Below are positions 1 through 64,000 of a stretch of DNA of 64,000 nt, one piece after another (positions within the stretch are counted from its first letter, which is position 1; every line of letters begins with the position of its first letter). Made by a program: the position numbers and the translations under genes. The DNA lies in the NCBI RefSeq assembly GCF_011082085.1, contig NZ_CP041063.1, positions 3,830,001 through 3,894,000 of the forward strand, read 5' to 3'. The DNA is from Bacillus sp. Cs-700 (lineage in GTDB: Bacteria; Bacillota; Bacilli; Bacillales; Guptibacillaceae). The notes under the pieces were generated by a model, which worked only from the letters and a program-made list of their open reading frames with translations, ran no database searches and was not told the origin of the DNA.

Positions 1-199
1 AAGGAGGAAATCCGTTAATATCCTGAATCATATAAAAATCATATTGTTTTAAGGCGAACTGTGCTTGATACAAATATTCCATGACAAGGAGCTTTCCTTC
101 AGATGTTCCGCACAAAACACCCGATGTTCCTTGTCCATTTACGAATGAAATCCCAATTGGATAGCCAATTAGATTTCGAATTTTTTGTTGCCATGGCAT
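1..199 (-). CDS. Partial small protein, possibly DUF2642-like
   Basis: A minus-strand reading frame runs off the left edge. It starts MPWQQKIRNLIGYPIGISFV and continues for 66 visible residues without a stop. The ATG at 199 lies eight bases after an AAGGAG; an ATG two codons upstream (205) is too close to that site to be preferred. The short beta-rich pattern (GYPIGISF, GVLCGTSEGKLLVMEYLYQAQFAL) resembles the small Sm-like/DUF2642 proteins found in Bacillus near spore genes, but this is only a resemblance. The C-terminus is not visible. Confidence 0.55.
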   Translation of the reverse strand, partial: MPWQQKIRNLIGYPIGISFVNGQGTSGVLCGTSEGKLLVMEYLYQAQFALKQYDFYMIQDINGFPP

Positions 200-490
200 A
201 TTCATCACTCCTTCATCCACATCGTATTGCATGCGCAAAAATAGGTGCCTGTTTCCTTGGTAGTGATGAGATAACGATTTGCTCATATTTATTAATAAAT
301 GGGGTAGCGTTTAACAAATAAAAAGGAAACTCATTTTTTAACGCGGTTCCCTTTTCGCCTGGTTAAGTCTTTTATCTTCGTGATTGAGTCTGTTCCTTTC
401 GTGAGATATCGCAAACAATGTGAAATTCATTCGACCAGGCACACCTCTACCCCATTTTGCAATAGATTAAAGCGAAGGGGGCAGATCGGT

Positions 491-1582
491 GTGAGCGATC
501 ACTATTTAGGAATTATCCTTCCCAAATCGACATATGAAGCTTTGCCTGGACTTCAGGGAGGCACGCGCAGCATGTTTATGATTTGGGAGAAAGAAGCGAG
601 AAAACATGGTCTTATTCCTTGTTATTTTCGGTTCTTTGATATCCAGCCAGGCGTAGCTACGGTGAAAGCCTATGTATACAAGAACGAAACGTTTCATTTT
701 CAAGAAGTTCCGGCCCCGAAAGTCATTTACACCCGCGTGCTCGATTACTTGCCAGCTTATCGTTCTCATCTGAAAACCTTAATGAAGCATGGACACTTGA
801 TCTACAATGTACCGAATTATGATGTGGAGAAGCATAAGGTTCACGACCTCCTCGCTAAAAACGAGAGTGTGAAAGCCCATCTGCCAGACACAGAGCTGTT
901 TTCCGTGGCAAATTTAAACAAAATGGCGGCTCGTTACAATCAGCTCATTCTTAAAAAAAGCTACGGAGAATTTGGGATGGGGGCAATGAAAATGGAACGT
1001 GTGAAGAAAGGGTGGCGCCTTTCTTATAAAACAAAAGAAGGCGAGTTAAAGCAAGTTGATTTCACAACAAAATTGCCTCCTGTACTCACCAACCGCCTAC
1101 GCAACCATACGTACTTAATTCAAGAAATGATCCAACTTGCTGATTATAGAGGACGTCCGTTTGATTTACGCGTGGCGACACAAAAGAATCAAACCGGAGA
1201 GTGGCAAATATCTGGGGTCATGTGCAAAGTGGCGAATGGGGGAGACTTTCTAACAAATGGGGCACAGGGTGGAACGACCTACACGTTCGAAGCGGTTGCC
1301 CCTCACTCGCATCCAACCATTCCTTATCCAACACTTGTGGACAGCATCCATCAATTAGCACTTCAAACCGCTCGTATTCTTGATCATCATTTTCCTCGGC
1401 TCGCTGATCTCGGCTTCGATATCGGGATTACAAAAGAAGGAAAGCCGTATTTTATTGAATGTAATTTCATTTCCGACTACGTGAGTGGATTGTTTGAAGA
1501 TGGCCAGATCCTTCATGATGAGTGGGAAGCGGTGTTTCAGACGCCGATTGCGTATGGGAGATATTTGATGGATCGGTTTTAG
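491..1582 (+). CDS. YheC/YheD family ATP-grasp protein
   Basis: A 363-residue protein of the YheC/YheD endospore coat-associated family, which has an ATP-grasp fold. Visible features are the ATP-grasp lysine region (LILKKSYGEFGMGAMKM), the QEMIQLADYRGRPFDLRV block and the metal-binding C-terminal block DIGITKEGKPYFIECNF. An in-frame ATG lies upstream at 380, but the GTG at 491 follows AAGGGGG by nine bases and gives the usual family N-terminus (SDHYLGIILPKSTYEAL), so it is the better start. Family members sit in the spore coat or envelope; the substrate is not known. A second paralogue lies at 5558 beyond a Mur ligase-like gene, hinting at a shared peptide- or wall-related job. Confidence 0.85.
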   Translation: MSDHYLGIILPKSTYEALPGLQGGTRSMFMIWEKEARKHGLIPCYFRFFDIQPGVATVKAYVYKNETFHFQEVPAPKVIYTRVLDYLPAYRSHLKTLMKHGHLIYNVPNYDVEKHKVHDLLAKNESVKAHLPDTELFSVANLNKMAARYNQLILKKSYGEFGMGAMKMERVKKGWRLSYKTKEGELKQVDFTTKLPPVLTNRLRNHTYLIQEMIQLADYRGRPFDLRVATQKNQTGEWQISGVMCKVANGGDFLTNGAQGGTTYTFEAVAPHSHPTIPYPTLVDSIHQLALQTARILDHHFPRLADLGFDIGITKEGKPYFIECNFISDYVSGLFEDGQILHDEWEAVFQTPIAYGRYLMDRF

Positions 1583-1613
1583 AAAGAAAAAATTAAAATG
1601 ACACATCAAAGGG

Positions 1614-1648
1614 AGCACCAAATCACTATGATGATGGTGCTTTATTCT
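1614..1648 (+). terminator. Rho-independent terminator after yheC/D gene
   Basis: AGCACCA and TGGTGCT form a seven-base-pair stem around a 14-base loop that can itself pair ATCA with TGAT. TTATTCTT follows. It lies 31 bases after the stop codon at 1582. Confidence 0.6.
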
Positions 1649-1880
1649 TATTTAACAGAATTCTAAATATGGATATGAACGAACTTTTTGTTCTTTCAAG
1701 AAGATGGGTTAAAAGAGGGACCGTTTAAGTGACAGTAGTGGTTCGTGATTGGGAAAGTATGGTAAAATGTAGTTGGTGTTTAATTAGTTTAAGGTCAGGT
1801 TTCTTGAAGACTTGAACTCGAGATAATAGCTGAAATGGAAACATTTTTCTTTTGATCGATAATTGGAAAGGAGTAGTAGC

Positions 1881-2090
1881 ATGGAAGTATTTTTGATTAG
1901 TTTCTTTTCGGCAGTGATCATATACATAACTGTTCATTCGATCATTAAGGCTTTAAATATAGCCTTAAATAGAAATGAGATATCAAAACGAAAGTATAGG
2001 CTTATTATGGCTATATCAATTTTTATAGGTACTTTCGTAGCAGTAATTTTACCTTTTGGATATCAAAGACTTTTTGATGCTATTCTGTAA
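1881..2090 (+). CDS. Small two-helix membrane protein
   Basis: A 69-residue protein starting MEVFLISFFSAVIIYITV. It has two hydrophobic helices, about residues 3-22 and 42-60, joined by a basic loop (NRNEISKRKYR). The ATG at 1881 has AAAGGAG eight bases upstream and is preferred over the in-frame codon at 1863. I do not recognise a family. It is the first of three consecutive small membrane-protein genes (1881, 2268, 2502) with separate ribosome binding sites. Confidence 0.6.
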   Translation: MEVFLISFFSAVIIYITVHSIIKALNIALNRNEISKRKYRLIMAISIFIGTFVAVILPFGYQRLFDAIL

Positions 2091-2100
2091 AGTCTTCTTT

Positions 2101-2137
2101 AGCTTATCTTTAATAAAAGGTGAGCTTCTATTTTTTT
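2101..2137 (+). terminator. Rho-independent terminator
   Basis: AGCTTATCTTT pairs with AAAGGTGAGCT over 11 positions, two of them G-U. The stem is followed by TTCTATTTTTTT. It lies directly after the small membrane protein gene ending at 2090. Confidence 0.65.
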
Positions 2138-2267
2138 GAAGAAAAGATTGAGTTATGGATACCGATTTGAAATAATTGGTATTAAGGGCTCACTCTAGTA
2201 AATGAAACATTAATAATTCTAAACCGTATATACCGTAAGTATTCGAAAAATGATGGAGGTGTCAAAT

Positions 2268-2450
2268 GTGTCCAATGAAGTGATTTATATATTAGTGTTA
2301 GTATCTATGGCTATTTGGGTTAAAGTGTCTAGAGAAGCTGTAAAGCCTTCAAAAGACATAAACTGGCGGAAAATGATTACATTACTATCTGTTGGTTCAT
2401 TATCTACAATCGTTATAACCCTTACGCTTTTTCAAGATATGTCTTTATAG
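2268..2450 (+). CDS. Small membrane protein, unknown
   Basis: A 60-residue protein with two hydrophobic stretches (EVIYILVLVSMAIWV and MITLLSVGSLSTIVITLTLF) separated by a charged linker. GGAGGTG at 2255-2261 lies six bases before the GTG at 2268. The in-frame ATGs at 2250 and 2253 precede or overlap this site, so GTG is taken as the start. No family recognised. Confidence 0.5.
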   Translation: MSNEVIYILVLVSMAIWVKVSREAVKPSKDINWRKMITLLSVGSLSTIVITLTLFQDMSL

Positions 2451-2501
2451 TTCTGTTATCTCGGAGCAATTCAAGAATAATCTTTGCCTGGAGGAACTAA
2501 T

Positions 2502-2738
2502 TTGATTTTTTTAAAATCTATGACTAATAGACAGCTAATAAATTGGAAAAAGGGTGCAATCATTGGTTTTTATACCTATTTGATTTTATTATTTATAAAT
2601 TACACTTACAATCTAATTTTTAGCGAGGATTTCTTTTCATCGGCTATAATCTTTTGGTCGGGTTTAATGGTTGCCTTAGGTTATGAGGTTGTCTTAAATC
2701 TTAATGACAAAAGAAAAATAAGGAAGAAGTTAGATTGA
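2502..2738 (+). CDS. Small membrane protein, unknown
   Basis: A 78-residue protein with two predicted helices (AIIGFYTYLILLFINYTYNLIF and SSAIIFWSGLMVALGYEVVL) and a strongly basic tail (KRKIRKKLD). GGAGG at 2490-2494 is seven bases before TTG 2502, so the start is TTG; ATG 2520 is the alternative. The two-helix layout with a positive tail suggests the N- and C-termini face the cytoplasm. No family recognised. Confidence 0.5.
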   Translation: MIFLKSMTNRQLINWKKGAIIGFYTYLILLFINYTYNLIFSEDFFSSAIIFWSGLMVALGYEVVLNLNDKRKIRKKLD

Positions 2739-2793
2739 GCAAGAATGACGTAAAGAATAAAAGCAATTTGATATAGAGTCTTCCATTATCTCG

Positions 2794-2827
2794 GAGCTCA
2801 TCTGTAACACGGTAAGCTTTTTTTTAT
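2794..2827 (+). terminator. Probable weak terminator
   Basis: GAGCT, an imperfect stem and AAGCTT are followed by eight T residues. The stem carries mismatches. A similar CTCGGAGC sequence occurs at about 2460, and a looser CTCGGAGTG at about 28384. Confidence 0.4.
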
Positions 2828-3035
2828 GTAATTATACAAAACAACAAAGTTGCCTTTTTTTTATCCAGTCAGAGAAATTAACCTATGCTTTTACAAATGA
2901 GAATTCATTGTTCGTGGGAGTGATTTCAGCGAGATACTTACAAACTAGTTCTTTGAGAAGGTGACATATACTTCAACACCTTGTGGTATATCGGAAAGTC
3001 GATACCTTCTTTGTCATAGAAAGGTTGTTGAGCTC

Positions 3036-3584
3036 ATGTCCATCGTCTATTCTTTTCCTGTAACGATAGCGTTATTAACTGTTTATACACTAATATTTGT
3101 CCTAGATAATTGGGTATGGAAAGAGAAGCTTTCACAAATGGGAGTGGGGATAAGTTTTGACAAGATGACCAAGAAAGAGTGGTATCGGCTCTTTACAGGT
3201 CCTTTTTTTCATTTAAATATCTTTCACCTTTTGGGAAACGCTCTTGGCATTTATTTTGTAGGCGTAGTGTTGGAAAATAAAATTGGTAGTGGTTTGTTTC
3301 TACTTATTTATATGGTAGGTAATCTGTTCGTGTCATTGTTGTTTTCGATCTATTCTTCCTTTACCAGTGGGAAAGGGGCTTCACCTGGTATCTTTGCGCT
3401 AATCGGATCCATTTTTTATTTATACATACAAACACCTGATTTATTTCATGTCCAGTTTGGAACGTGGCGTACAAATTATATATTCTTTTATTCGATTCTA
3501 GGAAATTTTATCGGTGTACAAGGAGCGCTTTCTCATGTACTTGGTTTTTTATTTGGTATGGCAATGAGTATGTTTCTACTATAA
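3036..3584 (+). CDS. Rhomboid-family intramembrane serine protease
   Basis: A 182-residue multi-helix membrane protein. It has the rhomboid landmarks in order: FFHLNIFHLLGNALG (the His/Asn helix), GASPGIFALIGS with the candidate nucleophile Ser116, and SHVLGFLFGM with the candidate base His167. The canonical GxSG is GASPG here, with proline after the serine, so activity is likely but not certain. It is shorter than Bacillus GluP-type rhomboids and carries no extra soluble domain. ATG 3036 follows AAAGG by 11 bases and opens directly into the first helix; an in-frame GTG at 2961 would add a soluble leader and is less likely. Confidence 0.7.
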   Translation: MSIVYSFPVTIALLTVYTLIFVLDNWVWKEKLSQMGVGISFDKMTKKEWYRLFTGPFFHLNIFHLLGNALGIYFVGVVLENKIGSGLFLLIYMVGNLFVSLLFSIYSSFTSGKGASPGIFALIGSIFYLYIQTPDLFHVQFGTWRTNYIFFYSILGNFIGVQGALSHVLGFLFGMAMSMFLL

Positions 3585-3674
3585 TCGCAAGTTCTCTCTT
3601 TTCTAGTTAGATCAAAACGCAACTTACCTCAACCTATAAACGTAAAAATACATAAGCTCTAAAGGAGGCATTGG

Positions 3675-3860
3675 ATGGTATTCAAAAACGTTTTTCATAA
3701 AGAGCTAACGTGTTCAAACTGTCATCGCGTATTAAAATCAGGTGATGACATCTATGTCCATCTTACACTTCCAAATGAAAAGAAAATGCCAGTTGGTGTT
3801 TTAGATCAAGTTTTAAGGAAACACTCAGAAGTCGTTTACTGCAAAACATGTTATAAATAA
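3675..3860 (+). CDS. Small CxxC...CxxC zinc-ribbon-like protein
   Basis: A 61-residue protein with CSNC near residue 13 and CKTC at the C-terminus (residues 56-59), which probably make one structural zinc site. The body (SGDDIYVHLTLPNEKKMP) matches a family of short Bacillus proteins sometimes mislabelled as Fe3+-hydroxamate ABC transporter components; nothing here supports a transport role. A strong AAAGGAGG lies before the ATG. Confidence 0.65.
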   Translation: MVFKNVFHKELTCSNCHRVLKSGDDIYVHLTLPNEKKMPVGVLDQVLRKHSEVVYCKTCYK

Positions 3861-3927
3861 TAGCCTTCTTTTGTTATCTTTACTCGGTAGTTAATACCGA
3901 ATGTGGTTTTTTTCTATTTAAAGATAT

Positions 3928-3964
3928 GAACGACCAGTGACAACGGTCTCTGGTCGTTCTTTAT
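3928..3964 (+). terminator. Strong hairpin between convergent genes
   Basis: GAACGACCAG (3928-3937) and CTGGTCGTTC (3950-3959) form a perfect ten-base-pair stem followed by TTTAT. It separates the plus-strand zinc-ribbon gene from the minus-strand Mur ligase gene and could serve both. Confidence 0.65.
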
Positions 3965-4000
3965 AGTGTTGGCTATTGTGATTTTGAACGGTAGTCGAAC

Positions 4001-5395
4001 TCAGTCTTTCGTTGATCTCGCAACGAGCGCCTGCAGGGTATTACTAAACGATCGGCGCATCGATGTTTTTAAAAGAATCGATGTTTGAGGAGAGGCTAGC
4101 TGACCGAGAAGAGAAAGTAATGCTGCTTGAGTGGTTACGTTATGAATCGCTTTTGGGTTCATCCCCCGCTTAGCGGCTTCAAGGCAAATTGGATAAGCAT
4201 TTTTTCCAACAGCGATGAGCACATCCACGTTCTTCTCTGCGGCAAGAGCGCCAACTTTGCGATGCTCCTGCTCCGCGTAATCCCCAAGTTCTTCAATTTC
4301 TCCTAAGACGGCAACCGTTTTTCTTCCTTCTGCTGTTTCAACGAGAACTTCTAACGCCGCTTCGATAGAAGTGGGATTTGTATTCCACGTGTCATCGATG
4401 AGCAGGCTCCCTTTTTTTCCTTCATAGAACTGCAAGTGACTTTTAATGTGACGAAACGTGTGGAGGCGACGAACTGCATCCTGGATCTTTACGCCGACAA
4501 GGGTGGAAGCACCAATCGCAGCGAGGGCATTGGACACGTTGTGCGTACCGTAGCCAGGTACAAAACAAGCGAACTCCCCTTCATGGCAGGAAAGGGTGAA
4601 ATCCATGCCGTTTTTCTTAAGATTAAATTGAATCGAATGGGCTCGGAAGTGTGCTTTCGGATCCTGACCATAATATAAAACCTTACCTGGAAACTCACTT
4701 AAATCAAGGCTGCGAATCGTTTCATCATCGCGATTTAAAAGGATCGTGCCATTCTTTCCAACGGCTTTTAACATCTTTGCTTTTTCTGCGATATACGCAT
4801 CCTGACTTCGAAACCCCTCAATATGATCGGTACCTATCGCTGTAATAATGCCGATTTGTGGTCGGAAATAATGAGCAGAATATAGCAGTTGATTAGGTCC
4901 AGATACGCCCATTTCAAAAACGGCATAATCCGTTTTTTCATCGATTTCAAGCAAATAATCTAGGTTTCTTGCAAGCCCGTTATGACTTAATTTTGTTCGA
5001 ACGACGTGATCTTTTTCTGAGAGAATCCATGAGATCATTTCTTTCGTCGTCGTTTTTCCACACGTTCCGGTCACTCCGATTACGGGAAGACGAAACAAGC
5101 TTCGGTAGAAGGAAACAAATCGGTAATACGCTTTCCTCGCATTCTCTACATAGATAACCGTCACATCATCTCGTACATTCTTCAAGGCTTTTGGATTAGA
5201 GGTGATGACGGTTAGATTGCGGACTGCCGGTAATGGAAGGGATTCCTTTCGTTTTAATATAAAAACAAGCGAAGAATCTGTGATTAAATGCTCCCCATAT
5301 TTCGCCGCGTTTTGAATGGTTTTGGTTATGCTCCCCGAAAGAATCTTACCTTCTAAAACAGGGATCAATTGACGTAATGGAAGGTTTTTCATCAT
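4001..5395 (-). CDS. MurF-like Mur ligase family protein
   Basis: A 464-residue protein of the Mur ligase superfamily, which joins an amino acid or peptide to a carboxylate with ATP. It has the P-loop GVTGTCGKTTT at about residue 105, the central-domain motifs FEMGVSG and GTDHIEGF, and the C-terminal block LLIDDTWNTNPTSIEAAL followed by AVLGEIEELG, as in MurF (UDP-MurNAc-tripeptide:D-Ala-D-Ala ligase). The P-loop has Cys where MurF usually has Ser or Asn. It sits between two YheC/YheD genes and is transcribed away from the second one. Essential murF normally lies with ddl, so this is probably a paralogue with a special, perhaps spore-related, substrate. Confidence 0.75.
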   Translation of the reverse strand: MMKNLPLRQLIPVLEGKILSGSITKTIQNAAKYGEHLITDSSLVFILKRKESLPLPAVRNLTVITSNPKALKNVRDDVTVIYVENARKAYYRFVSFYRSLFRLPVIGVTGTCGKTTTKEMISWILSEKDHVVRTKLSHNGLARNLDYLLEIDEKTDYAVFEMGVSGPNQLLYSAHYFRPQIGIITAIGTDHIEGFRSQDAYIAEKAKMLKAVGKNGTILLNRDDETIRSLDLSEFPGKVLYYGQDPKAHFRAHSIQFNLKKNGMDFTLSCHEGEFACFVPGYGTHNVSNALAAIGASTLVGVKIQDAVRRLHTFRHIKSHLQFYEGKKGSLLIDDTWNTNPTSIEAALEVLVETAEGRKTVAVLGEIEELGDYAEQEHRKVGALAAEKNVDVLIAVGKNAYPICLEAAKRGMNPKAIHNVTTQAALLSLLGQLASPQTSILLKTSMRRSFSNTLQALVARSTKD

Positions 5396-5557
5396 AAACC
5401 TACTTTCCGTATTAGACTTCTATGCATCTTATTCGAATTCATAGAAATCTGTACGGGCTAATCCATCAACTTAATTGGAAACACATCCCTCTTTTCTTCC
5501 AAAAGCATATACTACCTTAGAGCTTGCCAGCTGTGAAAATAGAGCGGGGGTAGTAGG

Positions 5558-6895
5558 ATGTATGTGATCAAACCATACGAGAAAAACGGCCAGATGATGA
5601 TCGCCTCGAAATCATCCATTCCTGGCCTTGGTGAAAACTCTAATAAGCAAGTACGACTACAATTCGGAATCAGATCAGTAGAAGTGACGATCGACTACTC
5701 TGATTCTATTAAGAAAGAGGATGTATATCTCTCAACAAATGTGATCCAACAGCTTGGCCTACCAGTAACGTGCGTCTATGATTTGGTTGTGCTAGGGGAC
5801 AAGGTGATCATTGGTCCTTTTATTGGGATCCTCTGTGAATTAACGAATCGAAAACTAGCTGAAATGCTTCCAACATACAAAAGCTTTGTGAAAGGATACC
5901 ACTATATTGGAGGCGCCATCGCTGTGTTTTCCATAGAAGGAATTCATAGAGAAAACCAAACGATTTCTGGTTATCTTTTTCACCCAGAGAAAAATACCTG
6001 GCAAGCGTGCAGTCTCCCGTTTCCGGGCGTTGTTATGTCAATTGCAGAACCAAGCTTAACCTCCTCATGGAAGGACTTTCATAACTGTATGATGGATTTT
6101 AACGCATTACTAGGAAATAGGGTATTCAATTATCCTCACTTCTCAAAATGGGAAATGTATCAAATGCTGCTACCAGAATTGAAGGCATATTTACCTGAAA
6201 CGGCTCTTTATCAAGACGTGGGGGACATTTACAACATGCTGAATAAGCATGGGAACGTCTACATTAAACCGTTAAATGGGCGACTAGGAAAGCGGATTAT
6301 GAACGTTGTTAAAAGAGACAATTCTCTTAAAATTAAATACGATGAAAAGGGAACAAAGCGTGAAGATATTTTTACAAACGTGATGGAAAGTAATCTTTTT
6401 TTTCACAAGCATCTCATTCCAAAGGCCTATATCATCCAGCAAACCATTCCGCTAAGAACGCATGAACGCCGAGTGATTGATTTTCGCGTTATGGCCGCAA
6501 AGAATGGGAAAGGAAAGTGGAGAATCATAGGGATTTATTCACGCTACGGGGCGAGAGGGCAAATTGTTAGCAACATAACAGCGGGTGGTCATACTGAATT
6601 GGCGAGAAACACGTTAAAAAACGTATGGAAGCTATCAGAAAAAGAGATTCAGAGAGTCGAAGAAGAAATGGAGCGCATCGTGTTACATTCGATTAACACA
6701 TTAGAAAAACAAGGTTACCACTTAGGGAACATTGGTGTTGATATTGGGCTAGACGATCACGGTCAGATGTCAATTATTGAAATTAATCATCAAAATCCAG
6801 ATCCGTACATTGCGCTAATGGCTAAAGATCGCCTGGCATTTTACAATTGCCGGTTTCAATTGATGAGATATGGAAGGTACTTGGGTGGGTTTTAG
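5558..6895 (+). CDS. YheC/YheD family ATP-grasp protein (long form)
   Basis: A 445-residue YheC/YheD protein. The first 170 or so residues form a beta-rich N-terminal domain (VRLQFGIRSVEVTIDYSD, DLVVLGDKVIIGPFIGIL). The ATP-grasp part carries VYIKPLNGRLGKRIMNV, the QQTIPLRTHERRVIDFRVM block and the metal-binding block DIGLDDHGQMSIIEINHQ. It is longer than the 363-residue paralogue at 491, which lacks the N-terminal domain. GGGGGTAG lies before the ATG. It is divergent from the MurF-like gene, with a 162-base intergenic region that must hold both promoters. Confidence 0.82.
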   Translation: MYVIKPYEKNGQMMIASKSSIPGLGENSNKQVRLQFGIRSVEVTIDYSDSIKKEDVYLSTNVIQQLGLPVTCVYDLVVLGDKVIIGPFIGILCELTNRKLAEMLPTYKSFVKGYHYIGGAIAVFSIEGIHRENQTISGYLFHPEKNTWQACSLPFPGVVMSIAEPSLTSSWKDFHNCMMDFNALLGNRVFNYPHFSKWEMYQMLLPELKAYLPETALYQDVGDIYNMLNKHGNVYIKPLNGRLGKRIMNVVKRDNSLKIKYDEKGTKREDIFTNVMESNLFFHKHLIPKAYIIQQTIPLRTHERRVIDFRVMAAKNGKGKWRIIGIYSRYGARGQIVSNITAGGHTELARNTLKNVWKLSEKEIQRVEEEMERIVLHSINTLEKQGYHLGNIGVDIGLDDHGQMSIIEINHQNPDPYIALMAKDRLAFYNCRFQLMRYGRYLGGF

Positions 6896-6930
6896 GTGGA
6901 GAGGTTATTGGTGAAGGAGAGAATGAATGG

Positions 6931-6981
6931 AGCTATCCTTTTCGCATACGGGCTGTAGGAGCAGGTAAGAAAAGGATAGCT
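6931..6981. repeat. 13-bp perfect inverted repeat between convergent genes
   Basis: AGCTATCCTTTTC (6931-6943) is exactly complementary to GAAAAGGATAGCT (6969-6981) across a 25-base spacer. It lies between the convergent genes ending at 6895 and 7019. No T-run follows on either strand, so it is not a standard terminator, although it could still block read-through. Confidence 0.6.
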
Positions 6982-7018
6982 AGCTTATTAGTATGGTTAT
7001 TTTCATAAATACCCTCAT

Positions 7019-7258
7019 TCATTGGTGGATTTCTGCAAATTCGATGAATGGATCGACGCGAAAAAATAGCTGTTCCAACTCTTTAAACGAACACATCACT
7101 TGGTCAGATGATTCATCAAAAAAGACAATCGCATAATCATCATCACCTTCCGCCCAAACACGTTGACCATAAGGGAGCGAATGATCATTCTCAAGCGTAA
7201 CGTCTTTAATATCAAATGTGGCATGAATCCATTCTTGAACACGTTCACGAGCTTCCAT
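7019..7258 (-). CDS. Small acidic conserved hypothetical protein
   Basis: A 79-residue acidic protein (MEARERVQEWIHATFDIKDV) ending with an amphipathic helix (KELEQLFFRVDPFIEFAEI). GAGGAGG lies a few bases before the ATG, so translation looks real and strong. There is no signal peptide or membrane segment, and I do not recognise a family. Confidence 0.6.
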   Translation of the reverse strand: MEARERVQEWIHATFDIKDVTLENDHSLPYGQRVWAEGDDDYAIVFFDESSDQVMCSFKELEQLFFRVDPFIEFAEIHQ

Positions 7259-7391
7259 GATTTAACCTCCTCTAAAAAGTATTTCTCCTATTGTTACCCG
7301 ATTTATATGGGGGTTAAGCAAATATTTTTTTAAAAACTGAAGCATGGTAAGAAAGGGGTGGGGAATGACCGTTAAAGGTGGAAGTGAGGAC

Positions 7392-7428
7392 AAAAAAGAG
7401 AGCTCTCGTCATGAGCTTTCTTTTTTGC
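7392..7428 (+). terminator. Orphan intrinsic terminator upstream of aspA
   Basis: AAAAAAGAGAGCTC (7392-7405) pairs with GAGCTTTCTTTTTT (7413-7426) around a seven-base loop, with one G-U pair. The T-run is on the plus strand. The nearest upstream gene is on the minus strand, so no plus-strand gene obviously ends here. It may end a small RNA, or a 30-codon frame that starts near 7365 after AAAGGGGTG and reads through the hairpin. Confidence 0.6.
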
Positions 7429-7450
7429 GTGCGAAGTGCGTTAATTTGCA

Positions 7451-7520
7451 AGTATAATTCTTGTTAGCTAATAAAAAGCAAATTTAGCCAATATATCAGG
7501 ATTTTGGACAATAAAGAGGG
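7451..7520 (+). repeat. Dispersed intergenic repeat, copy A
   Basis: This copy has a TATAATTCTTG leader, then GTTAGCTAATAAA, TTTAGCCAATATA and TTTGGACAATAAA spaced about 20 bases apart. It matches copies near 9171, 15271, 19050 and 35575. It begins about 25 bases after the orphan terminator at 7392-7428. Confidence 0.7.
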
Positions 7521-7638
7521 GGTTCACCTCATCGATCGTTTATACTATTATTTATCATGGACGAATCATTGAAACTTAGAAGATTGATCATGACAGTTCG
7601 ATAGATTAGAGGACGAAGAATAAGAAGGAGAAATGATC

Positions 7639-9069
7639 ATGCCGACAACTATGAACAACACAAGAATCGAATCAGATTTTTTAGGAGAAAAGGAAGTACC
7701 GATTGAAGCCTATTATGGTATTCAAACCTTGCGCGCCGTGGAGAATTTTCCGATTACGGGCTACCGCATTCATGAAGAATTGATTAAAGGGTTTGCAATG
7801 GTGAAAAAAGCGGCGGCGCTTGCCAACATGGAAGTGAAGCATCTGTATTCTGGCATTGGGAATGCGATCGTGGAAGCAGCGGACGAATTGCTGGAAGGAA
7901 AGATGCATGATCATATCATTGTCGATCCCATCCAGGGAGGCGCTGGCACTTCGATCAACATGAACGTGAATGAGGTGATCGCAAACCGCGCGATTGAATT
8001 GTTAGGAGAAGAAAAAGGGAACTACATTGTTTGTAGTCCGAATACGCATGTGAACATGTCGCAGTCGACAAACGACTCGTTTCCAACGGCTATTCACCTC
8101 TCCGTTTTAAATATGATGGAGCAACTGCTAAGCACGATGGAAGACATGCATGCGGCTTTCGAACAAAAAGCCGAAGAGTTCAATCACATTATTAAAATGG
8201 GGCGTACCCATCTTCAAGATGCCGTGCCGATTCGACTTGGACAGGAGTTTCAAGCATACAGCCGCGTGATCGCACGAGATATCAAGCGAATCAAACAATC
8301 CCGTCAGCATCTATATGAACTGAACATGGGCGCAACAGCGGTTGGAACGGGACTAAATGCGGATCCGCGCTATATTGAATACGTCGTAAAAGAACTGGCT
8401 GAAATTAGCGGTTTACCACTTGTTGGAGCGGAAGATATGGTTGACGCGACGCAAAATACCGACGCGTACACGGAAGTTTCTGGCGCGTTAAAAGTGTGCA
8501 TGATGAACATGTCAAAAATCGCGAATGACCTGCGCTTAATGGCGTCAGGGCCTCGAGCAGGATTAGGCGAAATCAGCTTGCCTGCAAGACAGCCCGGCTC
8601 TTCGATCATGCCAGGTAAAGTCAATCCTGTACTACCAGAAGTGATTAATCAGGTCGCTTTCCAGGTGATCGGGAACGACAACACCATTTGCCTCGCTTCA
8701 GAGGCAGGGCAGCTCGAGTTAAACGTCATGGAACCCGTACTTGTTTTCAATCTGTTGCAATCACTCAGCATCATGAAGAACGCATTCCGCACGTTTACAG
8801 ATAACTGCTTAAAAGGCATTGAAGCGAATGAAGATCGTCTCAATGAGTACGTGGAAAAAAGCGTTGGCGTACTAACCGCCGTAAACCCGCACATCGGGTA
8901 TGAAGTAGCAGCGCGAATCGCAAGAGAAGCGATCCTAAGCGGCGCCTCAATCCGCGAGCTTTGCATAAAGTATGATGTGCTGACAGAAGAAGAACTGAAC
9001 TTAATTCTAGATCCTTATGAAATGACGCATCCAGGAATTGCTGGCGTGTCATTGTTTGAGCGGGAGTAG
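7639..9069 (+). CDS. aspA: Aspartate ammonia-lyase
   Basis: A 476-residue enzyme of the fumarase/aspartase superfamily that converts L-aspartate to fumarate and ammonia in the cytoplasm. The near full-length match to Bacillus AnsB/AspA includes DFLGEKEVPIEAYYGIQTLRA, the substrate-binding GRTHLQDAVP, and the signature loop GSSIMPGKVN at residues 320-329 with the catalytic Ser. AAGGAG at 7625-7630 favours ATG 7639 over ATG 7633. It is followed directly by a strong terminator and appears monocistronic. No L-asparaginase gene is next to it, unlike the B. subtilis ans operon. Confidence 0.95.
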   Translation: MPTTMNNTRIESDFLGEKEVPIEAYYGIQTLRAVENFPITGYRIHEELIKGFAMVKKAAALANMEVKHLYSGIGNAIVEAADELLEGKMHDHIIVDPIQGGAGTSINMNVNEVIANRAIELLGEEKGNYIVCSPNTHVNMSQSTNDSFPTAIHLSVLNMMEQLLSTMEDMHAAFEQKAEEFNHIIKMGRTHLQDAVPIRLGQEFQAYSRVIARDIKRIKQSRQHLYELNMGATAVGTGLNADPRYIEYVVKELAEISGLPLVGAEDMVDATQNTDAYTEVSGALKVCMMNMSKIANDLRLMASGPRAGLGEISLPARQPGSSIMPGKVNPVLPEVINQVAFQVIGNDNTICLASEAGQLELNVMEPVLVFNLLQSLSIMKNAFRTFTDNCLKGIEANEDRLNEYVEKSVGVLTAVNPHIGYEVAARIAREAILSGASIRELCIKYDVLTEEELNLILDPYEMTHPGIAGVSLFERE

Positions 9070-9079
9070 TTATACGTAT

Positions 9080-9119
9080 AAAGCCGCACTTCGTTGGTAA
9101 ACGAAGTGCGGCTTTTTTT
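9080..9119 (+). terminator. Terminator of aspA
   Basis: AAAGCCGCACTTCGTT and AACGAAGTGCGGCTTT form a perfect 16-base-pair stem with a GGTA loop, followed by a T-run. Confidence 0.9.
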
Positions 9120-9170
9120 GTGCGTGAAGAGGTTCGTTATGAAAGGTTGCCAGTGCTGTTAACCCGTGGA

Positions 9171-9290
9171 CGTTAGAATGACTCTAGTTAACTAATAAAA
9201 GTTGATTTTGGCCAATATATTCTGGATTTGGCTAATAAAAATCGAGTTTGGCAATTATAAAAGAATTTTAGCCAATAAAGCGAGAGGCTC
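9171..9290 (+). repeat. Dispersed intergenic repeat, copy B (longest)
   Basis: The leader GTTAGAATGACTCTA is followed by five successive units of about 20-21 bases built on TTTGGCCAATAAA: GTTAACTAATAAA, TTTTGGCCAATATA, TTTGGCTAATAAA, TTTGGCAATTATA and TTTTAGCCAATAAA. It lies about 50 bases after the aspA terminator. It has more units than any other copy in the window. Confidence 0.75.
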
Positions 9291-9314
9291 GCAGTCCCAC
9301 AACCCGCATTAAGG

Positions 9315-9324
9315 AAACCGGTTT
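9315..9324. promoter_or_regulatory. LacI-family operator O1 (AAACCGGTTT)
   Basis: GGAAACCGGTTTACT contains the palindrome AAACCGGTTT with a central CG, the typical LacI/GalR-family operator form. A second copy lies at 9440-9451, 126 bases away, with the presumed promoter between them. The regulator encoded at 12718 is the likely ligand. Confidence 0.65.
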
Positions 9325-9367
9325 ACTAAAAACTACTTAAAAAATTAGAAAACTCCCACATTTACCA

Positions 9368-9396
9368 TTGAAATCGGATACATTATGTGGTTTAAT
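9368..9396 (+). promoter_or_regulatory. SigA-type promoter of the beta-glucoside operon
   Basis: TTGAAA (9368-9373), a 17-base spacer and TTTAAT (9391-9396) match the vegetative consensus well. Transcription would begin near 9403, so the operator at 9440 lies in the early transcribed region and the one at 9315 upstream. Confidence 0.55.
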
Positions 9397-9439
9397 CATA
9401 ACTAACGAACCATTCCGGCTATTTTTTTTGCTGGTTTAC

Positions 9440-9451
9440 GAAACCGGTTTC
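9440..9451. promoter_or_regulatory. LacI-family operator O2 (GAAACCGGTTTC)
   Basis: A perfect 12-base palindrome, GAAACCGGTTTC, inside TTTACGAAACCGGTTTCCTT. It shares its core with the site at 9315. Confidence 0.7.
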
Positions 9452-9504
9452 CTTAACTTGTTTTGTTCATCTATGGGTCTATCATTTAACGGAGGGGATA
9501 TAGG

Positions 9505-10779
9505 ATGAAAGGTAAAAAGAAATTTCTTGCCGGGCTGTTACTCGGTACATCACTATTGCTGGGTGCTTGTAATGGGGGCGGAGATGAGTCATCTGGAGAT
9601 GGCAAAGTAACGTTGGACTTTTGGACATTTGGCGCAACAAACTATGAATCTTTGGCGGAAGAATATATGAAAGACAATCCGGATGTTGAGATTAATGTAA
9701 AAACGTCTGAGCTAGGCGATCACCATAACAGTCTCTTTACATCGATTTCTGCAGGAACGGGCGCTCCGGATCTTGCGATGATCGAAGTGGATCAGCTTGA
9801 TCGTTACCGTGAAGCGCAGGAGCGATTTGTGAATCTGTATGATCTTGGGGCAGATGAAGTGCAAGGTGATTATCTTGATTGGAAATGGAACGTGGCAGAA
9901 AGCACGGACGGCGACTTCTTGTTCGGCCTTCCGACAGATATCGGTCCAAAAGCGATGTACTTTAACGTGAATGTTTTTGAAGAAGCGGGCTTACCGACAG
10001 AACCAGAGAAAGTACAAGAAATGATTTCCTCACCTGATCAATTTGCTGACGCTGCGAAAACAGTGCTTGATGAAACAGGCAAACCGATGGTCGATAGCAT
10101 GGAAATGGCTTATCGCGCCAATATGGATGCTTTAGAGAAAAGTTACTTTAATGAGAAAGATGAACTGATCATTGGCAAGGAAGGTAATGAAGTAAAAGAC
10201 GCTTATGACTACGCTGTGTCTCTTTATGAAAAGGGTTACGTAGGAAATTATGAAATGTGGACGCCTGAATGGGCAACGGCTCTTAACAAAGGTGATTTTG
10301 CTGTCGAGATGGCCCCAGCGTGGTTGAAAGGGTACATGACAGAAAATGCTCCAGAAGGAAAAGGCAACTGGCGCGTATCAACACTACCAAGCGAGTTTGC
10401 TGGTAACTGGGGTGGATCTTACGTTACGATCCCGGCAGAAACAGAGCATAGTGAAGAAGCATATGCGTTTGCAAAATGGCTCGTTTCTCCTGAAAACCAG
10501 TTGAAATCATTTGAAGAGAGCGGACTTTTCCCTTCTGCGCCATCTGTGTACGAAATGGACGAGTTTGTGAATAACGAAGACGAATACTTCGGTGGTCAAA
10601 ATACAGCGGCTACTTTTGCTGAAGCAGCGAAAGAAATTCCAGCTGTCTACAAAGGACCAAAATACGTAACAGTCAATGATGAAGTACTGACTGCTCTAAG
10701 AAACGTTCAAGAAGGCGCTGATCCTGAGAAAGAATGGAAAGATGCGGTTAAGCGGATCGAAGGGTTAGTGAAACGGTAA
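9505..10779 (+). CDS. Sugar ABC transporter substrate-binding lipoprotein
   Basis: A 424-residue family 1 extracellular solute-binding protein. It has a lipoprotein signal: basic MKGKKK, hydrophobic core LAGLLLGTSLLL, lipobox LGAC with Cys near residue 22, then a Gly/Ser/Asp-rich tether. The mature part reads TLDFWTFGATNYESLAEEY, as in sugar-binding MalE-like proteins. It is the first gene of an operon with two permeases, a LacI regulator and a GH1 beta-glucosidase, so the ligand is probably a beta-glucoside or cello-oligosaccharide (inference from context). Confidence 0.88.
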   Translation: MKGKKKFLAGLLLGTSLLLGACNGGGDESSGDGKVTLDFWTFGATNYESLAEEYMKDNPDVEINVKTSELGDHHNSLFTSISAGTGAPDLAMIEVDQLDRYREAQERFVNLYDLGADEVQGDYLDWKWNVAESTDGDFLFGLPTDIGPKAMYFNVNVFEEAGLPTEPEKVQEMISSPDQFADAAKTVLDETGKPMVDSMEMAYRANMDALEKSYFNEKDELIIGKEGNEVKDAYDYAVSLYEKGYVGNYEMWTPEWATALNKGDFAVEMAPAWLKGYMTENAPEGKGNWRVSTLPSEFAGNWGGSYVTIPAETEHSEEAYAFAKWLVSPENQLKSFEESGLFPSAPSVYEMDEFVNNEDEYFGGQNTAATFAEAAKEIPAVYKGPKYVTVNDEVLTALRNVQEGADPEKEWKDAVKRIEGLVKR

Positions 10780-10848
10780 ACAGAAAGCTGCTTAAAGGCT
10801 GGCGGGGGAAAACTCTTCCGGCCTTTAACTTTGGAGGGGGTTAAGGCT

Positions 10849-11802
10849 TTGGAGGATGTGCAAAAGCAAGCAAAAGCTCGGAAAACAGTCAAAACTAGTA
10901 AACTGTCTGAAAAGAAGAAAGACATGATTTCAGGCTATCTCTATGTTGCACCATTCTTTATTGTGTTTGGGATTATTGGGTTATATCCAGCTCTGTTCAG
11001 TATTGTCCTTGCTTTTCAGGAATGGAACGGGCTTGGTGAAATGGAGTTTGTTGGTCTTAGTAACTTTGCAGTCGTTTTACAAGATCCATTATTTTGGAAG
11101 TCTTTATATAACACGGTCATCATCGGATTAATGGGAACGGCCCCGCAGTTAATTGTCGGGATAGTTCTTGCATATTTCTTGAATCTCGCTGTGATCCGTT
11201 TCACCAATTTCTTCCGAGTAACGATTTTTATGCCATACATCACGTCGATGGTTGCCGTTGCTCTCGTGTTTGGGGTTTTCTTTAGTAGTAACGAAACAGC
11301 ACTCGCGAACTACGTGATTGGCTTGTTCGGCGTTGATCCGGTGAGTTGGAAAACGTCTGAATGGGGAGCGAAAATTGCGATTGCGCTCATGGTATTCTGG
11401 CGCTGGGTCGGCTATAATACGATCATTTATCTTGCTGGACTACAAAGTATTTCGAAGGACCTGTATGAAGCGGCTACCATTGATGGAGCGAATAAGCTTG
11501 AGCAGTTTATCTATATTACGATTCCACTATTGAAGCCATTCATTATTTTAACGGTGTTTATGTCAACAGTAGGAGCACTACAACTATTCGCGGAACCGAC
11601 CGTATTCTTAGGCTCGTCTGCATTTAGTCGCGATGAAGCGATGACGGTTGTGATGTACTTGTACCGTGATGCCTTTAATCTTGGCTCATTCGGAACAGCG
11701 TCCGCTACGGCAGTATTGTTGCTCATTATCATTATCGGTGCTGCAGCGATCAATACGTGGTTAACATCAGGCATTGGCAGCAAGAAGAAGAGAGGAGTGT
11801 AA
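10849..11802 (+). CDS. Sugar ABC transporter permease (MalF/LacF type)
   Basis: A 317-residue inner-membrane permease with about six helices. It has the EAA loop that contacts the ATPase (LYEAATIDGANKLEQFIYITIPLLKP). GGAGGGGG at 10833-10840 lies eight bases before TTG 10849, which is preferred over TTG 10831 because that codon precedes the site. No ATPase gene is present in the operon; Bacillus sugar importers of this type commonly share one MsmX-like ATPase encoded elsewhere. Confidence 0.87.
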   Translation: MEDVQKQAKARKTVKTSKLSEKKKDMISGYLYVAPFFIVFGIIGLYPALFSIVLAFQEWNGLGEMEFVGLSNFAVVLQDPLFWKSLYNTVIIGLMGTAPQLIVGIVLAYFLNLAVIRFTNFFRVTIFMPYITSMVAVALVFGVFFSSNETALANYVIGLFGVDPVSWKTSEWGAKIAIALMVFWRWVGYNTIIYLAGLQSISKDLYEAATIDGANKLEQFIYITIPLLKPFIILTVFMSTVGALQLFAEPTVFLGSSAFSRDEAMTVVMYLYRDAFNLGSFGTASATAVLLLIIIIGAAAINTWLTSGIGSKKKRGV

Positions 11803-11805
11803 GGG

Positions 11806-12642
11806 ATGAAAAAAAGAAAGAATCAATCAAAAGCGGGCACGTTACCGATTTATCTTATTCTAGGCTTTACCTCTCTCTTTTCGCTGTTCCCATTTTACTG
11901 GATGTTCGTCATGGCGACGCAGCCGAGTGCCGCGTATAACTCCATTCCGCCGACGTTATTACCTGGTGGAAAGCTAGTCGAGAACTTCCAAAAAGTACTC
12001 GATACGATTCCGTTTTTCCAGGCGATGTGGAACACCGTCTTGCTATGTACAGTCGTAACCGTAGCGGTTTTACTGATCAGTTCATTAGCAGGATTTGCAT
12101 TTGCGAAATTCCAGTTTCCAGGTAAAAACTTTTTGTTCATCTTAATTCTATTAACAATGGTTATTCCGCCACAGCTGGGATTGATTCCACAGTACTATCT
12201 GATTTCTCAGCTCGGCTGGCTTGATTCGTTATTAGGAGCGGGAATCTTATTCTTACTTAATCCGCTCGGAATCTTCCTGATGCGTCAATATATTAGTGAA
12301 TCCGTTCCTGATGAATTAATGGAAGCGGCGAAGCTTGATGGCTGTTCGAACTTTAGAATTTATTGGAGTATCGTTATTCCGATTATCAAGCCCGCTTTTG
12401 CGACACTTGGAATTATTGTTTTCACATTAGTTTGGGGAGAATTCCTGTGGCAGTTCACCGTTCTGCGTGATCCGTCATCCTATACGCTTCAGGTAGCGCT
12501 TGCTTCTCTAAACAATGCTTTCCGCGTTGACTTCGGAATGTTACTTTCAGGCGTGTTCTGGGCAACGGTTCCATTGATTATTATTTTCCTTATTTTCAAC
12601 AAATGGTTTATTTCGAGCATTACGGAAGGATCTGTTAAATAA
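11806..12642 (+). CDS. Sugar ABC transporter permease (MalG/LacG type)
   Basis: A 278-residue partner permease with about six helices and the EAA loop LMEAAKLDGCSNFRIYWSIVIPIIKP. It starts three bases after the first permease stops, with AGAGGAG upstream. The characteristic N-terminal FPFYWMFVMAT and C-terminal KWFISSITEGSVK are present. It forms the heterodimeric pore with the product of the gene at 10849. Confidence 0.88.
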   Translation: MKKRKNQSKAGTLPIYLILGFTSLFSLFPFYWMFVMATQPSAAYNSIPPTLLPGGKLVENFQKVLDTIPFFQAMWNTVLLCTVVTVAVLLISSLAGFAFAKFQFPGKNFLFILILLTMVIPPQLGLIPQYYLISQLGWLDSLLGAGILFLLNPLGIFLMRQYISESVPDELMEAAKLDGCSNFRIYWSIVIPIIKPAFATLGIIVFTLVWGEFLWQFTVLRDPSSYTLQVALASLNNAFRVDFGMLLSGVFWATVPLIIIFLIFNKWFISSITEGSVK

Positions 12643-12717
12643 TCGGCTGTCTCTCCCCCGTATTTTGATACAATAAAATGAGAGTACGTTAGCGATGTTG
12701 CTAAGGAGATGAACGCG

Positions 12718-13731
12718 ATGAATTTAACGATTCGAGATATTGCTAGAATGGCTGGGGTTTCTCCAGCGACTGTATCAAAAATTATGAACAACTACGAGGG
12801 GATCAGTGAGGCCACTCGTCAGAAAGTATATAAAATCATTGAAGATACAAAATACCAGCCAACTTTTTCAGCGAAATCGCTGGCTACGAAGAAATCGAAC
12901 TTAATCGGATTAATTTACGCCGGGAAAATCAACGTCGATTTCAAACACCCTTTCTTCAATGAAGTCATGAATACATTTAAGAAAGCAGTAGGGGCGCTCG
13001 GATATGATCTCCTTCTGTTTTCGAATGAAAAGTTCTATCAAGGTGAAAGCAAATACCTGGAGCGATGCAGGCATTTCCATGTTGATGGTTGCCTAATTGT
13101 CGCAGGGGATGAAATTGAAGCGGCGGTTCATGAAATCGCACAAAGTCAAATACCGTGTATTGGTATCGATTTAAAGCTAGAAGGACCGAAATCCAGCTAC
13201 ATCATGACGGATAATGCCAAGATTGGCATGAAAGTCGTTGAGAATTTCTATCTAAATAAAGTAAAAAAGGTCGCGTACATTGGTGGGAAACAAGATTCGC
13301 TTATTTCGGGCATTCGAAATGAAGGATTCATGGATGCGATGAAGCAGTTCGGTCTGCCGTTGAATGAAAAGTGGATTCACTATGGCGATTTCTTCGAGGA
13401 TAGTGGGTACCACGCGATGAACAAGATTCTTCAGGAGAATGAGCGTCCTGAAGCGGTGTTCGCTGCTTCTGATATGATGGCGCTCGGTGCGTTGAAAGCG
13501 ATGAAGGAGCACGGCATCAAGGTACCAGAAGACATTCAACTCATCGGCTGTGATGACATCGAATCTTGTCGCTATAGCGATCCCCCTCTTACGACCGTGA
13601 AACAGGACAAACAAAAGTTAGGAAAGCTCGCAGCCTACATGCTGGATGATTTAATACAAGGAAACGAAGAGATCCATCCAGTGAAAGTGGACCCTGAACT
13701 TGTGATTCGATCATCTAGTATAGAAAGGTAA
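12718..13731 (+). CDS. LacI-family transcriptional regulator of beta-glucoside operon
   Basis: A 337-residue repressor. The N-terminal helix-turn-helix is TIRDIARMAGVSPATVSKIMNN (residues 4-25), followed by a hinge and a periplasmic-binding-protein-like effector domain (NLIGLIYAG, FAASDMMALGALKAMKEHG, LIGCDDIESCRYSDPPLTTV). ATG 12718 is nine bases after AAGGAG; the upstream ATG at 12709 abuts that site. It lies between the permease and beta-glucosidase genes, so it probably binds the AAACCGGTTT operators at 9315 and 9440 and regulates its own operon. Confidence 0.88.
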   Translation: MNLTIRDIARMAGVSPATVSKIMNNYEGISEATRQKVYKIIEDTKYQPTFSAKSLATKKSNLIGLIYAGKINVDFKHPFFNEVMNTFKKAVGALGYDLLLFSNEKFYQGESKYLERCRHFHVDGCLIVAGDEIEAAVHEIAQSQIPCIGIDLKLEGPKSSYIMTDNAKIGMKVVENFYLNKVKKVAYIGGKQDSLISGIRNEGFMDAMKQFGLPLNEKWIHYGDFFEDSGYHAMNKILQENERPEAVFAASDMMALGALKAMKEHGIKVPEDIQLIGCDDIESCRYSDPPLTTVKQDKQKLGKLAAYMLDDLIQGNEEIHPVKVDPELVIRSSSIER

Positions 13732-13760
13732 GAGGGCTCCGACTACAGGAGGCTACCAAC

Positions 13761-15104
13761 ATGACTACAATTCAATTTCCAGAAACGCTGAAATGGGGCG
13801 CAGCAACCGCTTCTTATCAAATCGAAGGCGCAGCAAATGAAGACGGCCGATCGCCGTCCATTTGGGACACGTTTTCCCATGCGCCAGGTAACGTGAGAAA
13901 TGGTGACCATGGAGACGAAGCGTGCAACAGCTATCATTTATATAAAGAAGACGTGCAACATCTGAAGAAGCTAGGCGTAGACCTTTATCGCTTCTCCATT
14001 GCCTGGCCGCGGGTTATGCCTGAAGGAAGAGGAGAGCTGAATCCGAAGGGAGTGGCTTACTACCAAAACCTGATCGATGAGCTGATCGAAAATGGCATTG
14101 AACCGATGATCACGCTTTATCACTGGGATCTTCCTCAGGTGCTTCAGGACAAAGGCGGCTGGGAGAACCGTGACACGATCGATGCGTTTAACGAGTATGC
14201 GGTCGCAATGTTTAAAGAGTTCGGCGACAAAGTATCGAAGTGGATTACGATCAACGAACCGTGGTGTGCTTCATTCCTATCAAACTACTTAGGCGCACAC
14301 GCACCTGGTAAAACAGATCTACAAGCGGGCGTCGACGTCGCGCATCATCTGATGGTTGCTCACGGACAAGCCGTGAAATCATTCAGAGAGCTTTTACCAG
14401 ACGGTGAAATCGGCTATGCCCCGAATACAGGCTGGCTTGAGCCGTTTAGCAACAAGCAAGAAGATATCGATGCTTGTAAGCGAGCAATGATGTGGCAGAA
14501 GGAATGGTTCATGGATCCAGTCTTCAAAGGATCGTATCCAGAAACGCTGATCACGATTTTCGAAAACCACAACGCTAAGTTGAAACTCGAGGACGGAGAT
14601 CTTGAACTCATTTCACAGCCGATCGATTTCATGGGCATTAACTATTACACTGGTAGTCTTGGAAGATACAAAGATGGCGAAGGGCTTTTTGAAGTAGAGG
14701 AAATTCCACTTGATTATCGTAAGACGGATATCGACTGGCCCATCTATGCAGACGGTTTCTATAACGTCTTAACCGACCTTCACGAAACGTACGGTGATGT
14801 GCCGATCTATATTACAGAAAACGGTGCTTGTTATAACCATGAAGTAGAAGACGGAAGAGTGCATGATCAGGAGCGGATCAATTACTTAAAGCAGCATTTA
14901 ACTTCCTTACACCGTGCGATCCAATCTGGTGTGCCAATCAAAGGCTACATTGTCTGGTCACTGCTTGATAACTTCGAGTGGGCATTTGGCTACGAAAAGC
15001 GCTTCGGCATCATTCATGTGAATTATCGTACGTTTGAGCGGACGCCAAAGGACAGCTACTACTGGTATCGCCAGACGATTACGAATGGATGGTTTGAGAT
15101 TTAA
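13761..15104 (+). CDS. Glycoside hydrolase family 1 beta-glucosidase
   Basis: A 447-residue cytoplasmic GH1 enzyme hydrolysing beta-glucosides or cellobiose taken up by the preceding transporter. It begins FPETLKWGAATASYQIEGA, the GH1 N-terminal signature. The acid/base is in TINEPW (Glu166), the nucleophile in YITENGA (Glu353), and VWSLLDNFEWAFGY closes the active site. Length and motifs match non-phospho beta-glucosidases (BglA/BglB) and fit ABC uptake without phosphorylation. AGGAGG precedes the start. Confidence 0.92.
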   Translation: MTTIQFPETLKWGAATASYQIEGAANEDGRSPSIWDTFSHAPGNVRNGDHGDEACNSYHLYKEDVQHLKKLGVDLYRFSIAWPRVMPEGRGELNPKGVAYYQNLIDELIENGIEPMITLYHWDLPQVLQDKGGWENRDTIDAFNEYAVAMFKEFGDKVSKWITINEPWCASFLSNYLGAHAPGKTDLQAGVDVAHHLMVAHGQAVKSFRELLPDGEIGYAPNTGWLEPFSNKQEDIDACKRAMMWQKEWFMDPVFKGSYPETLITIFENHNAKLKLEDGDLELISQPIDFMGINYYTGSLGRYKDGEGLFEVEEIPLDYRKTDIDWPIYADGFYNVLTDLHETYGDVPIYITENGACYNHEVEDGRVHDQERINYLKQHLTSLHRAIQSGVPIKGYIVWSLLDNFEWAFGYEKRFGIIHVNYRTFERTPKDSYYWYRQTITNGWFEI

Positions 15105-15160
15105 GGGCTGAGATTTGAAAGTTGAGCGGGACTCGCCTGTGCGGGGGTTGCTCAGTCATG

Positions 15161-15214
15161 AACAACCAGGCATCAAGACACGTTGTGTGTGGACTGCCTG
15201 GTTGTTTTGTATTT
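15161..15214 (+). terminator. Terminator of beta-glucoside operon
   Basis: AACAACCAGGCA (15161-15172) and TGCCTGGTTGTT (15195-15206) form a perfect 12-base-pair stem, followed by TTGTATTT. Confidence 0.8.
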
Positions 15215-15270
15215 ATGGGAAGGGCGCGTATGTATAGAGCGGTGTGCTGGCAGTTATTTGATGGTCTGGG

Positions 15271-15345
15271 GATTAGAATGATTCTCTTTAGCTAATAAAC
15301 TTTGATTTTGGCTAATATTGTGAGGATCTGGCCAACAAATCGCGT
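15271..15345 (+). repeat. Dispersed intergenic repeat, copy C
   Basis: GATTAGAATGATTCT, with palindromic core AGAATGATTCT, is followed by TTTAGCTAATAAAC, TTTTGGCTAATATT and TCTGGCCAACAAAT at about 20-base intervals. It starts about 60 bases after the operon terminator. The rest of 15350-15610 shows no gene; it holds one GGTGGTGACAGGCACC motif and a short CTTTCC/GGAAAG hairpin. Confidence 0.7.
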
Positions 15346-15490
15346 TTCACCCGCTGCATGAGGCTGGATTTACTCATGTCATCGAACGTTTCAAGCAGGT
15401 AAGCATCAACAATTACCAGAAATCCACAACCTAAGATAATCGAACTAAAACCTTAAGCTAAAGGCATTTAAACGACACCGTTCGCCAAAT

Positions 15491-15511
15491 AACGGGTGGT
15501 GACAGGCACCA
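15491..15511 (+). repeat. GGTGGTGACAGGCACC motif, copy 1
   Basis: AACGGGTGGTGACAGGCACC is repeated exactly at 49049-49068. GGTG and CACC can pair across it. It lies in the leader region of the osmoprotectant transporter operon. Confidence 0.6.
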
Positions 15512-15611
15512 TTTCTGCACTTTCCTGTGGGAAAGCGCCAAAAACAGGAAGGACTATGTTACCATTAATATTGTTGTGTTTTAGGAATAAAAAGGACAGG
15601 GAGGTGTAATT

Positions 15612-16265
15612 TTGGAAAAATGGATGAAGTTCCTTGAAGTAAATTCTTCTCGCATTTTTGATTTGACGATTGAGCACGCCATTTTAGTAGGGTTAGCTAT
15701 TCTAGTAGCGCTCCTCATTGGTGTACCGCTAGGAATCTATTTAACGACAAATGACTATCTGGCCGAAACAGTTCTACAGATTGCGTCTGTTATGTTAACG
15801 ATTCCAAGTATTGCGTTATTTGGTGTTATGATTCCTGTCTTCTCGATCGTGAATCAGGGGATCGGATTTGTACCAGCTTTCGTGGCATTGGTTCTTTATG
15901 CCCAGCTTCCGATTATACGGAATACATACACCGCGATTCGTAACGTTAATCCTCAAATGAGGGATGCTGCAATTGGGCTGGGGATGAAGCCCATCCAACG
16001 GTTGTTTCGAGTAGAGATTCCAAATGCGTTTCCAGTGATTATGGCTGGTATTCGTACCGCTGTTGTCATCAATATTGGCATCGGCGTCATCGCTGCTTAT
16101 ATCGGAGCGGGTGGTCTTGGCGTGTTAATTACGCAGGGCATCTCACGAGGAGATAACTATTTGATCATTACCGGCTCGGTTGCTGTTGCGATTCTAGCCA
16201 TGATTGCTGATGGCATCTTACTATGGATTCAAAAACGGTACACACCGAAGAGCATTGCTAATTAA
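15612..16265 (+). CDS. Osmoprotectant ABC transporter permease (OpuBB/OpuCB type)
   Basis: A 217-residue permease with about five helices for glycine betaine, carnitine or choline uptake. The EAA-like loop is MRDAAIGLGMKPIQRLFRVEIPNAFPVIMAG. The start is TTG 15612, five bases after GGGAGGTG; the next in-frame ATG (15624) is farther away. It is the first gene of a permease-ATPase-permease-binding protein operon ending at 18947. The gene order differs from the B. subtilis opuB/opuC order (ATPase first). Osmotic induction is expected from the family, but no element is evident. Confidence 0.88.
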   Translation: MEKWMKFLEVNSSRIFDLTIEHAILVGLAILVALLIGVPLGIYLTTNDYLAETVLQIASVMLTIPSIALFGVMIPVFSIVNQGIGFVPAFVALVLYAQLPIIRNTYTAIRNVNPQMRDAAIGLGMKPIQRLFRVEIPNAFPVIMAGIRTAVVINIGIGVIAAYIGAGGLGVLITQGISRGDNYLIITGSVAVAILAMIADGILLWIQKRYTPKSIAN

Positions 16266-16281
16266 GGAGTGAGGTGTAGGG

Positions 16282-17277
16282 ATGATTACGTTTGATAAAA
16301 CAACGAAAACATATGAAGGCAATGTCACCGCCGTCAAAGGAGTCGATTTTACCGTAGAAGAAGGTGAAATTGTCGTTCTATTAGGCCCTTCCGGCTGCGG
16401 AAAAACGACATTGCTCCGAATGGTTAACCGACTTGAGTCGATCTCGGATGGAAAAATTACGATTGATGGACAAGATTCCATGTCATTGAACCAAACAGCC
16501 TTAAGAAGAAAAATTGGCTACGTGATTCAAAGCAATGGTTTGTTCCCGAATATGACCATTGAAGAGAATGTGATGATCGTTCCAGATCTCTTAGGCTGGA
16601 GCAAAAAGGATAAGAAAGAACGGTTCCATAAGCTCATGGAGATGATTGGATTAAGCGGAGAGAAATTTGGAAAGCGGTATCCGCATGAACTTTCCGGAGG
16701 ACAGCAGCAGCGCATCGGGGTTATCCGGGCACTTGCGGCAGATCCACCCGTTATGCTCATGGATGAACCTTTTGGAGCACTCGATCCGATTATCCGGGAG
16801 AAAATTCAGGATGAATTTTTGCAAATCCAAAAGGAAGTCAAGAAAACGATTTTGTTTGTGAGTCATGATATTGACGAAGCCATCAAAATGGCGGATAAAA
16901 TTGTGCTTCTTCGTGGTGGAGAGCTCATGCAATATGATACGCCTTCTGAGATGCTGGTCCGTCCTAAAAATGAATTCGTTCGAGAGTTCTTTGGAAAAGA
17001 CAGGGCCATTAAAAGCTTAAGTTTACATACAATCCAGGACCTCCAGGAAATGATTGGTCTTGCGGAATTTGATGATGCCATTACTGACACAAAGACGATT
17101 AATGTAAACCATGATCTCCGAAACACCTTATCCATGTTACTGAATCAGGAAGCGGATCAGGTGATCGTGAGTGATGATGACGGAACGAAGCTCGGTGCGA
17201 TCACAATTGATATTGTTCAGAAATACCTTCATTACGAAATTAAAGCAAAACCAGCCCCTGTTCTAGAGGGGGTATAA
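16282..17277 (+). CDS. Osmoprotectant ABC transporter ATPase (OpuBA/OpuCA type)
   Basis: A 331-residue ATPase. Walker A is GPSGCGKTT at residues 35-43, the Q-loop VIQSNGLFPNMT, the signature LSGGQQQR, Walker B VMLMDEPFGALDP, and the switch His in FVSHD. The C-terminal 90 residues (HDLRNTLSMLLNQEADQVIVSDDDGTKLGAITIDIVQKYL) look like a single CBS module, shorter than the tandem CBS pair of typical OpuCA, so any ionic-strength sensing could be altered. It is 16 bases downstream of the first permease gene. Confidence 0.9.
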   Translation: MITFDKTTKTYEGNVTAVKGVDFTVEEGEIVVLLGPSGCGKTTLLRMVNRLESISDGKITIDGQDSMSLNQTALRRKIGYVIQSNGLFPNMTIEENVMIVPDLLGWSKKDKKERFHKLMEMIGLSGEKFGKRYPHELSGGQQQRIGVIRALAADPPVMLMDEPFGALDPIIREKIQDEFLQIQKEVKKTILFVSHDIDEAIKMADKIVLLRGGELMQYDTPSEMLVRPKNEFVREFFGKDRAIKSLSLHTIQDLQEMIGLAEFDDAITDTKTINVNHDLRNTLSMLLNQEADQVIVSDDDGTKLGAITIDIVQKYLHYEIKAKPAPVLEGV

Positions 17278-17278
17278 C

Positions 17279-18016
17279 ATGAATAAGAAGAAGATTATTA
17301 GTCTTGTTGTACGGTATTCCGTTTACGGGCTGGTCGCTTTGTTCTTCTTTTGGGCGATTCGTAACAACTATTTTGATTACATTTTTACAGAGTCCACAAC
17401 ATTTTGGCATTTAGTTAAACAGCACTTACAGCTTGTGCTCGTTTCATCCGTGCTCGCCTTACTCATTGCCATACCTGGTGGCATACTCGTTACGCGAAAG
17501 CCATTTCGACGAGCCGAGTGGGTTGTCTCGAATACGGTTAACCTGGGTCAAACAATTCCCAGTCTTGCCGTGCTCGCCTTGATGATTAGTATTCTTGGGA
17601 TTGGCTTTCAAACAGCCGTGTTTGCCCTGTTTATCTATTCTCTTCTGCCGATGTATCGCAATACCGTCGCTGGAATTGATTCCATTGATGAAAATTTAAT
17701 TGATGCAGCGAGAGGAATGGGGATGAAGCCGATCCAAATTCTTTTCCGAATCGAATTACCGAATGCAGCGTACTCCATTCTAGCGGGAGTTCGGACGGCA
17801 ATTGTATTAAATATAGGAACGGCTGCGTTAGCTTACGTTGTTGGAGGAGGCGGTCTTGGTGTATGGATTTTCACTGGCATTCAGCTGTTTGATAATGGCT
17901 ACTTGATTTCCGGTGCAATCCCCGTTACGCTACTCGCCATTTTTGTTGACTATCTGCTTCGACTTCTCGAGCGTCTGATCGTTCCTGAAGGGTCAAAACC
18001 GTCACAAGAATTGTAA
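17279..18016 (+). CDS. Osmoprotectant ABC transporter permease (OpuBD/OpuCD type)
   Basis: A 245-residue second permease with the EAA-type loop LIDAARGMGMKPIQILFRIELPNAAYSILAG, closely resembling the loop of the first permease. It has six or so hydrophobic segments and a long N-terminal soluble stretch (residues 28-48). It starts one base after the ATPase stop codon and is translationally coupled to it. Confidence 0.88.
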   Translation: MNKKKIISLVVRYSVYGLVALFFFWAIRNNYFDYIFTESTTFWHLVKQHLQLVLVSSVLALLIAIPGGILVTRKPFRRAEWVVSNTVNLGQTIPSLAVLALMISILGIGFQTAVFALFIYSLLPMYRNTVAGIDSIDENLIDAARGMGMKPIQILFRIELPNAAYSILAGVRTAIVLNIGTAALAYVVGGGGLGVWIFTGIQLFDNGYLISGAIPVTLLAIFVDYLLRLLERLIVPEGSKPSQEL

Positions 18017-18035
18017 TGTGTTAGGAGGTGTTGAT

Positions 18036-18947
18036 GTGAAAAGGAAGATGATTAGTGGAATCATCATCGTATTGATCTTAACGATGGTAACATCCTGCTC
18101 AACGGTTGGAATTGGCGGAAAGCCAATTTCTGTTGGTGGGAAAAACTATACCGAACAGTACTTGCTCTCAGAAATGACGGCTTTCCTTCTTGAGGACGCC
18201 GGTTATGATGTGAAGCAAATGAATAATTTGAGTAGTACCGTTGTGCGTAAAGCCCTAGAGAATGAGCAAGTCGACTTAATGTGGGAATACACGGGTACGG
18301 CACTGCTTACCTACATGGGGCAGGATACCATCGCTGATCCTGCCAAAGCGTTTCAGCGAGTAAAAGAAATTGATGGGAAAGAGAACGATATCCATTGGAT
18401 GAACATGTCTAACGTAAACAACACGTACGCGCTCGCCATGAGAGAAGAACAGGCGAAAGAGTTAGGGATTCAATCCATCAGTGATCTCGCAGCTTATATG
18501 AATGATCATCCTGGCGAGCTTTCCATTGCCTCTGACGCCGAGTTTGCGAACCGTCCCGATGGTATTCCTGGGGTAGAAAAAACGTACGGATTTCAGTTCG
18601 ATACAAATCAAATCAACCAGATGGATATCGGGTTAACACAAAGAGCATTGGACAATGGCGACGTTGACGTATCGGTTGCATTTGAAACCGATCCCACCAT
18701 TGTGGAATATAACTTAATTACGCTTAAGGATGACAAGAATTTCTTTCCTCCTTATACAGCCGCAGTGACGATTAATGAAGACGTCTATGAAAAATATCCA
18801 GAAGTAAAAGAAATCACAAAACCACTTGCCGAACAGCTAAACAGCGACATCATGCGAGAATTAAACTACAAGGTCGACATTGAAGGAAACAGTGTATCTG
18901 TTGTAGCGCATGATTGGCTTGTGGAGAATGGGTTATTGGAAGAGTAG
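18036..18947 (+). CDS. Osmoprotectant-binding lipoprotein (OpuBC/OpuCC type)
   Basis: A 303-residue lipoprotein with signal MKRKMISGIIIVLILTMVTSC, the lipobox Cys being near residue 21. The mature start (KPISVGGKNYTEQYLLSEMTAFLLEDAGYDV) is the family hallmark, and the quaternary-amine cage aromatic residues are expected in WEYTGTALLTYMG. AGGAGGTG lies five bases before GTG 18036; the in-frame codon at 18018 lies before that site and is rejected. It delivers glycine betaine, carnitine or choline to the two permeases upstream. Confidence 0.9.
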   Translation: MKRKMISGIIIVLILTMVTSCSTVGIGGKPISVGGKNYTEQYLLSEMTAFLLEDAGYDVKQMNNLSSTVVRKALENEQVDLMWEYTGTALLTYMGQDTIADPAKAFQRVKEIDGKENDIHWMNMSNVNNTYALAMREEQAKELGIQSISDLAAYMNDHPGELSIASDAEFANRPDGIPGVEKTYGFQFDTNQINQMDIGLTQRALDNGDVDVSVAFETDPTIVEYNLITLKDDKNFFPPYTAAVTINEDVYEKYPEVKEITKPLAEQLNSDIMRELNYKVDIEGNSVSVVAHDWLVENGLLEE

Positions 18948-18959
18948 AGATTGACACTT

Positions 18960-19005
18960 AAAAAAGGCCTTTCCCTCAGTGTAATGAGGAGAAAGGCCTT
19001 TTTTA
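18960..19005 (+). terminator. Terminator of osmoprotectant operon
   Basis: AAAAAAGGCCTTT and AAAGGCCTTTTTT form the base of a long stem, extended by CCTCA/TGAGG. The loop is GTGTAA. Confidence 0.88.
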
Positions 19006-19049
19006 TGTAGAAAGAAGCTTCTACTGGTGAACAAAGACGTCTGCTATTT

Positions 19050-19086
19050 CAGTTAGAATGATTCTAGTTAGCCAATAAACTGACCA
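19050..19086 (+). repeat. Dispersed intergenic repeat, copy D (short)
   Basis: CAGTTAGAATGATTCT is followed by AGTTAGCCAATAAAC and CTGACCAACACACC. It is a truncated copy holding the leader and one to two units. It lies 45 bases after the osmoprotectant operon terminator and just before the stop codon of the convergent rpiR-type gene. Confidence 0.65.
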
Positions 19087-19094
19087 ACACACCG

Positions 19095-19844
19095 TCATGA
19101 ACCTACATTCTTCTTCAAATAGCTCTCAAACAGTAAATCGATTAAGAGCATTAACGTCGAACGTGCGGTGATGTCATATCCGCCGAACTTCACTTTTCCA
19201 ACCGTCATGCTCAGGTTGGTTTTTACCATTCGACCGAGCGTGGAGTCAGATGAATTTGTGATCGCTGCCGTATCAACGACCATAAAGGAAAGCTTTTCAG
19301 CCGCGTGAATGAGGGTTTTCGTTTCGCCACTTGTTGAAATAAAAAAGACAAGGTCATCGGCTTTAACCATGTTCGGTAGCAAGTCGATCATATGTGATTC
19401 ATATGTATAATGCGTTTGTTTGTTCGTTTGCATGAGTAGCTTACTGAAGTATTCGGCCATCATTTTTGATAAACCAACCCCAACGACAATAACCCTAGAA
19501 GCTCTTGCAACTTTCTCGCTTAGTCGATCAAGTTCATCTAGTTGAATGGTTTCAAAGGCTTGTATAAAACTCTTTTTGTAGCTTTCCACCGGATGATCGT
19601 TTAACATCCTTTGTTGGTCATCGCTGCTCTTCAACCGGTACTTCAGTTCCGAAAAGCCCTCTAATCCAAGCTTGTGAGACATGCGTACGATTGTGGTTGT
19701 ACTCACATTATTCACTTTTGCGATTTCAGTGAGTGAGAGATTTTTCGCTTCGGTTAAATGCTGGTCAATGTAATACAGCACCTGTTTCTCCGTAGGCGTC
19801 AGTTGTGCAAGGTGATTCCCAAATTGGTCAATGATCTGTCCCAT
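19095..19844 (-). CDS. MurR/RpiR-family transcriptional regulator
   Basis: A 249-residue regulator. The N-terminal HTH_6 domain (LTPTEKQVLYYIDQH, LSLTEIAKVNNVSTTTIVRMSHKLGLEGFSELKYRL) is followed by a SIS sugar-phosphate-binding domain (ASRVIVVGVGLSKMMAEYF, DDLVFFISTSGETKTLIHAAEKL). It is divergent from the PTS-GH38-GH13-glycerate kinase operon at 20013. A perfect palindrome lies in the shared intergenic region at 19899-19920. The SIS domain probably senses a phosphorylated sugar made by that pathway, such as a hexosyl-phosphate glycerate or mannose-6-P (inference). Confidence 0.87.
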   Translation of the reverse strand: MGQIIDQFGNHLAQLTPTEKQVLYYIDQHLTEAKNLSLTEIAKVNNVSTTTIVRMSHKLGLEGFSELKYRLKSSDDQQRMLNDHPVESYKKSFIQAFETIQLDELDRLSEKVARASRVIVVGVGLSKMMAEYFSKLLMQTNKQTHYTYESHMIDLLPNMVKADDLVFFISTSGETKTLIHAAEKLSFMVVDTAAITNSSDSTLGRMVKTNLSMTVGKVKFGGYDITARSTLMLLIDLLFESYLKKNVGS

Positions 19845-19898
19845 AATAAACTCCTCTTTTACGTGTATGCTAGGTCAAGTATAGCATGCGCTTTCATG

Positions 19899-19920
19899 AG
19901 TCTGTACAATTGTACAGACT
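19899..19920. promoter_or_regulatory. 22-bp perfect palindrome, probable RpiR operator
   Basis: AGTCTGTACAA is followed at once by its exact reverse complement, TTGTACAGACT. Extra half-sites (TGTACA at about 19923, GTACAA near 19950) follow. It lies between the divergent regulator and PTS genes. About 50 bases later TGTAAGTGTTTTCA (19971-19984) loosely resembles a catabolite-repression cre site. Confidence 0.75.
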
Positions 19921-20012
19921 ATGTACATAAACAATCAATCATTCTATGGTACAACATAACTATAGCAACTTGTAAGTGTTTTCAACACAAGAAAGTTAGG
20001 AGTGAATGGGAT

Positions 20013-21977
20013 ATGGAACTAAAGAATATGACGGCTCCAAATTTAATCATGTTCGATGTGAAAGCGGATAACAAAGAGCAAGTCATTAAGCAACTCACAT
20101 CAACCTTATTTAAAGAAGGCTACTTAGAATCAGAACAACCATTTTTGGAAGCGGTTTTACAAAGAGAGGACGTATCACCAACAGGAATGGAGAGAGGGCT
20201 TGCGATTCCGCATGGCAAATCGTCTGTTGTCAAAAAAGCCGTCTTTGCGGTTGCGAGGTTAACAACCCCTCTCGACGATTGGCAAAGCATTGATCCGACG
20301 AATAAAGTGCAACTGGTCTTCTTGATTGCGATTCCAGAAAGTGAAGCGGGAACCACGCATTTAAAGGTATTGTCTACGCTAAGCACTAATTTAATGCGCG
20401 ACGGGTATCTCGAACGTCTGATGGCATCGGAATCAACGGATGAATTTCTAGAAGGTCTCGATCTGGAAGAAAAGGAAGAAACAAAAGGTGATCAGGCGTA
20501 TACAAAAACCGTTGTCGCGGTCACTGCCTGTGCAACAGGAATTGCTCATACGTACATGGCGGCAGAAGCGCTTGAAAAAGCAGGGCGTGAACTTGGTGTG
20601 AATGTCCTAGTTGAAAAGCAGGGTGCAAACGGAATTGAAGACGCGCTCACGGCTTCGGTCATCGAAAAAGCAGATGCCGTGATTTTAGCAACGGATATCG
20701 CTCCGAAACAAAAAGAACGGTTTGCAGGGAAACCATATGTGCAAACACGTGTAGCTGAACCGCTTAGACGTGGAAAAGAAATGATACAAAAAGCGTTAAC
20801 GAATCCAGACGGCATTGTTAAGAAAGACGAATCAGACGACGCTGCAGCTCCTTCCTCTCAGAGTGGTGGAGGGTTTCTAAAAGACACCGTTCAAGCCGTT
20901 ATGACCGGGATCTCTTACATGATTCCAGTCATTGTTGCAGCAGGGTTAATGATGGGGATTGCGAAGCTTGGCGCCATGCCATTTGGTCTTGTGAATGAGT
21001 TAGGCGATCCGAAATACGCCACGCATTCAAATGAACTCTTCGTCATCTTACACCACCTTGATCTGTTTGGCGGATTAATCTTTAAATTTATGTATCCGAT
21101 CTTTGCTGCATTTGTTGCGTATTCCCTTGCTGACCGCGTTGGTTTAGTATCCGGGTTTATTGGAGGAGCCTTTGCTGGTGGACTTCATTACACTTTCTGG
21201 GGAATTGCGGACGGCATTCCATCAGGTTTCTTAGGTGCCTTAATTCTTGGTTTAGCTGCAGGGTATATTTCACGATTCTTGAACCAGAAAATTCAACTCA
21301 GTAAGAACTTCCAGGCGATGAAACCGATGTTTCTTATTCCTGCAATCAGTGTACTATCGATCTTTTTCTTAAACTTTTATATCGTTGACCCTGTGTTTGG
21401 TGGGTTGAACGTCGTCTTGCGTACTTGGATCGAATCAGCTCAAGGAACGGGCGATGTTGTTCTGGCATCGATTATCGCTGCAGCGACAGCGTTTGACCTT
21501 GGTGGTCCAATTAATAAAGCAGCCGGTGCGATCGCGATTGGTCTCGCAGCGGATGAAGTTTATCCATTAACGGCACGCGTATTAGCGATTGTTATCCCAC
21601 CAATCGGACTTGGTCTAGCAACGGTTATCGATAAATATGTTGTAGGGCGTCGTGTTTTTGAAGCAGATCTTCGTGTCGCTGGGAACACCGCGCTACTACT
21701 AGGGTTTATCGCAATTAGTGAAGGAGCCATTCCATTTATGCTTCGGAATCCGCTGATCACGATACCGATCAACATTCTCGGCGCAATTCTCGGCGCTAGT
21801 ACAGCCGTTTTATTAGGCGCAGTGCAATGGCTGCCGCTACCCGCTTTCTGGGGATGGCCGCTCGTTGAAAACCTGTGGGCTTACTTGCTAGGACTTATCG
21901 TTGGTGCAGCCTTTATCGCATTCGCCAACATCTTTGTTCGCTTTACGATTTTGAAGAAAAAAGAAAGTCACGCTTAA
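20013..21977 (+). CDS. PTS EIIABC, fructose/mannosylglycerate family (MngA-like)
   Basis: A 654-residue three-domain permease-kinase. The IIA domain has RGLAIPHGK with phospho-His67; the IIB domain has TACATGIAHTYMAAEAL with phospho-Cys173; the IIC domain from about residue 290 has ten or so helices and KAAGAIAIGLAADEVYPL. The FruA/MngA subfamily imports and phosphorylates fructose or 2-O-alpha-mannosyl-D-glycerate. The neighbouring GH38 and glycerate kinase genes favour a hexosyl-glycerate. The start is ATG 20013 after AGGAGTG; the open frame extends upstream through the operator region without a better start. No PEP-sugar control domain is attached. Confidence 0.88.
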   Translation: MELKNMTAPNLIMFDVKADNKEQVIKQLTSTLFKEGYLESEQPFLEAVLQREDVSPTGMERGLAIPHGKSSVVKKAVFAVARLTTPLDDWQSIDPTNKVQLVFLIAIPESEAGTTHLKVLSTLSTNLMRDGYLERLMASESTDEFLEGLDLEEKEETKGDQAYTKTVVAVTACATGIAHTYMAAEALEKAGRELGVNVLVEKQGANGIEDALTASVIEKADAVILATDIAPKQKERFAGKPYVQTRVAEPLRRGKEMIQKALTNPDGIVKKDESDDAAAPSSQSGGGFLKDTVQAVMTGISYMIPVIVAAGLMMGIAKLGAMPFGLVNELGDPKYATHSNELFVILHHLDLFGGLIFKFMYPIFAAFVAYSLADRVGLVSGFIGGAFAGGLHYTFWGIADGIPSGFLGALILGLAAGYISRFLNQKIQLSKNFQAMKPMFLIPAISVLSIFFLNFYIVDPVFGGLNVVLRTWIESAQGTGDVVLASIIAAATAFDLGGPINKAAGAIAIGLAADEVYPLTARVLAIVIPPIGLGLATVIDKYVVGRRVFEADLRVAGNTALLLGFIAISEGAIPFMLRNPLITIPINILGAILGASTAVLLGAVQWLPLPAFWGWPLVENLWAYLLGLIVGAAFIAFANIFVRFTILKKKESHA

Positions 21978-22052
21978 AATAAATACAGGGGCACATCTTG
22001 CAAAAGAGTGACCCCTCTTTCTATTAACGAGGCATCCTTGGAGGGAAACCGA

Positions 22053-24719
22053 ATGAAGCAGAAAAAAGTATACGTCATCCCACACTCACATTGGGACCGT
22101 GAATGGTATTTTACAATCGAAGATTCGAACTTGTTGTTAGTTGAAAATATGGACCGTCTGATGGACGTTATGGAAAAGGATCCGAACTATACAGGCTATG
22201 TGTTCGATGCGCAATCGTCTATTCTTGAAGAATATTTAAAAATCAGACCTGAAGAGAAAAAGCGTCTTGCGAGCTTAATCCACGACAAGCGGATATTTGT
22301 TGGTCCCTGGTATACCCAGGCAGATTCGCTTTTAGTAAACAAAGAGTCGCTCATCCGAAATTTGCTGTATGGTACGCGCATTGCCGAAAAGATGGGGCAC
22401 AGCATGAACGTCGGTTATCTCCCAGATATCTTCGGACAAAACACGTACTTGCCATCAATTTTTAACGAGTTCGGCATCGATTACAGCATTCTGCAGCGCG
22501 GGATTTACACCGATCAGCTAAAAGGTGATTTGAATTTCACCTGGAAATCTCCTGACGGAAAAAGTGTGAAAGCCAATAACATCTACTTTGGGTACGGGCC
22601 AGGGAAGTTCTTGTCAGATGATCAGAATTATATGGAAGAACGACTGCTTCCCATCTTAGATAAAATTTCTGCTATGAACAAAAGCACGGATAACTTGCTA
22701 CTACCGGCAGGAGGCGATCAGGTTCTTATTCGGGAACATTTCCCTGAAACCGTAAAGGCATTGAACGAAAAGGATGAGAAACATGAGTACATCCTTTCAG
22801 ATTATGAAACGTTCATGAACGAAACGTTCGATGATGTGGATCGCTTCACGAATGTGATTGAAGGCGAACTGATCGCCACGCAGAAATCACGTATTCACAA
22901 CACGATCCGTTCACAGCGGTATGACATTAAGAAGCTAAATGATTTCGCAGAAAAGAAGTTGATTCATGAGTTAGAGCCGCTTGGAAGCATTGCGAGCACG
23001 CTCGGATTACGCTATCCAAACGTCTGGCTTGATGAAATGTGGAAGATGCTCTTCGACGTGCATGCGCACGACAGCATCGGCGGCTGTAATTCGGACGATA
23101 CGAATCAGGAAATCGTCAACCGATTAACGAAAGTGATTCGCATGGCGGATGGATGCTTGAATTTGTTGAAAAAGCAAATCACGGAAGCGGTTAGCCGTAA
23201 CCTGAATAACGATTCCATTTTGGTTCTGTTCCAACTACTTCCTACTCCTTTTGAAGGGTCACAAAAGGCGATTTTGTTTACGAGAGAAAAAGATTTTTCC
23301 GTTAAAGGTTTGAACGGCGACATCGTTGAGATGGACATCCTGAACCAGGACTATATGAGCGGTGGAAAGACGATCGTCGTAACCGCTGAAGGGGAAAAAC
23401 AAGTCGAAGCGCCGGGGTATTACCGAAATCACGTGCTGCTTCATAACCTTGAGTTGCCTGCAATGGGGTATCAAACGTATGAAGTTTTTGATGGCGTTGA
23501 AGCGAGTACTGAAAAGCCAGGTCAGGTAGACAAAATGAAGATCGAAAATGATCATCTGGCCATTTTTGTAGAGGACGAGTGCTTGAAGATCGCAATAAAA
23601 TCAAACGGACAAATCATTCATGACTTCTTGACGTTCGAGAACGTAGCGGATGCAGGGGACTCGTACGATTTCTCTCCATTAAAAGGGGACGAGCCGATCT
23701 ATAGTCGCGTACAATCCGTTAATGTGAGTGCCAAAAAGTGCGTGCAAATGATGAACGTCGAGCACGAGCTTCATGTACCTGCAAACCTGGAAGAGCGAGA
23801 ATCCGGCATCCGGACGAAAGAGCTCGTTATTCAGTCCACGTTCGAGCTTCGTACGGGGGAAGATTTCCTTCGCGTGACGCACAATGTTAACAATGATGTG
23901 AAAGATCATCGTGTTAGAGTATTGCTGCAAACGTCGCTACATCAACCAGAGCATTCATTCGGCGATCAGGGCTTTAGCTTCATCCAGCGCCCGACTGTGA
24001 ATCCTTATATGGCGAGCTGGAAAGAGCAGAAGTTCGCGGAAGCACCAGTGCCGATCTATCCGCTTGAAAATATCGCTGGCGCAACAGATGGCAAGCTAAC
24101 CGCTGCGGTGGTGACGAAGGGAATCAAAGAATATCAGCTAATTAAAGAGACAGGCGAACTTGCGTTAACATTATTTAGAAGTGTCGGGCTACTTGGGCGA
24201 GATGATCTGGAATGGCGCCCGGGTAGAGCATCAGGGATTAACAACAAAGTCGTCTACACTCCTGACGCACAGATGCAGGGTAAGATGACGTTTGAGTACG
24301 CGGTTCACTTTTCGGAAAGTTATGATAAGCGCGCACTATTTAAAACAATCGATCGCTACAATGATCATGCGGTAAGCTACCAAAAACAAACGCTTAACAC
24401 GTTTGAAGAACGATTGGATCGATTTGAAATTCCTTACCCTGTTACGTCGCTACCAGCATCGTTCAGTTTGATGCAAACATCGAACGAGAATGTATTCTTC
24501 AGTTCCATGAAACAAGCACATGATGACCGGACAATCATAATCAGGCTCTTTAATCCAAGCACTCAAGAACAGAAGGTCCAATTGCTTGGTGAGCACATTC
24601 AATCGATGATGAAAACCACATTGGATGAGAAAAATGGCATTGAAATGAACGATGATGTCACCGTCCCATCAAAAGGGTACGTGACCTTGAAACTGACGAC
24701 AAAGGTGGATGTGCAATGA
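22053..24719 (+). CDS. GH38 alpha-mannosidase (MngB-like)
   Basis: An 888-residue glycoside hydrolase family 38 enzyme. The zinc-binding signature HSHWDREW is at residues 11-18, the nucleophile is Asp125 in GYLPDIFGQ, and HDSIGGCNSDD completes the metal site. The long beta-sandwich C-terminal half is intact. In Escherichia coli MngB hydrolyses PTS-imported 2-O-(6-phospho-mannosyl)-glycerate to mannose-6-P and glycerate, and its length of about 880 residues matches. Here it follows the EIIABC gene by 75 bases and overlaps the GH13 gene by four bases (ATGA). GGAGGG precedes ATG 22053. Confidence 0.9.
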   Translation: MKQKKVYVIPHSHWDREWYFTIEDSNLLLVENMDRLMDVMEKDPNYTGYVFDAQSSILEEYLKIRPEEKKRLASLIHDKRIFVGPWYTQADSLLVNKESLIRNLLYGTRIAEKMGHSMNVGYLPDIFGQNTYLPSIFNEFGIDYSILQRGIYTDQLKGDLNFTWKSPDGKSVKANNIYFGYGPGKFLSDDQNYMEERLLPILDKISAMNKSTDNLLLPAGGDQVLIREHFPETVKALNEKDEKHEYILSDYETFMNETFDDVDRFTNVIEGELIATQKSRIHNTIRSQRYDIKKLNDFAEKKLIHELEPLGSIASTLGLRYPNVWLDEMWKMLFDVHAHDSIGGCNSDDTNQEIVNRLTKVIRMADGCLNLLKKQITEAVSRNLNNDSILVLFQLLPTPFEGSQKAILFTREKDFSVKGLNGDIVEMDILNQDYMSGGKTIVVTAEGEKQVEAPGYYRNHVLLHNLELPAMGYQTYEVFDGVEASTEKPGQVDKMKIENDHLAIFVEDECLKIAIKSNGQIIHDFLTFENVADAGDSYDFSPLKGDEPIYSRVQSVNVSAKKCVQMMNVEHELHVPANLEERESGIRTKELVIQSTFELRTGEDFLRVTHNVNNDVKDHRVRVLLQTSLHQPEHSFGDQGFSFIQRPTVNPYMASWKEQKFAEAPVPIYPLENIAGATDGKLTAAVVTKGIKEYQLIKETGELALTLFRSVGLLGRDDLEWRPGRASGINNKVVYTPDAQMQGKMTFEYAVHFSESYDKRALFKTIDRYNDHAVSYQKQTLNTFEERLDRFEIPYPVTSLPASFSLMQTSNENVFFSSMKQAHDDRTIIIRLFNPSTQEQKVQLLGEHIQSMMKTTLDEKNGIEMNDDVTVPSKGYVTLKLTTKVDVQ

Positions 24720-26386
24720 GCTTTCTAAACAAGGTCGAGAACCTGTTAACTACGATTTACGGTGAAGACTACACACCAGTATACAAAGAAGAGCTAATGA
24801 AAACCGTCGAAGCATGGAAACAAAAAGAGTGGAAAAAGTCAGCCCCTCTTTCTGAGAGTAATGTCTATCTCATCACGTATGGTGATGCGATTCAAGAGAA
24901 AGGGCAGCCTACTTTAAAAACGTTAAACAAATTTATTCAGGAGCATGCAAAAGACGAAATCACAGACGTTCATTTACTACCAATGTTCCCTTACACGTCA
25001 GATGATGGGTTTTCCGTTGTTGATTACCGTGAGATTCATCCAGATCTAGGTAACTGGTCGGACGTGGAAAGACTTTCGAACAATTATCGTTTGATGTTTG
25101 ATTTCGTGACCAATCATATGTCGAAATCAAGTGAATGGTTCCAGAGGTATTTGAAGGAAGATCCTAAGTATAAGCATTATTTCATTCCCGAGGACGAAAC
25201 GTTCGATACGTCTCAGGTAGTTCGTCCGCGAACGTCCCCCCTTTTTCACGAATATGAAGGAGGCAAAACGGCCTGGACAACGTTCAGTGAAGATCAGGTC
25301 GATGTCAACTTTAAGCATTTCCCGGCTTTACTGGAGATGACGAATATTCTCCTAGAATATGCGTACCGCGGCGGTACGAGTATCAGACTCGATGCGATTG
25401 GCTTTATGTGGAAGGAATCTGGCACAACGTGCATCCACTTGCCACAAACGCACGCGATCATTCAACTATGGCGAGAAATTTTAGAAGAGCTAGAGCTAAA
25501 CACGCTGCTGATTACGGAAACAAACGTGCCACATGAGGAGAACGTTAGTTATTTTGGCGATGGAGAGAACGAGGCGCATATGGTTTATCAATTTTCCCTA
25601 CCGCCGCTCGTCTTGCATACGCTCTCGACTCACAACACAAAGACGCTGACGGACTGGGCAAAAACAATCGATAAAATTTCAGATAAAGCGACGTATTTCA
25701 ATTTCCTCGCCAGTCACGATGGCATCGGTATGCGCCCAACTGAGGGGATTTTATCAGAAACAGAACGAAATGCCCTTGCGGCTAAGGTCCTTCAGAATGG
25801 CGGGCGCGTTTCGTATAAAAGCAACCCGGATGGCACTCAATCACCATATGAACTTAACATCAACTACATGGACGCCCTGGCCAATCCGGAAGAAACAGAG
25901 GAAGATACGAAGGTCCAGAAAATGCTTGCGGCTCACTCGATTTTGTTCTCGGTCATGGGCGTACCAGCGATTTATTATCATTCTCTACTAGGTTCAGAGA
26001 ATGATCAAGAAGGTCTTGAAACTTCAGGAATCAATCGACGAATCAATCGTGAGAAGTTCCAGTATGATAAGCTCGTTCAGCAGCTAGAGTCTTCTCCAAG
26101 ACGAAAGAACGTGTTTCATAGACTGAAAAAGTTAATCCGTACGCGCCAGAAGGAGTCCGCTTTTTCTCCATTCGCTGATCAGGAAATCTTGCCAATCAAT
26201 GAACAGGTTTTTTCATTAATTCGTAGAAATAATGAAACAGAGGAATCGATTCTCTTCATCGTGAATGCATGTAACGAAGAGGTGAACGTCGACCTTCCAC
26301 ATGCTGGGTACGATCTCATCAGTGAAGAATTGGTTGAGGGGCATGTTACGCTCGCTCCATACCAATTTATGTGGATTAAACAATAA
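24716..26386 (+). CDS. GH13_18 sugar phosphorylase (glucosylglycerate/sucrose phosphorylase type)
   Basis: A 556-residue GH13 enzyme. The probable nucleophile is Asp226 in SIRLDAIGF, the acid/base Glu268 in LITETNVPHEENVSYFGDG, and the transition-state Asp335 in ASHDGIG. KESGTTCIHLPQTH and ITETNVPHEEN are typical of subfamily 18 phosphorylases such as E. coli YcjM-like glucosylglycerate phosphorylase, rather than true sucrose phosphorylase. They cleave an alpha-glucoside with phosphate to glucose-1-P plus acceptor. Next to a glycerate kinase, glucosylglycerate (or its 6-phosphate) is the best substrate guess. It overlaps the GH38 stop codon. Confidence 0.85.
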   Translation: MSFLNKVENLLTTIYGEDYTPVYKEELMKTVEAWKQKEWKKSAPLSESNVYLITYGDAIQEKGQPTLKTLNKFIQEHAKDEITDVHLLPMFPYTSDDGFSVVDYREIHPDLGNWSDVERLSNNYRLMFDFVTNHMSKSSEWFQRYLKEDPKYKHYFIPEDETFDTSQVVRPRTSPLFHEYEGGKTAWTTFSEDQVDVNFKHFPALLEMTNILLEYAYRGGTSIRLDAIGFMWKESGTTCIHLPQTHAIIQLWREILEELELNTLLITETNVPHEENVSYFGDGENEAHMVYQFSLPPLVLHTLSTHNTKTLTDWAKTIDKISDKATYFNFLASHDGIGMRPTEGILSETERNALAAKVLQNGGRVSYKSNPDGTQSPYELNINYMDALANPEETEEDTKVQKMLAAHSILFSVMGVPAIYYHSLLGSENDQEGLETSGINRRINREKFQYDKLVQQLESSPRRKNVFHRLKKLIRTRQKESAFSPFADQEILPINEQVFSLIRRNNETEESILFIVNACNEEVNVDLPHAGYDLISEELVEGHVTLAPYQFMWIKQ

Positions 26387-26400
26387 AGTAGGTGAAGTCG

Positions 26401-27552
26401 TTGAAAATCATCATCGCACCCGATTCATTTAAAGAAAGTCTATCCGCACCTGAAGTATGTGAGGCGGTTGAAGCTGGTTTCCGGAAAGCATTTCCGCAAG
26501 CGGCTTATACACACCTTCCGATCGCAGATGGCGGGGAAGGGACCGTACAATCAGTCGTGGATGCGACAAACGGCACGATCATTTCGATCAATGTAAAAGG
26601 ACCACTTGGCAAGAATGTTGCTGCTTTCTACGGTTTAACAGGAGATGGAAAGACCGCAATCATTGAAATGGCAGCCGCTTCCGGCTTGCATTTGGTTCAG
26701 CGAGATAAACGTAATCCGCTGATAACCTCAACCTATGGAACGGGTCAGCTTATTAAGGACGCGCTGGATCAAGGCGTAGAGCGCATCGTTCTCGGTCTTG
26801 GAGGTTCCGCGACAAACGATGGCGGAGCTGGGATGGCGCAGGCACTCGGTGCGAAACTCGTTGATCAAACGAATAAAGAGCTCTCTCCAGGTGGGCAAGC
26901 CCTATGCGAGCTCGCTGCGATCGATGTCTCAGATCTGGATCCTCGCTTAAAAAACGTTCAAATCGAAGCGGCGTGTGATGTGACGAATCCTTTAACAGGT
27001 AAGTCCGGTGCTTCAGCTGTATTTGGTCCGCAAAAAGGCGCAACCAAAGAAATGATTGACGAGCTTGATCACAGCCTGGCACGCTATGCTGAGGTCATTG
27101 AAAAAGAGCTCGGAAAAACGGTTACCCACATAAGCGGTGCCGGAGCTGCAGGAGGTCTTGGCGCAGGAATCGTAGCCTTTTTAGAAGGAGAGCTCCGGAG
27201 TGGGATCGATCTTGTCCTCGACGTCATTCAGTTTGAAGGTCGCATCGCTGGAGCGGATCTTCTCCTTACAGGCGAAGGAAGACTGGATGCTCAAACGGTG
27301 CATGGAAAAGCACCCGTTGGCGTTGCAAAACGAGCGAAAGCTTCAAACCATCATCTCCCTGTAATTGCGATCGCAGGAAGCGTGGGAGAAGACTATGAAG
27401 CTGTCTTTGATCATGGCATTGATGCAGTTTTTAGCGTGGTGAATGGTGTCATGACGTTAGAGGAAGCGTTAGAAAATGGGGCTGTGAATGTGGAGAAGAC
27501 ACTTGAGAATATTGGGCGGCTGGTGAAAGTTAGTCGGATGATGGAATGGTAA
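26401..27552 (+). CDS. Glycerate kinase (GlxK/GarK family)
   Basis: A 383-residue glycerate kinase of the GlxK/GarK family. It has the family start KIIIAPDSFKESLSA, IADGGEGTVQSVV, LGLGGSATNDGGAGMAQALGA, and LLTGEGRLDAQTVHGKAPVGVAKRA. It phosphorylates D-glycerate, usually to 2-phosphoglycerate in this family, feeding glycolysis. TAGGTG lies six bases before TTG 26401; the upstream GTG at 26392 is inside that site. It is the last gene of the operon and would consume the glycerate released by both the GH38 and GH13 enzymes. Confidence 0.92.
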   Translation: MKIIIAPDSFKESLSAPEVCEAVEAGFRKAFPQAAYTHLPIADGGEGTVQSVVDATNGTIISINVKGPLGKNVAAFYGLTGDGKTAIIEMAAASGLHLVQRDKRNPLITSTYGTGQLIKDALDQGVERIVLGLGGSATNDGGAGMAQALGAKLVDQTNKELSPGGQALCELAAIDVSDLDPRLKNVQIEAACDVTNPLTGKSGASAVFGPQKGATKEMIDELDHSLARYAEVIEKELGKTVTHISGAGAAGGLGAGIVAFLEGELRSGIDLVLDVIQFEGRIAGADLLLTGEGRLDAQTVHGKAPVGVAKRAKASNHHLPVIAIAGSVGEDYEAVFDHGIDAVFSVVNGVMTLEEALENGAVNVEKTLENIGRLVKVSRMMEW

Positions 27553-27560
27553 GAATAAGT

Positions 27561-27603
27561 GCCGGTATTTGTTTCGAAAGTGGAGACAGATGCCGGTTTT
27601 TTA
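27561..27603 (+). terminator. Terminator of hexosyl-glycerate operon
   Basis: CCGGTATTTGTTTC pairs over 14 positions with GAGACAGATGCCGG, three of them G-U, followed by TTTTTTAT. Confidence 0.8.
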
Positions 27604-27783
27604 TGTTGGTCAAGTTAAGTACTCTGGTAATAGGACTGAAAGTGAAATGATTGGTAAGCGTTGTCTGTTCGATGGGGAATCACTTATACTAAATTAGAAT
27701 TATCTGAATTTAGTAAGGTGATCAATGGCAATCGGGCAGTAAAGTAGAGATACTCAGAAAATCATAAAAGGAAGTGCGTACTG

Positions 27784-28323
27784 TTGGAATGTAATATCAT
27801 TATTTCTCCATTGAGTAATGAGTTAATAGAGGATATCAATAAAACCAATGATGATTTTAAGTTATATGGTAGAGTTGTCCCCAGTTTGCAATCAGGAAAG
27901 TGGTCTTATCAAGAGGTTCTTTTTGATGAAACTAGAGAAACACGTTTTCCAGATGACAAACTTGATTGGAGCTACTATATAAACCGAGAGGATAAAACGT
28001 TGTTTTTAGCTTATATGAATAATACGTGCATAGGACAAATTAGAATCAGTAAGGAGTGGAACCGCTTCTGTTATATTGAAAACATTGCTACTAAAAAAGA
28101 GTATAGAGGCAGTGGAGTCGGAAAGTTGCTCTTAAATAAAGCAGAAGAGTGGGCAAAACAAAGAGAGCTGATCGGAATGTCCTTGGAAGCACAAGATGAT
28201 AATCTTGGAGCATGCCGATTTTATGCGAAACAAGGATTCATACTAGGCGGCGTTGACACCCTAAAGCAGTCATATAATCCTCATATTGAAACCACTTTGT
28301 ACTGGTATAAGTTATTCAAGTAA
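27784..28323 (+). CDS. satA: GNAT acetyltransferase, streptothricin acetyltransferase-like
   Basis: A 179-residue GNAT protein. The acetyl-CoA loop is EYRGSGVGKLLLNKAEEWAKQ, followed by ACRFYAKQGFILGGVDT and a C-terminal WYKLF. The whole length matches B. subtilis SatA (YyaR), which acetylates the beta-lysine of streptothricin: the pattern is WSYQEVLFDE, WSYY, NNTCIGQIRI, WNRFCYIENIAT. TTG 27784 is the start, after AAAGGAAG. It stands alone, downstream of the operon terminator and upstream of decayed small genes. Streptothricin specificity is inferred from family resemblance. Confidence 0.75.
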   Translation: MECNIIISPLSNELIEDINKTNDDFKLYGRVVPSLQSGKWSYQEVLFDETRETRFPDDKLDWSYYINREDKTLFLAYMNNTCIGQIRISKEWNRFCYIENIATKKEYRGSGVGKLLLNKAEEWAKQRELIGMSLEAQDDNLGACRFYAKQGFILGGVDTLKQSYNPHIETTLYWYKLFK

Positions 28324-28399
28324 TGGCTGCGGTTAATGACAATGTCTTTTGATAATCTTCTTCACTTGCATTCTTTTACGATCTCGGAGTGAGGGCTTT

Positions 28400-28862
28400 T
28401 TTCAACTCGATTTAGAAGAAAAGACCAACCAGCAATATTATATTCCACAGGGGTTTGAAGGGGTAATTGTAATAGCATACAAAGTACCCGGAGAACCAAG
28501 TTATATTAAAAGAAAACGGTAAGAAAATAATTCAAATCTCTAATAAGGAACTGGTTTATACAAATGTGGGTGATGTTATTAAATACGGAGACGCGCTAAC
28601 ATCATCTGAAGAACCAGGAGGGGTAATAAACGATACCCATTATTACGTTAACGATAAAGGTGTTCGCACTGAGATAGGAGAATTGTGTGTTCATTTTAGT
28701 CATGGAGGTAGCTTTTTTCCGGATGGGACGGAAGGAATAGATTACCAAGCCCTTCAAATAACTAATACTGAATGCGGGGAACGTTTTTCCATGGATGGAA
28801 GCGATTTGTATGATGAGCAAGAGTCCATAATCATATACCGTATCATTTCTTACAATTATTAA
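28400..28862 (+). pseudogene. Frameshifted DUF6843-like protein remnant
   Basis: Two reading frames together give one protein. Frame one reads YYIPQGFEGVIVIAYKVPGEPSYIK and stops at 28522. The next frame continues ENGKKIIQISNKELVYTNV..., then YYVNDKGVRTEIG and TECGERFSMDG to 28862. The switch falls in the A-rich run near 28508-28516, consistent with a one-base indel. No start codon with an N-terminal signal precedes it, so the 5' end is also missing. The domain pattern suggests DUF6843, a secreted Bacillus protein of unknown role. Confidence 0.6.
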
Positions 28863-28924
28863 AAGTTTAGAGCCGTTTTAATTGAGAAAAGGTATGGCTC
28901 CATCTATAAAAGGAGTTGGGTTTA

Positions 28925-29106
28925 ATGGAAAGGCTATCTGGTAAAATACTATTTATACTCATTACTTGTATAGTGTTGTACGGATTCTTTAAGATCATGC
29001 AATCTATTTACAATAATTATATACCTGTTTACTCATATTCGTGATCTTTTGCATTTCTACCTCACTAGTCATAAGCCATAAACTGTTAAAGGCAGCGGGA
29101 AAATAA
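28925..29106 (+). pseudogene. Frameshifted small two-helix membrane protein
   Basis: ATG 28925 has AAAGGAG ten bases upstream and encodes MERLSGKILFILITCIVLYG, a first membrane helix, but the frame stops at 29044 after 39 residues. A second hydrophobic helix (LLIFVIFCISTSLVI, then SHKLLKAAGK) is encoded in another frame ending at 29106. Joining them near 29020 would restore a two-helix protein of about 60 residues. The 39-residue product might still be made, so decay is inferred, not proven. Confidence 0.5.
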
Positions 29107-29127
29107 AGTGTTAAGGAGAGGATGCGA

Positions 29128-29370
29128 ATGGAAACAAGAAAGTTACCTTATGTGATGTATTGGATTATTTTTGCCGTTGGTGTTTTGTCTTTCACGATTC
29201 CTTTATTCCAGGAGTATGGAATCATGACGACCCTCATCCTGACATCTCTATGTAGTTTGTTTAGTTGGGCAATCGCAATGGGGCTTCAGAAACGTAACTT
29301 TATGTATCTAAGCGTTCTACTCTTAGTGAGTCCCTGGCTATTTTTATTATCTACACATTTCCTCAACTAA
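29128..29370 (+). CDS. Small three-helix membrane protein
   Basis: An 80-residue hydrophobic protein with three probable helices (VMYWIIFAVGVLSFTIPLF, MTTLILTSLCSLFSWAIAMGL, MYLSVLLLVSPWLFLLSTHF). AAGGAG at 29113-29118 lies nine bases before ATG 29128, which is preferred to ATG 29122. No family recognised. It follows the broken two-helix gene by 21 bases and may have formed an operon with it. Confidence 0.6.
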   Translation: METRKLPYVMYWIIFAVGVLSFTIPLFQEYGIMTTLILTSLCSLFSWAIAMGLQKRNFMYLSVLLLVSPWLFLLSTHFLN

Positions 29371-29454
29371 ATGATTCTTTTAGTTTTTGAAACGAAAATG
29401 AAAAAACGTGCACTCAATGAAGAAGCCTCTCGTTATTGAGTCTCCCTTATTACG

Positions 29455-29487
29455 GAGCTTATCAGTATGAAGATAGGCTCTTTTTTA
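29455..29487 (+). terminator. Rho-independent terminator
   Basis: GAGCTTATC pairs with GATAGGCTC (one G-U), followed by TTTTTTAT. It ends the small membrane protein unit before the riboswitch region. Confidence 0.75.
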
Positions 29488-29594
29488 TAAGGTTTTCATT
29501 GTAAACAGACGGTCTTTCATGGGTAGGAATAAAAAGTATTTACTTTTTAAATATTCAGGAGTAAACTATGTCTCAGTTAGATCAATCAACCGTT

Positions 29595-29768
29595 TCTTAA
29601 TCTTAAATCGCTTAAACCTATTATGGTGCGGGGGACCCAATTTTGATGCAGTTATACTGCTTGGGGTGAATCCTATGAAAAGCATAGGTAGGGCTACTCT
29701 TATAGCCCGAATCCGACAGCTAACTCCGTAAGCGTTATGAGGGAAGACGATGAAACTTGTGTTCGAAA
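29595..29768 (+). ncRNA. c-di-AMP riboswitch (ydaO-yuaA class)
   Basis: The conserved core of the ydaO/yuaA class is readable in order: CGGGGGACCCAA, GGGGTGAATCC, the AGGGCTACTCTTATAGCCC stem, GAATCCGACAGCTAACTCC, GTAAGCG and GAGGGAAG. It is followed directly by an intrinsic terminator at 29774 and then by ktrA-ktrB. This is the known arrangement before B. subtilis ktrAB (yuaA-yubG), where c-di-AMP binding turns potassium uptake off by favouring termination. Confidence 0.93.
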
Positions 29769-29773
29769 TTTAG

Positions 29774-29806
29774 GATCACAGGCTAATTTGTCTGTGGTCT
29801 TTTTTG
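29774..29806 (+). terminator. Expression-platform terminator of c-di-AMP riboswitch
   Basis: GATCACAG (29774-29781) pairs with CTGTGGTC (29792-29799), one G-U, followed by TTTTTT. It lies directly after the aptamer and about 80 bases before ktrA, as expected for ligand-controlled attenuation. Confidence 0.85.
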
Positions 29807-29884
29807 TGCGCAAAAAGAGTTATCCTGATAGGTGATGGACAGATTAAGAGCATAATGGGATTGCAATTGAGGGGAGAAGACATC

Positions 29885-30544
29885 ATGAAAAAAAGTTTTG
29901 CCATTATTGGACTTGGGAGATTTGGGGGAACGCTTTGTAAAGAGTTGAATAGGCGGAATGTCGAAGTTCTTGGAATCGATAAAGATAGCCAGCGCGTCAA
30001 TGAATACTCGACTCATGCGACTCAAACGCTCGTATTAGATGCAACCGTTGAAGGGAATTTACAGCGAATTGGTATACGGAATTTTGATCACGTTTTTGTT
30101 TCACATGGAGATGATCTCCAATCCAGTATTTTAACAACTCTGCTTTTAAAAGAAATGGGTGTTAAGAAAGTGTGGGTGAAAGCCAAAAATGATTATCACC
30201 ATAAAGTACTTGAAAAAATAGGTGCTGATCACATTATTCATCCAGAGAGTGAAATGGCGAAACGCGTTGCTCATCATGTTGTTTCTGAAAAAATTATTGA
30301 TTACGTTGAGCTTTCTGATGAGTATAGTATTATCGAAGTGATTGCCACACAGAAAATATCTGGGAAGTCGTTACGTAAACTGGATATCAGGGGAAGGTTT
30401 GGTGTCACAGTGGTAGCGATTAAGAAAAAAGATAAAAACATCCTTGTGTCTCCTGCTGCTGAGTCGACGATTGAGAAAGAGGATGTTTTAGTCCTAATTG
30501 GAAATAACGACAATCTTGAGCGATTTGAACAGTCAGGGGTATAA
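29885..30544 (+). CDS. ktrA: Ktr potassium uptake regulatory subunit KtrA
   Basis: A 219-residue cytoplasmic RCK protein. The Rossmann nucleotide-binding motif is FAIIGLGRFGGTLCKEL, with GIDKD ending the second strand. The C-terminal RCK_C/TrkA_C domain (GKSLRKLDIRGRFGVTVVAIKKKDKNILVSPAAE) binds c-di-AMP in homologues. It gates the KtrB channel with ATP/ADP. ATG 29885 follows GAGGGGAG. It is controlled by the upstream riboswitch and followed four bases later by ktrB. Confidence 0.92.
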   Translation: MKKSFAIIGLGRFGGTLCKELNRRNVEVLGIDKDSQRVNEYSTHATQTLVLDATVEGNLQRIGIRNFDHVFVSHGDDLQSSILTTLLLKEMGVKKVWVKAKNDYHHKVLEKIGADHIIHPESEMAKRVAHHVVSEKIIDYVELSDEYSIIEVIATQKISGKSLRKLDIRGRFGVTVVAIKKKDKNILVSPAAESTIEKEDVLVLIGNNDNLERFEQSGV

Positions 30545-30547
30545 ACA

Positions 30548-31882
30548 ATGATGACAAATCGATTTGCCTTAAAGTTTATTAAACTTAGTCCGCCGCAAGT
30601 TCTGATCTTTGTTTTCGTCGTCTTGATTTTGGTTGGAACAGGATTATTGAAATTGCCTTTTGCGACGACAGAAGGAATTACGTGGGTGGATGCGTTATTT
30701 ACAGCCACTTCCGCCATGACAGTAACAGGATTAGTGGTGGTCGATACAGGAGCAGCCTTTACGCTATTTGGAGAAATCATCATTGTTTCATTAATCCAGC
30801 TTGGTGGACTCGGAATCATGACGTTTGCCGTGTTAATCTTCATGGTGCTGGGCCGTAAAATTGGCATGAAACACCGTTTACTTGTGCAACAGGCAACTAA
30901 TCAAACCTCGATAGGCGGGGTAGTTAAATTAGTCAAAAACATTTTGATTTTCTCTTTAGCCGTTGAAGCGATCGGCTTTGTTATCCTCGCAGCGCGATGG
31001 GTACCTGAAATGGGGTGGCAGGCCGGAACGTATGCCAGTTTTTTTCATTCGATCTCTGCTTTTAATAATGCTGGATTTTCGATCTGGTCTAACAGTTTAA
31101 TGGATTACGTCGGGGATCCTATTGTGAATATCGTCATCTCCTTTCTCTTTATTGTTGGAGGGATTGGGTTTACCGTCCTAGACGATCTTATTCGGAGCAA
31201 AACCTTTCGTGAAATGGCCCTTCACTCTAAAGTTATGCTGACAGGGACGGTTGTGATTAATCTCATCGCCATGTTCACGTTTTTTATTTTGGAATATCAC
31301 AATCCGCAAACGCTAGCCAACTTATCACTGGGTGATAAGTTATGGGGATCTTATTTCCAAGGGGTTACGACAAGAACAGCCGGGTTTAATAGTGTAGATA
31401 TAAGTGGGATAGGAATCGATACGGCTTTCTTTATGTTTGTTTTAATGTTTATCGGGGCAGGCAGCACTTCTACTGGAGGGGGAATCAAACTAACGACCGC
31501 TTTTGTGATTATCATGGCTGTCATTACCTTTCTTCGTGGGAAAAGTGATCCTGTCCTTTATGGAAGAACAATTAGAAAACATATCGTATTAAAAGCGCTT
31601 GCGATTACAATCATTAGCATCATGACGGTGTATTTAACCATTTTTGTTCTCGTGTTGACCGAAAATCAATCCTTTATTGAAATTGCTTTTGAGGTAATCT
31701 CTGCTTTTGGGACCGTCGGACTATCGATGGGCATTACAGGGGATTTGTCCACGGTCGGAAGGATCGCGATCGTCTTTATCATGTTTTTAGGGAAGCTTGG
31801 ACCACTCACGCTCGCCTTTTCATTAGCCCAACCAGACCGAACGAATATCCGTTATCCTGATGAAGATCTGTTTACTGGTTAA
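30548..31882 (+). CDS. ktrB: Ktr potassium transporter membrane subunit KtrB
   Basis: A 444-residue Trk/Ktr/HKT-family membrane protein with four M1-P-M2 repeats. Selectivity-filter segments are visible: TSAMTVTGL, SAFNNAGFS, TTRTAGFNS and ISAFGTVGLSMG, each with the conserved Gly. The GAGSTSTGGGIK loop is the mobile gate region of KtrB. With KtrA it forms a sodium-dependent potassium uptake system for osmotic adaptation. Confidence 0.93.
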   Translation: MMTNRFALKFIKLSPPQVLIFVFVVLILVGTGLLKLPFATTEGITWVDALFTATSAMTVTGLVVVDTGAAFTLFGEIIIVSLIQLGGLGIMTFAVLIFMVLGRKIGMKHRLLVQQATNQTSIGGVVKLVKNILIFSLAVEAIGFVILAARWVPEMGWQAGTYASFFHSISAFNNAGFSIWSNSLMDYVGDPIVNIVISFLFIVGGIGFTVLDDLIRSKTFREMALHSKVMLTGTVVINLIAMFTFFILEYHNPQTLANLSLGDKLWGSYFQGVTTRTAGFNSVDISGIGIDTAFFMFVLMFIGAGSTSTGGGIKLTTAFVIIMAVITFLRGKSDPVLYGRTIRKHIVLKALAITIISIMTVYLTIFVLVLTENQSFIEIAFEVISAFGTVGLSMGITGDLSTVGRIAIVFIMFLGKLGPLTLAFSLAQPDRTNIRYPDEDLFTG

Positions 31883-31906
31883 TCGTAGGAAGAAGGGGGC
31901 TATTGC

Positions 31907-32425
31907 ATGAATTTTAATCTGGATGAAGCGGTTCAGATATTAGAACGAATGCCGCGGTCATTAGAAGGGTTACTCGCTGGATTATCGGAAGGATGGTTAA
32001 CGATGAACGAAGGAGAAGGGACCTGGACTGTCTCTGAAGTCATTGACCACCTGATCGAGAGTGAAAGAACCAACTGGATGCCAAGGGTAGAAACGATTTT
32101 AGAAGGAGAGGCAAATCCTTTTCCACCGTTCGATCGGTTTGCTCATCTCACCAGTGCTGCTAACCCCATTGAAACAAAGCTGACTGAATTCAAAGAAGCT
32201 CGATCGCAAAGCTTAATGCACTTAAAGCAGGTGGTGCATTCAGATGCTCAGCTTGAATTAAAAGGTTATCATCCTGCCTTCGGTGAAGTAAAACTAAAGG
32301 AATTGCTAGCTACGTGGGTCGTCCATGATTTTACTCATCTGTCTCAAATCACAAGAGTGATGGCAGAAAGATATAGAGAAGATGTTGGGCCGTGGGAAGC
32401 GTATTTGGGCGTTTTGAAACGGTAA
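31907..32425 (+). CDS. DinB-family protein
   Basis: A 172-residue four-helix-bundle protein of the DinB/YfiT metal-dependent superfamily. Candidate metal-binding His residues are in SEVIDHLIESE and VVHDFTHLSQI, matching the three-His pattern. Members include thiol-dependent transferases (bacillithiol S-transferase type); the particular substrate is unknown. AAGGGGG precedes the ATG. It ends at a strong terminator and is not part of ktrAB by spacing alone (24 bases), although read-through from ktrB is possible. Confidence 0.75.
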   Translation: MNFNLDEAVQILERMPRSLEGLLAGLSEGWLTMNEGEGTWTVSEVIDHLIESERTNWMPRVETILEGEANPFPPFDRFAHLTSAANPIETKLTEFKEARSQSLMHLKQVVHSDAQLELKGYHPAFGEVKLKELLATWVVHDFTHLSQITRVMAERYREDVGPWEAYLGVLKR

Positions 32426-32442
32426 AAATGAAAAGAAGAGGA

Positions 32443-32478
32443 AAGCTAACTTTCAAAACACGGAAGTTAGCTTTTTTT
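32443..32478 (+). terminator. Terminator after dinB-like gene
   Basis: AAGCTAACTTTC and GAAGTTAGCTT form a stem of about 11 base pairs, followed by TTTTT. Confidence 0.85.
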
Positions 32479-32516
32479 ATAGATCTTTTTTGGGGAAAAT
32501 AGGTATAAAAATAAAA

Positions 32517-32542
32517 TGAACGATTTCAACGAGGTCAACGTC
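32517..32542 (+). promoter_or_regulatory. sigY: ECF (SigY-type) autoregulatory promoter
   Basis: TGAACG (32517-32522), a 16-base spacer and CGTC (32539-32542) match the known SigY promoter form of B. subtilis. It lies 30 bases before the start codon of sigY. SigY therefore probably transcribes its own operon. Confidence 0.75.
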
Positions 32543-32571
32543 ATATAGGTGCAGGTAAAGGAGAGGGTTGT

Positions 32572-33108
32572 ATGGAACGCGAGGAGGAAATTAAATTCAT
32601 TCAGCAGGCACAAGCTGGAGACGATGATGCGTTCACTCAGCTTTTTCAGTGCTATTATGCTTTTCTCTATCAATATCTTTTAAAGCTAACGTTAAATGAA
32701 GAAACGAGCGTTGATCTTGCTCAGGAAACGATGATGAAGTGTTATGTGAAGCTACCTTCTTATAAAGGAGAAGCGAAATTCTCCACCTGGATGATCTCGA
32801 TTGCTTCAAGGCTTTACATGGATATGCTTCGAAAACAAAAACGAGAGAAGAAATGGGTGGAAGACGAAAAGCATCTCCTGTCTCGAAAGCTAGCGTGGGA
32901 GGCAAGTACAAAAGGGGTGAACTGGAGCGATCTTTTTACAGATTTTAACACCTTAGATTCAACGTTAAGAGTTCCAATCTTGCTCCGTCACTATTATGGC
33001 TACTCGTATGATGAAATAGGAAAAATGCTCGGCATCCGTACAGGAACTGTGAAATCCAGGGTACACACGGGGATACAGAAGTTACGAAAGGAGTTGGATA
33101 TGCCGTGA
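32572..33108 (+). CDS. sigY: ECF RNA polymerase sigma factor SigY
   Basis: A 178-residue ECF sigma factor. Region 2 is FTQLFQCYYAFLYQYLLKLTLNEETSVDLAQETMMKCY; region 4 is VPILLRHYYGYSYDEIGKMLGIRTGTVKSRVHTGIQKLRKEL, with the helix-turn-helix in its second half. Identity as SigY rests on the downstream order yxlC-yxlD-yxlE-yxlF-yxlG, which is exactly that of B. subtilis, and on the promoter. Its stop codon overlaps the yxlC start (GTGA). Confidence 0.88.
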   Translation: MEREEEIKFIQQAQAGDDDAFTQLFQCYYAFLYQYLLKLTLNEETSVDLAQETMMKCYVKLPSYKGEAKFSTWMISIASRLYMDMLRKQKREKKWVEDEKHLLSRKLAWEASTKGVNWSDLFTDFNTLDSTLRVPILLRHYYGYSYDEIGKMLGIRTGTVKSRVHTGIQKLRKELDMP

Positions 33109-33437
33109 ATGACAAGGAAGATAAAAAGATTGTGCAACACCTCAAACAGGATTGGCAGCATCTTGACGATCTTGGAAAAGAATCACTTTTAAAGGTGGAT
33201 ATGCAGGAGCAGCTTTTGATGTTTCAACAAAAAAAGAAAAAAGCCTTTTATCTTGAAAGTGCGCTCTTCCTGTTAACAGCGTTTGTGATTTTAACAGCTG
33301 TCACCATTAGTCTCTTCCAAGCTCCGATCTTCTTTCTAATCATCCAGATCGTGGCAAGCCTGATCGTTCCTTTTGGTGTCTATTTCACTTATAAGAAAGT
33401 GAATAAGAAAGGAGTGGTCACTCATGACAAACCTTGA
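33105..33437 (+). CDS. yxlC: SigY negative regulator YxlC
   Basis: A 110-residue protein. An N-terminal charged helical region (DKEDKKIVQHLKQDWQHLDDLGKESLL) is followed by two membrane helices (ESALFLLTAFVILTAVTISLF and IFFLIIQIVASLIVPFGVYF). In B. subtilis YxlC, with YxlD, holds back SigY activity. GTG 33105 overlaps the sigY stop and follows AAAGGAG, so synthesis of the sigma factor and its inhibitor is probably coupled. Assigned mainly by position and topology. Confidence 0.78.
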   Translation: MNDKEDKKIVQHLKQDWQHLDDLGKESLLKVDMQEQLLMFQQKKKKAFYLESALFLLTAFVILTAVTISLFQAPIFFLIIQIVASLIVPFGVYFTYKKVNKKGVVTHDKP

Positions 33438-33636
33438 GCTCTATGTGTTGATTCCCATTCTTATTCTCTTATTACTAACACAAAGCATGCTTCTCTTTGT
33501 GGATGCCAAGAAAAAAGGCAGCTACCCGTGGCTATGGGGAATCTGGGGATTGATTCAATTACCGATGCCAACATTATTTTACTTGCTGTTCGTTGTATGG
33601 CCGTATAAACGAAGGCTAAAAAAGGAGAGGAGTTAA
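33424..33636 (+). CDS. yxlD: SigY operon membrane protein YxlD
   Basis: A 70-residue protein with two membrane helices (LYVLIPILILLLLTQSMLLFV and GLIQLPMPTLFYLLFVVW) and a basic tail. It overlaps the end of yxlC by 14 bases. In B. subtilis YxlD cooperates with YxlC as an anti-SigY factor. Assigned by position, size and topology. Confidence 0.75.
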   Translation: MTNLELYVLIPILILLLLTQSMLLFVDAKKKGSYPWLWGIWGLIQLPMPTLFYLLFVVWPYKRRLKKERS

Positions 33637-33640
33637 AAAC

Positions 33641-33841
33641 ATGGACGTTTTGAACGATATAAACTGGGCGTTAGTGGCGCCGCTATTGATCTTGCAGGCG
33701 ATCTTAACCATTTCAGCGCTTGTGAGTTGCATCAAGCAAAAGGAAACAAACGGACCTAAATGGATGTGGGTTCTTCTGATTCTGTTTGTGAATCTTTTTG
33801 GGGCGATTCTTTACTTTGTGATCGGACGTAAAAACAGTTAG
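33641..33841 (+). CDS. yxlE: SigY operon membrane protein YxlE
   Basis: A 66-residue protein with a PLDc_N-type two-helix membrane anchor (LVAPLLILQAILTISALVSCI and MWVLLILFVNLFGAILYFVIGRK). AAAGGAGAGGAG precedes the ATG. It is thought to act in the SigY operon as an accessory membrane protein; its role is not clear. Confidence 0.75.
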   Translation: MDVLNDINWALVAPLLILQAILTISALVSCIKQKETNGPKWMWVLLILFVNLFGAILYFVIGRKNS

Positions 33842-33853
33842 GGGGTGGAAAGC

Positions 33854-34747
33854 TTGCTAGTTAACATCGACAATCTATCGAAACAATTTAAAGAAAAAAG
33901 AGCGGTTTCGAATCTCTCATTCAGCATACGAGAGGGGAGTTGCATCGCCTTGTTAGGTCCAAATGGAGCGGGTAAAACGACGACGCTCCAAATGTTAGCC
34001 CGCCTCCTCACGCCTGACTCGGGCGCCATCCAATTTAAAGGATATGCCGAGAAAGACTATCGGCCATTGATTGGCTTTTTACCTCAGCACCCATCCTTTT
34101 TTAATTGGATGACTGCCAAAGAATTTCTGTTTTTCGCCGGGAAGCTATCCTCCATTCCTAAGGAACAGCTTCAAGCCCGTGTACAGGAAACGGTAAGGTT
34201 TGTGAGTTTAGAAGACGCGATGAATAAAAGAATCGGAGGCTTCTCCGGCGGAATGAAGCAACGCCTCGGCTTAGCGCAGGCTTTGCTTCACAAACCGAAG
34301 TTACTTATTCTAGACGAACCGGTCTCAGCACTCGATCCAAAAGGAAGGCGAGATTTCCTCCACCTGATCGAAGAACTAAAACAAGACATGACAGTGTTAT
34401 TTTCGACTCACATTTTACATGATGCCGAGCAAATCTGCGATGAAGTTCTTATCCTGCAAGATGGCTGTCTCAAGTGGAAAGGGTCACTGCCTTCTTTACG
34501 TAAAGAGTTTGACCTGTTACCCATTAAAGTCCAAACCGAAGAACCGTTGAAAGGGATCATCGAGCAGCTTGAGATCATCGAAGACTATGAGTATATGGAT
34601 GCGAAAACAGTGAAAATAAGCTTACTTGAGCATGTTCACCATAATGAGCTTTTACAGGAGCTTATTAACCGGAAGCACTCGGTGACGCATTTTGAAATCA
34701 TGCAGGACTCATTAGAGGATGCTTATATGAAGGTTGTGAGACAATGA
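33854..34747 (+). CDS. yxlF: ABC transporter ATPase YxlF
   Basis: A 297-residue ABC ATPase. Walker A is LLGPNGAGKTTTLQ, the Q-loop IGFLPQHPSFFNWMT, the signature FSGGMKQRLGLAQALL, Walker B KLLILDEPVSALDPKG, and the switch His in FSTHIL. The C-terminal 80 residues form a regulatory extension. GGGGGTG lies six bases before TTG 33854; GTG 33845 overlaps that site. With YxlG it makes an exporter-type transporter of unknown substrate. Confidence 0.87.
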   Translation: MLVNIDNLSKQFKEKRAVSNLSFSIREGSCIALLGPNGAGKTTTLQMLARLLTPDSGAIQFKGYAEKDYRPLIGFLPQHPSFFNWMTAKEFLFFAGKLSSIPKEQLQARVQETVRFVSLEDAMNKRIGGFSGGMKQRLGLAQALLHKPKLLILDEPVSALDPKGRRDFLHLIEELKQDMTVLFSTHILHDAEQICDEVLILQDGCLKWKGSLPSLRKEFDLLPIKVQTEEPLKGIIEQLEIIEDYEYMDAKTVKISLLEHVHHNELLQELINRKHSVTHFEIMQDSLEDAYMKVVRQ

Positions 34748-35520
34748 CTCGTTTTCTAACGCTACTAAACAAAGAAATTACTGAACTGATGCGGAATGGT
34801 AAGTTGATTTGGCTTCCTATCGTTCTCATGATTATCGGCATCTCTCAACCACTGACAAGTTACTATATGCCACAAATTCTCGATATGGCCGGTAACCTAC
34901 CAGAAGGAGCGAGTATCACGATCCCGACTCCTACAGGTGAAGAAGTATTGAGCGGCGCACTGTCTCAATATGGCACGATCGGGACACTTCTGTTTGTTCT
35001 TGCAACCATGAACGTGATTGCACAGGAACGACAAAACGGCTCCATTACGCTCGTCATGGTGAGACCCGTGAACGAGTGGCAATACCTGGGCAGTAAAACG
35101 GTGGCCCAGCTTGCCCTTTTGCTTTTATCACTCATCTTAAGCTACTGCCTCACATGGTATTATACAAATTTATTATTTACTCCCGTCGACTGGCAGGTCA
35201 TGTTGAGCAGCCTCGTCATGTACTGCTTCTGGGTGATCTTTGTCGTTTGCGTTACCATTTTTGTCGGAACAATTCTCCAGCATAATGGCGGAATAGCTGG
35301 CGTTAGTATTCTCTTCCTATCGCTGATCAGTCTGCTGACGTCACTCCTTCCGAAATTCATGGAATGGAGTCCAGGAAACATACGGGGAGAAGCGACGAAG
35401 CTTTTAGTCGAACAGCAGTGGACCGAGTCAGCCTGGACTGTCATCGGTAGTACGGCGACGCTATCCCTTTTGCTATTTATAGCTGGGGTCATGGTGATGA
35501 GGATGTATAAGCGTTATTAG
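34744..35520 (+). CDS. yxlG: ABC transporter permease YxlG
   Basis: A 258-residue ABC-2-type membrane protein with about six helices (LIWLPIVLMIIGISQPL, GTIGTLLFVLATMNVIAQERQNGSI, LALLLLSLILSYCLTWYY, VMYCFWVIFVVCVTIFVGTIL, GVSILFLSLISLLTSLL, LLLFIAGVMVM). The EERQNGS-like QERQNGSITLVMVRPV motif is typical of NosY/ABC-2 permeases. It overlaps the yxlF stop by four bases. It is the last gene of the SigY operon. Confidence 0.85.
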   Translation: MTRFLTLLNKEITELMRNGKLIWLPIVLMIIGISQPLTSYYMPQILDMAGNLPEGASITIPTPTGEEVLSGALSQYGTIGTLLFVLATMNVIAQERQNGSITLVMVRPVNEWQYLGSKTVAQLALLLLSLILSYCLTWYYTNLLFTPVDWQVMLSSLVMYCFWVIFVVCVTIFVGTILQHNGGIAGVSILFLSLISLLTSLLPKFMEWSPGNIRGEATKLLVEQQWTESAWTVIGSTATLSLLLFIAGVMVMRMYKRY

Positions 35521-35574
35521 AGGGGGAGAGTATTTTTGGGGGAGTCGGGATGGGGAGAGGCGTGGATAAACGTC

Positions 35575-35655
35575 GTTAGTTAGAATAATTCTTGTTAGCT
35601 AATAAAATGTGGGTTTTGTCCAATATATTTTGATACTGGTCAATATAGGGAGGAG
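35575..35655 (+). repeat. Dispersed intergenic repeat, copy E
   Basis: GTTAGTTAGAATAATTCTT is followed by GTTAGCTAATAAAA, TTTTGTCCAATATA and ACTGGTCAATATA at about 20-base steps. It lies 55 bases after the yxlG stop codon. The remaining non-coding sequence to 36048 is AT-rich and holds the promoter and two operators of the next cluster. Confidence 0.7.
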
Positions 35656-35926
35656 CACTTTATTAGCACGTGCTGACTTATTAGTATTCATATGTTCCTC
35701 CTGACCCTCCAGTGGAAAAAACAGTTTTTTTTGATACACACTCTATTATTTGAGTCTATAATCTTTCTTTATAGGTGAAAGGCTATGTAGCTAGGTCTCT
35801 CGTAATAATCCTAATCGCTCTATTGATATAATATTTAAAAAATTCAAATAAAAAGGTTTACTTGAATGACTGGATCCTTTATAATTCCAATTAATGATTC
35901 CACATTAACGTTGTGAGTCTTTATTT

Positions 35927-35955
35927 TTGAAATAAATTGAATCCGCATTCAGAAT
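35927..35955 (+). promoter_or_regulatory. Promoter with operator in spacer (O1), catabolic cluster
   Basis: TTGAAA (35927-35932), 17 bases and CAGAAT (35950-35955) form a plausible promoter. TTGAATCCGCATTCA (35937-35951) occupies its spacer. This is the same operator as at 36013, 40575 and 41793, in the opposite orientation. Binding there would block RNA polymerase. Confidence 0.6.
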
Positions 35956-36012
35956 TTCATTCCAAACAAATCCTTTTAAAAACCTCCAATTTAAGTAGTA
36001 ATGAAATAATTT

Positions 36013-36028
36013 TTGAATGCGGATTCAA
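36013..36028. promoter_or_regulatory. Operator O2, TTGAATGCGGATTCAA
   Basis: A near-perfect 16-base palindrome with central CG, 20 bases before the start of the first cluster gene. Its distance from O1 is about 76 bases, centre to centre. Confidence 0.7.
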
Positions 36029-36048
36029 AATAATGGGAGAGTGAGTAT

Positions 36049-36150
36049 ATGAGTGTTCACAACAAACAGCTTATTTACGAATTTACAAAACAGCTTTACA
36101 AAGCAATTCCTGAAACCATCCCAAACATCCTCAGAACCTACTATCACGAA
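36049..36150 (+). other. N-terminal SnoaL-like domain start
   Basis: This marks where the first of two SnoaL-like domains in the gene 36049-37044 begins (residues 1-140 overall). The second domain covers about residues 180-310. See the full gene entry. Confidence 0.4.
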
Positions 36151-37044
36151 GACGCCGTTATGTATACGAACCATCCTTTCAATGAACTGACAGGAATAGA
36201 CGAAATTAGTGAAGTCTTTTACCAGCCTTTAGTTGCTTCATTTCCAGACTTACATAAACAATCCTATATTGTCATGGCAGGAGAATATGAAGGAGAGGCA
36301 TGGGTAAGCACAACTGGAAACATGGTTGGTACCTTTACTAAAGAGTGGGTAGACATTCCACCACATTTAGGAGCGACATGGATCCGTTATGGTGAATTTC
36401 ACAAAATGAGAGAAGGGAAAATCGTAGAAACGCGGATGCTTGTCGATATGCTGGATGTGATGAGACAAGCTGGATTTCGGTTCATCCCTACTCTTGCACC
36501 AGAAATAACAGTGCCGGGTCCATCGTCTTATGAAGGTGTCTTATTAGAAAGATCTGATGAAGAGGAGAGTCTGAAGTCACTTCAGTTAGTAGAGGATATG
36601 ATCTTTAAGGGACTTAAGAAAGCTTCCTCTGGTTTAGAAAAGCAAGGATTGGAGGCGTTCTGGGCAGATGATTTCATGTGGTATGGACCTGCGGGGATTG
36701 GCTCAACTAAAGGCATTCAAGGATTTAAAGACTATCATCAGGGACCGTTTGTTAAGGCACTACCTGATCGTGTTGGTGGACATAATCATGCAGCACGATT
36801 TGCAGATCAAAATTATATCGCATCAACCGGTTGGCCGAGTGTTGAAGCAACACATACAGGGGTTGGATGGCTCGGTATTCCTGCTCCGAATAAAAAAGTA
36901 TCAATGCGCGTGATGGACTGGTGGCGTAGAGACGGGGATCTACTTGTTGAGAACTGGGTACTTATCGATATTATAGAATATTTACTGCAGCTTGATATCG
37001 ATATCTTCGATCGTTTGAGAAAAAGACAATATCTGATCAGGTAG
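36049..37044 (+). CDS. Tandem SnoaL-like (NTF2-fold) protein, ester cyclase type
   Basis: A 331-residue cytoplasmic protein made of two NTF2-fold SnoaL-like domains. The first (about 1-145) reads YYHEDAVMYTNHPFNELTGIDEISEVFYQPL and HKMREGKIVETRMLVD. The second (about 180-320) reads FWADDFMWYGPAGIGSTKGIQGFKDYH and MDWWRRDGDLLVENWVLID. Such folds act as cyclases, isomerases, hydratases or epoxide hydrolases; the substrate is not known. It is the first gene of a LacI-regulated catabolic cluster, and a second tandem-SnoaL gene lies at 40617. Confidence 0.75.
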   Translation: MSVHNKQLIYEFTKQLYKAIPETIPNILRTYYHEDAVMYTNHPFNELTGIDEISEVFYQPLVASFPDLHKQSYIVMAGEYEGEAWVSTTGNMVGTFTKEWVDIPPHLGATWIRYGEFHKMREGKIVETRMLVDMLDVMRQAGFRFIPTLAPEITVPGPSSYEGVLLERSDEEESLKSLQLVEDMIFKGLKKASSGLEKQGLEAFWADDFMWYGPAGIGSTKGIQGFKDYHQGPFVKALPDRVGGHNHAARFADQNYIASTGWPSVEATHTGVGWLGIPAPNKKVSMRVMDWWRRDGDLLVENWVLIDIIEYLLQLDIDIFDRLRKRQYLIR

Positions 37045-37078
37045 TTATTGCAATCTACAAGGAAGTGGTGGTAAAGAC

Positions 37079-38668
37079 ATGAATCCCATAGATATAGCGA
37101 TCCTCGTCGTATATATGCTCGGTCTAGTTTACATGGGTTTTAGGCTGAGTCGAAATATTGACTCTCAGGAAGATTACTTTATTGGTGGAAGGTCGGTAGC
37201 TACCTTGCCGATCGCCCTATCGATCGCGGCTACGACTGTTAGCGCAAATGGGTTTATCGGTGGACCTGGGTGGGCATATAATTCAGGTTTGATTGCATTT
37301 ATGCTGAATTTTAGTATTCCGTTAGTACTAGCTGTTTCGCTATCGGTGTTTCTGCCCTTTTTCTATAACTTGAAAGTGACCTCCATATACGAATACATTG
37401 AGTTGCGTCTTGGTGGAATTAGTCGTTTGCTTGCAGTGTTTGGCTTTGTCCTATCGAACATTATACAAGTTGGATCCTTTTTGTTTATTCCGGCACTCAT
37501 CATACAGAAATTCACGGGGTGGTCATTAACAACTGTGGTGCCGATTGTTGTAACAGTATCCATTTTGTATACATTGCTTGGAGGGATTAAAGCGGTTATT
37601 TGGACAGATGCCATTCAAATGGTTGTCTTATGGGGAGGACTTCTTGTAACGATTGGGATCATTCTTGCGAACCTTGATGTTGGTTTCTTTGAAGCGATGG
37701 GTCAAGCAAAAGCTGATGGGAAATTGGATGCACTTGATTTTTCTCTTGATCTTCAGTTAGAAAACGGTGTTTGGGTGGCTCTGATCGGTGGTTTCTTCCT
37801 CTGGTTAAAATACTATGCAACAGATCAAACGCAAACACAGCGAATGCTGGCTGCTAAATCAGTTACAGAAGTAAAGCGTTCGATATGTATTAGTGGTTTT
37901 GTGATGAACATCATGTTTTTTGTATTTATGATTGTCGGTGTCCTTCTTTATATTGCATACGGTGGAAAAGAGTTCGCGAACTCCAATAATGTCATGATTA
38001 CGTTTATTGCGGGTCAGATTCCAGTTGGGGTATTAGGATTATTGATGGCAGGTATTTTTGCTGCTGCGATGTCGAGTATCGACTCTGTATTAAACTCGGT
38101 TACAACTGTTTTTGTGAAAGATATTTATGAGAAGTTTATTACAAAGGGAGAAGAGGCATCCCTTCGAGTCTCCATGATTTTCACATTCGTGTTCGGAATG
38201 TTGTTGATTGTCTTTACCCTACTAGCATTCGGTGGAACATCAGCCTCTATCTTGAAAGTTGTCGGAAGTTATCTATCTTACTTCTCAGGTTCAATACTGG
38301 CTATGTTCTTACTTGCGATGCTAACGAAAAGAGCGACTGACAAAGGCGTAGCGATTGGTTTTGTACTCGGTATTGCTCTCACAGCATTTATAGGAAAAAT
38401 GGGTGTTGTTAATTGGTTGTGGAACTACCCGATTGGTTGTGCCTTAACGCTTCTTATCGGTTATCTTGCTAGTCTCCTGTTTAAAAAGCAGAAAGTAAAC
38501 TATGAGGAATTTACACTATTTGGTCAACGTGCCAAGCTACTTACTGAAGGGGCAGACAAAGATGAAAATGGCGTCTCCATTCTGCCAGGAACGATGGATA
38601 AGTATTCTTATCTATTAATCGGATTTTTCGTGGTGCAAACCATTATCCTAGCATTAATCCAACTATAA
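37079..38668 (+). CDS. Sodium:solute symporter (SSS family)
   Basis: A 529-residue membrane protein with about 13 helices. The N-terminal pattern YMLGLVYMGFRLSRNIDSQEDYFIGGRSVATLPIALSIAATTVSANGFIGGPGWAYNSG is typical of SSS/SGLT-like importers; the sodium-site segment AGIFAAAMSSIDSVLNSVTTVFVKDIY is present. It probably imports the carbon source broken down by the cluster's enzymes. It follows the first SnoaL gene by 34 bases. The substrate cannot be read from sequence. Confidence 0.85.
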   Translation: MNPIDIAILVVYMLGLVYMGFRLSRNIDSQEDYFIGGRSVATLPIALSIAATTVSANGFIGGPGWAYNSGLIAFMLNFSIPLVLAVSLSVFLPFFYNLKVTSIYEYIELRLGGISRLLAVFGFVLSNIIQVGSFLFIPALIIQKFTGWSLTTVVPIVVTVSILYTLLGGIKAVIWTDAIQMVVLWGGLLVTIGIILANLDVGFFEAMGQAKADGKLDALDFSLDLQLENGVWVALIGGFFLWLKYYATDQTQTQRMLAAKSVTEVKRSICISGFVMNIMFFVFMIVGVLLYIAYGGKEFANSNNVMITFIAGQIPVGVLGLLMAGIFAAAMSSIDSVLNSVTTVFVKDIYEKFITKGEEASLRVSMIFTFVFGMLLIVFTLLAFGGTSASILKVVGSYLSYFSGSILAMFLLAMLTKRATDKGVAIGFVLGIALTAFIGKMGVVNWLWNYPIGCALTLLIGYLASLLFKKQKVNYEEFTLFGQRAKLLTEGADKDENGVSILPGTMDKYSYLLIGFFVVQTIILALIQL

Positions 38669-38778
38669 ATGACTATCATTGAATTTGTTTGAAAATTTAG
38701 ATATCATCTTATGAGAAGGCATACTACGATAGAAATAGGAAGAATCCTATTTCTTGTTGATGAAAGGGTTATGAACCA

Positions 38779-39798
38779 ATGGACGGTAGAATTAGTGCAT
38801 ATGATGTAGCTAAAAAAGCAGGTGTCTCGCAGTCTACAGTGTCGCGAGTGTTAAATAACTACCCTTATATTAAAACGGCTACAAAAGAAAAAGTACTGAC
38901 GGCAATCAACGAGCTTGGTTTCACGAGAGACGAGATTGCTCGTAGTCTTGCAAGTAAGAAAACAAGAACGATAGGGTTGATCGTTGGAGATATCACAAAT
39001 CCATTTTTCTCTGAATCAGCAAAAGTCATTACAACAAAGGCTCAGGAAATGGAGTATGATGTCATACTTTGTAACACCAATCATAATGAAGAGAACCTTA
39101 ATAAATACATTCAAACACTTGTTGGCAAGCGAGTTGATGGCATTATTATTGCATCGGCTGACAAAGATAACGAGAAGATTAAAGAGCTTTATGATAATGG
39201 TTTTCCAATCGTCCTTTATAACAGCATGATGGAACACGACCATGTGAACTACATAGCGGTAAACAATTATCGCGGTGCACAGCTTGCGGTTGAGCATCTC
39301 TATCACCTCCATCATAAGGAAATTAGTTATATAGCAGGACCTACGAAATACCTAACAACACATTTGAGAAATGAAGGGTTTAAGGATGCGTTAAAACAAT
39401 TCGGTTTACCTCTTCATGAAGAATACGTATACAATCAGGAGTTTTCATACGATGAAGTTTATCAATTCACGAAGAAACTGCTAAATGGGGAGAAAAGACC
39501 AACCTCTTTTTTCTCTGCATCTGATCAAATGGCCTTAGCCATTCTTGATGCTGCAGCAAGTGAGAATATTCGGGTTCCAGAGGAGCTTTCGGTGATCGGA
39601 TTTGATGATATCGACCTTGCGAAGAATCGTTACATCGGGTTAACCACTATCACACAACCAAAGGAGAAGATGGCTAAGCTTACATTAGAAAAGCTTATTG
39701 GTCTTATTGAGGGAAGTGAGGATGTCGAATCTCCTTTTCAAATTATATTAGAACCTGAGCTTATTCCGAGAAAAACGACGGGGCAACGCCAGACGTAA
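38779..39798 (+). CDS. LacI-family transcriptional regulator of catabolic cluster
   Basis: A 339-residue repressor with HTH SAYDVAKKAGVSQSTVSRVLNNYP (residues 5-28) and a periplasmic-binding-like effector domain (TIGLIVGDITNPFF, VDGIIIASADKDNEKI, FFSASDQMALAILDAAASENIRVPEELSVIGFDDI). It probably binds the four TTGAATGCGGATTCAA-type sites at 35937, 36013, 40575 and 41793. It lies inside the cluster, 110 bases after the symporter gene and 12 bases before the SDR gene. Confidence 0.88.
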   Translation: MDGRISAYDVAKKAGVSQSTVSRVLNNYPYIKTATKEKVLTAINELGFTRDEIARSLASKKTRTIGLIVGDITNPFFSESAKVITTKAQEMEYDVILCNTNHNEENLNKYIQTLVGKRVDGIIIASADKDNEKIKELYDNGFPIVLYNSMMEHDHVNYIAVNNYRGAQLAVEHLYHLHHKEISYIAGPTKYLTTHLRNEGFKDALKQFGLPLHEEYVYNQEFSYDEVYQFTKKLLNGEKRPTSFFSASDQMALAILDAAASENIRVPEELSVIGFDDIDLAKNRYIGLTTITQPKEKMAKLTLEKLIGLIEGSEDVESPFQIILEPELIPRKTTGQRQT

Positions 39799-39810
39799 AG
39801 GAGGCACATG

Positions 39811-40566
39811 ATGTTAAAAGATCTAGTAGGAAAAAAGGTTCTTGTCACAGGTGGAAGCAAGGGTATAGGGAAAGATATTGCGTTAACCTTTGCAAAGCTA
39901 GGCTCAAGGCTTGTCGTCACCGGTCGAAATGAAAATACATTGAAAGAATGTGTGAACGAGCTACAAGAACACAATCCCTACTGTACGTATGTTGTTGCTG
40001 ATATCCAGAAGACTCATGAGATTCGTAGCATGGTGGATGAAGCGGTTGAGCTCATGGATGGAATTGACGTCCTCATCAACAATGCTGGAGTGAATATTGC
40101 CAAACCAGCACTCGAGGTAACGGAGGAAGATTGGGACGCCGTGCTTGATACCAATCTAAAGGGAAGCTTTTTTTGTGCACAGCGTGCCGGGCATCACATG
40201 ATACCGAAACAGCAAGGAAAGATCATCACCATCGTCTCGCAAATGGCTTTTGTAGGCTATATAAAGCGGGCTGCCTATTGCTCAAGTAAAGGTGGAGCAG
40301 TTCAAATGACGAAGGCTCTTGCCGTTGAATGGGCACAGCATAATGTGAAAGTGAATGCCGTAGCACCAACGTTCATTGAAACCGAACTCACATCAAAGAT
40401 GTTTGAGGATGAAGCATTTCATGAAGACGTAATGAAGCGAATTCCGCTAGGCAAATTAGCTCAACCATCGGATGTAACAGGGGCGGTCGTGTATCTCGCG
40501 TCAGATATGGCAAACTTCGTAACGGGTGAAACGTTAAAAGTAGATGGTGGATGGACGGCAATTTAA
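39811..40566 (+). CDS. Short-chain dehydrogenase/reductase (SDR)
   Basis: A 251-residue classical SDR. The cofactor motif is TGGSKGIGKDI, NNAG is present, Ser lies in ITIVSQMAF and the catalytic YxxxK is YCSSK. The tail DVTGAVVYLASDMANFVTGETLKVDGGWTAI is canonical. R-N at the end of the second strand (VTGRNENT) suggests NADP(H). GGAGG lies six bases before ATG 39811, preferred to ATG 39808. It probably oxidises or reduces a hydroxyl or keto intermediate of the cluster's pathway. Confidence 0.87.
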   Translation: MLKDLVGKKVLVTGGSKGIGKDIALTFAKLGSRLVVTGRNENTLKECVNELQEHNPYCTYVVADIQKTHEIRSMVDEAVELMDGIDVLINNAGVNIAKPALEVTEEDWDAVLDTNLKGSFFCAQRAGHHMIPKQQGKIITIVSQMAFVGYIKRAAYCSSKGGAVQMTKALAVEWAQHNVKVNAVAPTFIETELTSKMFEDEAFHEDVMKRIPLGKLAQPSDVTGAVVYLASDMANFVTGETLKVDGGWTAI

Positions 40567-40574
40567 AGGATGTT

Positions 40575-40590
40575 TTGAATGCGGATTCAA
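40575..40590. promoter_or_regulatory. Operator O3, TTGAATGCGGATTCAA
   Basis: An exact copy of the operator at 36013, between the SDR gene and the second tandem-SnoaL gene, 26 bases before the latter's start. Confidence 0.7.
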
Positions 40591-40616
40591 GAAAGAATGA
40601 GAGAGGAGTGGGATGA

Positions 40617-41759
40617 ATGAATGAGGTCGACCATTTAACAGAAAAGAGTGTAAAAGGAGTTAATACGCTTGAAGGCATCGTTCACTATGGAAATTCGAGT
40701 GAAGTAACACGTGTTGGATATTCTGATTATAACGAATTCACTAAGAATGACAAACGAAGTCAGAGTATGGAAGGCTTTGATAAGGAATACAGAGATTTCG
40801 TGGATTATATTCTGAAAATAACACATCGTATTTGGGAAGAAAAAGGAATTGGCGTCATTTATGATACGTATCACAACAACGTTTCTATGCATACAGGGTC
40901 AGTGACGGTCCATGGAATAAATGCTGTTATTTCAGGTACCCTCCAAACCCTACATGCGTTTCCAGATCGAAAACTAATTGGGGAGAATATCATTTGGTCT
41001 GGGAATGATCAAGAAGGTTTTCTGTCCTCCCATCGCATTGCATCTACTGCGACGAATCTTGGTGATTCTTCGTTCGGTCTTGCAACTGGCAAACACGTTT
41101 TTTTCAGAACGGTCGTTGATTGTTTTGTCCATTCCAATCGCATTGTAGAGGAGTGGCTCGTTCGAGATAACTTGTCGATCGTCAAGCAGCTTGGCTATGA
41201 CCCCGTTGACGTAGCAAAGAAACTCGCATCTGAATCAAAAACGAAATCCTTTCAACTAGGCGCAGGAGCTAATGAAACGATGGATGGACAGTTTTCACCG
41301 AAAGTGTATGCATCGGAACAAGAAGGATTCGAAATTGGCGATTTTACCCTAAAGCTTTATAACAGCATCTATCAGCGGCGGTTAATTAATGAAGTAAAAC
41401 ACTATTACAGTGAAAATGCGGTCGTTCATGCCATATGTGAGCAGGATCTTACGGGACATCAGCAGATCCAGAGCATGCTAATCAGTTTATTCGCCTCGTT
41501 CCCGACTTCTAAAGTAATCGTAGAGCGCGTGACGTGTAACGATGGTCAGCTGGAAAATGAGTGGGACGTGGCGGTAAGGTGGACACTTCAAGGGCTTCAT
41601 GATGGTATTGGTTATTTCGGTCATCCGAGTGGTGCACCTGTTACGATCCAAGGAATCTCTCATCTAAAAGTAAGAAATGAGAAAGTGGTAGAGGAATGGA
41701 TGACGTTTGATGGACTTGATGTACTTCGACAAATCTATCTTGATTCGGAAGAAGGGTAA
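40617..41759 (+). CDS. Tandem SnoaL-like protein, second copy
   Basis: A 380-residue protein with two SnoaL-like domains, about residues 55-205 (WEEKGIGVIYDTYHNNVSMHTGSVTVHGINAVISGTL, then RIVEEWLVRDNLSIVKQLGYDP) and 250-375 (EVKHYYSENAVVHAICEQDLTGHQQIQSMLISLF, then KVVEEWMTFDGLDVLRQI). It shares architecture but not close sequence with the protein at 36049. AGGAGTG lies before ATG 40617. An operator directly upstream shows a separately controlled unit. Confidence 0.72.
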   Translation: MNEVDHLTEKSVKGVNTLEGIVHYGNSSEVTRVGYSDYNEFTKNDKRSQSMEGFDKEYRDFVDYILKITHRIWEEKGIGVIYDTYHNNVSMHTGSVTVHGINAVISGTLQTLHAFPDRKLIGENIIWSGNDQEGFLSSHRIASTATNLGDSSFGLATGKHVFFRTVVDCFVHSNRIVEEWLVRDNLSIVKQLGYDPVDVAKKLASESKTKSFQLGAGANETMDGQFSPKVYASEQEGFEIGDFTLKLYNSIYQRRLINEVKHYYSENAVVHAICEQDLTGHQQIQSMLISLFASFPTSKVIVERVTCNDGQLENEWDVAVRWTLQGLHDGIGYFGHPSGAPVTIQGISHLKVRNEKVVEEWMTFDGLDVLRQIYLDSEEG

Positions 41760-41792
41760 GGATACAAACGAATTGTCACTTACGATCATTGT

Positions 41793-41808
41793 TTGAATGC
41801 GGATTCAA
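41793..41808. promoter_or_regulatory. Operator O4, TTGAATGCGGATTCAA
   Basis: An exact copy of the operator, 18 bases before the start of the Fe-ADH gene and overlapping its leader. Confidence 0.7.
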
Positions 41809-41826
41809 AATTAAGGAGGACGTAAC

Positions 41827-43038
41827 ATGACAACTGACTTACTTCAGAAACAGACCTTTAGCGTAGCATCAACAGACTTCATGATGCCTGGAAACGTAAG
41901 ATTTGGTGTGAATTCGTTCCTATCACTTGGGGATGAACTTGAAAAACTAGGTGTAACGAATGTTGCGGTGATCAGTGATAAAGGATTAGAAAAAGTAGGA
42001 CTCGTCGACCGTGCAGTGGAGATTGTCCATGCTAGTGGGAAAACGTCAACGACGTTTACAGAAATAGCTGGGGAGCCCACTTTCGATCTTCTGGCACAAT
42101 CAATTGACCATGTAAAAGCAGAAGGATGTGATGCCATTGTAGGAATCGGAGGGGGAAGTGCCCTAGACGTCGCCAAAGCGACAGCGGCACTTGTTGATAA
42201 AGACGACCTTTCATCGTATTTCAGTGGCGAGAAAACGGTGGAACAGAGAACGGTATCTTGTATCCTTCTTCCAACCACTTCTGGAACAGGGGCGGAAGTG
42301 ACGAAGAATGCGATTTTTGAAGATACAGAAAATGAAGTGAAGAGAGGGTTAGTGAGTGCAAGCTTTTTACCAGATGTTGCGATCATTGATCCCGCTCTCA
42401 CGCTGTCATGTCCATCAAGAGTAACCGCCGCATCTGGTGTTGATGCTTTCACACATGCCATTGAATCCTATGTGGCTGTGAATGCTACACCGATCACAAG
42501 GATGTATGCAGAAAAAGCGATGAAGTTATTCGCACCAAACATTGCAAGTGCCGTACATAACGGCAAAGACCTTGAAGGAAGAATTGGCATGAGCTGGGTA
42601 AGTGTACTTGCGGGAGTTTCGCTTGCTAATGCGGGGGTAGGAGCAGTTCATGCGCTAGCCTATCCATTAGGTGGGAAGTATCACATCGAACATGGGGTAG
42701 CTAATGCTCTTCTGATGCCATTCGTCTTCGAAGTAACGGGAGAAACGCGCATGAACGACATGGTCGACGTCGCTTCATTTTTACAACTCGGTGATTATTC
42801 AACCAACCCGCATGAAGCGCTTGAAGCTGTGGTCTCATACTTGTACCGATTACTAGGTAAGCTCAATCTTCCTACCTCACTTTCTGAGCTTGGCATTTCA
42901 AAGGAGGACTTACCAGATCTAGCCCATCAAGCATCAAAAATTGACCGCCTGCTCTCAAATACCCCTTACAAGTTGAGTGAAGAGAGGATTCTATCGATCT
43001 ATTTAAATGCCTACAAAGGAGTGAAGCAGTGTGATTAA
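41827..43038 (+). CDS. Iron-containing alcohol dehydrogenase
   Basis: A 403-residue group III (Fe-dependent) alcohol dehydrogenase. It has the NAD-binding GGGSALDVAKATAAL, PTTSGTGAEVTKNAIF, and the metal ligands in DAFTHAIESYV, VHALAYPLGGKYHIEHGVANALL. It oxidises a primary or secondary alcohol to an aldehyde or ketone. It overlaps the ALDH gene by eight bases, suggesting an alcohol-to-aldehyde-to-acid sequence. Confidence 0.9.
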   Translation: MTTDLLQKQTFSVASTDFMMPGNVRFGVNSFLSLGDELEKLGVTNVAVISDKGLEKVGLVDRAVEIVHASGKTSTTFTEIAGEPTFDLLAQSIDHVKAEGCDAIVGIGGGSALDVAKATAALVDKDDLSSYFSGEKTVEQRTVSCILLPTTSGTGAEVTKNAIFEDTENEVKRGLVSASFLPDVAIIDPALTLSCPSRVTAASGVDAFTHAIESYVAVNATPITRMYAEKAMKLFAPNIASAVHNGKDLEGRIGMSWVSVLAGVSLANAGVGAVHALAYPLGGKYHIEHGVANALLMPFVFEVTGETRMNDMVDVASFLQLGDYSTNPHEALEAVVSYLYRLLGKLNLPTSLSELGISKEDLPDLAHQASKIDRLLSNTPYKLSEERILSIYLNAYKGVKQCD

Positions 43039-44464
43039 AACCGATTTGGTTCATCAGTATTACGTCGATGGTAAGTGGATGGATGCTGAAGAAACCATTG
43101 ATCTTAAGTCCCCTTATTGGGGACAGGTTATCGCAACCGTTCCTCAAGTTAATAAGGAAGAGGTCGCCAAGGCGATCGAAAGTGCAGAACAAGGAGCGCA
43201 ACGAATCAAGAAGTTAACACCACTGGAACGCTCAGAGATTTTAGAGAAGGTCTCACGTTTATTCAAGGAGCGTGCCGAGGAGGCAGCACGGATTCTGGCA
43301 AGTGAAGCGGCAAAACCTCTGACAGCGGCTAGAGCTGAAGTGGAGAGAACGATTGAAACGTATAAATTTGCCGCTGAAGAAGCAAAGCGAATCACTGGCG
43401 AAACCATCCCGATGGATGCAGCGAAAAGTGGCAAAGGTCGCGTTGCCTTCACAATGCGTGAGCCCCTTGGCATCATCGCTGCGATTACGCCGTTTAACTT
43501 TCCTTTTAACCTTGTCGCACATAAGCTAGGGCCAGCCATTGCGGCAGGGAACGCGGTTGTATTGAAACCTGCCAATCAGACACCACTAAGCGCACTCTTT
43601 ACCGCAAAGTTGTTTGAAGAAGCGGGTCTCCCAGCAGGAGCACTTAACGTTGTGCCTGGAAAAGGCAGTGTAATTGGAGACGTCCTCGTAACCGATTCAC
43701 GCATAAAGATGGTTACGTTCACTGGAAGTTACGAAGTTGGGTTATCGCTAAAAGAAAAAGCGGGTCTGAAAAAAGTGACGCTTGAACTTGGATCAAACTC
43801 CGCTGTTATCGTCGAAAGTACAGATGACTTAGATGATGTAGTAAAACGCTGTGTTCAAGGGGCTTACGCGTATGCCGGTCAGGTGTGTATCTCGATTCAA
43901 CGGATTTATGTGAACGAAGCGTTGTATGAGACGTTTCTTGAAAAATTCATCGCTCATACGAATTCACTCGTTATCGGTGATCCGTTAGATGAAAAAACGG
44001 ACGTGTCTGCGCTCATTTCTGAACGTGAAGCCGATCGCATTTCTTCCTGGTTGGAAGAAGCGAAATCAGCAGGTGCACGAATCGCGCTTGGAGGTAAACA
44101 TAGTGGTGCCATGATGGAACCAACCATCATAGTCGATGGTTCTGAAGAGTTGTCAATCAGCTGTCAGGAAGCATTTGCTCCAGTCGTGAACATGACGCCT
44201 TATGGATCGTTCGATGAAGCCATTAAACTCGTCAACGATTCAGCGTATGGACTCCAAGCTGGTGTGATCACCACTTCGATTCATCAGGCGTTTCAGGCAG
44301 TCCACGAGATCGAAGTAGGTGGTGTTATGGTGAATGATATTCCGACGTTCCGTGTCGATCAAATGCCGTACGGCGGGGTGAAAAACAGTGGAAGCGGAAG
44401 AGAAGGAATACCGTACTCTGTGGAAGAGATGACAGAACTCAAGCTTGTTTCTTTTAAACTATAA
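43031..44464 (+). CDS. NAD(P)-dependent aldehyde dehydrogenase
   Basis: A 477-residue ALDH. The cofactor region is ITPFNFPFNLVAHKLGPAIAAGNAVVLKPANQTP, the general base Glu252 lies in LELGSNSAVIV, and the catalytic Cys286 lies in AGQVCISIQRIYV. The N-terminal motifs (YYVDGKWMDAEETIDLKSPYWGQVI) and the end GVKNSGSGREGIPYSVEEMTE resemble lactaldehyde/glyceraldehyde-type dehydrogenases. It probably oxidises the aldehyde made by the Fe-ADH or by the aldolase. GTG start after AAAGGAGTG. Confidence 0.9.
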   Translation: MIKTDLVHQYYVDGKWMDAEETIDLKSPYWGQVIATVPQVNKEEVAKAIESAEQGAQRIKKLTPLERSEILEKVSRLFKERAEEAARILASEAAKPLTAARAEVERTIETYKFAAEEAKRITGETIPMDAAKSGKGRVAFTMREPLGIIAAITPFNFPFNLVAHKLGPAIAAGNAVVLKPANQTPLSALFTAKLFEEAGLPAGALNVVPGKGSVIGDVLVTDSRIKMVTFTGSYEVGLSLKEKAGLKKVTLELGSNSAVIVESTDDLDDVVKRCVQGAYAYAGQVCISIQRIYVNEALYETFLEKFIAHTNSLVIGDPLDEKTDVSALISEREADRISSWLEEAKSAGARIALGGKHSGAMMEPTIIVDGSEELSISCQEAFAPVVNMTPYGSFDEAIKLVNDSAYGLQAGVITTSIHQAFQAVHEIEVGGVMVNDIPTFRVDQMPYGGVKNSGSGREGIPYSVEEMTELKLVSFKL

Positions 44465-44487
44465 AACGCTGAAAGGATGTTAACAGT

Positions 44488-45111
44488 ATGCAAACACAAC
44501 AACCAAAAGTGAAGAAGGAAGTTTCTAAACAAGACATGGAGAATAACTGGATTGTGCGGTTTGACGAGTTAAAATCAAAAGCCATTCCACTGATGTTTAT
44601 TGATAGTATTATCCCGGGACATAACCGATTAAACTATGCGCTCATTGGAGATACGGCGAGTGAAAACGATAAGTATGAACCTGAAATCACTGAACCACAT
44701 GGCTTTCAAATTGGGATGGTCAAAGCCCCTCCTGGGAATGGTCCAGCGTTTCATACGCACGACTATATTGAAGCGTTCATGCCCTTGAAAGGAAAGTGGC
44801 GCTTCTACTGGGGAAATAGTGAGGACGAAATTGAAGGTGAAACCATTATTGAAGAATGGGACTTGATCTCCCTTCCTCCAGGACTATGGAGAGGATTTGA
44901 GAATGTAAGTGATGAAGATGGTTGGTGCCTTGGAATTCTAGAGCAGCATAAAGTGTTTGATGGGAAAGACCCATACTGGGCTCCTCAAGTGATCAAAAAC
45001 GCAGCCAAACATGGCTTCAACGCTGATGAGAAAGGAAAAATGATTAAACCAGATCATTATGAACAACTTGAAAAGCAAATGGCAGAAAAGCTTCGAGCAG
45101 GCGAGAAGTAA
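44488..45111 (+). CDS. Cupin-domain protein
   Basis: A 207-residue protein with one cupin barrel: motif 1 is AFHTHDYIEAFMPLKGKWRFYWG, with metal-binding His, His and Glu positions, and motif 2 is EEWDLISLPPGLWRGFENV, where the usual His is replaced by an aromatic/Arg stretch. Dioxygenase, isomerase or decarboxylase functions are all possible for this fold. It follows the ALDH gene by 23 bases. Confidence 0.75.
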   Translation: MQTQQPKVKKEVSKQDMENNWIVRFDELKSKAIPLMFIDSIIPGHNRLNYALIGDTASENDKYEPEITEPHGFQIGMVKAPPGNGPAFHTHDYIEAFMPLKGKWRFYWGNSEDEIEGETIIEEWDLISLPPGLWRGFENVSDEDGWCLGILEQHKVFDGKDPYWAPQVIKNAAKHGFNADEKGKMIKPDHYEQLEKQMAEKLRAGEK

Positions 45112-45115
45112 TCAC

Positions 45116-45832
45116 ATGGAAAACCTTGTTCTCTTACCAGGAACGCTCTGTGATGAACGACTCTTTTCTCATCAAAAAGAATACCTTACGGATGTAACAG
45201 CAAGCATCACGATTCCTGATTTGACGCATCAAGAAACGATTATGGATCTAGCGAAATCTGTTCTGCAGGAAGCTCCAGAACAATTCGCATTGGCAGGTCT
45301 TTCGCTAGGGGGCATCGTCGCAATGGAGATCATCCGGATTGCCCCCGAGCGCATCACGAAGCTTGCTCTATTAGATTCAAATCCATATGCCCCAACGGTC
45401 GATCAATTGGATTCATGGAAAGAGTTGATTCAGCGAGTAGAGGGTGGTGAGTTTCAGGAAATCGTTCAATCCCTATTACCTAAACTCATTCATCCCACTG
45501 CGCTCACTGATCGTGATTTAACGAATACCATCATTCAGATGGCAGAGACCATTGGCCCGCAAGCTTATATTCGTCAGCTGAAAGCAGTAGGCACGAGAAC
45601 AGATGCGAGAGAGCGACTAAAGCGTGTGACGTGTCCGATGCTTCTGCTTGTCGGAAAAGACGATGGTGTGTGTCCACCTAACTATCATCAGGAAATGCAT
45701 CACCTTATACCCAATTCATCCTTCATTACAATTGAAAACTGTGGTCACTTGAGTAGCCTCGAAGCGCCAGAAGAAGTAACAAGTGCGATGAGAGAGTGGC
45801 TGAAACAAGATACGAAAGGAGGGGTGATGTGA
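45116..45832 (+). CDS. Alpha/beta hydrolase
   Basis: A 238-residue alpha/beta-hydrolase. The nucleophile is Ser63 in AGLSLGGIVAME, the acid is the Asp in LLVGKDDGVCPP, and the base is the His in ENCGHLSSLEAPEE. The N-terminal LVLLPGTLCDERLFSHQ is the oxyanion loop. It resembles small ester or carbon-carbon-bond hydrolases. It starts four bases after the cupin gene and overlaps the aldolase start (GTGATGTGA). Confidence 0.85.
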   Translation: MENLVLLPGTLCDERLFSHQKEYLTDVTASITIPDLTHQETIMDLAKSVLQEAPEQFALAGLSLGGIVAMEIIRIAPERITKLALLDSNPYAPTVDQLDSWKELIQRVEGGEFQEIVQSLLPKLIHPTALTDRDLTNTIIQMAETIGPQAYIRQLKAVGTRTDARERLKRVTCPMLLLVGKDDGVCPPNYHQEMHHLIPNSSFITIENCGHLSSLEAPEEVTSAMREWLKQDTKGGVM

Positions 45833-46608
45833 ACAACTTAGTAAAAGAGAAGTTGAAGAGTGGAAAACGTGTTACTGGCTGTTTTATTGGTATGTACGCT
45901 CCGAACATTGTTGAAATGATTGGGTACAGTGAGTATGATTTTGTTGTGATTGATGACGAACACGGCGCGTTCAGTACATCCGAACTCGAAAACATGATCC
46001 GTACAGCAGAATCTGTCAATCTGATACCGATCGTTCGCGTATCTTATGACCCTTCCAGTATTCAAAAAGCACTGGATCGTGGCGCTCTCGGCATACAGGT
46101 TCCAATGGTTAACACAAAGGAAGATGCAGAGCGAGCTGTCGAAATGGCCAAGTTCCCTCCGCTTGGAACAAGAGGCGCGGCCTACTCACACCGAGCAGCC
46201 CGGTTCGGTGCGGATAAAGGAAAAGCCTTTCTTGATCAATCAGACGAGCACATTCTCGTGATTCCACACATCGAAACAAAGGAAGCTGCAACAAACTTTA
46301 AGGAAATTATGGACGTAGAAGGGATCGACCTTGCCTTCCTAGGAACAACGGATCTTTCAGTCAATATGAATTACAAAGAAGAGGGACCGAAGCATCCAGA
46401 AGTACAGAAGGTTGTGGATGGTTTATACGAGATTGCGAGGGAGAATCATTATAAGATCGGTACAGTTGCTGGTGATGCAGAAAGTGCGCAGAAGGCATTT
46501 GATAAAGGTGCCGATTATGTTGGGATTATTGCGGTATCGGTTATGTTAAAGGCGTTTAAGGATGTGAGGGAGGATTGTGAGAGGAAGTTGGGTGAGAAGG
46601 TAAGATAA
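45829..46608 (+). CDS. HpcH/HpaI-family class II aldolase
   Basis: A 259-residue aldolase of the HpcH/HpaI (2,4-dihydroxyhept-2-ene-1,7-dioate aldolase / citrate lyase beta) family. It has the active-site His in VVIDDEHGAFS, Arg in PIVRVSYD, the metal ligand region VPMVNTKEDAERAVEMAKFPPLGTRGAA and IPHIETKEA followed by DLAFLGTTDLS. It cleaves a 4-hydroxy-2-oxo acid to pyruvate and an aldehyde. AAAGGAGGGG precedes GTG 45829. As the last gene it may split the final pathway intermediate into central metabolites. Confidence 0.87.
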   Translation: MNNLVKEKLKSGKRVTGCFIGMYAPNIVEMIGYSEYDFVVIDDEHGAFSTSELENMIRTAESVNLIPIVRVSYDPSSIQKALDRGALGIQVPMVNTKEDAERAVEMAKFPPLGTRGAAYSHRAARFGADKGKAFLDQSDEHILVIPHIETKEAATNFKEIMDVEGIDLAFLGTTDLSVNMNYKEEGPKHPEVQKVVDGLYEIARENHYKIGTVAGDAESAQKAFDKGADYVGIIAVSVMLKAFKDVREDCERKLGEKVR

Positions 46609-46613
46609 GTAGA

Positions 46614-46664
46614 GAAGTGGTGCCCCGGTCCAATTTTGTTGGAGCGGGGCACCACTTCTATTCT
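46614..46664 (+). terminator. Strong terminator of catabolic cluster
   Basis: GAAGTGGTGCCCCG...TCCAA pairs with TTGGA...CGGGGCACCACTTC, about 19 base pairs with one interior mismatch region, then TATTCT. It lies six bases after the aldolase stop codon. Confidence 0.8.
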
Positions 46665-46842
46665 GAAGAAAAGAAGGTAAACCACCAACCTATTCTTTCT
46701 GCTCAAGTAGGTCTGTATGGTTATTAACAGTTCCCTGTAAGATCTACAAATCTTTACTTACACGCTTATTCATCTTTGGGAAGCCTTCAATTACTATTAT
46801 AATTACAACAGATACACTTAGACAAAGGCTTTTACTACTAAC

Positions 46843-47178
46843 TTAATAATCACATATTTTTTCTTGACACTCTTCTTTCTTTTCTGGGAAGTTTTCACTT
46901 TGGATCGCCACACCAGCAATCTTAAGTTCAGTGTCTAAGCTTACAGAGAAATCCTCTCCATTTGCTTTGCCTTCAACCGTTATAATTCCCATTTCGGCTT
47001 CATAAGGGTCGTTTACTATAAGATTATCGATGTTAGCATAATTGTTATTTATATAACTGGTAACATTTTCTTTTGCTTCTTTTACTGTTTCCTCATCATA
47101 TTTTTCTTCATTAGAGTTCACATTGCAACCTCCTAATAGTATAATTGTTGCGATAGTAATAATTCCAATTATTCTCAA
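46843..47178 (-). CDS. Small lipoprotein, cystatin-like (DUF1433/DUF4467-like), possible immunity protein
   Basis: A 111-residue lipoprotein. The signal is RIIGIITIATIILLGGC, with the lipobox LGGC and Cys near residue 18. The mature part (VKEAKENVTSYINNNYANIDNLIVNDPYEAEMGIITVEGKANGEDFSVSLDTEL) has the helix-plus-sheet pattern of small cystatin-like lipoproteins. The start is TTG 47178 after GAGGTG. It is divergent from the lipase-like gene with only 37 bases between starts. By analogy with S. aureus TilA, which protects against the lipase toxin TslA, it may be an immunity protein (inference). Confidence 0.62.
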   Translation of the reverse strand: MRIIGIITIATIILLGGCNVNSNEEKYDEETVKEAKENVTSYINNNYANIDNLIVNDPYEAEMGIITVEGKANGEDFSVSLDTELKIAGVAIQSENFPEKKEECQEKICDY

Positions 47179-47215
47179 AAGAACACCTCATTTTGATGAA
47201 ATAGGGGGGAAGATT

Positions 47216-48622
47216 GTGGGCAAATCTATAATAGACAGAGCTGCATTAATTATCTCGCAAGATACATATAAAGATAGTTTAGGACAAGTAGAAATAAGTA
47301 TTGATGGTCAAACTCTACAAAAATGGAAAACAATTGATACAATTGAAGATTTAGAAACTGGACTAAAAGGTTATGTTTTGCAAAATCCAAAAACTGATGA
47401 AATAGTAATTAGCTTTCGCGGTACAGAAATGCCAGAATCAGTAACAACTAAAGTTGAAACTAAGTATGTCGGTTCCCCTTCCCAAGACGCGATGTTAGCG
47501 ACCGGTGAAGCAAGTATCGAAAATGGAAATCTCGTATATGAGAAAAATAAGATCAGTAAAGCTGAATTTGCTGAATCAAATAAAGATATCAAAGAAGACC
47601 TAGAAGGCATCGTTTTAGGCAATTCCAATTATACCAAAAAGAGGTATGGGACAACAGCCTATTTAGGAACCCCTTCTCAGGATGCGAGTCTAGCAAGTGG
47701 TCGAGCTGAACTAGATTCAAAAGCTGGCACCATTTCATATATACATAAGAATCAATTTACTGAAGCGGAAGAAAAAGTGGATCACTATGTTGATAAGTAT
47801 GGAGCCAAAAACATTACCTTTGTTGGTCACTCACTTGGTGGCGGATTAGCGCAGTATTTTGCGGTCAATCACGATTCGAATGCCGTCACATTTGCAGCTG
47901 CAGATATTTATTCACTATTAACCCCTGAGCAAAAGCAAAACGCCATTAATGGGGAGTACAAAGATAATGTCATCAGCTATACCTATCCTGATGACGTGGT
48001 AGGTACCTATTATGAGAAATCGGTTGGCTCCGTTTATTATATGAATGATCCAGACCAAGCGGGTATGCCTGGTGTAGCCATGCATGGGATTAACAATTAC
48101 TTAGATCCAAGTTTATATGACGATGAAGGTTACTTTGTCCCACAGGTACTATTTGACGAAAAATTACAAAGCAAACTCACCCTATCCCCACTCGCCCTAA
48201 AAAACAGCGGTGTCTCTGACTTCCATATCCAAATCCAAGAAGCCTTAATGGAAATGTACGTGCAAGAAATGAAGCAGAGCGAGGAGCAAATTGAAGCAAC
48301 GAAACAGGCGTTGCTCGAATTCCTTGATGTGTACATGAACACGATGCGCGACATGAAAAGCAAATACATCAATTCGGTAGGAAGCGGGCAATTTGATAAG
48401 TTAAATGCATCAGACGTGGAGAGCTACTTTCACGAGTTTACGAAAGCGCCAGTTGACGGGGTGCCGATGTTATTTGATATCCAGATGTTCGATAGCTTAA
48501 TGGCTTCACTTGGTGATACGCATCAGGATACAGCGGATATCGCTTATAACATGGAACGAATGAGTCAAGACTTGATGCGAGCCGATCAATATCTTGCGCA
48601 GTGGCTACGATACGAATCTTAA
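47216..48622 (+). CDS. Lipase-like protein with C-terminal helical domain, TslA-like
   Basis: A 468-residue protein without a signal peptide. The N-terminal part is a class 3 lipase-like alpha/beta hydrolase: EIVISFRGTEM and the nucleophile elbow FVGHSLGGGLAQYFA, with candidate acid Asp in YTYPDDVVGTYY and a His in AMHGINNYLD. Residues 335-468 form a long helical domain rich in Gln, Glu and Met. This order (enzyme first, helical targeting domain last) is that of the type VII-secreted lipase TslA. The next gene encodes a small helical protein that could be its partner, and a lipoprotein is divergent. It has an internal duplication (SPSQDAMLATGEA and TPSQDASLASGRA, 65 residues apart). Confidence 0.7.
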   Translation: MGKSIIDRAALIISQDTYKDSLGQVEISIDGQTLQKWKTIDTIEDLETGLKGYVLQNPKTDEIVISFRGTEMPESVTTKVETKYVGSPSQDAMLATGEASIENGNLVYEKNKISKAEFAESNKDIKEDLEGIVLGNSNYTKKRYGTTAYLGTPSQDASLASGRAELDSKAGTISYIHKNQFTEAEEKVDHYVDKYGAKNITFVGHSLGGGLAQYFAVNHDSNAVTFAAADIYSLLTPEQKQNAINGEYKDNVISYTYPDDVVGTYYEKSVGSVYYMNDPDQAGMPGVAMHGINNYLDPSLYDDEGYFVPQVLFDEKLQSKLTLSPLALKNSGVSDFHIQIQEALMEMYVQEMKQSEEQIEATKQALLEFLDVYMNTMRDMKSKYINSVGSGQFDKLNASDVESYFHEFTKAPVDGVPMLFDIQMFDSLMASLGDTHQDTADIAYNMERMSQDLMRADQYLAQWLRYES

Positions 48623-48639
48623 AGAGAAGAGGTGAAGAA

Positions 48640-48942
48640 ATGGACTTTGATTTTGATTGGTGGAACGATTACTGGGAAAGGCAGCGGCAAAAGGATGCCT
48701 TAAGAACGCAGATTAAAAGTGATCTAGAAGCGGAAGCGAATCTATTAAACGCTCATTTAGAACATTGCTACGCGGTCGGTTCGCTAAGTGAACGACACAA
48801 AGCAATTCTTAATCAGATTGAACATAACTTTGATGGTCAGGCAAATAAAGCGTTGGTGCAGCGGTTTGAGGAGAATGAGTTGAAGTTAATCAAGATGAAG
48901 ATGATGTATGAAATGTTGCATGACAGTATAAAGGTAAGGTGA
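48640..48942 (+). CDS. Small helical protein, possible lipase partner
   Basis: A 100-residue, mostly helical protein starting MDFDFDWWNDYWERQRQKDAL, with no signal or membrane segment. It lies 17 bases after the lipase-like gene with GAGAAGAGGTG before the ATG, so the two are co-transcribed. Size, helicity and position resemble the small partner (Lap-type) proteins that accompany LXG and TslA-type secreted toxins, but I do not see a classical WxG motif. Function is inferred from context only. Confidence 0.55.
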   Translation: MDFDFDWWNDYWERQRQKDALRTQIKSDLEAEANLLNAHLEHCYAVGSLSERHKAILNQIEHNFDGQANKALVQRFEENELKLIKMKMMYEMLHDSIKVR

Positions 48943-49048
48943 GGGGAAGGACGTTCCGTTATAGGGAGGTCCTTTTGTTATGCCTATCGAAAGGTAATGG
49001 TGCAGGCTAACGTTTAGTTGCTTATCCTTTCGACAGCATTCACCATAA

Positions 49049-49070
49049 AACGGGTGGTGACAGGCACCAC
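49049..49070 (+). repeat. GGTGGTGACAGGCACC motif, copy 2
   Basis: The same 20 bases as at 15491, now 20 bases before the start of the sigma-54 activator gene. Its position overlaps the expected leader of that mRNA. Confidence 0.6.
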
Positions 49071-49089
49071 TATATTGGAGGGCTAACTT

Positions 49090-50907
49090 ATGTCGATCAA
49101 TGATCTCATTGAAACGAATAAAGATCTATCAGATGTAGAACCGATTCTCTATGTGAAGAATTGGATGACGCCGGAACCTCTTTGCATCAAATCGGAACAG
49201 TCAATTCAGGAGGCTGGGGAATGGATGATCAGCCATAAACTAGATACATTACCGATTGTGGATGATGACCATCATTTTCTTGGAACGATCACGTTGAGGC
49301 AGGTGCTATCTTATTTTCTTCATAACAGCAGGGATGTAAAGGTAGGGCGAGATCTTTTCAAACGCAACTTCGCGGTGGTCCACCCTGAAGATTCCATCTT
49401 GGAGGTTTTTTCATTACCATACAATGAACTGCCTGTCCTTGATTCAGAAGGAAAATTGATTGGCTTGTTATCAAAAGGAGATATAACGGATGGTTTTTCA
49501 AAATATATCTCAAAGCTTAAGCAAAAACAGCATACCGCAGAGGCGTTGAACACCGTGCTCGAAAGTGCGTATGAAGGGATTGCTGTTGTAGATGAAAACG
49601 GAACGATTCAGGAGTTTAACGAAGCGTACAGCCGTTTTACTGGTATCGAGAAAGAAAATGCGATTGGACGACATGTGACTGAAGTAATTGATAATACAGA
49701 GCTTCACATGACCGTGAAAACAGGGCTAGCCGAGCGTGGTGTACTCCAAACAATCCAGGGCCATGAAATGGTCGTTCACCGCATTCCGATTGTGAAAAAT
49801 GGCGCTGTGATCGGCGCCATCGGGATGCTTATCTTTGAAGGGATATCAGAAATCTATAAAATCTATGAACGCCTTAAAGAAACGGATGCAGAGGAGCCTG
49901 AACGAGGCACGAAACAAGTTGGAAAAAAGAAAGAGAATCACATAACCCTTGATCAAATTATTGGTGTAAGTGAAGAAATCAAAGCAACGAAACGACTCGC
50001 TAGAAGAGCAGCCAGAACAGCTGCGACTGTTCTTATTACAGGTGAAAGTGGTACGGGGAAAGAAATGTTTGCGAAAAGTATCCACCATCTCAGTCCATTT
50101 GCGACAGGTCCCATGATTAGTGTAAACTGTGCGGCTATTCCTGAGCATTTGTTTGAATCAGAATTATTCGGATATGAAGAAGGCGCGTTCTCAGGAGCCA
50201 AGAAAGGAGGAAAGCCCGGCAAGTTTGAACTGGCAAATAACGGTACAATCTTTTTGGACGAAATTGCAGAACTTCCGCTAAGTATGCAAACAAAACTGCT
50301 TCGTGTGCTCCAAGAAAAAGAAGCTGAGCGGGTTGGTGGCGTCAAGAAATACCAAACCAATGTAAGAGTGATCGCGGCAACGAATCAACATCTAAAGGAG
50401 CTTGTCGAAAAAGGGACCTTTCGTGAAGATCTGTTTTATCGATTAAATATCATTCGCCTCCATGTCCCGGCTCTCCGGGAACGGAAGCAGGATATTCCGA
50501 TTCTCCTGTCTTACTATGCGAAAGAGATTTGTGAGAAGTATCGCGTCCAAACAAAACGATTTACCCACGAAGCTCTATCTACTCTTACGCATTCAGAGTG
50601 GAAAGGAAATATTCGTGAACTGGTGAATACGATTGAACGTGTGGTTACGTTAATTGATGAACCGGTTATTGGGAAAGACCACCTCAATGGACTTTTTAGA
50701 GTGAAGGAAGATAGTGAAAAACACATTCCTGATGAAAAAACCCTTAGTTTATTAGAGGAAGCGAAACGAGTTGGAAAGGATCGGGAAAAGGAAACTATCG
50801 TCCAAGCGATAAAAGACGCTGGAGGCAATAAAACGAAAGCAGCGGAACGACTGGGGATTCATCGCACCACGCTTTATCAAAAGTTAAAAAGTCTAGACAT
50901 CTCCTAA
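49090..50907 (+). CDS. Sigma-54-dependent transcriptional activator (CBS-PAS-AAA+-HTH)
   Basis: A 605-residue enhancer-binding protein. Two CBS domains span about residues 20-140 (VKNWMTPEPLCIKSEQSIQEA and VVHPEDSILEVF), a PAS domain about 150-260 (LNTVLESAYEGIAVVDENGTIQEFNEAYSRFTGIEKE), an AAA+ domain about 290-515 and a Fis-type HTH at 565-603 (GGNKTKAAERLGIHRTTLYQKLKSL). Walker A is GESGTGKE, Walker B GTIFLDEIAE, and the sigma-54-contacting loop is GAFSGA instead of the usual GAFTGA. It probably activates the -24/-12 promoter at 51004 through sites at 50914 and 50945. Confidence 0.92.
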   Translation: MSINDLIETNKDLSDVEPILYVKNWMTPEPLCIKSEQSIQEAGEWMISHKLDTLPIVDDDHHFLGTITLRQVLSYFLHNSRDVKVGRDLFKRNFAVVHPEDSILEVFSLPYNELPVLDSEGKLIGLLSKGDITDGFSKYISKLKQKQHTAEALNTVLESAYEGIAVVDENGTIQEFNEAYSRFTGIEKENAIGRHVTEVIDNTELHMTVKTGLAERGVLQTIQGHEMVVHRIPIVKNGAVIGAIGMLIFEGISEIYKIYERLKETDAEEPERGTKQVGKKKENHITLDQIIGVSEEIKATKRLARRAARTAATVLITGESGTGKEMFAKSIHHLSPFATGPMISVNCAAIPEHLFESELFGYEEGAFSGAKKGGKPGKFELANNGTIFLDEIAELPLSMQTKLLRVLQEKEAERVGGVKKYQTNVRVIAATNQHLKELVEKGTFREDLFYRLNIIRLHVPALRERKQDIPILLSYYAKEICEKYRVQTKRFTHEALSTLTHSEWKGNIRELVNTIERVVTLIDEPVIGKDHLNGLFRVKEDSEKHIPDEKTLSLLEEAKRVGKDREKETIVQAIKDAGGNKTKAAERLGIHRTTLYQKLKSLDIS

Positions 50908-50913
50908 GTAAAG

Positions 50914-50931
50914 TGTAGGAGAATCGCTACA
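50914..50931. promoter_or_regulatory. Upstream activator site 1, TGTAG-N8-CTACA
   Basis: TGTAGGAGAATCGCTACA is an inverted repeat with five-base arms and an eight-base centre. It lies about 80 bases upstream of the sigma-54 promoter, just after the activator's stop codon. Confidence 0.7.
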
Positions 50932-50944
50932 TAAAATCGACAAC

Positions 50945-50962
50945 TGTAGTGTAGGCACTACA
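50945..50962. promoter_or_regulatory. Upstream activator site 2, TGTAG-N8-CTACA
   Basis: TGTAGTGTAGGCACTACA has the same architecture as site 1, with seven-base arms (TGTAGTG/CACTACA). Its centre is 31 bases from the centre of site 1, close to three helical turns, so both lie on the same face. Two more TGTAGCGC half-sites follow near 50966 and 50986. Confidence 0.75.
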
Positions 50963-51003
50963 ACCTGTAGCGCAGAAATGCTGAATGTAGCGCCTGTAAA
51001 ACC

Positions 51004-51020
51004 TGGCACGGATCTTGCTT
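51004..51020 (+). promoter_or_regulatory. Sigma-54 (-24/-12) promoter
   Basis: TGGCACGGATCTTGCTT matches TGGCAC-N5-TTGCT, with the invariant GG and GC exactly ten bases apart. It lies 40 bases before the Fe-ADH start codon. Confidence 0.88.
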
Positions 51021-51059
51021 CTATAGATAAGTAAGTCAGAATGAAGGAGTGATAGCCAG

Positions 51060-52256
51060 GTGGAAACCTATGCCGTTTTTCGAACACCGCAAACGATTTT
51101 ATATGGTCGAGAGTCATTTAAACAAATTGGAGTGGAAGCTTCCAATCGTGGAAGTAAAGCGCTCATTATAAGCGATCAGGTGATGGCTGGTCTAGGCTAT
51201 GTAAGTGAATGTCAGGATTACTTGAAGGAGAAGGGGGTTGAAAGTGAGGTTTATACCGGAGTGGAGTCAGAACCGACTGATAAGTATGTGGCAGAATCGT
51301 TAGCCCTTTTAAAAGAGAGTCAGTCTGATGTCGTGATCTCGCTTGGGGGTGGGAGCTGTATCGATACAGCAAAAGCCATCGTTGTCCTTGCCACAAACGG
51401 GAGTGACTTAGGCGATTACCGATTAAACAAGAAAGTCGCAGAGCACGCACCAATCCCACATATCGCTATCCCTACGACAGCAGGAACGGGTTCAGAAGCG
51501 ACGGATGTTACGGTTATTACCAATACATCAAATGATGTGAAAATGATGGTCAAGCAGCCAGCCTTTATGCCAGCTGTTGCGATCGTGGATCCATTGTTAT
51601 CAATTTCATCACCACAGCATGTGACGGCGGCGACAGGAATCGATGCGCTTAGTCATGCGATTGAATCGTACTTATCTAAACGGTCTCATCCAATGACAGA
51701 TACGTTCGCGCTAGCAGCGATCAAACTCATTTCACAAAATATTGAGAACGCTTACTTCAATGATGACAACCTTGAAGCGAGAGAAGCGATGAGCTTAGCG
51801 GCATTACAAGCAGGAATGTCATTTACAAATGCATCGGTTTGTCTCGTTCACGGAATGTCGCGACCAATAGGGGCTCTCTTCCATGTGCCACATGGCTATT
51901 CCAATGCGATGCTCTTACCTGCTGTTCTTGAATTTAGTAAGGGTGCCTGTCAGCAGCGCCTTGCCCATATCGGTCGCATTTTCCAACCTGGCAGTGCCAC
52001 TCTTACTGATGAAGAAGCAGCTGAACAAGCGGTGGCTTCCGTTCAAGAACTTTGTCGCACGTTAAACATTCCCAATCTGAAATCGTGGGGCATTGAGCAA
52101 GAAGCCTTTAACCGAGCCGTTTCTAAGATGGCGGCGGATGCGCTTGATAGTGGGAGTCCAAGCCATAACCCTCGCGTTCCTACTCAAGCAGAATTAGAAG
52201 AACTTTATCTCACTTGCTATGATTACCAATTTCGTAGCGAGCACAAGGTTCAATAA
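51060..52256 (+). CDS. Iron-containing alcohol dehydrogenase
   Basis: A 398-residue Fe-dependent alcohol dehydrogenase, the first gene of the sigma-54 unit. It has GGGSCIDTAKAIVVLATNG, PTTAGTGSEATDVTVI, and the metal ligands in DALSHAIESYL and VHGMSRPIGALFHVPHGYSNAML. GTG 51060 is eight bases after GAAGGAGTG. Together with the GntP permease and CoA-acylating dehydrogenase it suggests oxidation of a hydroxy-acid such as 3-hydroxypropionate, 3-hydroxyisobutyrate or 4-hydroxybutyrate to a semialdehyde (inference). Confidence 0.9.
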   Translation: METYAVFRTPQTILYGRESFKQIGVEASNRGSKALIISDQVMAGLGYVSECQDYLKEKGVESEVYTGVESEPTDKYVAESLALLKESQSDVVISLGGGSCIDTAKAIVVLATNGSDLGDYRLNKKVAEHAPIPHIAIPTTAGTGSEATDVTVITNTSNDVKMMVKQPAFMPAVAIVDPLLSISSPQHVTAATGIDALSHAIESYLSKRSHPMTDTFALAAIKLISQNIENAYFNDDNLEAREAMSLAALQAGMSFTNASVCLVHGMSRPIGALFHVPHGYSNAMLLPAVLEFSKGACQQRLAHIGRIFQPGSATLTDEEAAEQAVASVQELCRTLNIPNLKSWGIEQEAFNRAVSKMAADALDSGSPSHNPRVPTQAELEELYLTCYDYQFRSEHKVQ

Positions 52257-52286
52257 CGCGCTTAGAGGGTACAGGGAGGGAAAAAC

Positions 52287-53636
52287 ATGCTAGGCATGCT
52301 GGGCTTAATTTTATCCTTAGGCCTCCTCATTTATTTGACGATGAAAGGGATCAACATCATTATTGCGGCGATTCTTTGCGCCGTGCTCGTTGCCCTTACT
52401 GGAGGACTAAATCTAGAAACAGCGTTAACCGATTATTACATGACGGGATTCACGTCTTACTTTGCTTCATGGTTTCTCATATTCTTATTAGGAGCCATCT
52501 TTGGAAAAGTGATGCAGGAAACGAAAGCGGCAGACAGTATTGCGAATTGGATTAAGAATACGCTCGGTCCTTCTCGCTCCGTCTTTGCGGTCGTTGCGGC
52601 AGCAGCCATCATGACCTACGGCGGCGTTAGCTTATTCGTTGTCGGCTTTGCGGTTTATCCCATTGCCGTCTCTCTTTTTAAATTAGCGAACCTGCCACAT
52701 CGCTTTATCCCTGCAGCACTCGTCTTTGGCTCGATTTCCTTTACGATGACAGCTCCGGGATCACCAGAAATTCAGAACCTGATTCCAACCGAGTACTTTG
52801 GAACCAAACCAACGGCTGGTGGGTTCATCGGCATTCTTATTGCCATCTTGATCATGCTAACGGGTGGATGGTTGTTAGGAAAAATGGTGAAAAAAGCGGT
52901 GCGGAATGGGGAAACTTTCTCATTACCTAACGCTACTTCAAAAGCATCAAATGAAATCGCTGCAACAGCCGAGCTGAAGCAGGTGTTGCCAGAACCAGAG
53001 CCAGAGGAAAAGCACTATCCTAATGTCATTTTAGCCATCTTGCCACTCGTCACGGTAATCGTCTCGTTAAATACGCTGTCCAATTTCATTTCATCAACCG
53101 GGGCCGCCCTTATTTCGCTCGCTTCCGGTATTGCTTTAGCGTGTGTGATTATGCTTCCATACTTACAAGAATTCTGGAACCCGCTTGCGAAAGGGACGCA
53201 TGATGCGTTAATTGCTGCTGCGAATACTTGCGCCGTAGTTGGCTTTGGTAGCGTGGCGGCACAGGTCGGGGCTTTTCAAACCGTGGTTGATGGACTTGTG
53301 AATATTCCGGGTCCACCACTGATGGGACTTGCAATTGCAGTCACGCTTATATGTGGACTAACGGGCTCAGCGTCCGGTGGTCTTGGAATCGCACTCCCGA
53401 TTTTATCCCCGATTTATTTAGGGATGGGGAACTTAGATCCTGGCGCGATGCACCGTATTTCAGCCCTTGCATCAGGTGGACTCGATTCGCTTCCACATAA
53501 TGGCTATGTGGTGACCACGATTCGTGCGATTTGTGGCGAGACACATAAGCGTTCTTACGGACCGATCTTTTTACTTAGCGTTATCCTGCCGACGATCGCT
53601 TTGATCCTGGCAGTGATTCTATACTCGATTTTCTAA
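52287..53636 (+). CDS. GntP-family permease (hydroxy-acid/gluconate:H+ symporter)
   Basis: A 449-residue membrane protein with about 12 helices. Typical features are LGLILSLGLLIYLTMKGINIIIAAILCAVLVAL at the N-terminus, YGGVSLFVVGFAVYPIA, TMTAPGSPEIQNLIPT, and GLTGSASGGLGIALPILSPIYL with SGGLDSLPHNGYVVT. GntP members import gluconate, 3-hydroxybutyrate or related acids. GGGAGGG precedes the ATG. In this operon it probably brings in the substrate of the Fe-ADH. Confidence 0.88.
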   Translation: MLGMLGLILSLGLLIYLTMKGINIIIAAILCAVLVALTGGLNLETALTDYYMTGFTSYFASWFLIFLLGAIFGKVMQETKAADSIANWIKNTLGPSRSVFAVVAAAAIMTYGGVSLFVVGFAVYPIAVSLFKLANLPHRFIPAALVFGSISFTMTAPGSPEIQNLIPTEYFGTKPTAGGFIGILIAILIMLTGGWLLGKMVKKAVRNGETFSLPNATSKASNEIAATAELKQVLPEPEPEEKHYPNVILAILPLVTVIVSLNTLSNFISSTGAALISLASGIALACVIMLPYLQEFWNPLAKGTHDALIAAANTCAVVGFGSVAAQVGAFQTVVDGLVNIPGPPLMGLAIAVTLICGLTGSASGGLGIALPILSPIYLGMGNLDPGAMHRISALASGGLDSLPHNGYVVTTIRAICGETHKRSYGPIFLLSVILPTIALILAVILYSIF

Positions 53637-53666
53637 AAAGTGTACAAAAAGGAAGGGGACTTTAAC

Positions 53667-55124
53667 ATGGCAACGACAACAACTAATATTCTTCAAAATT
53701 ACATTAACGGTAAATGGGTAGATGCAAAAACCGATCAATTTCAATCTGTACCGAACCCAGCAACGGGTGAAGAACTCGCACAGGTACCGATTTCATCAAG
53801 AGAAGATCTTGATGAAGCAGTAAAAGTTGCAAAGGCAACCTTCAAAACGTGGAGCAAAACCCCCGTACCGAAGCGGGCGCGCATTCTTTTTAAGTACCAG
53901 CAGCTTCTTGTCGACAACTGGGACGAGCTTGCGCGATTGCTTACACAGGAAAATGGAAAAAGCTTTAAAGAAGCGCAGGGCGAGGTACAGCGTGGGATTG
54001 AATGTGTGGAATTCGCAGCCGGTGCGCCTTCCTTAATGATGGGGAAACAGCTCCCGGATATTGCAACAAACCTAGAATCAGGCATGTACCGGTATCCCGT
54101 CGGCGTCGTTGGTGGCATTACACCGTTTAACTTTCCGATGATGGTGCCATGCTGGATGTTCCCACTCGCAATTGCCATGGGAAACACGTTCGTTCTGAAG
54201 CCTTCGGAACGAACACCTCTACTCGCGAACAAACTAGCGGAATTGTTCAAAGAAGCGGGTCTTCCAGACGGCGTCCTCAATATCGTTCACGGTGCCCATG
54301 ATGTCGTAAATGGACTTCTAGAGCACAAAGACGTGCCAGCGGTTTCCTTTGTCGGCTCACAGCCTGTCGCTGAATACGTGTACAAAACAGGAGCAGCAAA
54401 CGGCAAACGCGTTCAGGCTCTGGCCGGTGCGAAAAACCATTCCATCGTCATGGCAGACGCTGATCTTGACGCAGCGGTGAAAGAAATTATTGCCGCTTCC
54501 TACGGATCAGCAGGAGAGCGCTGTATGGCCTGCTCGGTCGTTGTCGCAGTAGACGATGTCGTCGAGCCACTGCTTCAAAAGCTGAACGAAAAAGCAGATG
54601 AAATTAAAATCGGAAACGGACTAGATGACGATGTGTTCCTAGGACCAGTCATCCGGAAAGAGCATAAAGAAAGAACGGAAAGCTACATTCATAAGGGTCA
54701 GGAAGAAGGTGCCACGCTCGTCCGAGACGGAAGAAACGATGAAGCCTACAACGACAAAGGCTACTTCATTGGGCCAACGATCTTTGATCACGTGAACACG
54801 TCTATGCAAATCTGGAAGGACGAAATTTTCGCGCCCGTTCTATCGATTGTACGAGTGAAAAACCTAGAAGAAGCAATCGAACTCACAAATGAATCCGACT
54901 TCGGAAACGGCGCTTGTCTCTTCACCCAAAGCGGCAGCAACGTCCGCTACTTCAGAGAAAACATTGAAGTCGGCATGCTTGGCGTCAACATCGGCGTCCC
55001 AGCCCCAATGGCGTTCTTCCCATTCTCTGGATGGAAAAATTCATTCTACGGCGATCTTCATGCGAATGGGTCGGATGGAGTGGAGTTTTATACGAGACGG
55101 AAGATGTTGACGGCTCGGTGGTAG
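53667..55124 (+). CDS. iolA: CoA-acylating methylmalonate-semialdehyde dehydrogenase
   Basis: A 485-residue ALDH of the MmsA/IolA subfamily, which turns malonate or methylmalonate semialdehyde into acetyl- or propionyl-CoA. Diagnostic segments are [67 protein letters not shown] and [14 protein letters not shown] with the catalytic Cys286. GAKNH instead of ELGGK near the base position is a subfamily hallmark. ATG 53667 follows AAAAGGAAGGGG. It lies outside a myo-inositol operon, coupled to a sigma-54-controlled alcohol dehydrogenase and permease. The symbol reflects family only. Confidence 0.9.
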
Positions 55125-55292
55125 GATAGGGAAATAAGATGGATAAATTGAAGGGCGTAGAGGAGGGAGCTTCTCTATGCCTTTTTTAGCGTGAATCGAT
55201 TTAATAGTTAAGTGTTTCCTTATGTAGCCTTTTGCTTATATCCATAAAATAGTAATATAGAGGAAGAGAAAGAAAACATCGGAAGTTTTATC

Positions 55293-55640
55293 ATGGCCAT
55301 TCCGACTTATTCAAAATTTACTAGCTTCAAAGAATCGATTCCCTCCCTAATAGATCCAATTGACGGGGAAGAGCTAATAAACGAAACTTTTTTACTTGAA
55401 CGAGACGAGAAAAAGAACTTGGAAATGTATTATGCTCCGTTCTAACATGTGAATGAGCATGTAAAAATCGTGATTGTCGGAATTACTCCAAGACTTCATC
55501 AGATGAAGAGATCATTTGAAACGGTTTGGAATAACGTTAATGAAGAAAATGGAGATGAAGTGGTTTTACAAAAAGTGAAGAATCGTTCCAGTTTCGAAGG
55601 TCCAATGAGGAAAAAACTGATTACGATGGTAGATGAATAA
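55293..55640 (+). pseudogene. Broken gene with in-frame stop and truncated 3' end
   Basis: ATG 55293 opens MAIPTYSKFTSFKESIPSLI and reads MYYAPF before an in-frame TAA at 55443. The same frame then continues HVNEHVKIVIVGITPRLHQMKRSFETVWNNV to 55640. The YAPF-x-HVN...KIVIVGITP junction is natural, so the stop looks like a point mutation (Gln/Glu codon to TAA). The intact family is a protein of over 200 residues with a uracil-DNA-glycosylase-like start; here only about 115 codons remain, so the 3' part is also lost. Confidence 0.55.
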
Positions 55641-55753
55641 ACTACATACATACCACAATTTTTTATATAGGCAATATGATTCTTCTCAAGCGAACTATCT
55701 ATTATTTGTTAGTTTAATATAAAATATTAAGTAGTAGGATGAGGTGCAGAAAG

Positions 55754-56629
55754 TTGAAAATTAGTGATATATCTAATGGAGCTATACTAGAGAAAGTTGA
55801 ACTTAGTGATCAAGAAGAAGATAATTGTTCAATGTCTAATGTAAGTATATTTAAAGGGAAATTATTTAATCTTGGTATGAAACACGCTCAATTTTCTTCA
55901 TGTAATATAAAGCAAACGTATATTGAAAAATCTTATTTTCGATATGCAATTTTTGTTAATGTAGACTTTACAGGGACTAAATTTATAGAATGCGACTTTG
56001 AAAAAGCAAAGTTTAACTCGTGCAATTTGCGGTATGTAACTTTCGAAAAATGTAAACTAAATATTGAAGAGGTTTTGGGCTGTTTACCAACTGAGCCAAA
56101 TTTGAAAGTAGCAATACTAAAAGAACTCAGAAAGAATCAGTTGAGTCTTGCAGAAAATAAATCAAGTGATGAATTACTAATTATGATACAAGAAGCTGAG
56201 AAAGAATTATTGCGGGAAAGAGTAAAAAGTAGAACAAGCTATTATAGAGAAAGAGAAAATATAATTTCTAGAACAATAGCACTAGTAAATTATATTTTGC
56301 TAATTATAAATGATTTCGTTTGGGGTTATGGGGTAAGATTAGCAAAATTATTTAGAACTGGTTTATTAGCAATCTTGTTTTTTGGATTATTAATTTATAC
56401 TACAACTGGAAAAGAATATATAGTTATTACAGAGTATGGTAATAAAATGATAAGATTGAATGTATGGCAATCCTTATATGCAAGTTACACTAACTTCACA
56501 ACTATAGGTTACGGGAGATACACCCCTACTGGAGTATTTAGTAATTTTATTTTTGTAATAGAAAATTTTGTAGGACTAATTTTTATAGGATTTCTTGTTG
56601 CTGGAGTATATAGGAGGATTTCTAAATGA
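55754..56629 (+). CDS. Pentapeptide-repeat protein with C-terminal ion-channel domain
   Basis: A 291-residue membrane protein. Residues 30-105 are pentapeptide-like repeats (ADLSX-type rows: MKHAQFSSCNI, YFRYAIFVNVDFTGTKFIECDFEKAKFNSCNLRYVTF). A charged helical linker (about 125-170) follows, then a two-helix pore module with LLAILFFGLLIYTT, the pore loop YTNFTTIGYGRYTP, whose TIGYG matches a potassium-channel filter, and a last helix FVGLIFIGFLVAGV. TTG 55754 follows GAGGTG by seven bases; ATG 55739 is the alternative. It overlaps the nucleotidyltransferase gene by four bases. AT-rich codon use differs from the genes before 55 kb. Confidence 0.75.
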   Translation: MKISDISNGAILEKVELSDQEEDNCSMSNVSIFKGKLFNLGMKHAQFSSCNIKQTYIEKSYFRYAIFVNVDFTGTKFIECDFEKAKFNSCNLRYVTFEKCKLNIEEVLGCLPTEPNLKVAILKELRKNQLSLAENKSSDELLIMIQEAEKELLRERVKSRTSYYRERENIISRTIALVNYILLIINDFVWGYGVRLAKLFRTGLLAILFFGLLIYTTTGKEYIVITEYGNKMIRLNVWQSLYASYTNFTTIGYGRYTPTGVFSNFIFVIENFVGLIFIGFLVAGVYRRISK

Positions 56630-57348
56630 AAAATGAAAAATCAGTTAATGAAATTGATGAGCTGATAAATATTATCTTATTTGGTTCAAAGGCAAGAAAA
56701 GATAATGACTTATATTCTGACGCGGATATATTTATTCTTGTAGAGGATGTTTCACAAATAAGGAAAAAACAAATAATAGAAATAGTAGAGAAAGCAATAG
56801 ATTTTGATAACGTAGGTATATCTATTTATACAAAATCATTATTTGATAAGTTACTACAAGAGGGTTCTATGTTTTTATGGCATTTAAAAATGGAAGGGAA
56901 AAATATTTATTGTAGAGATAAGGAGGTCGACCTATTTGAGAATCTAAATGAATTTACTAAATATGAAGTTAACTTAAAAACATATATAAATATATTCAAT
57001 AAAACAAAGGAAAGTCTAAGTCGAAATGGGGTAAACATATTTGACCTCTCTCAATTGTTTTTTGTATGTAGAAATTTATGTCTTTTAACATGTTTTAGAA
57101 AAGGGACGCCTACTTTCGGTAGAATTACAGTTTATACCAATTTGTCGAGTGTGGTGAGTAATATGCCTCTAAGTCTTCAAAATTACAAGTTTTTATCTAA
57201 GTGCAGGTTAAATTATACAAGAGCAGCAGGACTTGATATACCAATGCCTTCTGAAAAATATTTGTCAGAATTATTGCTTGAGTTAGACCGGTTAATTGAA
57301 CTATGTACTGAAATCATTATGGAGGATGAATTTAATGGAGGATTTTAG
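56626..57348 (+). CDS. Minimal nucleotidyltransferase (MNT-like) protein
   Basis: A 240-residue protein whose first 100 residues form a minimal nucleotidyltransferase: ILFGSKARKDNDLYSDADIFILV, with Gly20-Ser21 and the metal-binding pair Asp32/Asp34. The usual third acidic residue is not clearly placed in VGISIYTKSLFDKLL. Residues 110-240 are helical and could form a HEPN-like bundle, but no Rx4-6H motif is evident. Such MNT proteins act as AMPylating antitoxins of HEPN toxins or as second-messenger-like effectors. It overlaps the channel gene (ATGA) and the next gene. Confidence 0.72.
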   Translation: MKNEKSVNEIDELINIILFGSKARKDNDLYSDADIFILVEDVSQIRKKQIIEIVEKAIDFDNVGISIYTKSLFDKLLQEGSMFLWHLKMEGKNIYCRDKEVDLFENLNEFTKYEVNLKTYINIFNKTKESLSRNGVNIFDLSQLFFVCRNLCLLTCFRKGTPTFGRITVYTNLSSVVSNMPLSLQNYKFLSKCRLNYTRAAGLDIPMPSEKYLSELLLELDRLIELCTEIIMEDEFNGGF

Positions 57349-57733
57349 AGAAACAAAACAATTTTTGGCTACTTTAATAAGAGATAGAACCAAAGTTTTC
57401 GATTTTGAAAAAGTAACTCTATTTGAAAGAGAGCTTTTTTTATCATTGCAGTCATTATTAATTAATTCATACAATTATCATATTGATGGGCTTACAAAGC
57501 AACACAAGGACAACTTTTTTTTCTATATAAATAAAAGAGATATAGAAATTGAAGAGAAGTTATTAGAATTAATATTAGCTGGATTTAATGCATATGAAAA
57601 ACTTAATGATAGGAGTGTTTCTATGAGCTATACTGACTCTACCTTAGAAGTCGAGGAAGATGAGATAGAGAATTTCATTTTTTTAATAGAAAAATATATC
57701 AAATTATATGAAGAACATTCGATTAATTACTAA
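57335..57733 (+). CDS. Small helical protein of the channel-NTase cassette
   Basis: A 132-residue, helix-rich acidic protein starting MEDFRETKQFLATLIRDR and ending EEDEIENFIFLIEKYIKLYEEHSINY. GGAGG lies about eight bases before ATG 57335, inside the end of the nucleotidyltransferase gene, which it overlaps by 14 bases. I do not recognise a family and see no HEPN motif. Tight overlap makes it a functional part of the three-gene unit 55754-57733. Confidence 0.6.
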   Translation: MEDFRETKQFLATLIRDRTKVFDFEKVTLFERELFLSLQSLLINSYNYHIDGLTKQHKDNFFFYINKRDIEIEEKLLELILAGFNAYEKLNDRSVSMSYTDSTLEVEEDEIENFIFLIEKYIKLYEEHSINY

Positions 57734-58165
57734 TGAAAACGAGAAGATCGTGATATATAGAAAATGATAAAGGCAGTGTAAATAAATTTGTGTAACATAG
57801 TAAAATTTAGGGGGAGTGGTTTGGCCATGGGAGGCTTGCAAGAAAAGCACTCGTATTTGACTTCATTCTTCATTCGCCCATTTGAATCTTTGATAAAAAC
57901 CTCCTAGCCTTGTTAGCTTCAGCTTAAACTTGTAGTTCTTTGACTAAATATAAGCAATAAAATTAAAAGTGTTTCAAGTAATATCTATCCATTTTAGGCT
58001 ACTTTTCGCTCTCTTTAAACTTTCCCTCGATAATTGCTGTATAAATCGTTCGTACCTGTTTTTGGATACGAGCGGTTTATTGGATATTTCATTCTCGCTT
58101 TCCTTGAAATAGCTCCATTGCAATGTTTCAAAATTATCTTTAACCACAACATTTGGAGAGGCAGA

Positions 58166-58184
58166 GGGACAAGTTAATTGTCCC
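58166..58184. repeat. GGGACAA/TTGTCCC inverted repeat
   Basis: GGGACAAGTTAATTGTCCC is a perfect palindrome with seven-base arms and a five-base centre. Confidence 0.6.
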
Positions 58185-58230
58185 ATCCATAGATTTATAT
58201 TTCGATACTCTTTGGTTTTTTAATTAGTGT

Positions 58231-58250
58231 GGGGACGATGTAGCTGTCCC
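58231..58250. repeat. GGGAC...GTCCC inverted repeat
   Basis: GGGGACGATGTAGCTGTCCC has GGGAC/GTCCC arms and resembles the repeat 50 bases upstream in layout. Confidence 0.55.
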
Positions 58251-58439
58251 TTTCCCCAAAAGCTATCAAAATGAGGTCTGGATGGTTATGAGGTCTCTTC
58301 TTTATGGGGCACAAATCTGTTCTTACATTCTTCTTTCATTTCTGCTATTAGTTTAAAGAGTAATACTTTTGTTATAAAAATACTGACGGGAGCGATTACT
58401 CTGGTATGACCTTATGTAATAGTCAAGTTCGATTCTTAG

Positions 58440-60794
58440 TTGCAAAACTCACCCAGCCCTTTTGTACATGGTAGGCTTTCTTGGATCTGTTACGGGGGCG
58501 GGCTAACAAATGTACCTGTAAGAAATCACGACGTTAAAAACGCATATTCAATGTTAAATAAAAATCGATATGGTGGTGATTCCTTGGATTGGATTAAAGA
58601 ATCGGTACTTAACGGTAATCTAGATGACTATGAAAGAATCTACAAGTTTTATTACAATCAGCCTGACAAATATGGATTTCAAATGATACCGTCAATTTTA
58701 CACGACTTTATGAAAGTTGTAGCTGAAAGTTTTCAAGGAGTTAAAGTGTTGGATTCTTGGATGAATGTGGGAGAATTATCTTATCCCTGGATGAATACTT
58801 CTAACAAAATCAGCGCTATAAATAACATCCCAGATCAAGTAGAAGTTGCTGAAAGACTCTTTGCTCAAAAATCAGATTCCTGTTACGAATTGCGAACTGG
58901 TGACCCTATCGATGAGCTGAAGTCAGACTTCAATGTGTATGACGTTGTTGTGAGTAGCCCACCCTTTGGTAATAAAAGTAATCACATACCCAAGGGGTTT
59001 AGAATAAGAGATTATGGTTACGACATTATTATTGAGACTATGAAAAAATTAGATGTAGAAGGGGTTGGTTTCTTTTTAGTTCCACCTTCATTTTTACACA
59101 AGAGTTCTGTAAATAACATAAGGAAGTTTATGGAAAATCAAGGTTTTTATTTGGATGCAGCATTTTACTTGCCACCAGGAATTTTTAAATCAACCTCTAT
59201 ACATGCTTATTTGATAGTTATAAGAAAAGAGCCTCTCAACAATCTCTTTATAGCAGAATTAAAGAGTAGTGAAAATATTAGAACAGTTATTTCAAATTGG
59301 AAAAAAAGGAAATCAGGGAGTACCTTATCTCTGGGCTATTTGACTAACGAAGAAGCTTTTACTTCTTTCAAGAATGTAGAGAAGTACTTGGAAGTCAAAA
59401 GGTTGGCTAAAAGATCTGGACTAAAACCGACAACCTTAAATGAATTTGTTCTAAGTTACAATAGACACCCAAAGAGTATTGATGAAGAATTTCTAGAAAA
59501 TTATAATAGTGTATTCATTCCATCAATAGGAACATCTGATATTCTTACCAGTTTAGATGAAAGCACCCTAAAAGAAAAAGAAAATTATTATATGCAATTA
59601 GTTTTGGACCCTAAAAAAGTCAATGCTGATTACATGGCCAATTGGTTTAATACCGAGCTTGGTAGATTGGTAAGAGAAAGCATGATGACAGATGCGCCTT
59701 TCCCTACAATTAATATCCCTTCTTTAAAATGGACTGAAGTATATTTACCAGAAATTGAAACGCAGGTTGAAACGATAAGTACACAGTCCAAAATTAACAA
59801 CTTGAGGGCAGATTTGGATAGCATAGAAAATCACCTTTGGAAAAAGCCGAAATCTATTAGGTCACAGGAAAGAAGGTTGACGCAATTAAACAGAGAGATG
59901 GGATTGGTTCAATGGATTGATAAACTTCCTTTTCCATTAGCATCGATACTTTGGAAGTATCATGCCACTAAAGAGACTAAGGTAAAAAAAGAATATTTAC
60001 TTCATTTCTTTGAGGCTCTTGCTCAGTTTGAAGTTGTAATCATGCTCAGTGCACTTACTGATGAGGAATCAATATTGGGGAAACTAAATTTGAGTAAAGA
60101 GAAATTACAAAGGAGTACTTTCGGCTCGTGGGTAGTTATTGGCGAAAGATTAGCGAAGGAATTTAGAAGGTTACTTTCAAATAAAGATGAAAGGGAATAC
60201 TGCTTGAACCTTTTGAAACAAAATAAAACGGATTTAATCAACTCGCTGATTAGTAAGAAAGTTTTCCGTATCCTGAATCAAACACGTCAATACAGAAACG
60301 AGTGGAAAGGTCATGGGGGCGCAGAAGGTGAAGCAGAATCCAAACGTCGGTTAGATTTATTGGAAGTTGAATTGGTATCTTTGAGAAGTGAGTTGGGGGA
60401 CGTCTTTGAAGACTATAGTGTCATAACTCCAGGGAGTGGCCGTTTCAAATCTGGTCTATTTCATTGTAAATGTAAATTAGTCATGGGTACTCGTACTCCT
60501 TTTAAAGATGTATTGGTAAAAACTAAAGAAGGGTTGGAAGTGAACGAGTTATATCTAACAGAGGAAGGTAATCACGAAGCCTTGAAACTACTTCCTTTCA
60601 TAAGATTAATGCCAAGTCCTCAAACTCAGCTTGATGCTTGTTATTTCTACAATCGTATGGATACGAATGGAGTCAGGATGATTTCCTATTATTTTGAACA
60701 GGATGCTGACATCAGTATTGAAGATGCTTCATTCATTCAGTACCTTACTGACTGCATTAATAGGTTGGATGTGACAGATAGTAAAGAGCTTTGA
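58440..60794 (+). CDS. N6 adenine DNA methylase-like protein with HEPN-like C-terminus
   Basis: A long reading frame of up to 784 codons. Residues 75-260 look like a class I N6 methylase: a degenerate motif I (VLDSWMNVGEL in place of DPxxGxG) and motif IV VVVSSPPFGN (SPPF, residues 173-176, for NPPY). The region after 290 resembles type I specificity/target-recognition and coiled-coil segments (IETQVETISTQSKINNLRADLDSIE). Near residue 619, RNEWKGHGG fits the R-x5-H form of HEPN nucleases. The start is unsure: TTG 58440 lacks a ribosome binding site, as does ATG 58551, and the 5' end could be lost. No restriction subunit is next to it. Confidence 0.65.
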   Translation: MQNSPSPFVHGRLSWICYGGGLTNVPVRNHDVKNAYSMLNKNRYGGDSLDWIKESVLNGNLDDYERIYKFYYNQPDKYGFQMIPSILHDFMKVVAESFQGVKVLDSWMNVGELSYPWMNTSNKISAINNIPDQVEVAERLFAQKSDSCYELRTGDPIDELKSDFNVYDVVVSSPPFGNKSNHIPKGFRIRDYGYDIIIETMKKLDVEGVGFFLVPPSFLHKSSVNNIRKFMENQGFYLDAAFYLPPGIFKSTSIHAYLIVIRKEPLNNLFIAELKSSENIRTVISNWKKRKSGSTLSLGYLTNEEAFTSFKNVEKYLEVKRLAKRSGLKPTTLNEFVLSYNRHPKSIDEEFLENYNSVFIPSIGTSDILTSLDESTLKEKENYYMQLVLDPKKVNADYMANWFNTELGRLVRESMMTDAPFPTINIPSLKWTEVYLPEIETQVETISTQSKINNLRADLDSIENHLWKKPKSIRSQERRLTQLNREMGLVQWIDKLPFPLASILWKYHATKETKVKKEYLLHFFEALAQFEVVIMLSALTDEESILGKLNLSKEKLQRSTFGSWVVIGERLAKEFRRLLSNKDEREYCLNLLKQNKTDLINSLISKKVFRILNQTRQYRNEWKGHGGAEGEAESKRRLDLLEVELVSLRSELGDVFEDYSVITPGSGRFKSGLFHCKCKLVMGTRTPFKDVLVKTKEGLEVNELYLTEEGNHEALKLLPFIRLMPSPQTQLDACYFYNRMDTNGVRMISYYFEQDADISIEDASFIQYLTDCINRLDVTDSKEL

Positions 60795-60920
60795 AACATT
60801 GTGTATATATAGATTGCGGAACAAATTCTAAAAGATGAAATACCTTTAAAGAAAAATGTATACGCTTAACTTAGAAACTATATATTAGATAGTGAATTTA
60901 AATAAAACAATTTTTTCAAA

Positions 60921-60949
60921 AACCTATCTGTCATTGATAGGTTTTTTTT
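60921..60949 (+). terminator. Terminator after methylase-like gene
   Basis: AACCTATC and GATAGGTT form an eight-base-pair stem with a TGTCATT loop, followed by TTTTTT. Confidence 0.85.
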
Positions 60950-61022
60950 ATGATTTAGAACTAAACCCCCATAAAATTTGTTAGAATTAATAGTAAAATA
61001 AGTAAAAAGAAGGGGTGGGAGA

Positions 61023-62255
61023 ATGTACAACTCCTACAAAAGTACTGATAATGCTTCACCTGGAATCGTTTATAGTAATATCAGTCTAATAAAAAGAGCA
61101 CTATTGTTAAAAGATAATCGAAAGATACCATATCCTGAAATTGTGTTATTTATAAAAAAACATTGGACGGACTCAAGCAGCAGTTCATCCGAGGTTGAAA
61201 AGATCGTTAATCTTGCCTTGTATGCTCCGAAATCCCACTTTGTTGAAGACGAAGAAGGATTATGGAAAATAAAAGATCAAACAGATAAAAGGTTGGATGC
61301 TATCTATGCTTATGTGAAAAAACTTAAAAAGCCATTTAAAACAGGGCACATCAAATACAAGTTGAATCTGTATGAAACAGAAGATGTCATTGAAAATTTG
61401 CTGACTAGTGATATTCGGTTCATGCAGGTGGAAAGTACGCATTTTTGGGTACTAACAGAATGGCAATTATGTAATGATGAAATCTTCAATTATATGAAGG
61501 AGAAAAAAATATCTCAGGAAAAAATAGCCGTTCTACTAGCTGAGACAAAATATAAGTATGCTAGAGACTCTATTTTTGCTCCCGAAATTGATAACAGGTT
61601 TAAAGTGAATGGTAATTATGTAAAAGTAAATTTGGAATTATCACCCGAGCCAACCGCCCAATCGATTAAAGAGATACCAATTGAAGTAAAAGAGGAGCTA
61701 AGCCGACTTGGTCCAAAATTGATTAAAAAAGTTAAAGATGAATTAAATGGCATTACCGTGAAGGATTTATTATATGTGGTATTACATATTAAGGAATCCG
61801 ATGCCTCATATGCTATTTATGCTAAAGGTGTTGATGAATACCTAAAAAATGTACCTCGGGTCTCTAAATTGAAAGATAAATGGTTTGACTTGGATTCGGC
61901 ACCTGATCTTGCTTTGAATAGCATTGAACAACAAAACTATTCAGTTAGAGGATCAATTCCATTAATCAAAAACATAAATAGTATTGCAGATAAAAGAGGT
62001 AACGAAGAGAGTGATACATTTCTAGATAATTCTTACACTGGTAAATCTAGTGCGGTTAATCCTGCTAATTATGCTTATTATAATGTATCTTATTTTGATA
62101 GAATAAGAGGTCATCTACCAGTTCCGTCTTCACTTAAGCATCATTCGGTGTTTGAAAACCAGACGGGTAAATTAGAAATGAAATGTGAAGAGTTTATATA
62201 TGAATGGTGGTGGCAAAAGAAGCATAATCGCATTTATTTTTATGGGACGGTGTGA
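61023..62255 (+). CDS. Winged-helix (HARE-HTH-like) protein
   Basis: A 410-residue protein. Residues 20-85 (SLIKRALLLKDNRKIPYPEIVLFIKKHW, then SHFVEDEEGLWKI) match the HARE-HTH/RpoE-delta winged-helix pattern of proteins that link DNA or RNA polymerase with other domains. A second similar winged helix spans about 90-150 (DAIYAYVKKLKKPFKTGHIKYKL, then MQVESTHFWVL). The rest is helical and charged without a recognised fold. AAGAAGGGGTGGGAG precedes the ATG. It follows the methylase-like gene's terminator. The frame downstream is broken, and this may be the intact 5' part of a longer gene. Confidence 0.6.
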   Translation: MYNSYKSTDNASPGIVYSNISLIKRALLLKDNRKIPYPEIVLFIKKHWTDSSSSSSEVEKIVNLALYAPKSHFVEDEEGLWKIKDQTDKRLDAIYAYVKKLKKPFKTGHIKYKLNLYETEDVIENLLTSDIRFMQVESTHFWVLTEWQLCNDEIFNYMKEKKISQEKIAVLLAETKYKYARDSIFAPEIDNRFKVNGNYVKVNLELSPEPTAQSIKEIPIEVKEELSRLGPKLIKKVKDELNGITVKDLLYVVLHIKESDASYAIYAKGVDEYLKNVPRVSKLKDKWFDLDSAPDLALNSIEQQNYSVRGSIPLIKNINSIADKRGNEESDTFLDNSYTGKSSAVNPANYAYYNVSYFDRIRGHLPVPSSLKHHSVFENQTGKLEMKCEEFIYEWWWQKKHNRIYFYGTV

Positions 62256-64000
62256 TGGATTTTTTTGCTGATTACGTAATCGAGCCTGGAAATAAATTAA
62301 AAATTGAAATGGTAGAAGATGTTGTTAAGATTCACCTAATGGGTTTTGACGAGCGATATCTACTGACAGGAGAGGCATCTTGATATAGGTAAATTAGTTG
62401 AACAGGCACATGAAATAAATAAGTCAATTTTTAGTTTAATGTGTGAAATTCTTGCTATCTATCCATCGGGTCTTCATTGGACTGTCCTACAGGATGAGAT
62501 AGGGAATTATAGAACGACGACAAAAAATACTATATACGGTCTTTTAAGTAATAATGATTGTTTTTGAAAAAGTAGAAGTAAAAAAGGATACTGGGTTTTA
62601 AACGTAAAGAAACTATCTAATTCTATACAGAGGAGCATGAGAACCTTTTATCGAAAATCAGATGAAGAATTAAGTGCTGAAAATGACGAAAAGACAATCC
62701 TAAAAAGTTAAATGAATGTGAGTCAGATAAAGAAAGTAATGTTGTTGAATTTAATGATGATTTACTTATCACTCAATTTTTAACCCTGCTGAAATCTACA
62801 AAATGATTAAAGAAAACTTAGTAGCTACAACTACTAAAGGTGAAAGAGCTTTTTACTAACGGTAAATTAGAGGAATTAGAAAAATTACATGGTAAAGTTA
62901 TGGAAACGCTATCTATTATAGAGGAAATGATTGAAGTCGCTCAAAATTCAGGCGATGTGATCAATGAATCTACCAATTTAATTCAAGGCTATGAGAGTGA
63001 TCTTGACTATGGAGACGAGCAAAGCTTTTTTATAGAGGTTTTAAAGTACTACTAAGTTTGAACAAACGGGAAAGAAATGAAAATCAATTGTTAAATCTTA
63101 TCGTAGATAATGAGCTGAATTTCAATGATCGTACGATGAAGATGATGAAGTTGATGAAGAGTCAAGAGAAGTAAAAGGATCCTTTCTCTTTTAGTTAAAT
63201 AGAAGCTTCAATTAAAGTTAAAGGTGGTGATTTAGTATGATCGACCGATCAAAACAAAGTTCAAGGAGATCCAGAACAAAATCTTACTAATAGTATTATT
63301 GATCAGATAAAAGCGATTGAGCAGTATCTATTATCCATTGAGGTTATTGACCGCTCTTCAGAACATCATCATTTAACACTTCACTATGCTTACTATAAAA
63401 ATGATAAAAAAGTTTTAATTATATCCCAGAAGGAGATCGTTTTGGAATAAAATTAATAGGCTTCGCCTGGAATATAAACCCTTTTGCAGAATTAGATTTG
63501 TCTATTGATTTTGATCTTACAAATGCAGCCTGGGAAATTACGAGATTTTCGAAATTAACTACTTTGAAAATGAAAGAAGTACTTAAGTCCTCATTTAGGC
63601 ACAAAATGAGCGCTCACATTTGATGAAATGCACAAAATCTGTATTTCATGCCTACGTTCTTAAGAACCCTGAATTTTTCTCTTCCAAAGAATTTATACTT
63701 AATAAAGCAGTAGGCTATTTTTGGCAAGGTGATTTTAGCTCCTTAGAGATGGTATATAATAATTTTGAATTAATGGACAGTCAGGATTTAATAGTTTATT
63801 GAAAAAGTGGAAAGTGAATACACCTCCATGCTTGATAAGGAAAAGTTAAGCTCTTCCTTGAAGTTGAATATTGAACAGTTAAAAGAAACGCTAAGCATAT
63901 CAAGACATTTTCAACAACAACTTTGAGGGTTACATCCGTTCACTGGATTATGTTTGGACGATCAAGAATTACTAGTAACCGAGAAGCGTTTTTAAAGAAA
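62255..64000 (+). pseudogene. Decayed multi-domain gene (frameshifts and stops) running off the window
   Basis: Consecutive protein-like pieces change frame: ATG 62255 to 62383 (DFFADYVIEPGNKLKIEM); 62379 to 62567 (LDIGKLVEQAHEINKSIF, then GLHWTVLQDEIGNYR), an in-frame TGA at 62565, then KKGYWVLNVKKLS to 62711; then KKLNECESDKES to about 62805, IYKMIKENLVATTTK, the frame 62840-63058 (KELFTNGKLEELEKLHGK), and later YLLSIEVIDRSSEHHH, GDRFGIKLIGFAWNINPFAELDLS and SVFHAYVLKNPEFFSSKEF to the edge. GLHWTVLQDEI plus GYWVLN is again a winged-helix pattern like the gene at 61023. At least five frame changes make this a relic. Confidence 0.6.

Follow-up and report, generated by a model that had tools for sequence, protein, structure and literature searches.

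A probable three-gene, Hailong-like channel guard gated by a nucleotide product in Bacillus sp. Cs-700

The three genes at 55754..57733 of the window (the whole 64,000-nucleotide stretch of Bacillus sp. Cs-700 DNA that was analysed) probably encode a Hailong-like guard built around a nucleotide-gated channel. The first two genes are distant relatives of HalA and HalB, and the trio is best read as an unclassified sister group that would work like Hailong while standing outside Hailong proper. The HalA/HalB pair of Hailong is known already; as far as the literature was searched, the new element is a three-gene branch in which the nucleotidyltransferase (NTase) has no C-terminal tyrosine. No account of a three-gene form of Hailong was present among the literature matches listed, a scope outside which the founding Hailong description lies, and that description may mention the clade. 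The word Hailong is absent from PMC9122126 and occurs only in the reference lists of PMC12483538 and PMC12632851. A first-pass annotation of the locus had known of no described system with this trio; among the matches listed this stands for the three genes together, and it fails for genes 1 and 2, which are of a described kind. The features of the trio are as follows.

55754..56629, + strand: gene 1, HalA-like effector of 291 aa; TTG start with AGGTG upstream, and an in-frame ATG at 55739
about 55784-56047, + strand: pentapeptide beta-helix of gene 1 in the AlphaFold model, followed by linker helices
56339-56404, + strand: predicted TM1 of gene 1
56462-56500, + strand: predicted pore helix of gene 1
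56501-56515, + strand: TIGYG filter of gene 1, residues 250-254, between the predicted pore helix and TM2
56534-56623, + strand: predicted TM2 of gene 1
56626..57348, + strand: gene 2, HalB-like NTase of 240 aa
56719-56727, + strand: active site of gene 2, pattern GS-x10-D-x-D, with D32 and D34
56872-56901, + strand: FLWHLKMEGK motif of gene 2, partly common to HalB
57335..57733, + strand: gene 3, small five-helix protein of 132 aa; in-frame TTG at 57296

The overlapping, AT-rich arrangement described in the first-pass annotation was confirmed. Genes 1 and 2 overlap by 4 bases and genes 2 and 3 by 14 bases, and the GC content of the trio is 27.8%, against 48.0% for 51060-55124. Scans for promoters and terminators were at chance level (16 vs 14.0 and 0 vs 0.5, respectively).

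The product of gene 1 had been proposed to be a pentapeptide-repeat channel with a TIGYG filter, and this was supported by Pfam matches over cut-off to Pentapeptide (2.4e-12) and Ion_trans_2 (2.9e-7) and by the filter sequence at residues 250-254. The window effector is predicted to carry T-x-G-Y-G between two TM helices, which is the arrangement of a K+ channel. The NCBIfam HalA model matched gene 1 at 8.1e-11 and 41.7 bits (cut-off 250), and the best stretch, residues 145-290, corresponds to the linker and channel. When the AlphaFold model of gene 1 (pLDDT 85.7, 21 alignment rows) was searched by fold against the PDB, the top match was the HalA-oligodeoxyadenylate structure 9nyi (E 1.5e-9 over 318 columns), followed by a match at 5.5e-5. 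The superposition on 9nyi was loose (TM 0.44/0.39, rmsd 10.8, 11% identity). The same relationship was found for the effectors of the other trio loci. An alignment of 25 effectors (A5), from which L034 was omitted as its effector ORF is just 171 aa, gave an hhalign value of 4.1e-13 against three HalA, and NCBIfam HalA matched all 25 with E values of at most 0.01, the best being 4.5e-12. The profile of these 25 effectors matched HalA 9nyi in the PDB at 5e-7, via the pentapeptide part only and among 39 chains matched.

For gene 2, Polbeta and NTP_transf_2 were over the Pfam cut-off, and PADLOC returned candidate families only, namely, PDC-S09 (7.3e-9) and PDC-M05A (1.1e-7), both over the NTase core. 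The first-pass annotation had called this NTase minimal; the description was abandoned, as the 240-aa protein resembles HalB and its C-terminal part is long. NCBIfam HalB matched it at 4.7e-12 and 46 bits (cut-off 190) and matched every one of the 26 trio NTases (best 1.9e-14). A profile of the 26 NTases (A4) placed three HalB crystal structures first in the PDB (1.9e-13, 2.1e-13, and 4.3e-10), with other NTases at 4.4e-5 or weaker, and hhalign of the trio NTases with nine HalB-type NTases gave 1.9e-19 over 146 columns. The Hailong reference entries were NF051894 and NF051895 (NCBIfam) and 9nyi, 9dbh, 9dbi, and 9dbj (PDB).

Each of the HalA and HalB matches is weak when taken alone, because the models also match controls and common NTase cores, and because Qnr models match as well. 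The HalA model matched 4/14 controls at E <= 1e-4, and Qnr pentapeptide models matched 24/25 trio effectors. The HalB model matched weakly in 130/299 genomes and in 5/14 controls via the common NTase core; such cores dominate its prevalence in the 299 phylum genomes, and the figure was therefore not taken as a measure of how common Hailong is. What gives the kinship with HalA and HalB its weight is accordingly that the two genes occur together, along with the profile comparisons and a fold match that spans the full length.

The trio shares with Hailong the combination of a pentapeptide and two-TM ion-channel effector of HalA type with a HalB-like NTase directly downstream, and its NTases have in common with HalB the residues GS, SDxD, G..F..H...E, and a later R and F. 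The two differ in several respects. The trio scores far below the curated HalA and HalB cut-offs of 250 and 190 bits. It has a conserved third gene, whereas none of such kind lies behind halB in the three HalA-HalB loci inspected, L053 (HalA 446 bits, over cut-off), L054 (230 bits), and L064 (Escherichia coli E2348/69, annotated halA); the two-gene make-up of Hailong, from which the trio departs, was inferred from these three loci and not from its founding description. In a search of 870 ORFs of ten HalB-type loci with the third-gene profiles, the best E values were 0.023 and 0.044. The filter also differs, as three Bacillota trio effectors carry TIGYG or TVGYG, while in the three HalA the loop at this place reads GYT. 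T[IV]GYG was found in only these 3 of the 25 effectors, the window's included, and the remaining 22 are without a GYG filter.

A further difference concerned the end of the NTase. A tyrosine is present within the last two residues of 9/9 HalB-type NTases and of 1/26 trio NTases, and it is the very last residue in 6/9 and 0/26, respectively, the single trio case being next to last. HalB is said, in work attributed to Tan et al. from 2025, to prime DNA synthesis on this C-terminal tyrosine. In an unrooted tree, with a long branch for L025, the 26 trio NTases were separated from the nine HalB-type NTases with support of 100/100. A missing third catalytic carboxylate was tried as a further mark of the trio NTases and was rejected: the position where it is usually found, assigned by eye, is non-acidic in them but also in HalB of L053, L054, and L064, and so does not distinguish the trio.

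A second point of comparison was provided by plasmid NTases of HalB type. Seven of 19 plasmid records with HalB-type matches were fetched, of which six (L065-L070) were aligned and one (L071) was searched only. Like the trio, L065-L070 have a HalB-related NTase in a small gene cluster. They differ from it in that the C-terminal tyrosine is kept in 6/6 and that there was no third-gene match below E 0.02. No annotated pentapeptide-channel gene adjoins these NTases, and WYL-domain genes (L066, L068, L069, and L070) or a DUF1883 gene (L067) are found instead.

The third protein had been described as small and helical, and the model of the 132-aa product agreed, giving five helices with a pLDDT of 86.7 (22 rows), weaker around residues 91-110. 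Pfam, PADLOC, and NCBIfam gave no match to gene 3 at E <= 1, and its best PDB sequence match was at E 0.52. Fold searches returned nothing at E <= 0.001: the best of 155 PDB matches at E <= 10 was 0.49, and the best of 164 matches among the viral models was 0.53. The dN/dS of the third gene was ~0.08-0.17 in 4/6 pairs tested, close to the value for the NTase; one pair was saturated, and the L002/L005 pair gave ~0.47 for the third gene.

S96, Y99, and S102 (window numbering) are invariant in the three Bacillota third proteins, and a serine (S68 of L044) is invariant among the 22 third proteins outside Bacillota and Omnitrophota. The conserved hydroxyl residues of both groups fall at the C-terminal end of the long fourth helix or within the loop that succeeds it, as judged from the alignment and, for the window, from the model, which puts S94, S96, Y99, and S102 where helix 4 ends and in the loop beyond. 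No hydroxyl is invariant across all 26 third proteins, in which R32 is the only invariant residue.

Within groups, the third proteins cohere. Four alphaproteobacterial ones left out of the non-Bacillota profile were recovered at E 4e-14 to 1e-10, and the Bacillota profile found the Omnitrophota protein at 8.6e-6, its sole non-training match at E <= 0.05 in 2,963 ORFs. A single ancestor for all third genes was considered but is not supported, as the window's clade and the other clades could not be linked by sequence. The scores between the groups were 14.6, 12.8, and 11.1 bits, compared to 12.0 for the best of 903 decoys; hhalign gave 0.036; and with L025 added, the score was 9.9, compared to 15.4 for the best shuffled control (n = 60). 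Because this is no link beyond chance, the equivalence of the third genes across groups was deduced from position, size, and inferred helix pattern.

A role for the small protein as a modified partner, as in type VII toxin-antitoxin systems, was weighed at this point. In those systems the gene beside the NTase encodes HepT, which is small and helical and is modified by MntA; the toxin motif of HEPN is R-x4-6-H. By analogy, the trio NTase would attach a single nucleotide, or a few, to either the third protein or the channel, and the modification itself would control toxicity. The likeness lies in the NTase core with a small helical neighbour; the MntA model matches 24/26 trio NTases at E <= 0.01, and the missing C-terminal tyrosine fits a protein substrate. 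We nevertheless regard this explanation as rather unlikely. The window NTase scores 23.5 bits against the MntA antitoxin model (cut-off 60), below the 46 bits for HalB; the effector is a HalA-like channel and not HEPN; and no HEPN family was present among the matches of the 26 third proteins, in only 2 of which the bare R-x4-6-H pattern occurs. Gene 3 as a HEPN toxin was rejected, as neither the motif nor the family was found. The NTase-controlled pore of the first-pass annotation, with its toxin or inhibitor flavour, was supported, as genes 1 and 2 are relatives of HalA and HalB in a defence region; its minimal MNT was not.

Hailong itself is characterised by an oligodeoxyadenylate that represses the channel, a repression lifted by phage exonuclease. 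The following mechanism is proposed for the trio as a Hailong-like guard. The HalB-like NTase of gene 2 would constitutively make an inhibitory product, most likely an oligonucleotide or a nucleotide adduct. The nucleotide acceptor would lie outside the NTase and is plausibly a hydroxyl of gene 3 in the S94/S96/Y99/S102 region; as the NTase is without a C-terminal tyrosine, the acceptor is expected elsewhere, whether on the third protein or through differing chemistry. Either by itself or with the third protein as its carrier, the product would then bind the pentapeptide domain of gene 1 and keep the channel shut. Phage infection would destroy or sequester the product; the channel, equipped with a canonical K+ filter in the clade of the window, would then open and lead to cell arrest or death. 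This scheme follows published descriptions of Hailong: poly-dA adducts of HalB block HalA (PMC13275509), the NTase product inhibits the channel (PMC13275509, PMC12657230, and PMC12265719), and a decoy logic operates (PMC12657218).

The role of the third protein in the trio is inferred. It was tentatively considered to be a separable primer or carrier, on whose hydroxyl the NTase would build a nucleotide chain and whose conjugate would plug the channel; we put this forward as a possibility that is somewhat doubtful. If it were true, the trio would be a three-part guard with synthesiser, carrier, and channel as separate proteins, encoded at loci from six phyla. If the trio does work in the same manner, nucleotide-gated channel guards would likewise form a wider class, of which Hailong is one branch. 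The presence of the third gene together with the absence of the C-terminal tyrosine offers a sharp and cheap biochemical test of where priming of the signal occurs, and in the TIGYG members a conventional potassium filter is available within a HalA-like channel.

The opposite sign of signalling was also considered. As in CBASS, infection would activate the NTase, its product would open the channel, and the third protein would serve as the infection sensor. A channel, an NTase, and a small protein of unrecognised family are compatible with this arrangement too, and the fast third gene of the L002/L005 pair (dN/dS ~0.47) is what a sensor may show. The closest relatives of genes 1 and 2, however, belong to a system in which the product inhibits the channel, according to PMC13275509, PMC12657230, and PMC12265719. 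Furthermore, the CD-NTase (cGAS-like synthase) of CBASS was not found: the NTase matched only Polbeta and NTP_transf_2 over the Pfam cut-off, and its PADLOC matches were PDC-S09 and PDC-M05A, none named CBASS. Activation by infection was judged improbable on this basis, and the product-inhibited guard was retained.

Co-conservation of the three genes, on which the first-pass annotation had made its reading depend, was not refuted, as the gene order is kept in 25/25 other distinct loci (L002 and L024 are the same place and were counted once). Close relatives were found in Sutcliffiella horikoshii (L002; NTase 53%) and on a plasmid of Priestia megaterium (L005; NTase 50%), and three more trios are on plasmid records of Janthinobacterium, Rhizobium, and Pseudomonas. 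A scan of genome contigs that was seeded on the NTase alone gave 21 loci out of 41 pattern matches, and all 21 had an effector-type gene just upstream of the NTase and an ORF of ~96-142 aa just downstream, overlapping or a few bases away. By record title or taxonomy, the trio loci belong to Bacillota, Pseudomonadota, Bacteroidota, Acidobacteriota, Chloroflexota, and Omnitrophota, the last three being represented by metagenome-assembled genomes only. A profile scan of IMG/VR gave 3 contigs out of 21 pattern matches, with the trio present in 3/3. A tblastn search of phage records with the window NTase and two scans of viral contigs with single proteins gave no match. Gene 2 was found in 2/101 genomes and gene 3 in 2/398, the window's own genome being included in each.

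The trio lies at the start of a segment that varies between genus relatives and among other defence genes. The neighbouring features are as follows.

55293..55640, + strand: broken 5' part of a UDG-like gene (context, outside the system), residues 1-115 of a 247-aa gene at 83% identity
55653..55654, no strand: left junction of the variable segment, the end of homology to genus relatives
58440..60794, + strand: N6 methylase, mad2-like, neighbour of the trio (PADLOC mad2 1.1e-11; N6_Mtase 2.1e-5)

The last and first of these correspond to the methylase-like neighbour and the relics of the first-pass annotation, both of which were recovered. Further downstream, DISARM and a type II RM-like pair were found ~12-20 kb from the trio: DrmA starts ~12 kb after it, and next come DrmB, DrmC, a C5 methylase, and a nicking-endonuclease-like gene. 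Gabija (GajB/GajA) lies ~33-37 kb downstream, past sequence common to relatives. Near the trio's site, other restriction or candidate defence genes were present in 4/4 fetched genus relatives, namely, type IV restriction genes in L095 and L098, in L096 an AAA_5 gene assigned to candidate family PDC-M26A, and in L097 a transposase together with a GmrSD-type gene. At 20 other trio loci, a descriptive tally of 75 neighbours gave scattered defence and mobility families, including OLD/Gabija-like, AriA, mad3, type I RM, resolvase, and integrase, with two members at most matching each of the 25 families listed first; as this tally has no control set, no enrichment in defence islands is claimed.

These data also bear on whether the locus is a potassium channel operon outside defence, serving, for example, osmotic or membrane homeostasis. 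The intact TIGYG filter in the window clade would suit such a function. The patchy spread, the plasmids, the IMG/VR contigs, and a site with other defence genes are unlike housekeeping genes, and this explanation was considered very improbable.

The left junction was placed from blastn homology with the 4 fetched genus relatives, which stops at window 55649-55653. Eight genus relatives were matched at the junction, the 4 fetched among them, and in 8/8 the homology runs out somewhere from window 55636 to 55653. The junction falls inside the UDG-like gene; the 4 fetched relatives have this gene as an open frame of 247-260 aa, and in the window it is broken. For the one copy tested, UDG was the sole Pfam match (5e-4, below cut-off).

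Window position 55653 marks a variable site within the genus, which lies in a UDG-like gene. Restriction or candidate defence genes of different kinds were found near this site in the four fetched relatives (L095 to L098). The genes following the trio in the window, and further genes observed in Cs-700 sequence beyond it (L062 and L063), were as follows.

Window 58440-60794: N6 methylase, mad2-like
Window 61023-62255: 410-aa gene, after the mad2-like methylase
L062:11569-14574, minus strand: two UvrD/GajB-like helicase ORFs side by side, 386 and 610 aa
L062:14699-19844; L063:89-3000, 15896-19689: DISARM drmA, drmB and drmC, together with genes for a C5 methylase and a nicking-endonuclease-like protein; farther along, Gabija gajB and gajA

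Family searches with the 410-aa gene returned no significant match, and the first of the two helicase ORFs is perhaps shortened. The genome carries the aldehyde dehydrogenase gene of window 53640-55124 a second time: the other copy lies approximately 57 kb upstream and shows 83% identity at the DNA level.

HalB-type NTases retaining the C-terminal tyrosine were also observed in six plasmid records (L065 to L070), where the annotation places no pentapeptide-channel gene next to them. The adjoining genes were instead WYL-domain genes in L066, L068, L069 and L070, a DUF1883 gene in L067 and, in L065, an unannotated ORF similar in size and place to that DUF1883 gene. These clusters may represent Hailong-like systems using different effectors. 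In the three-gene locus of Rugamonas rubra, the effector ORF (L034:378-893) encodes only 171 aa and is without the pentapeptide part, while the reading frames of the NTase and of the third gene are open and normal in length.
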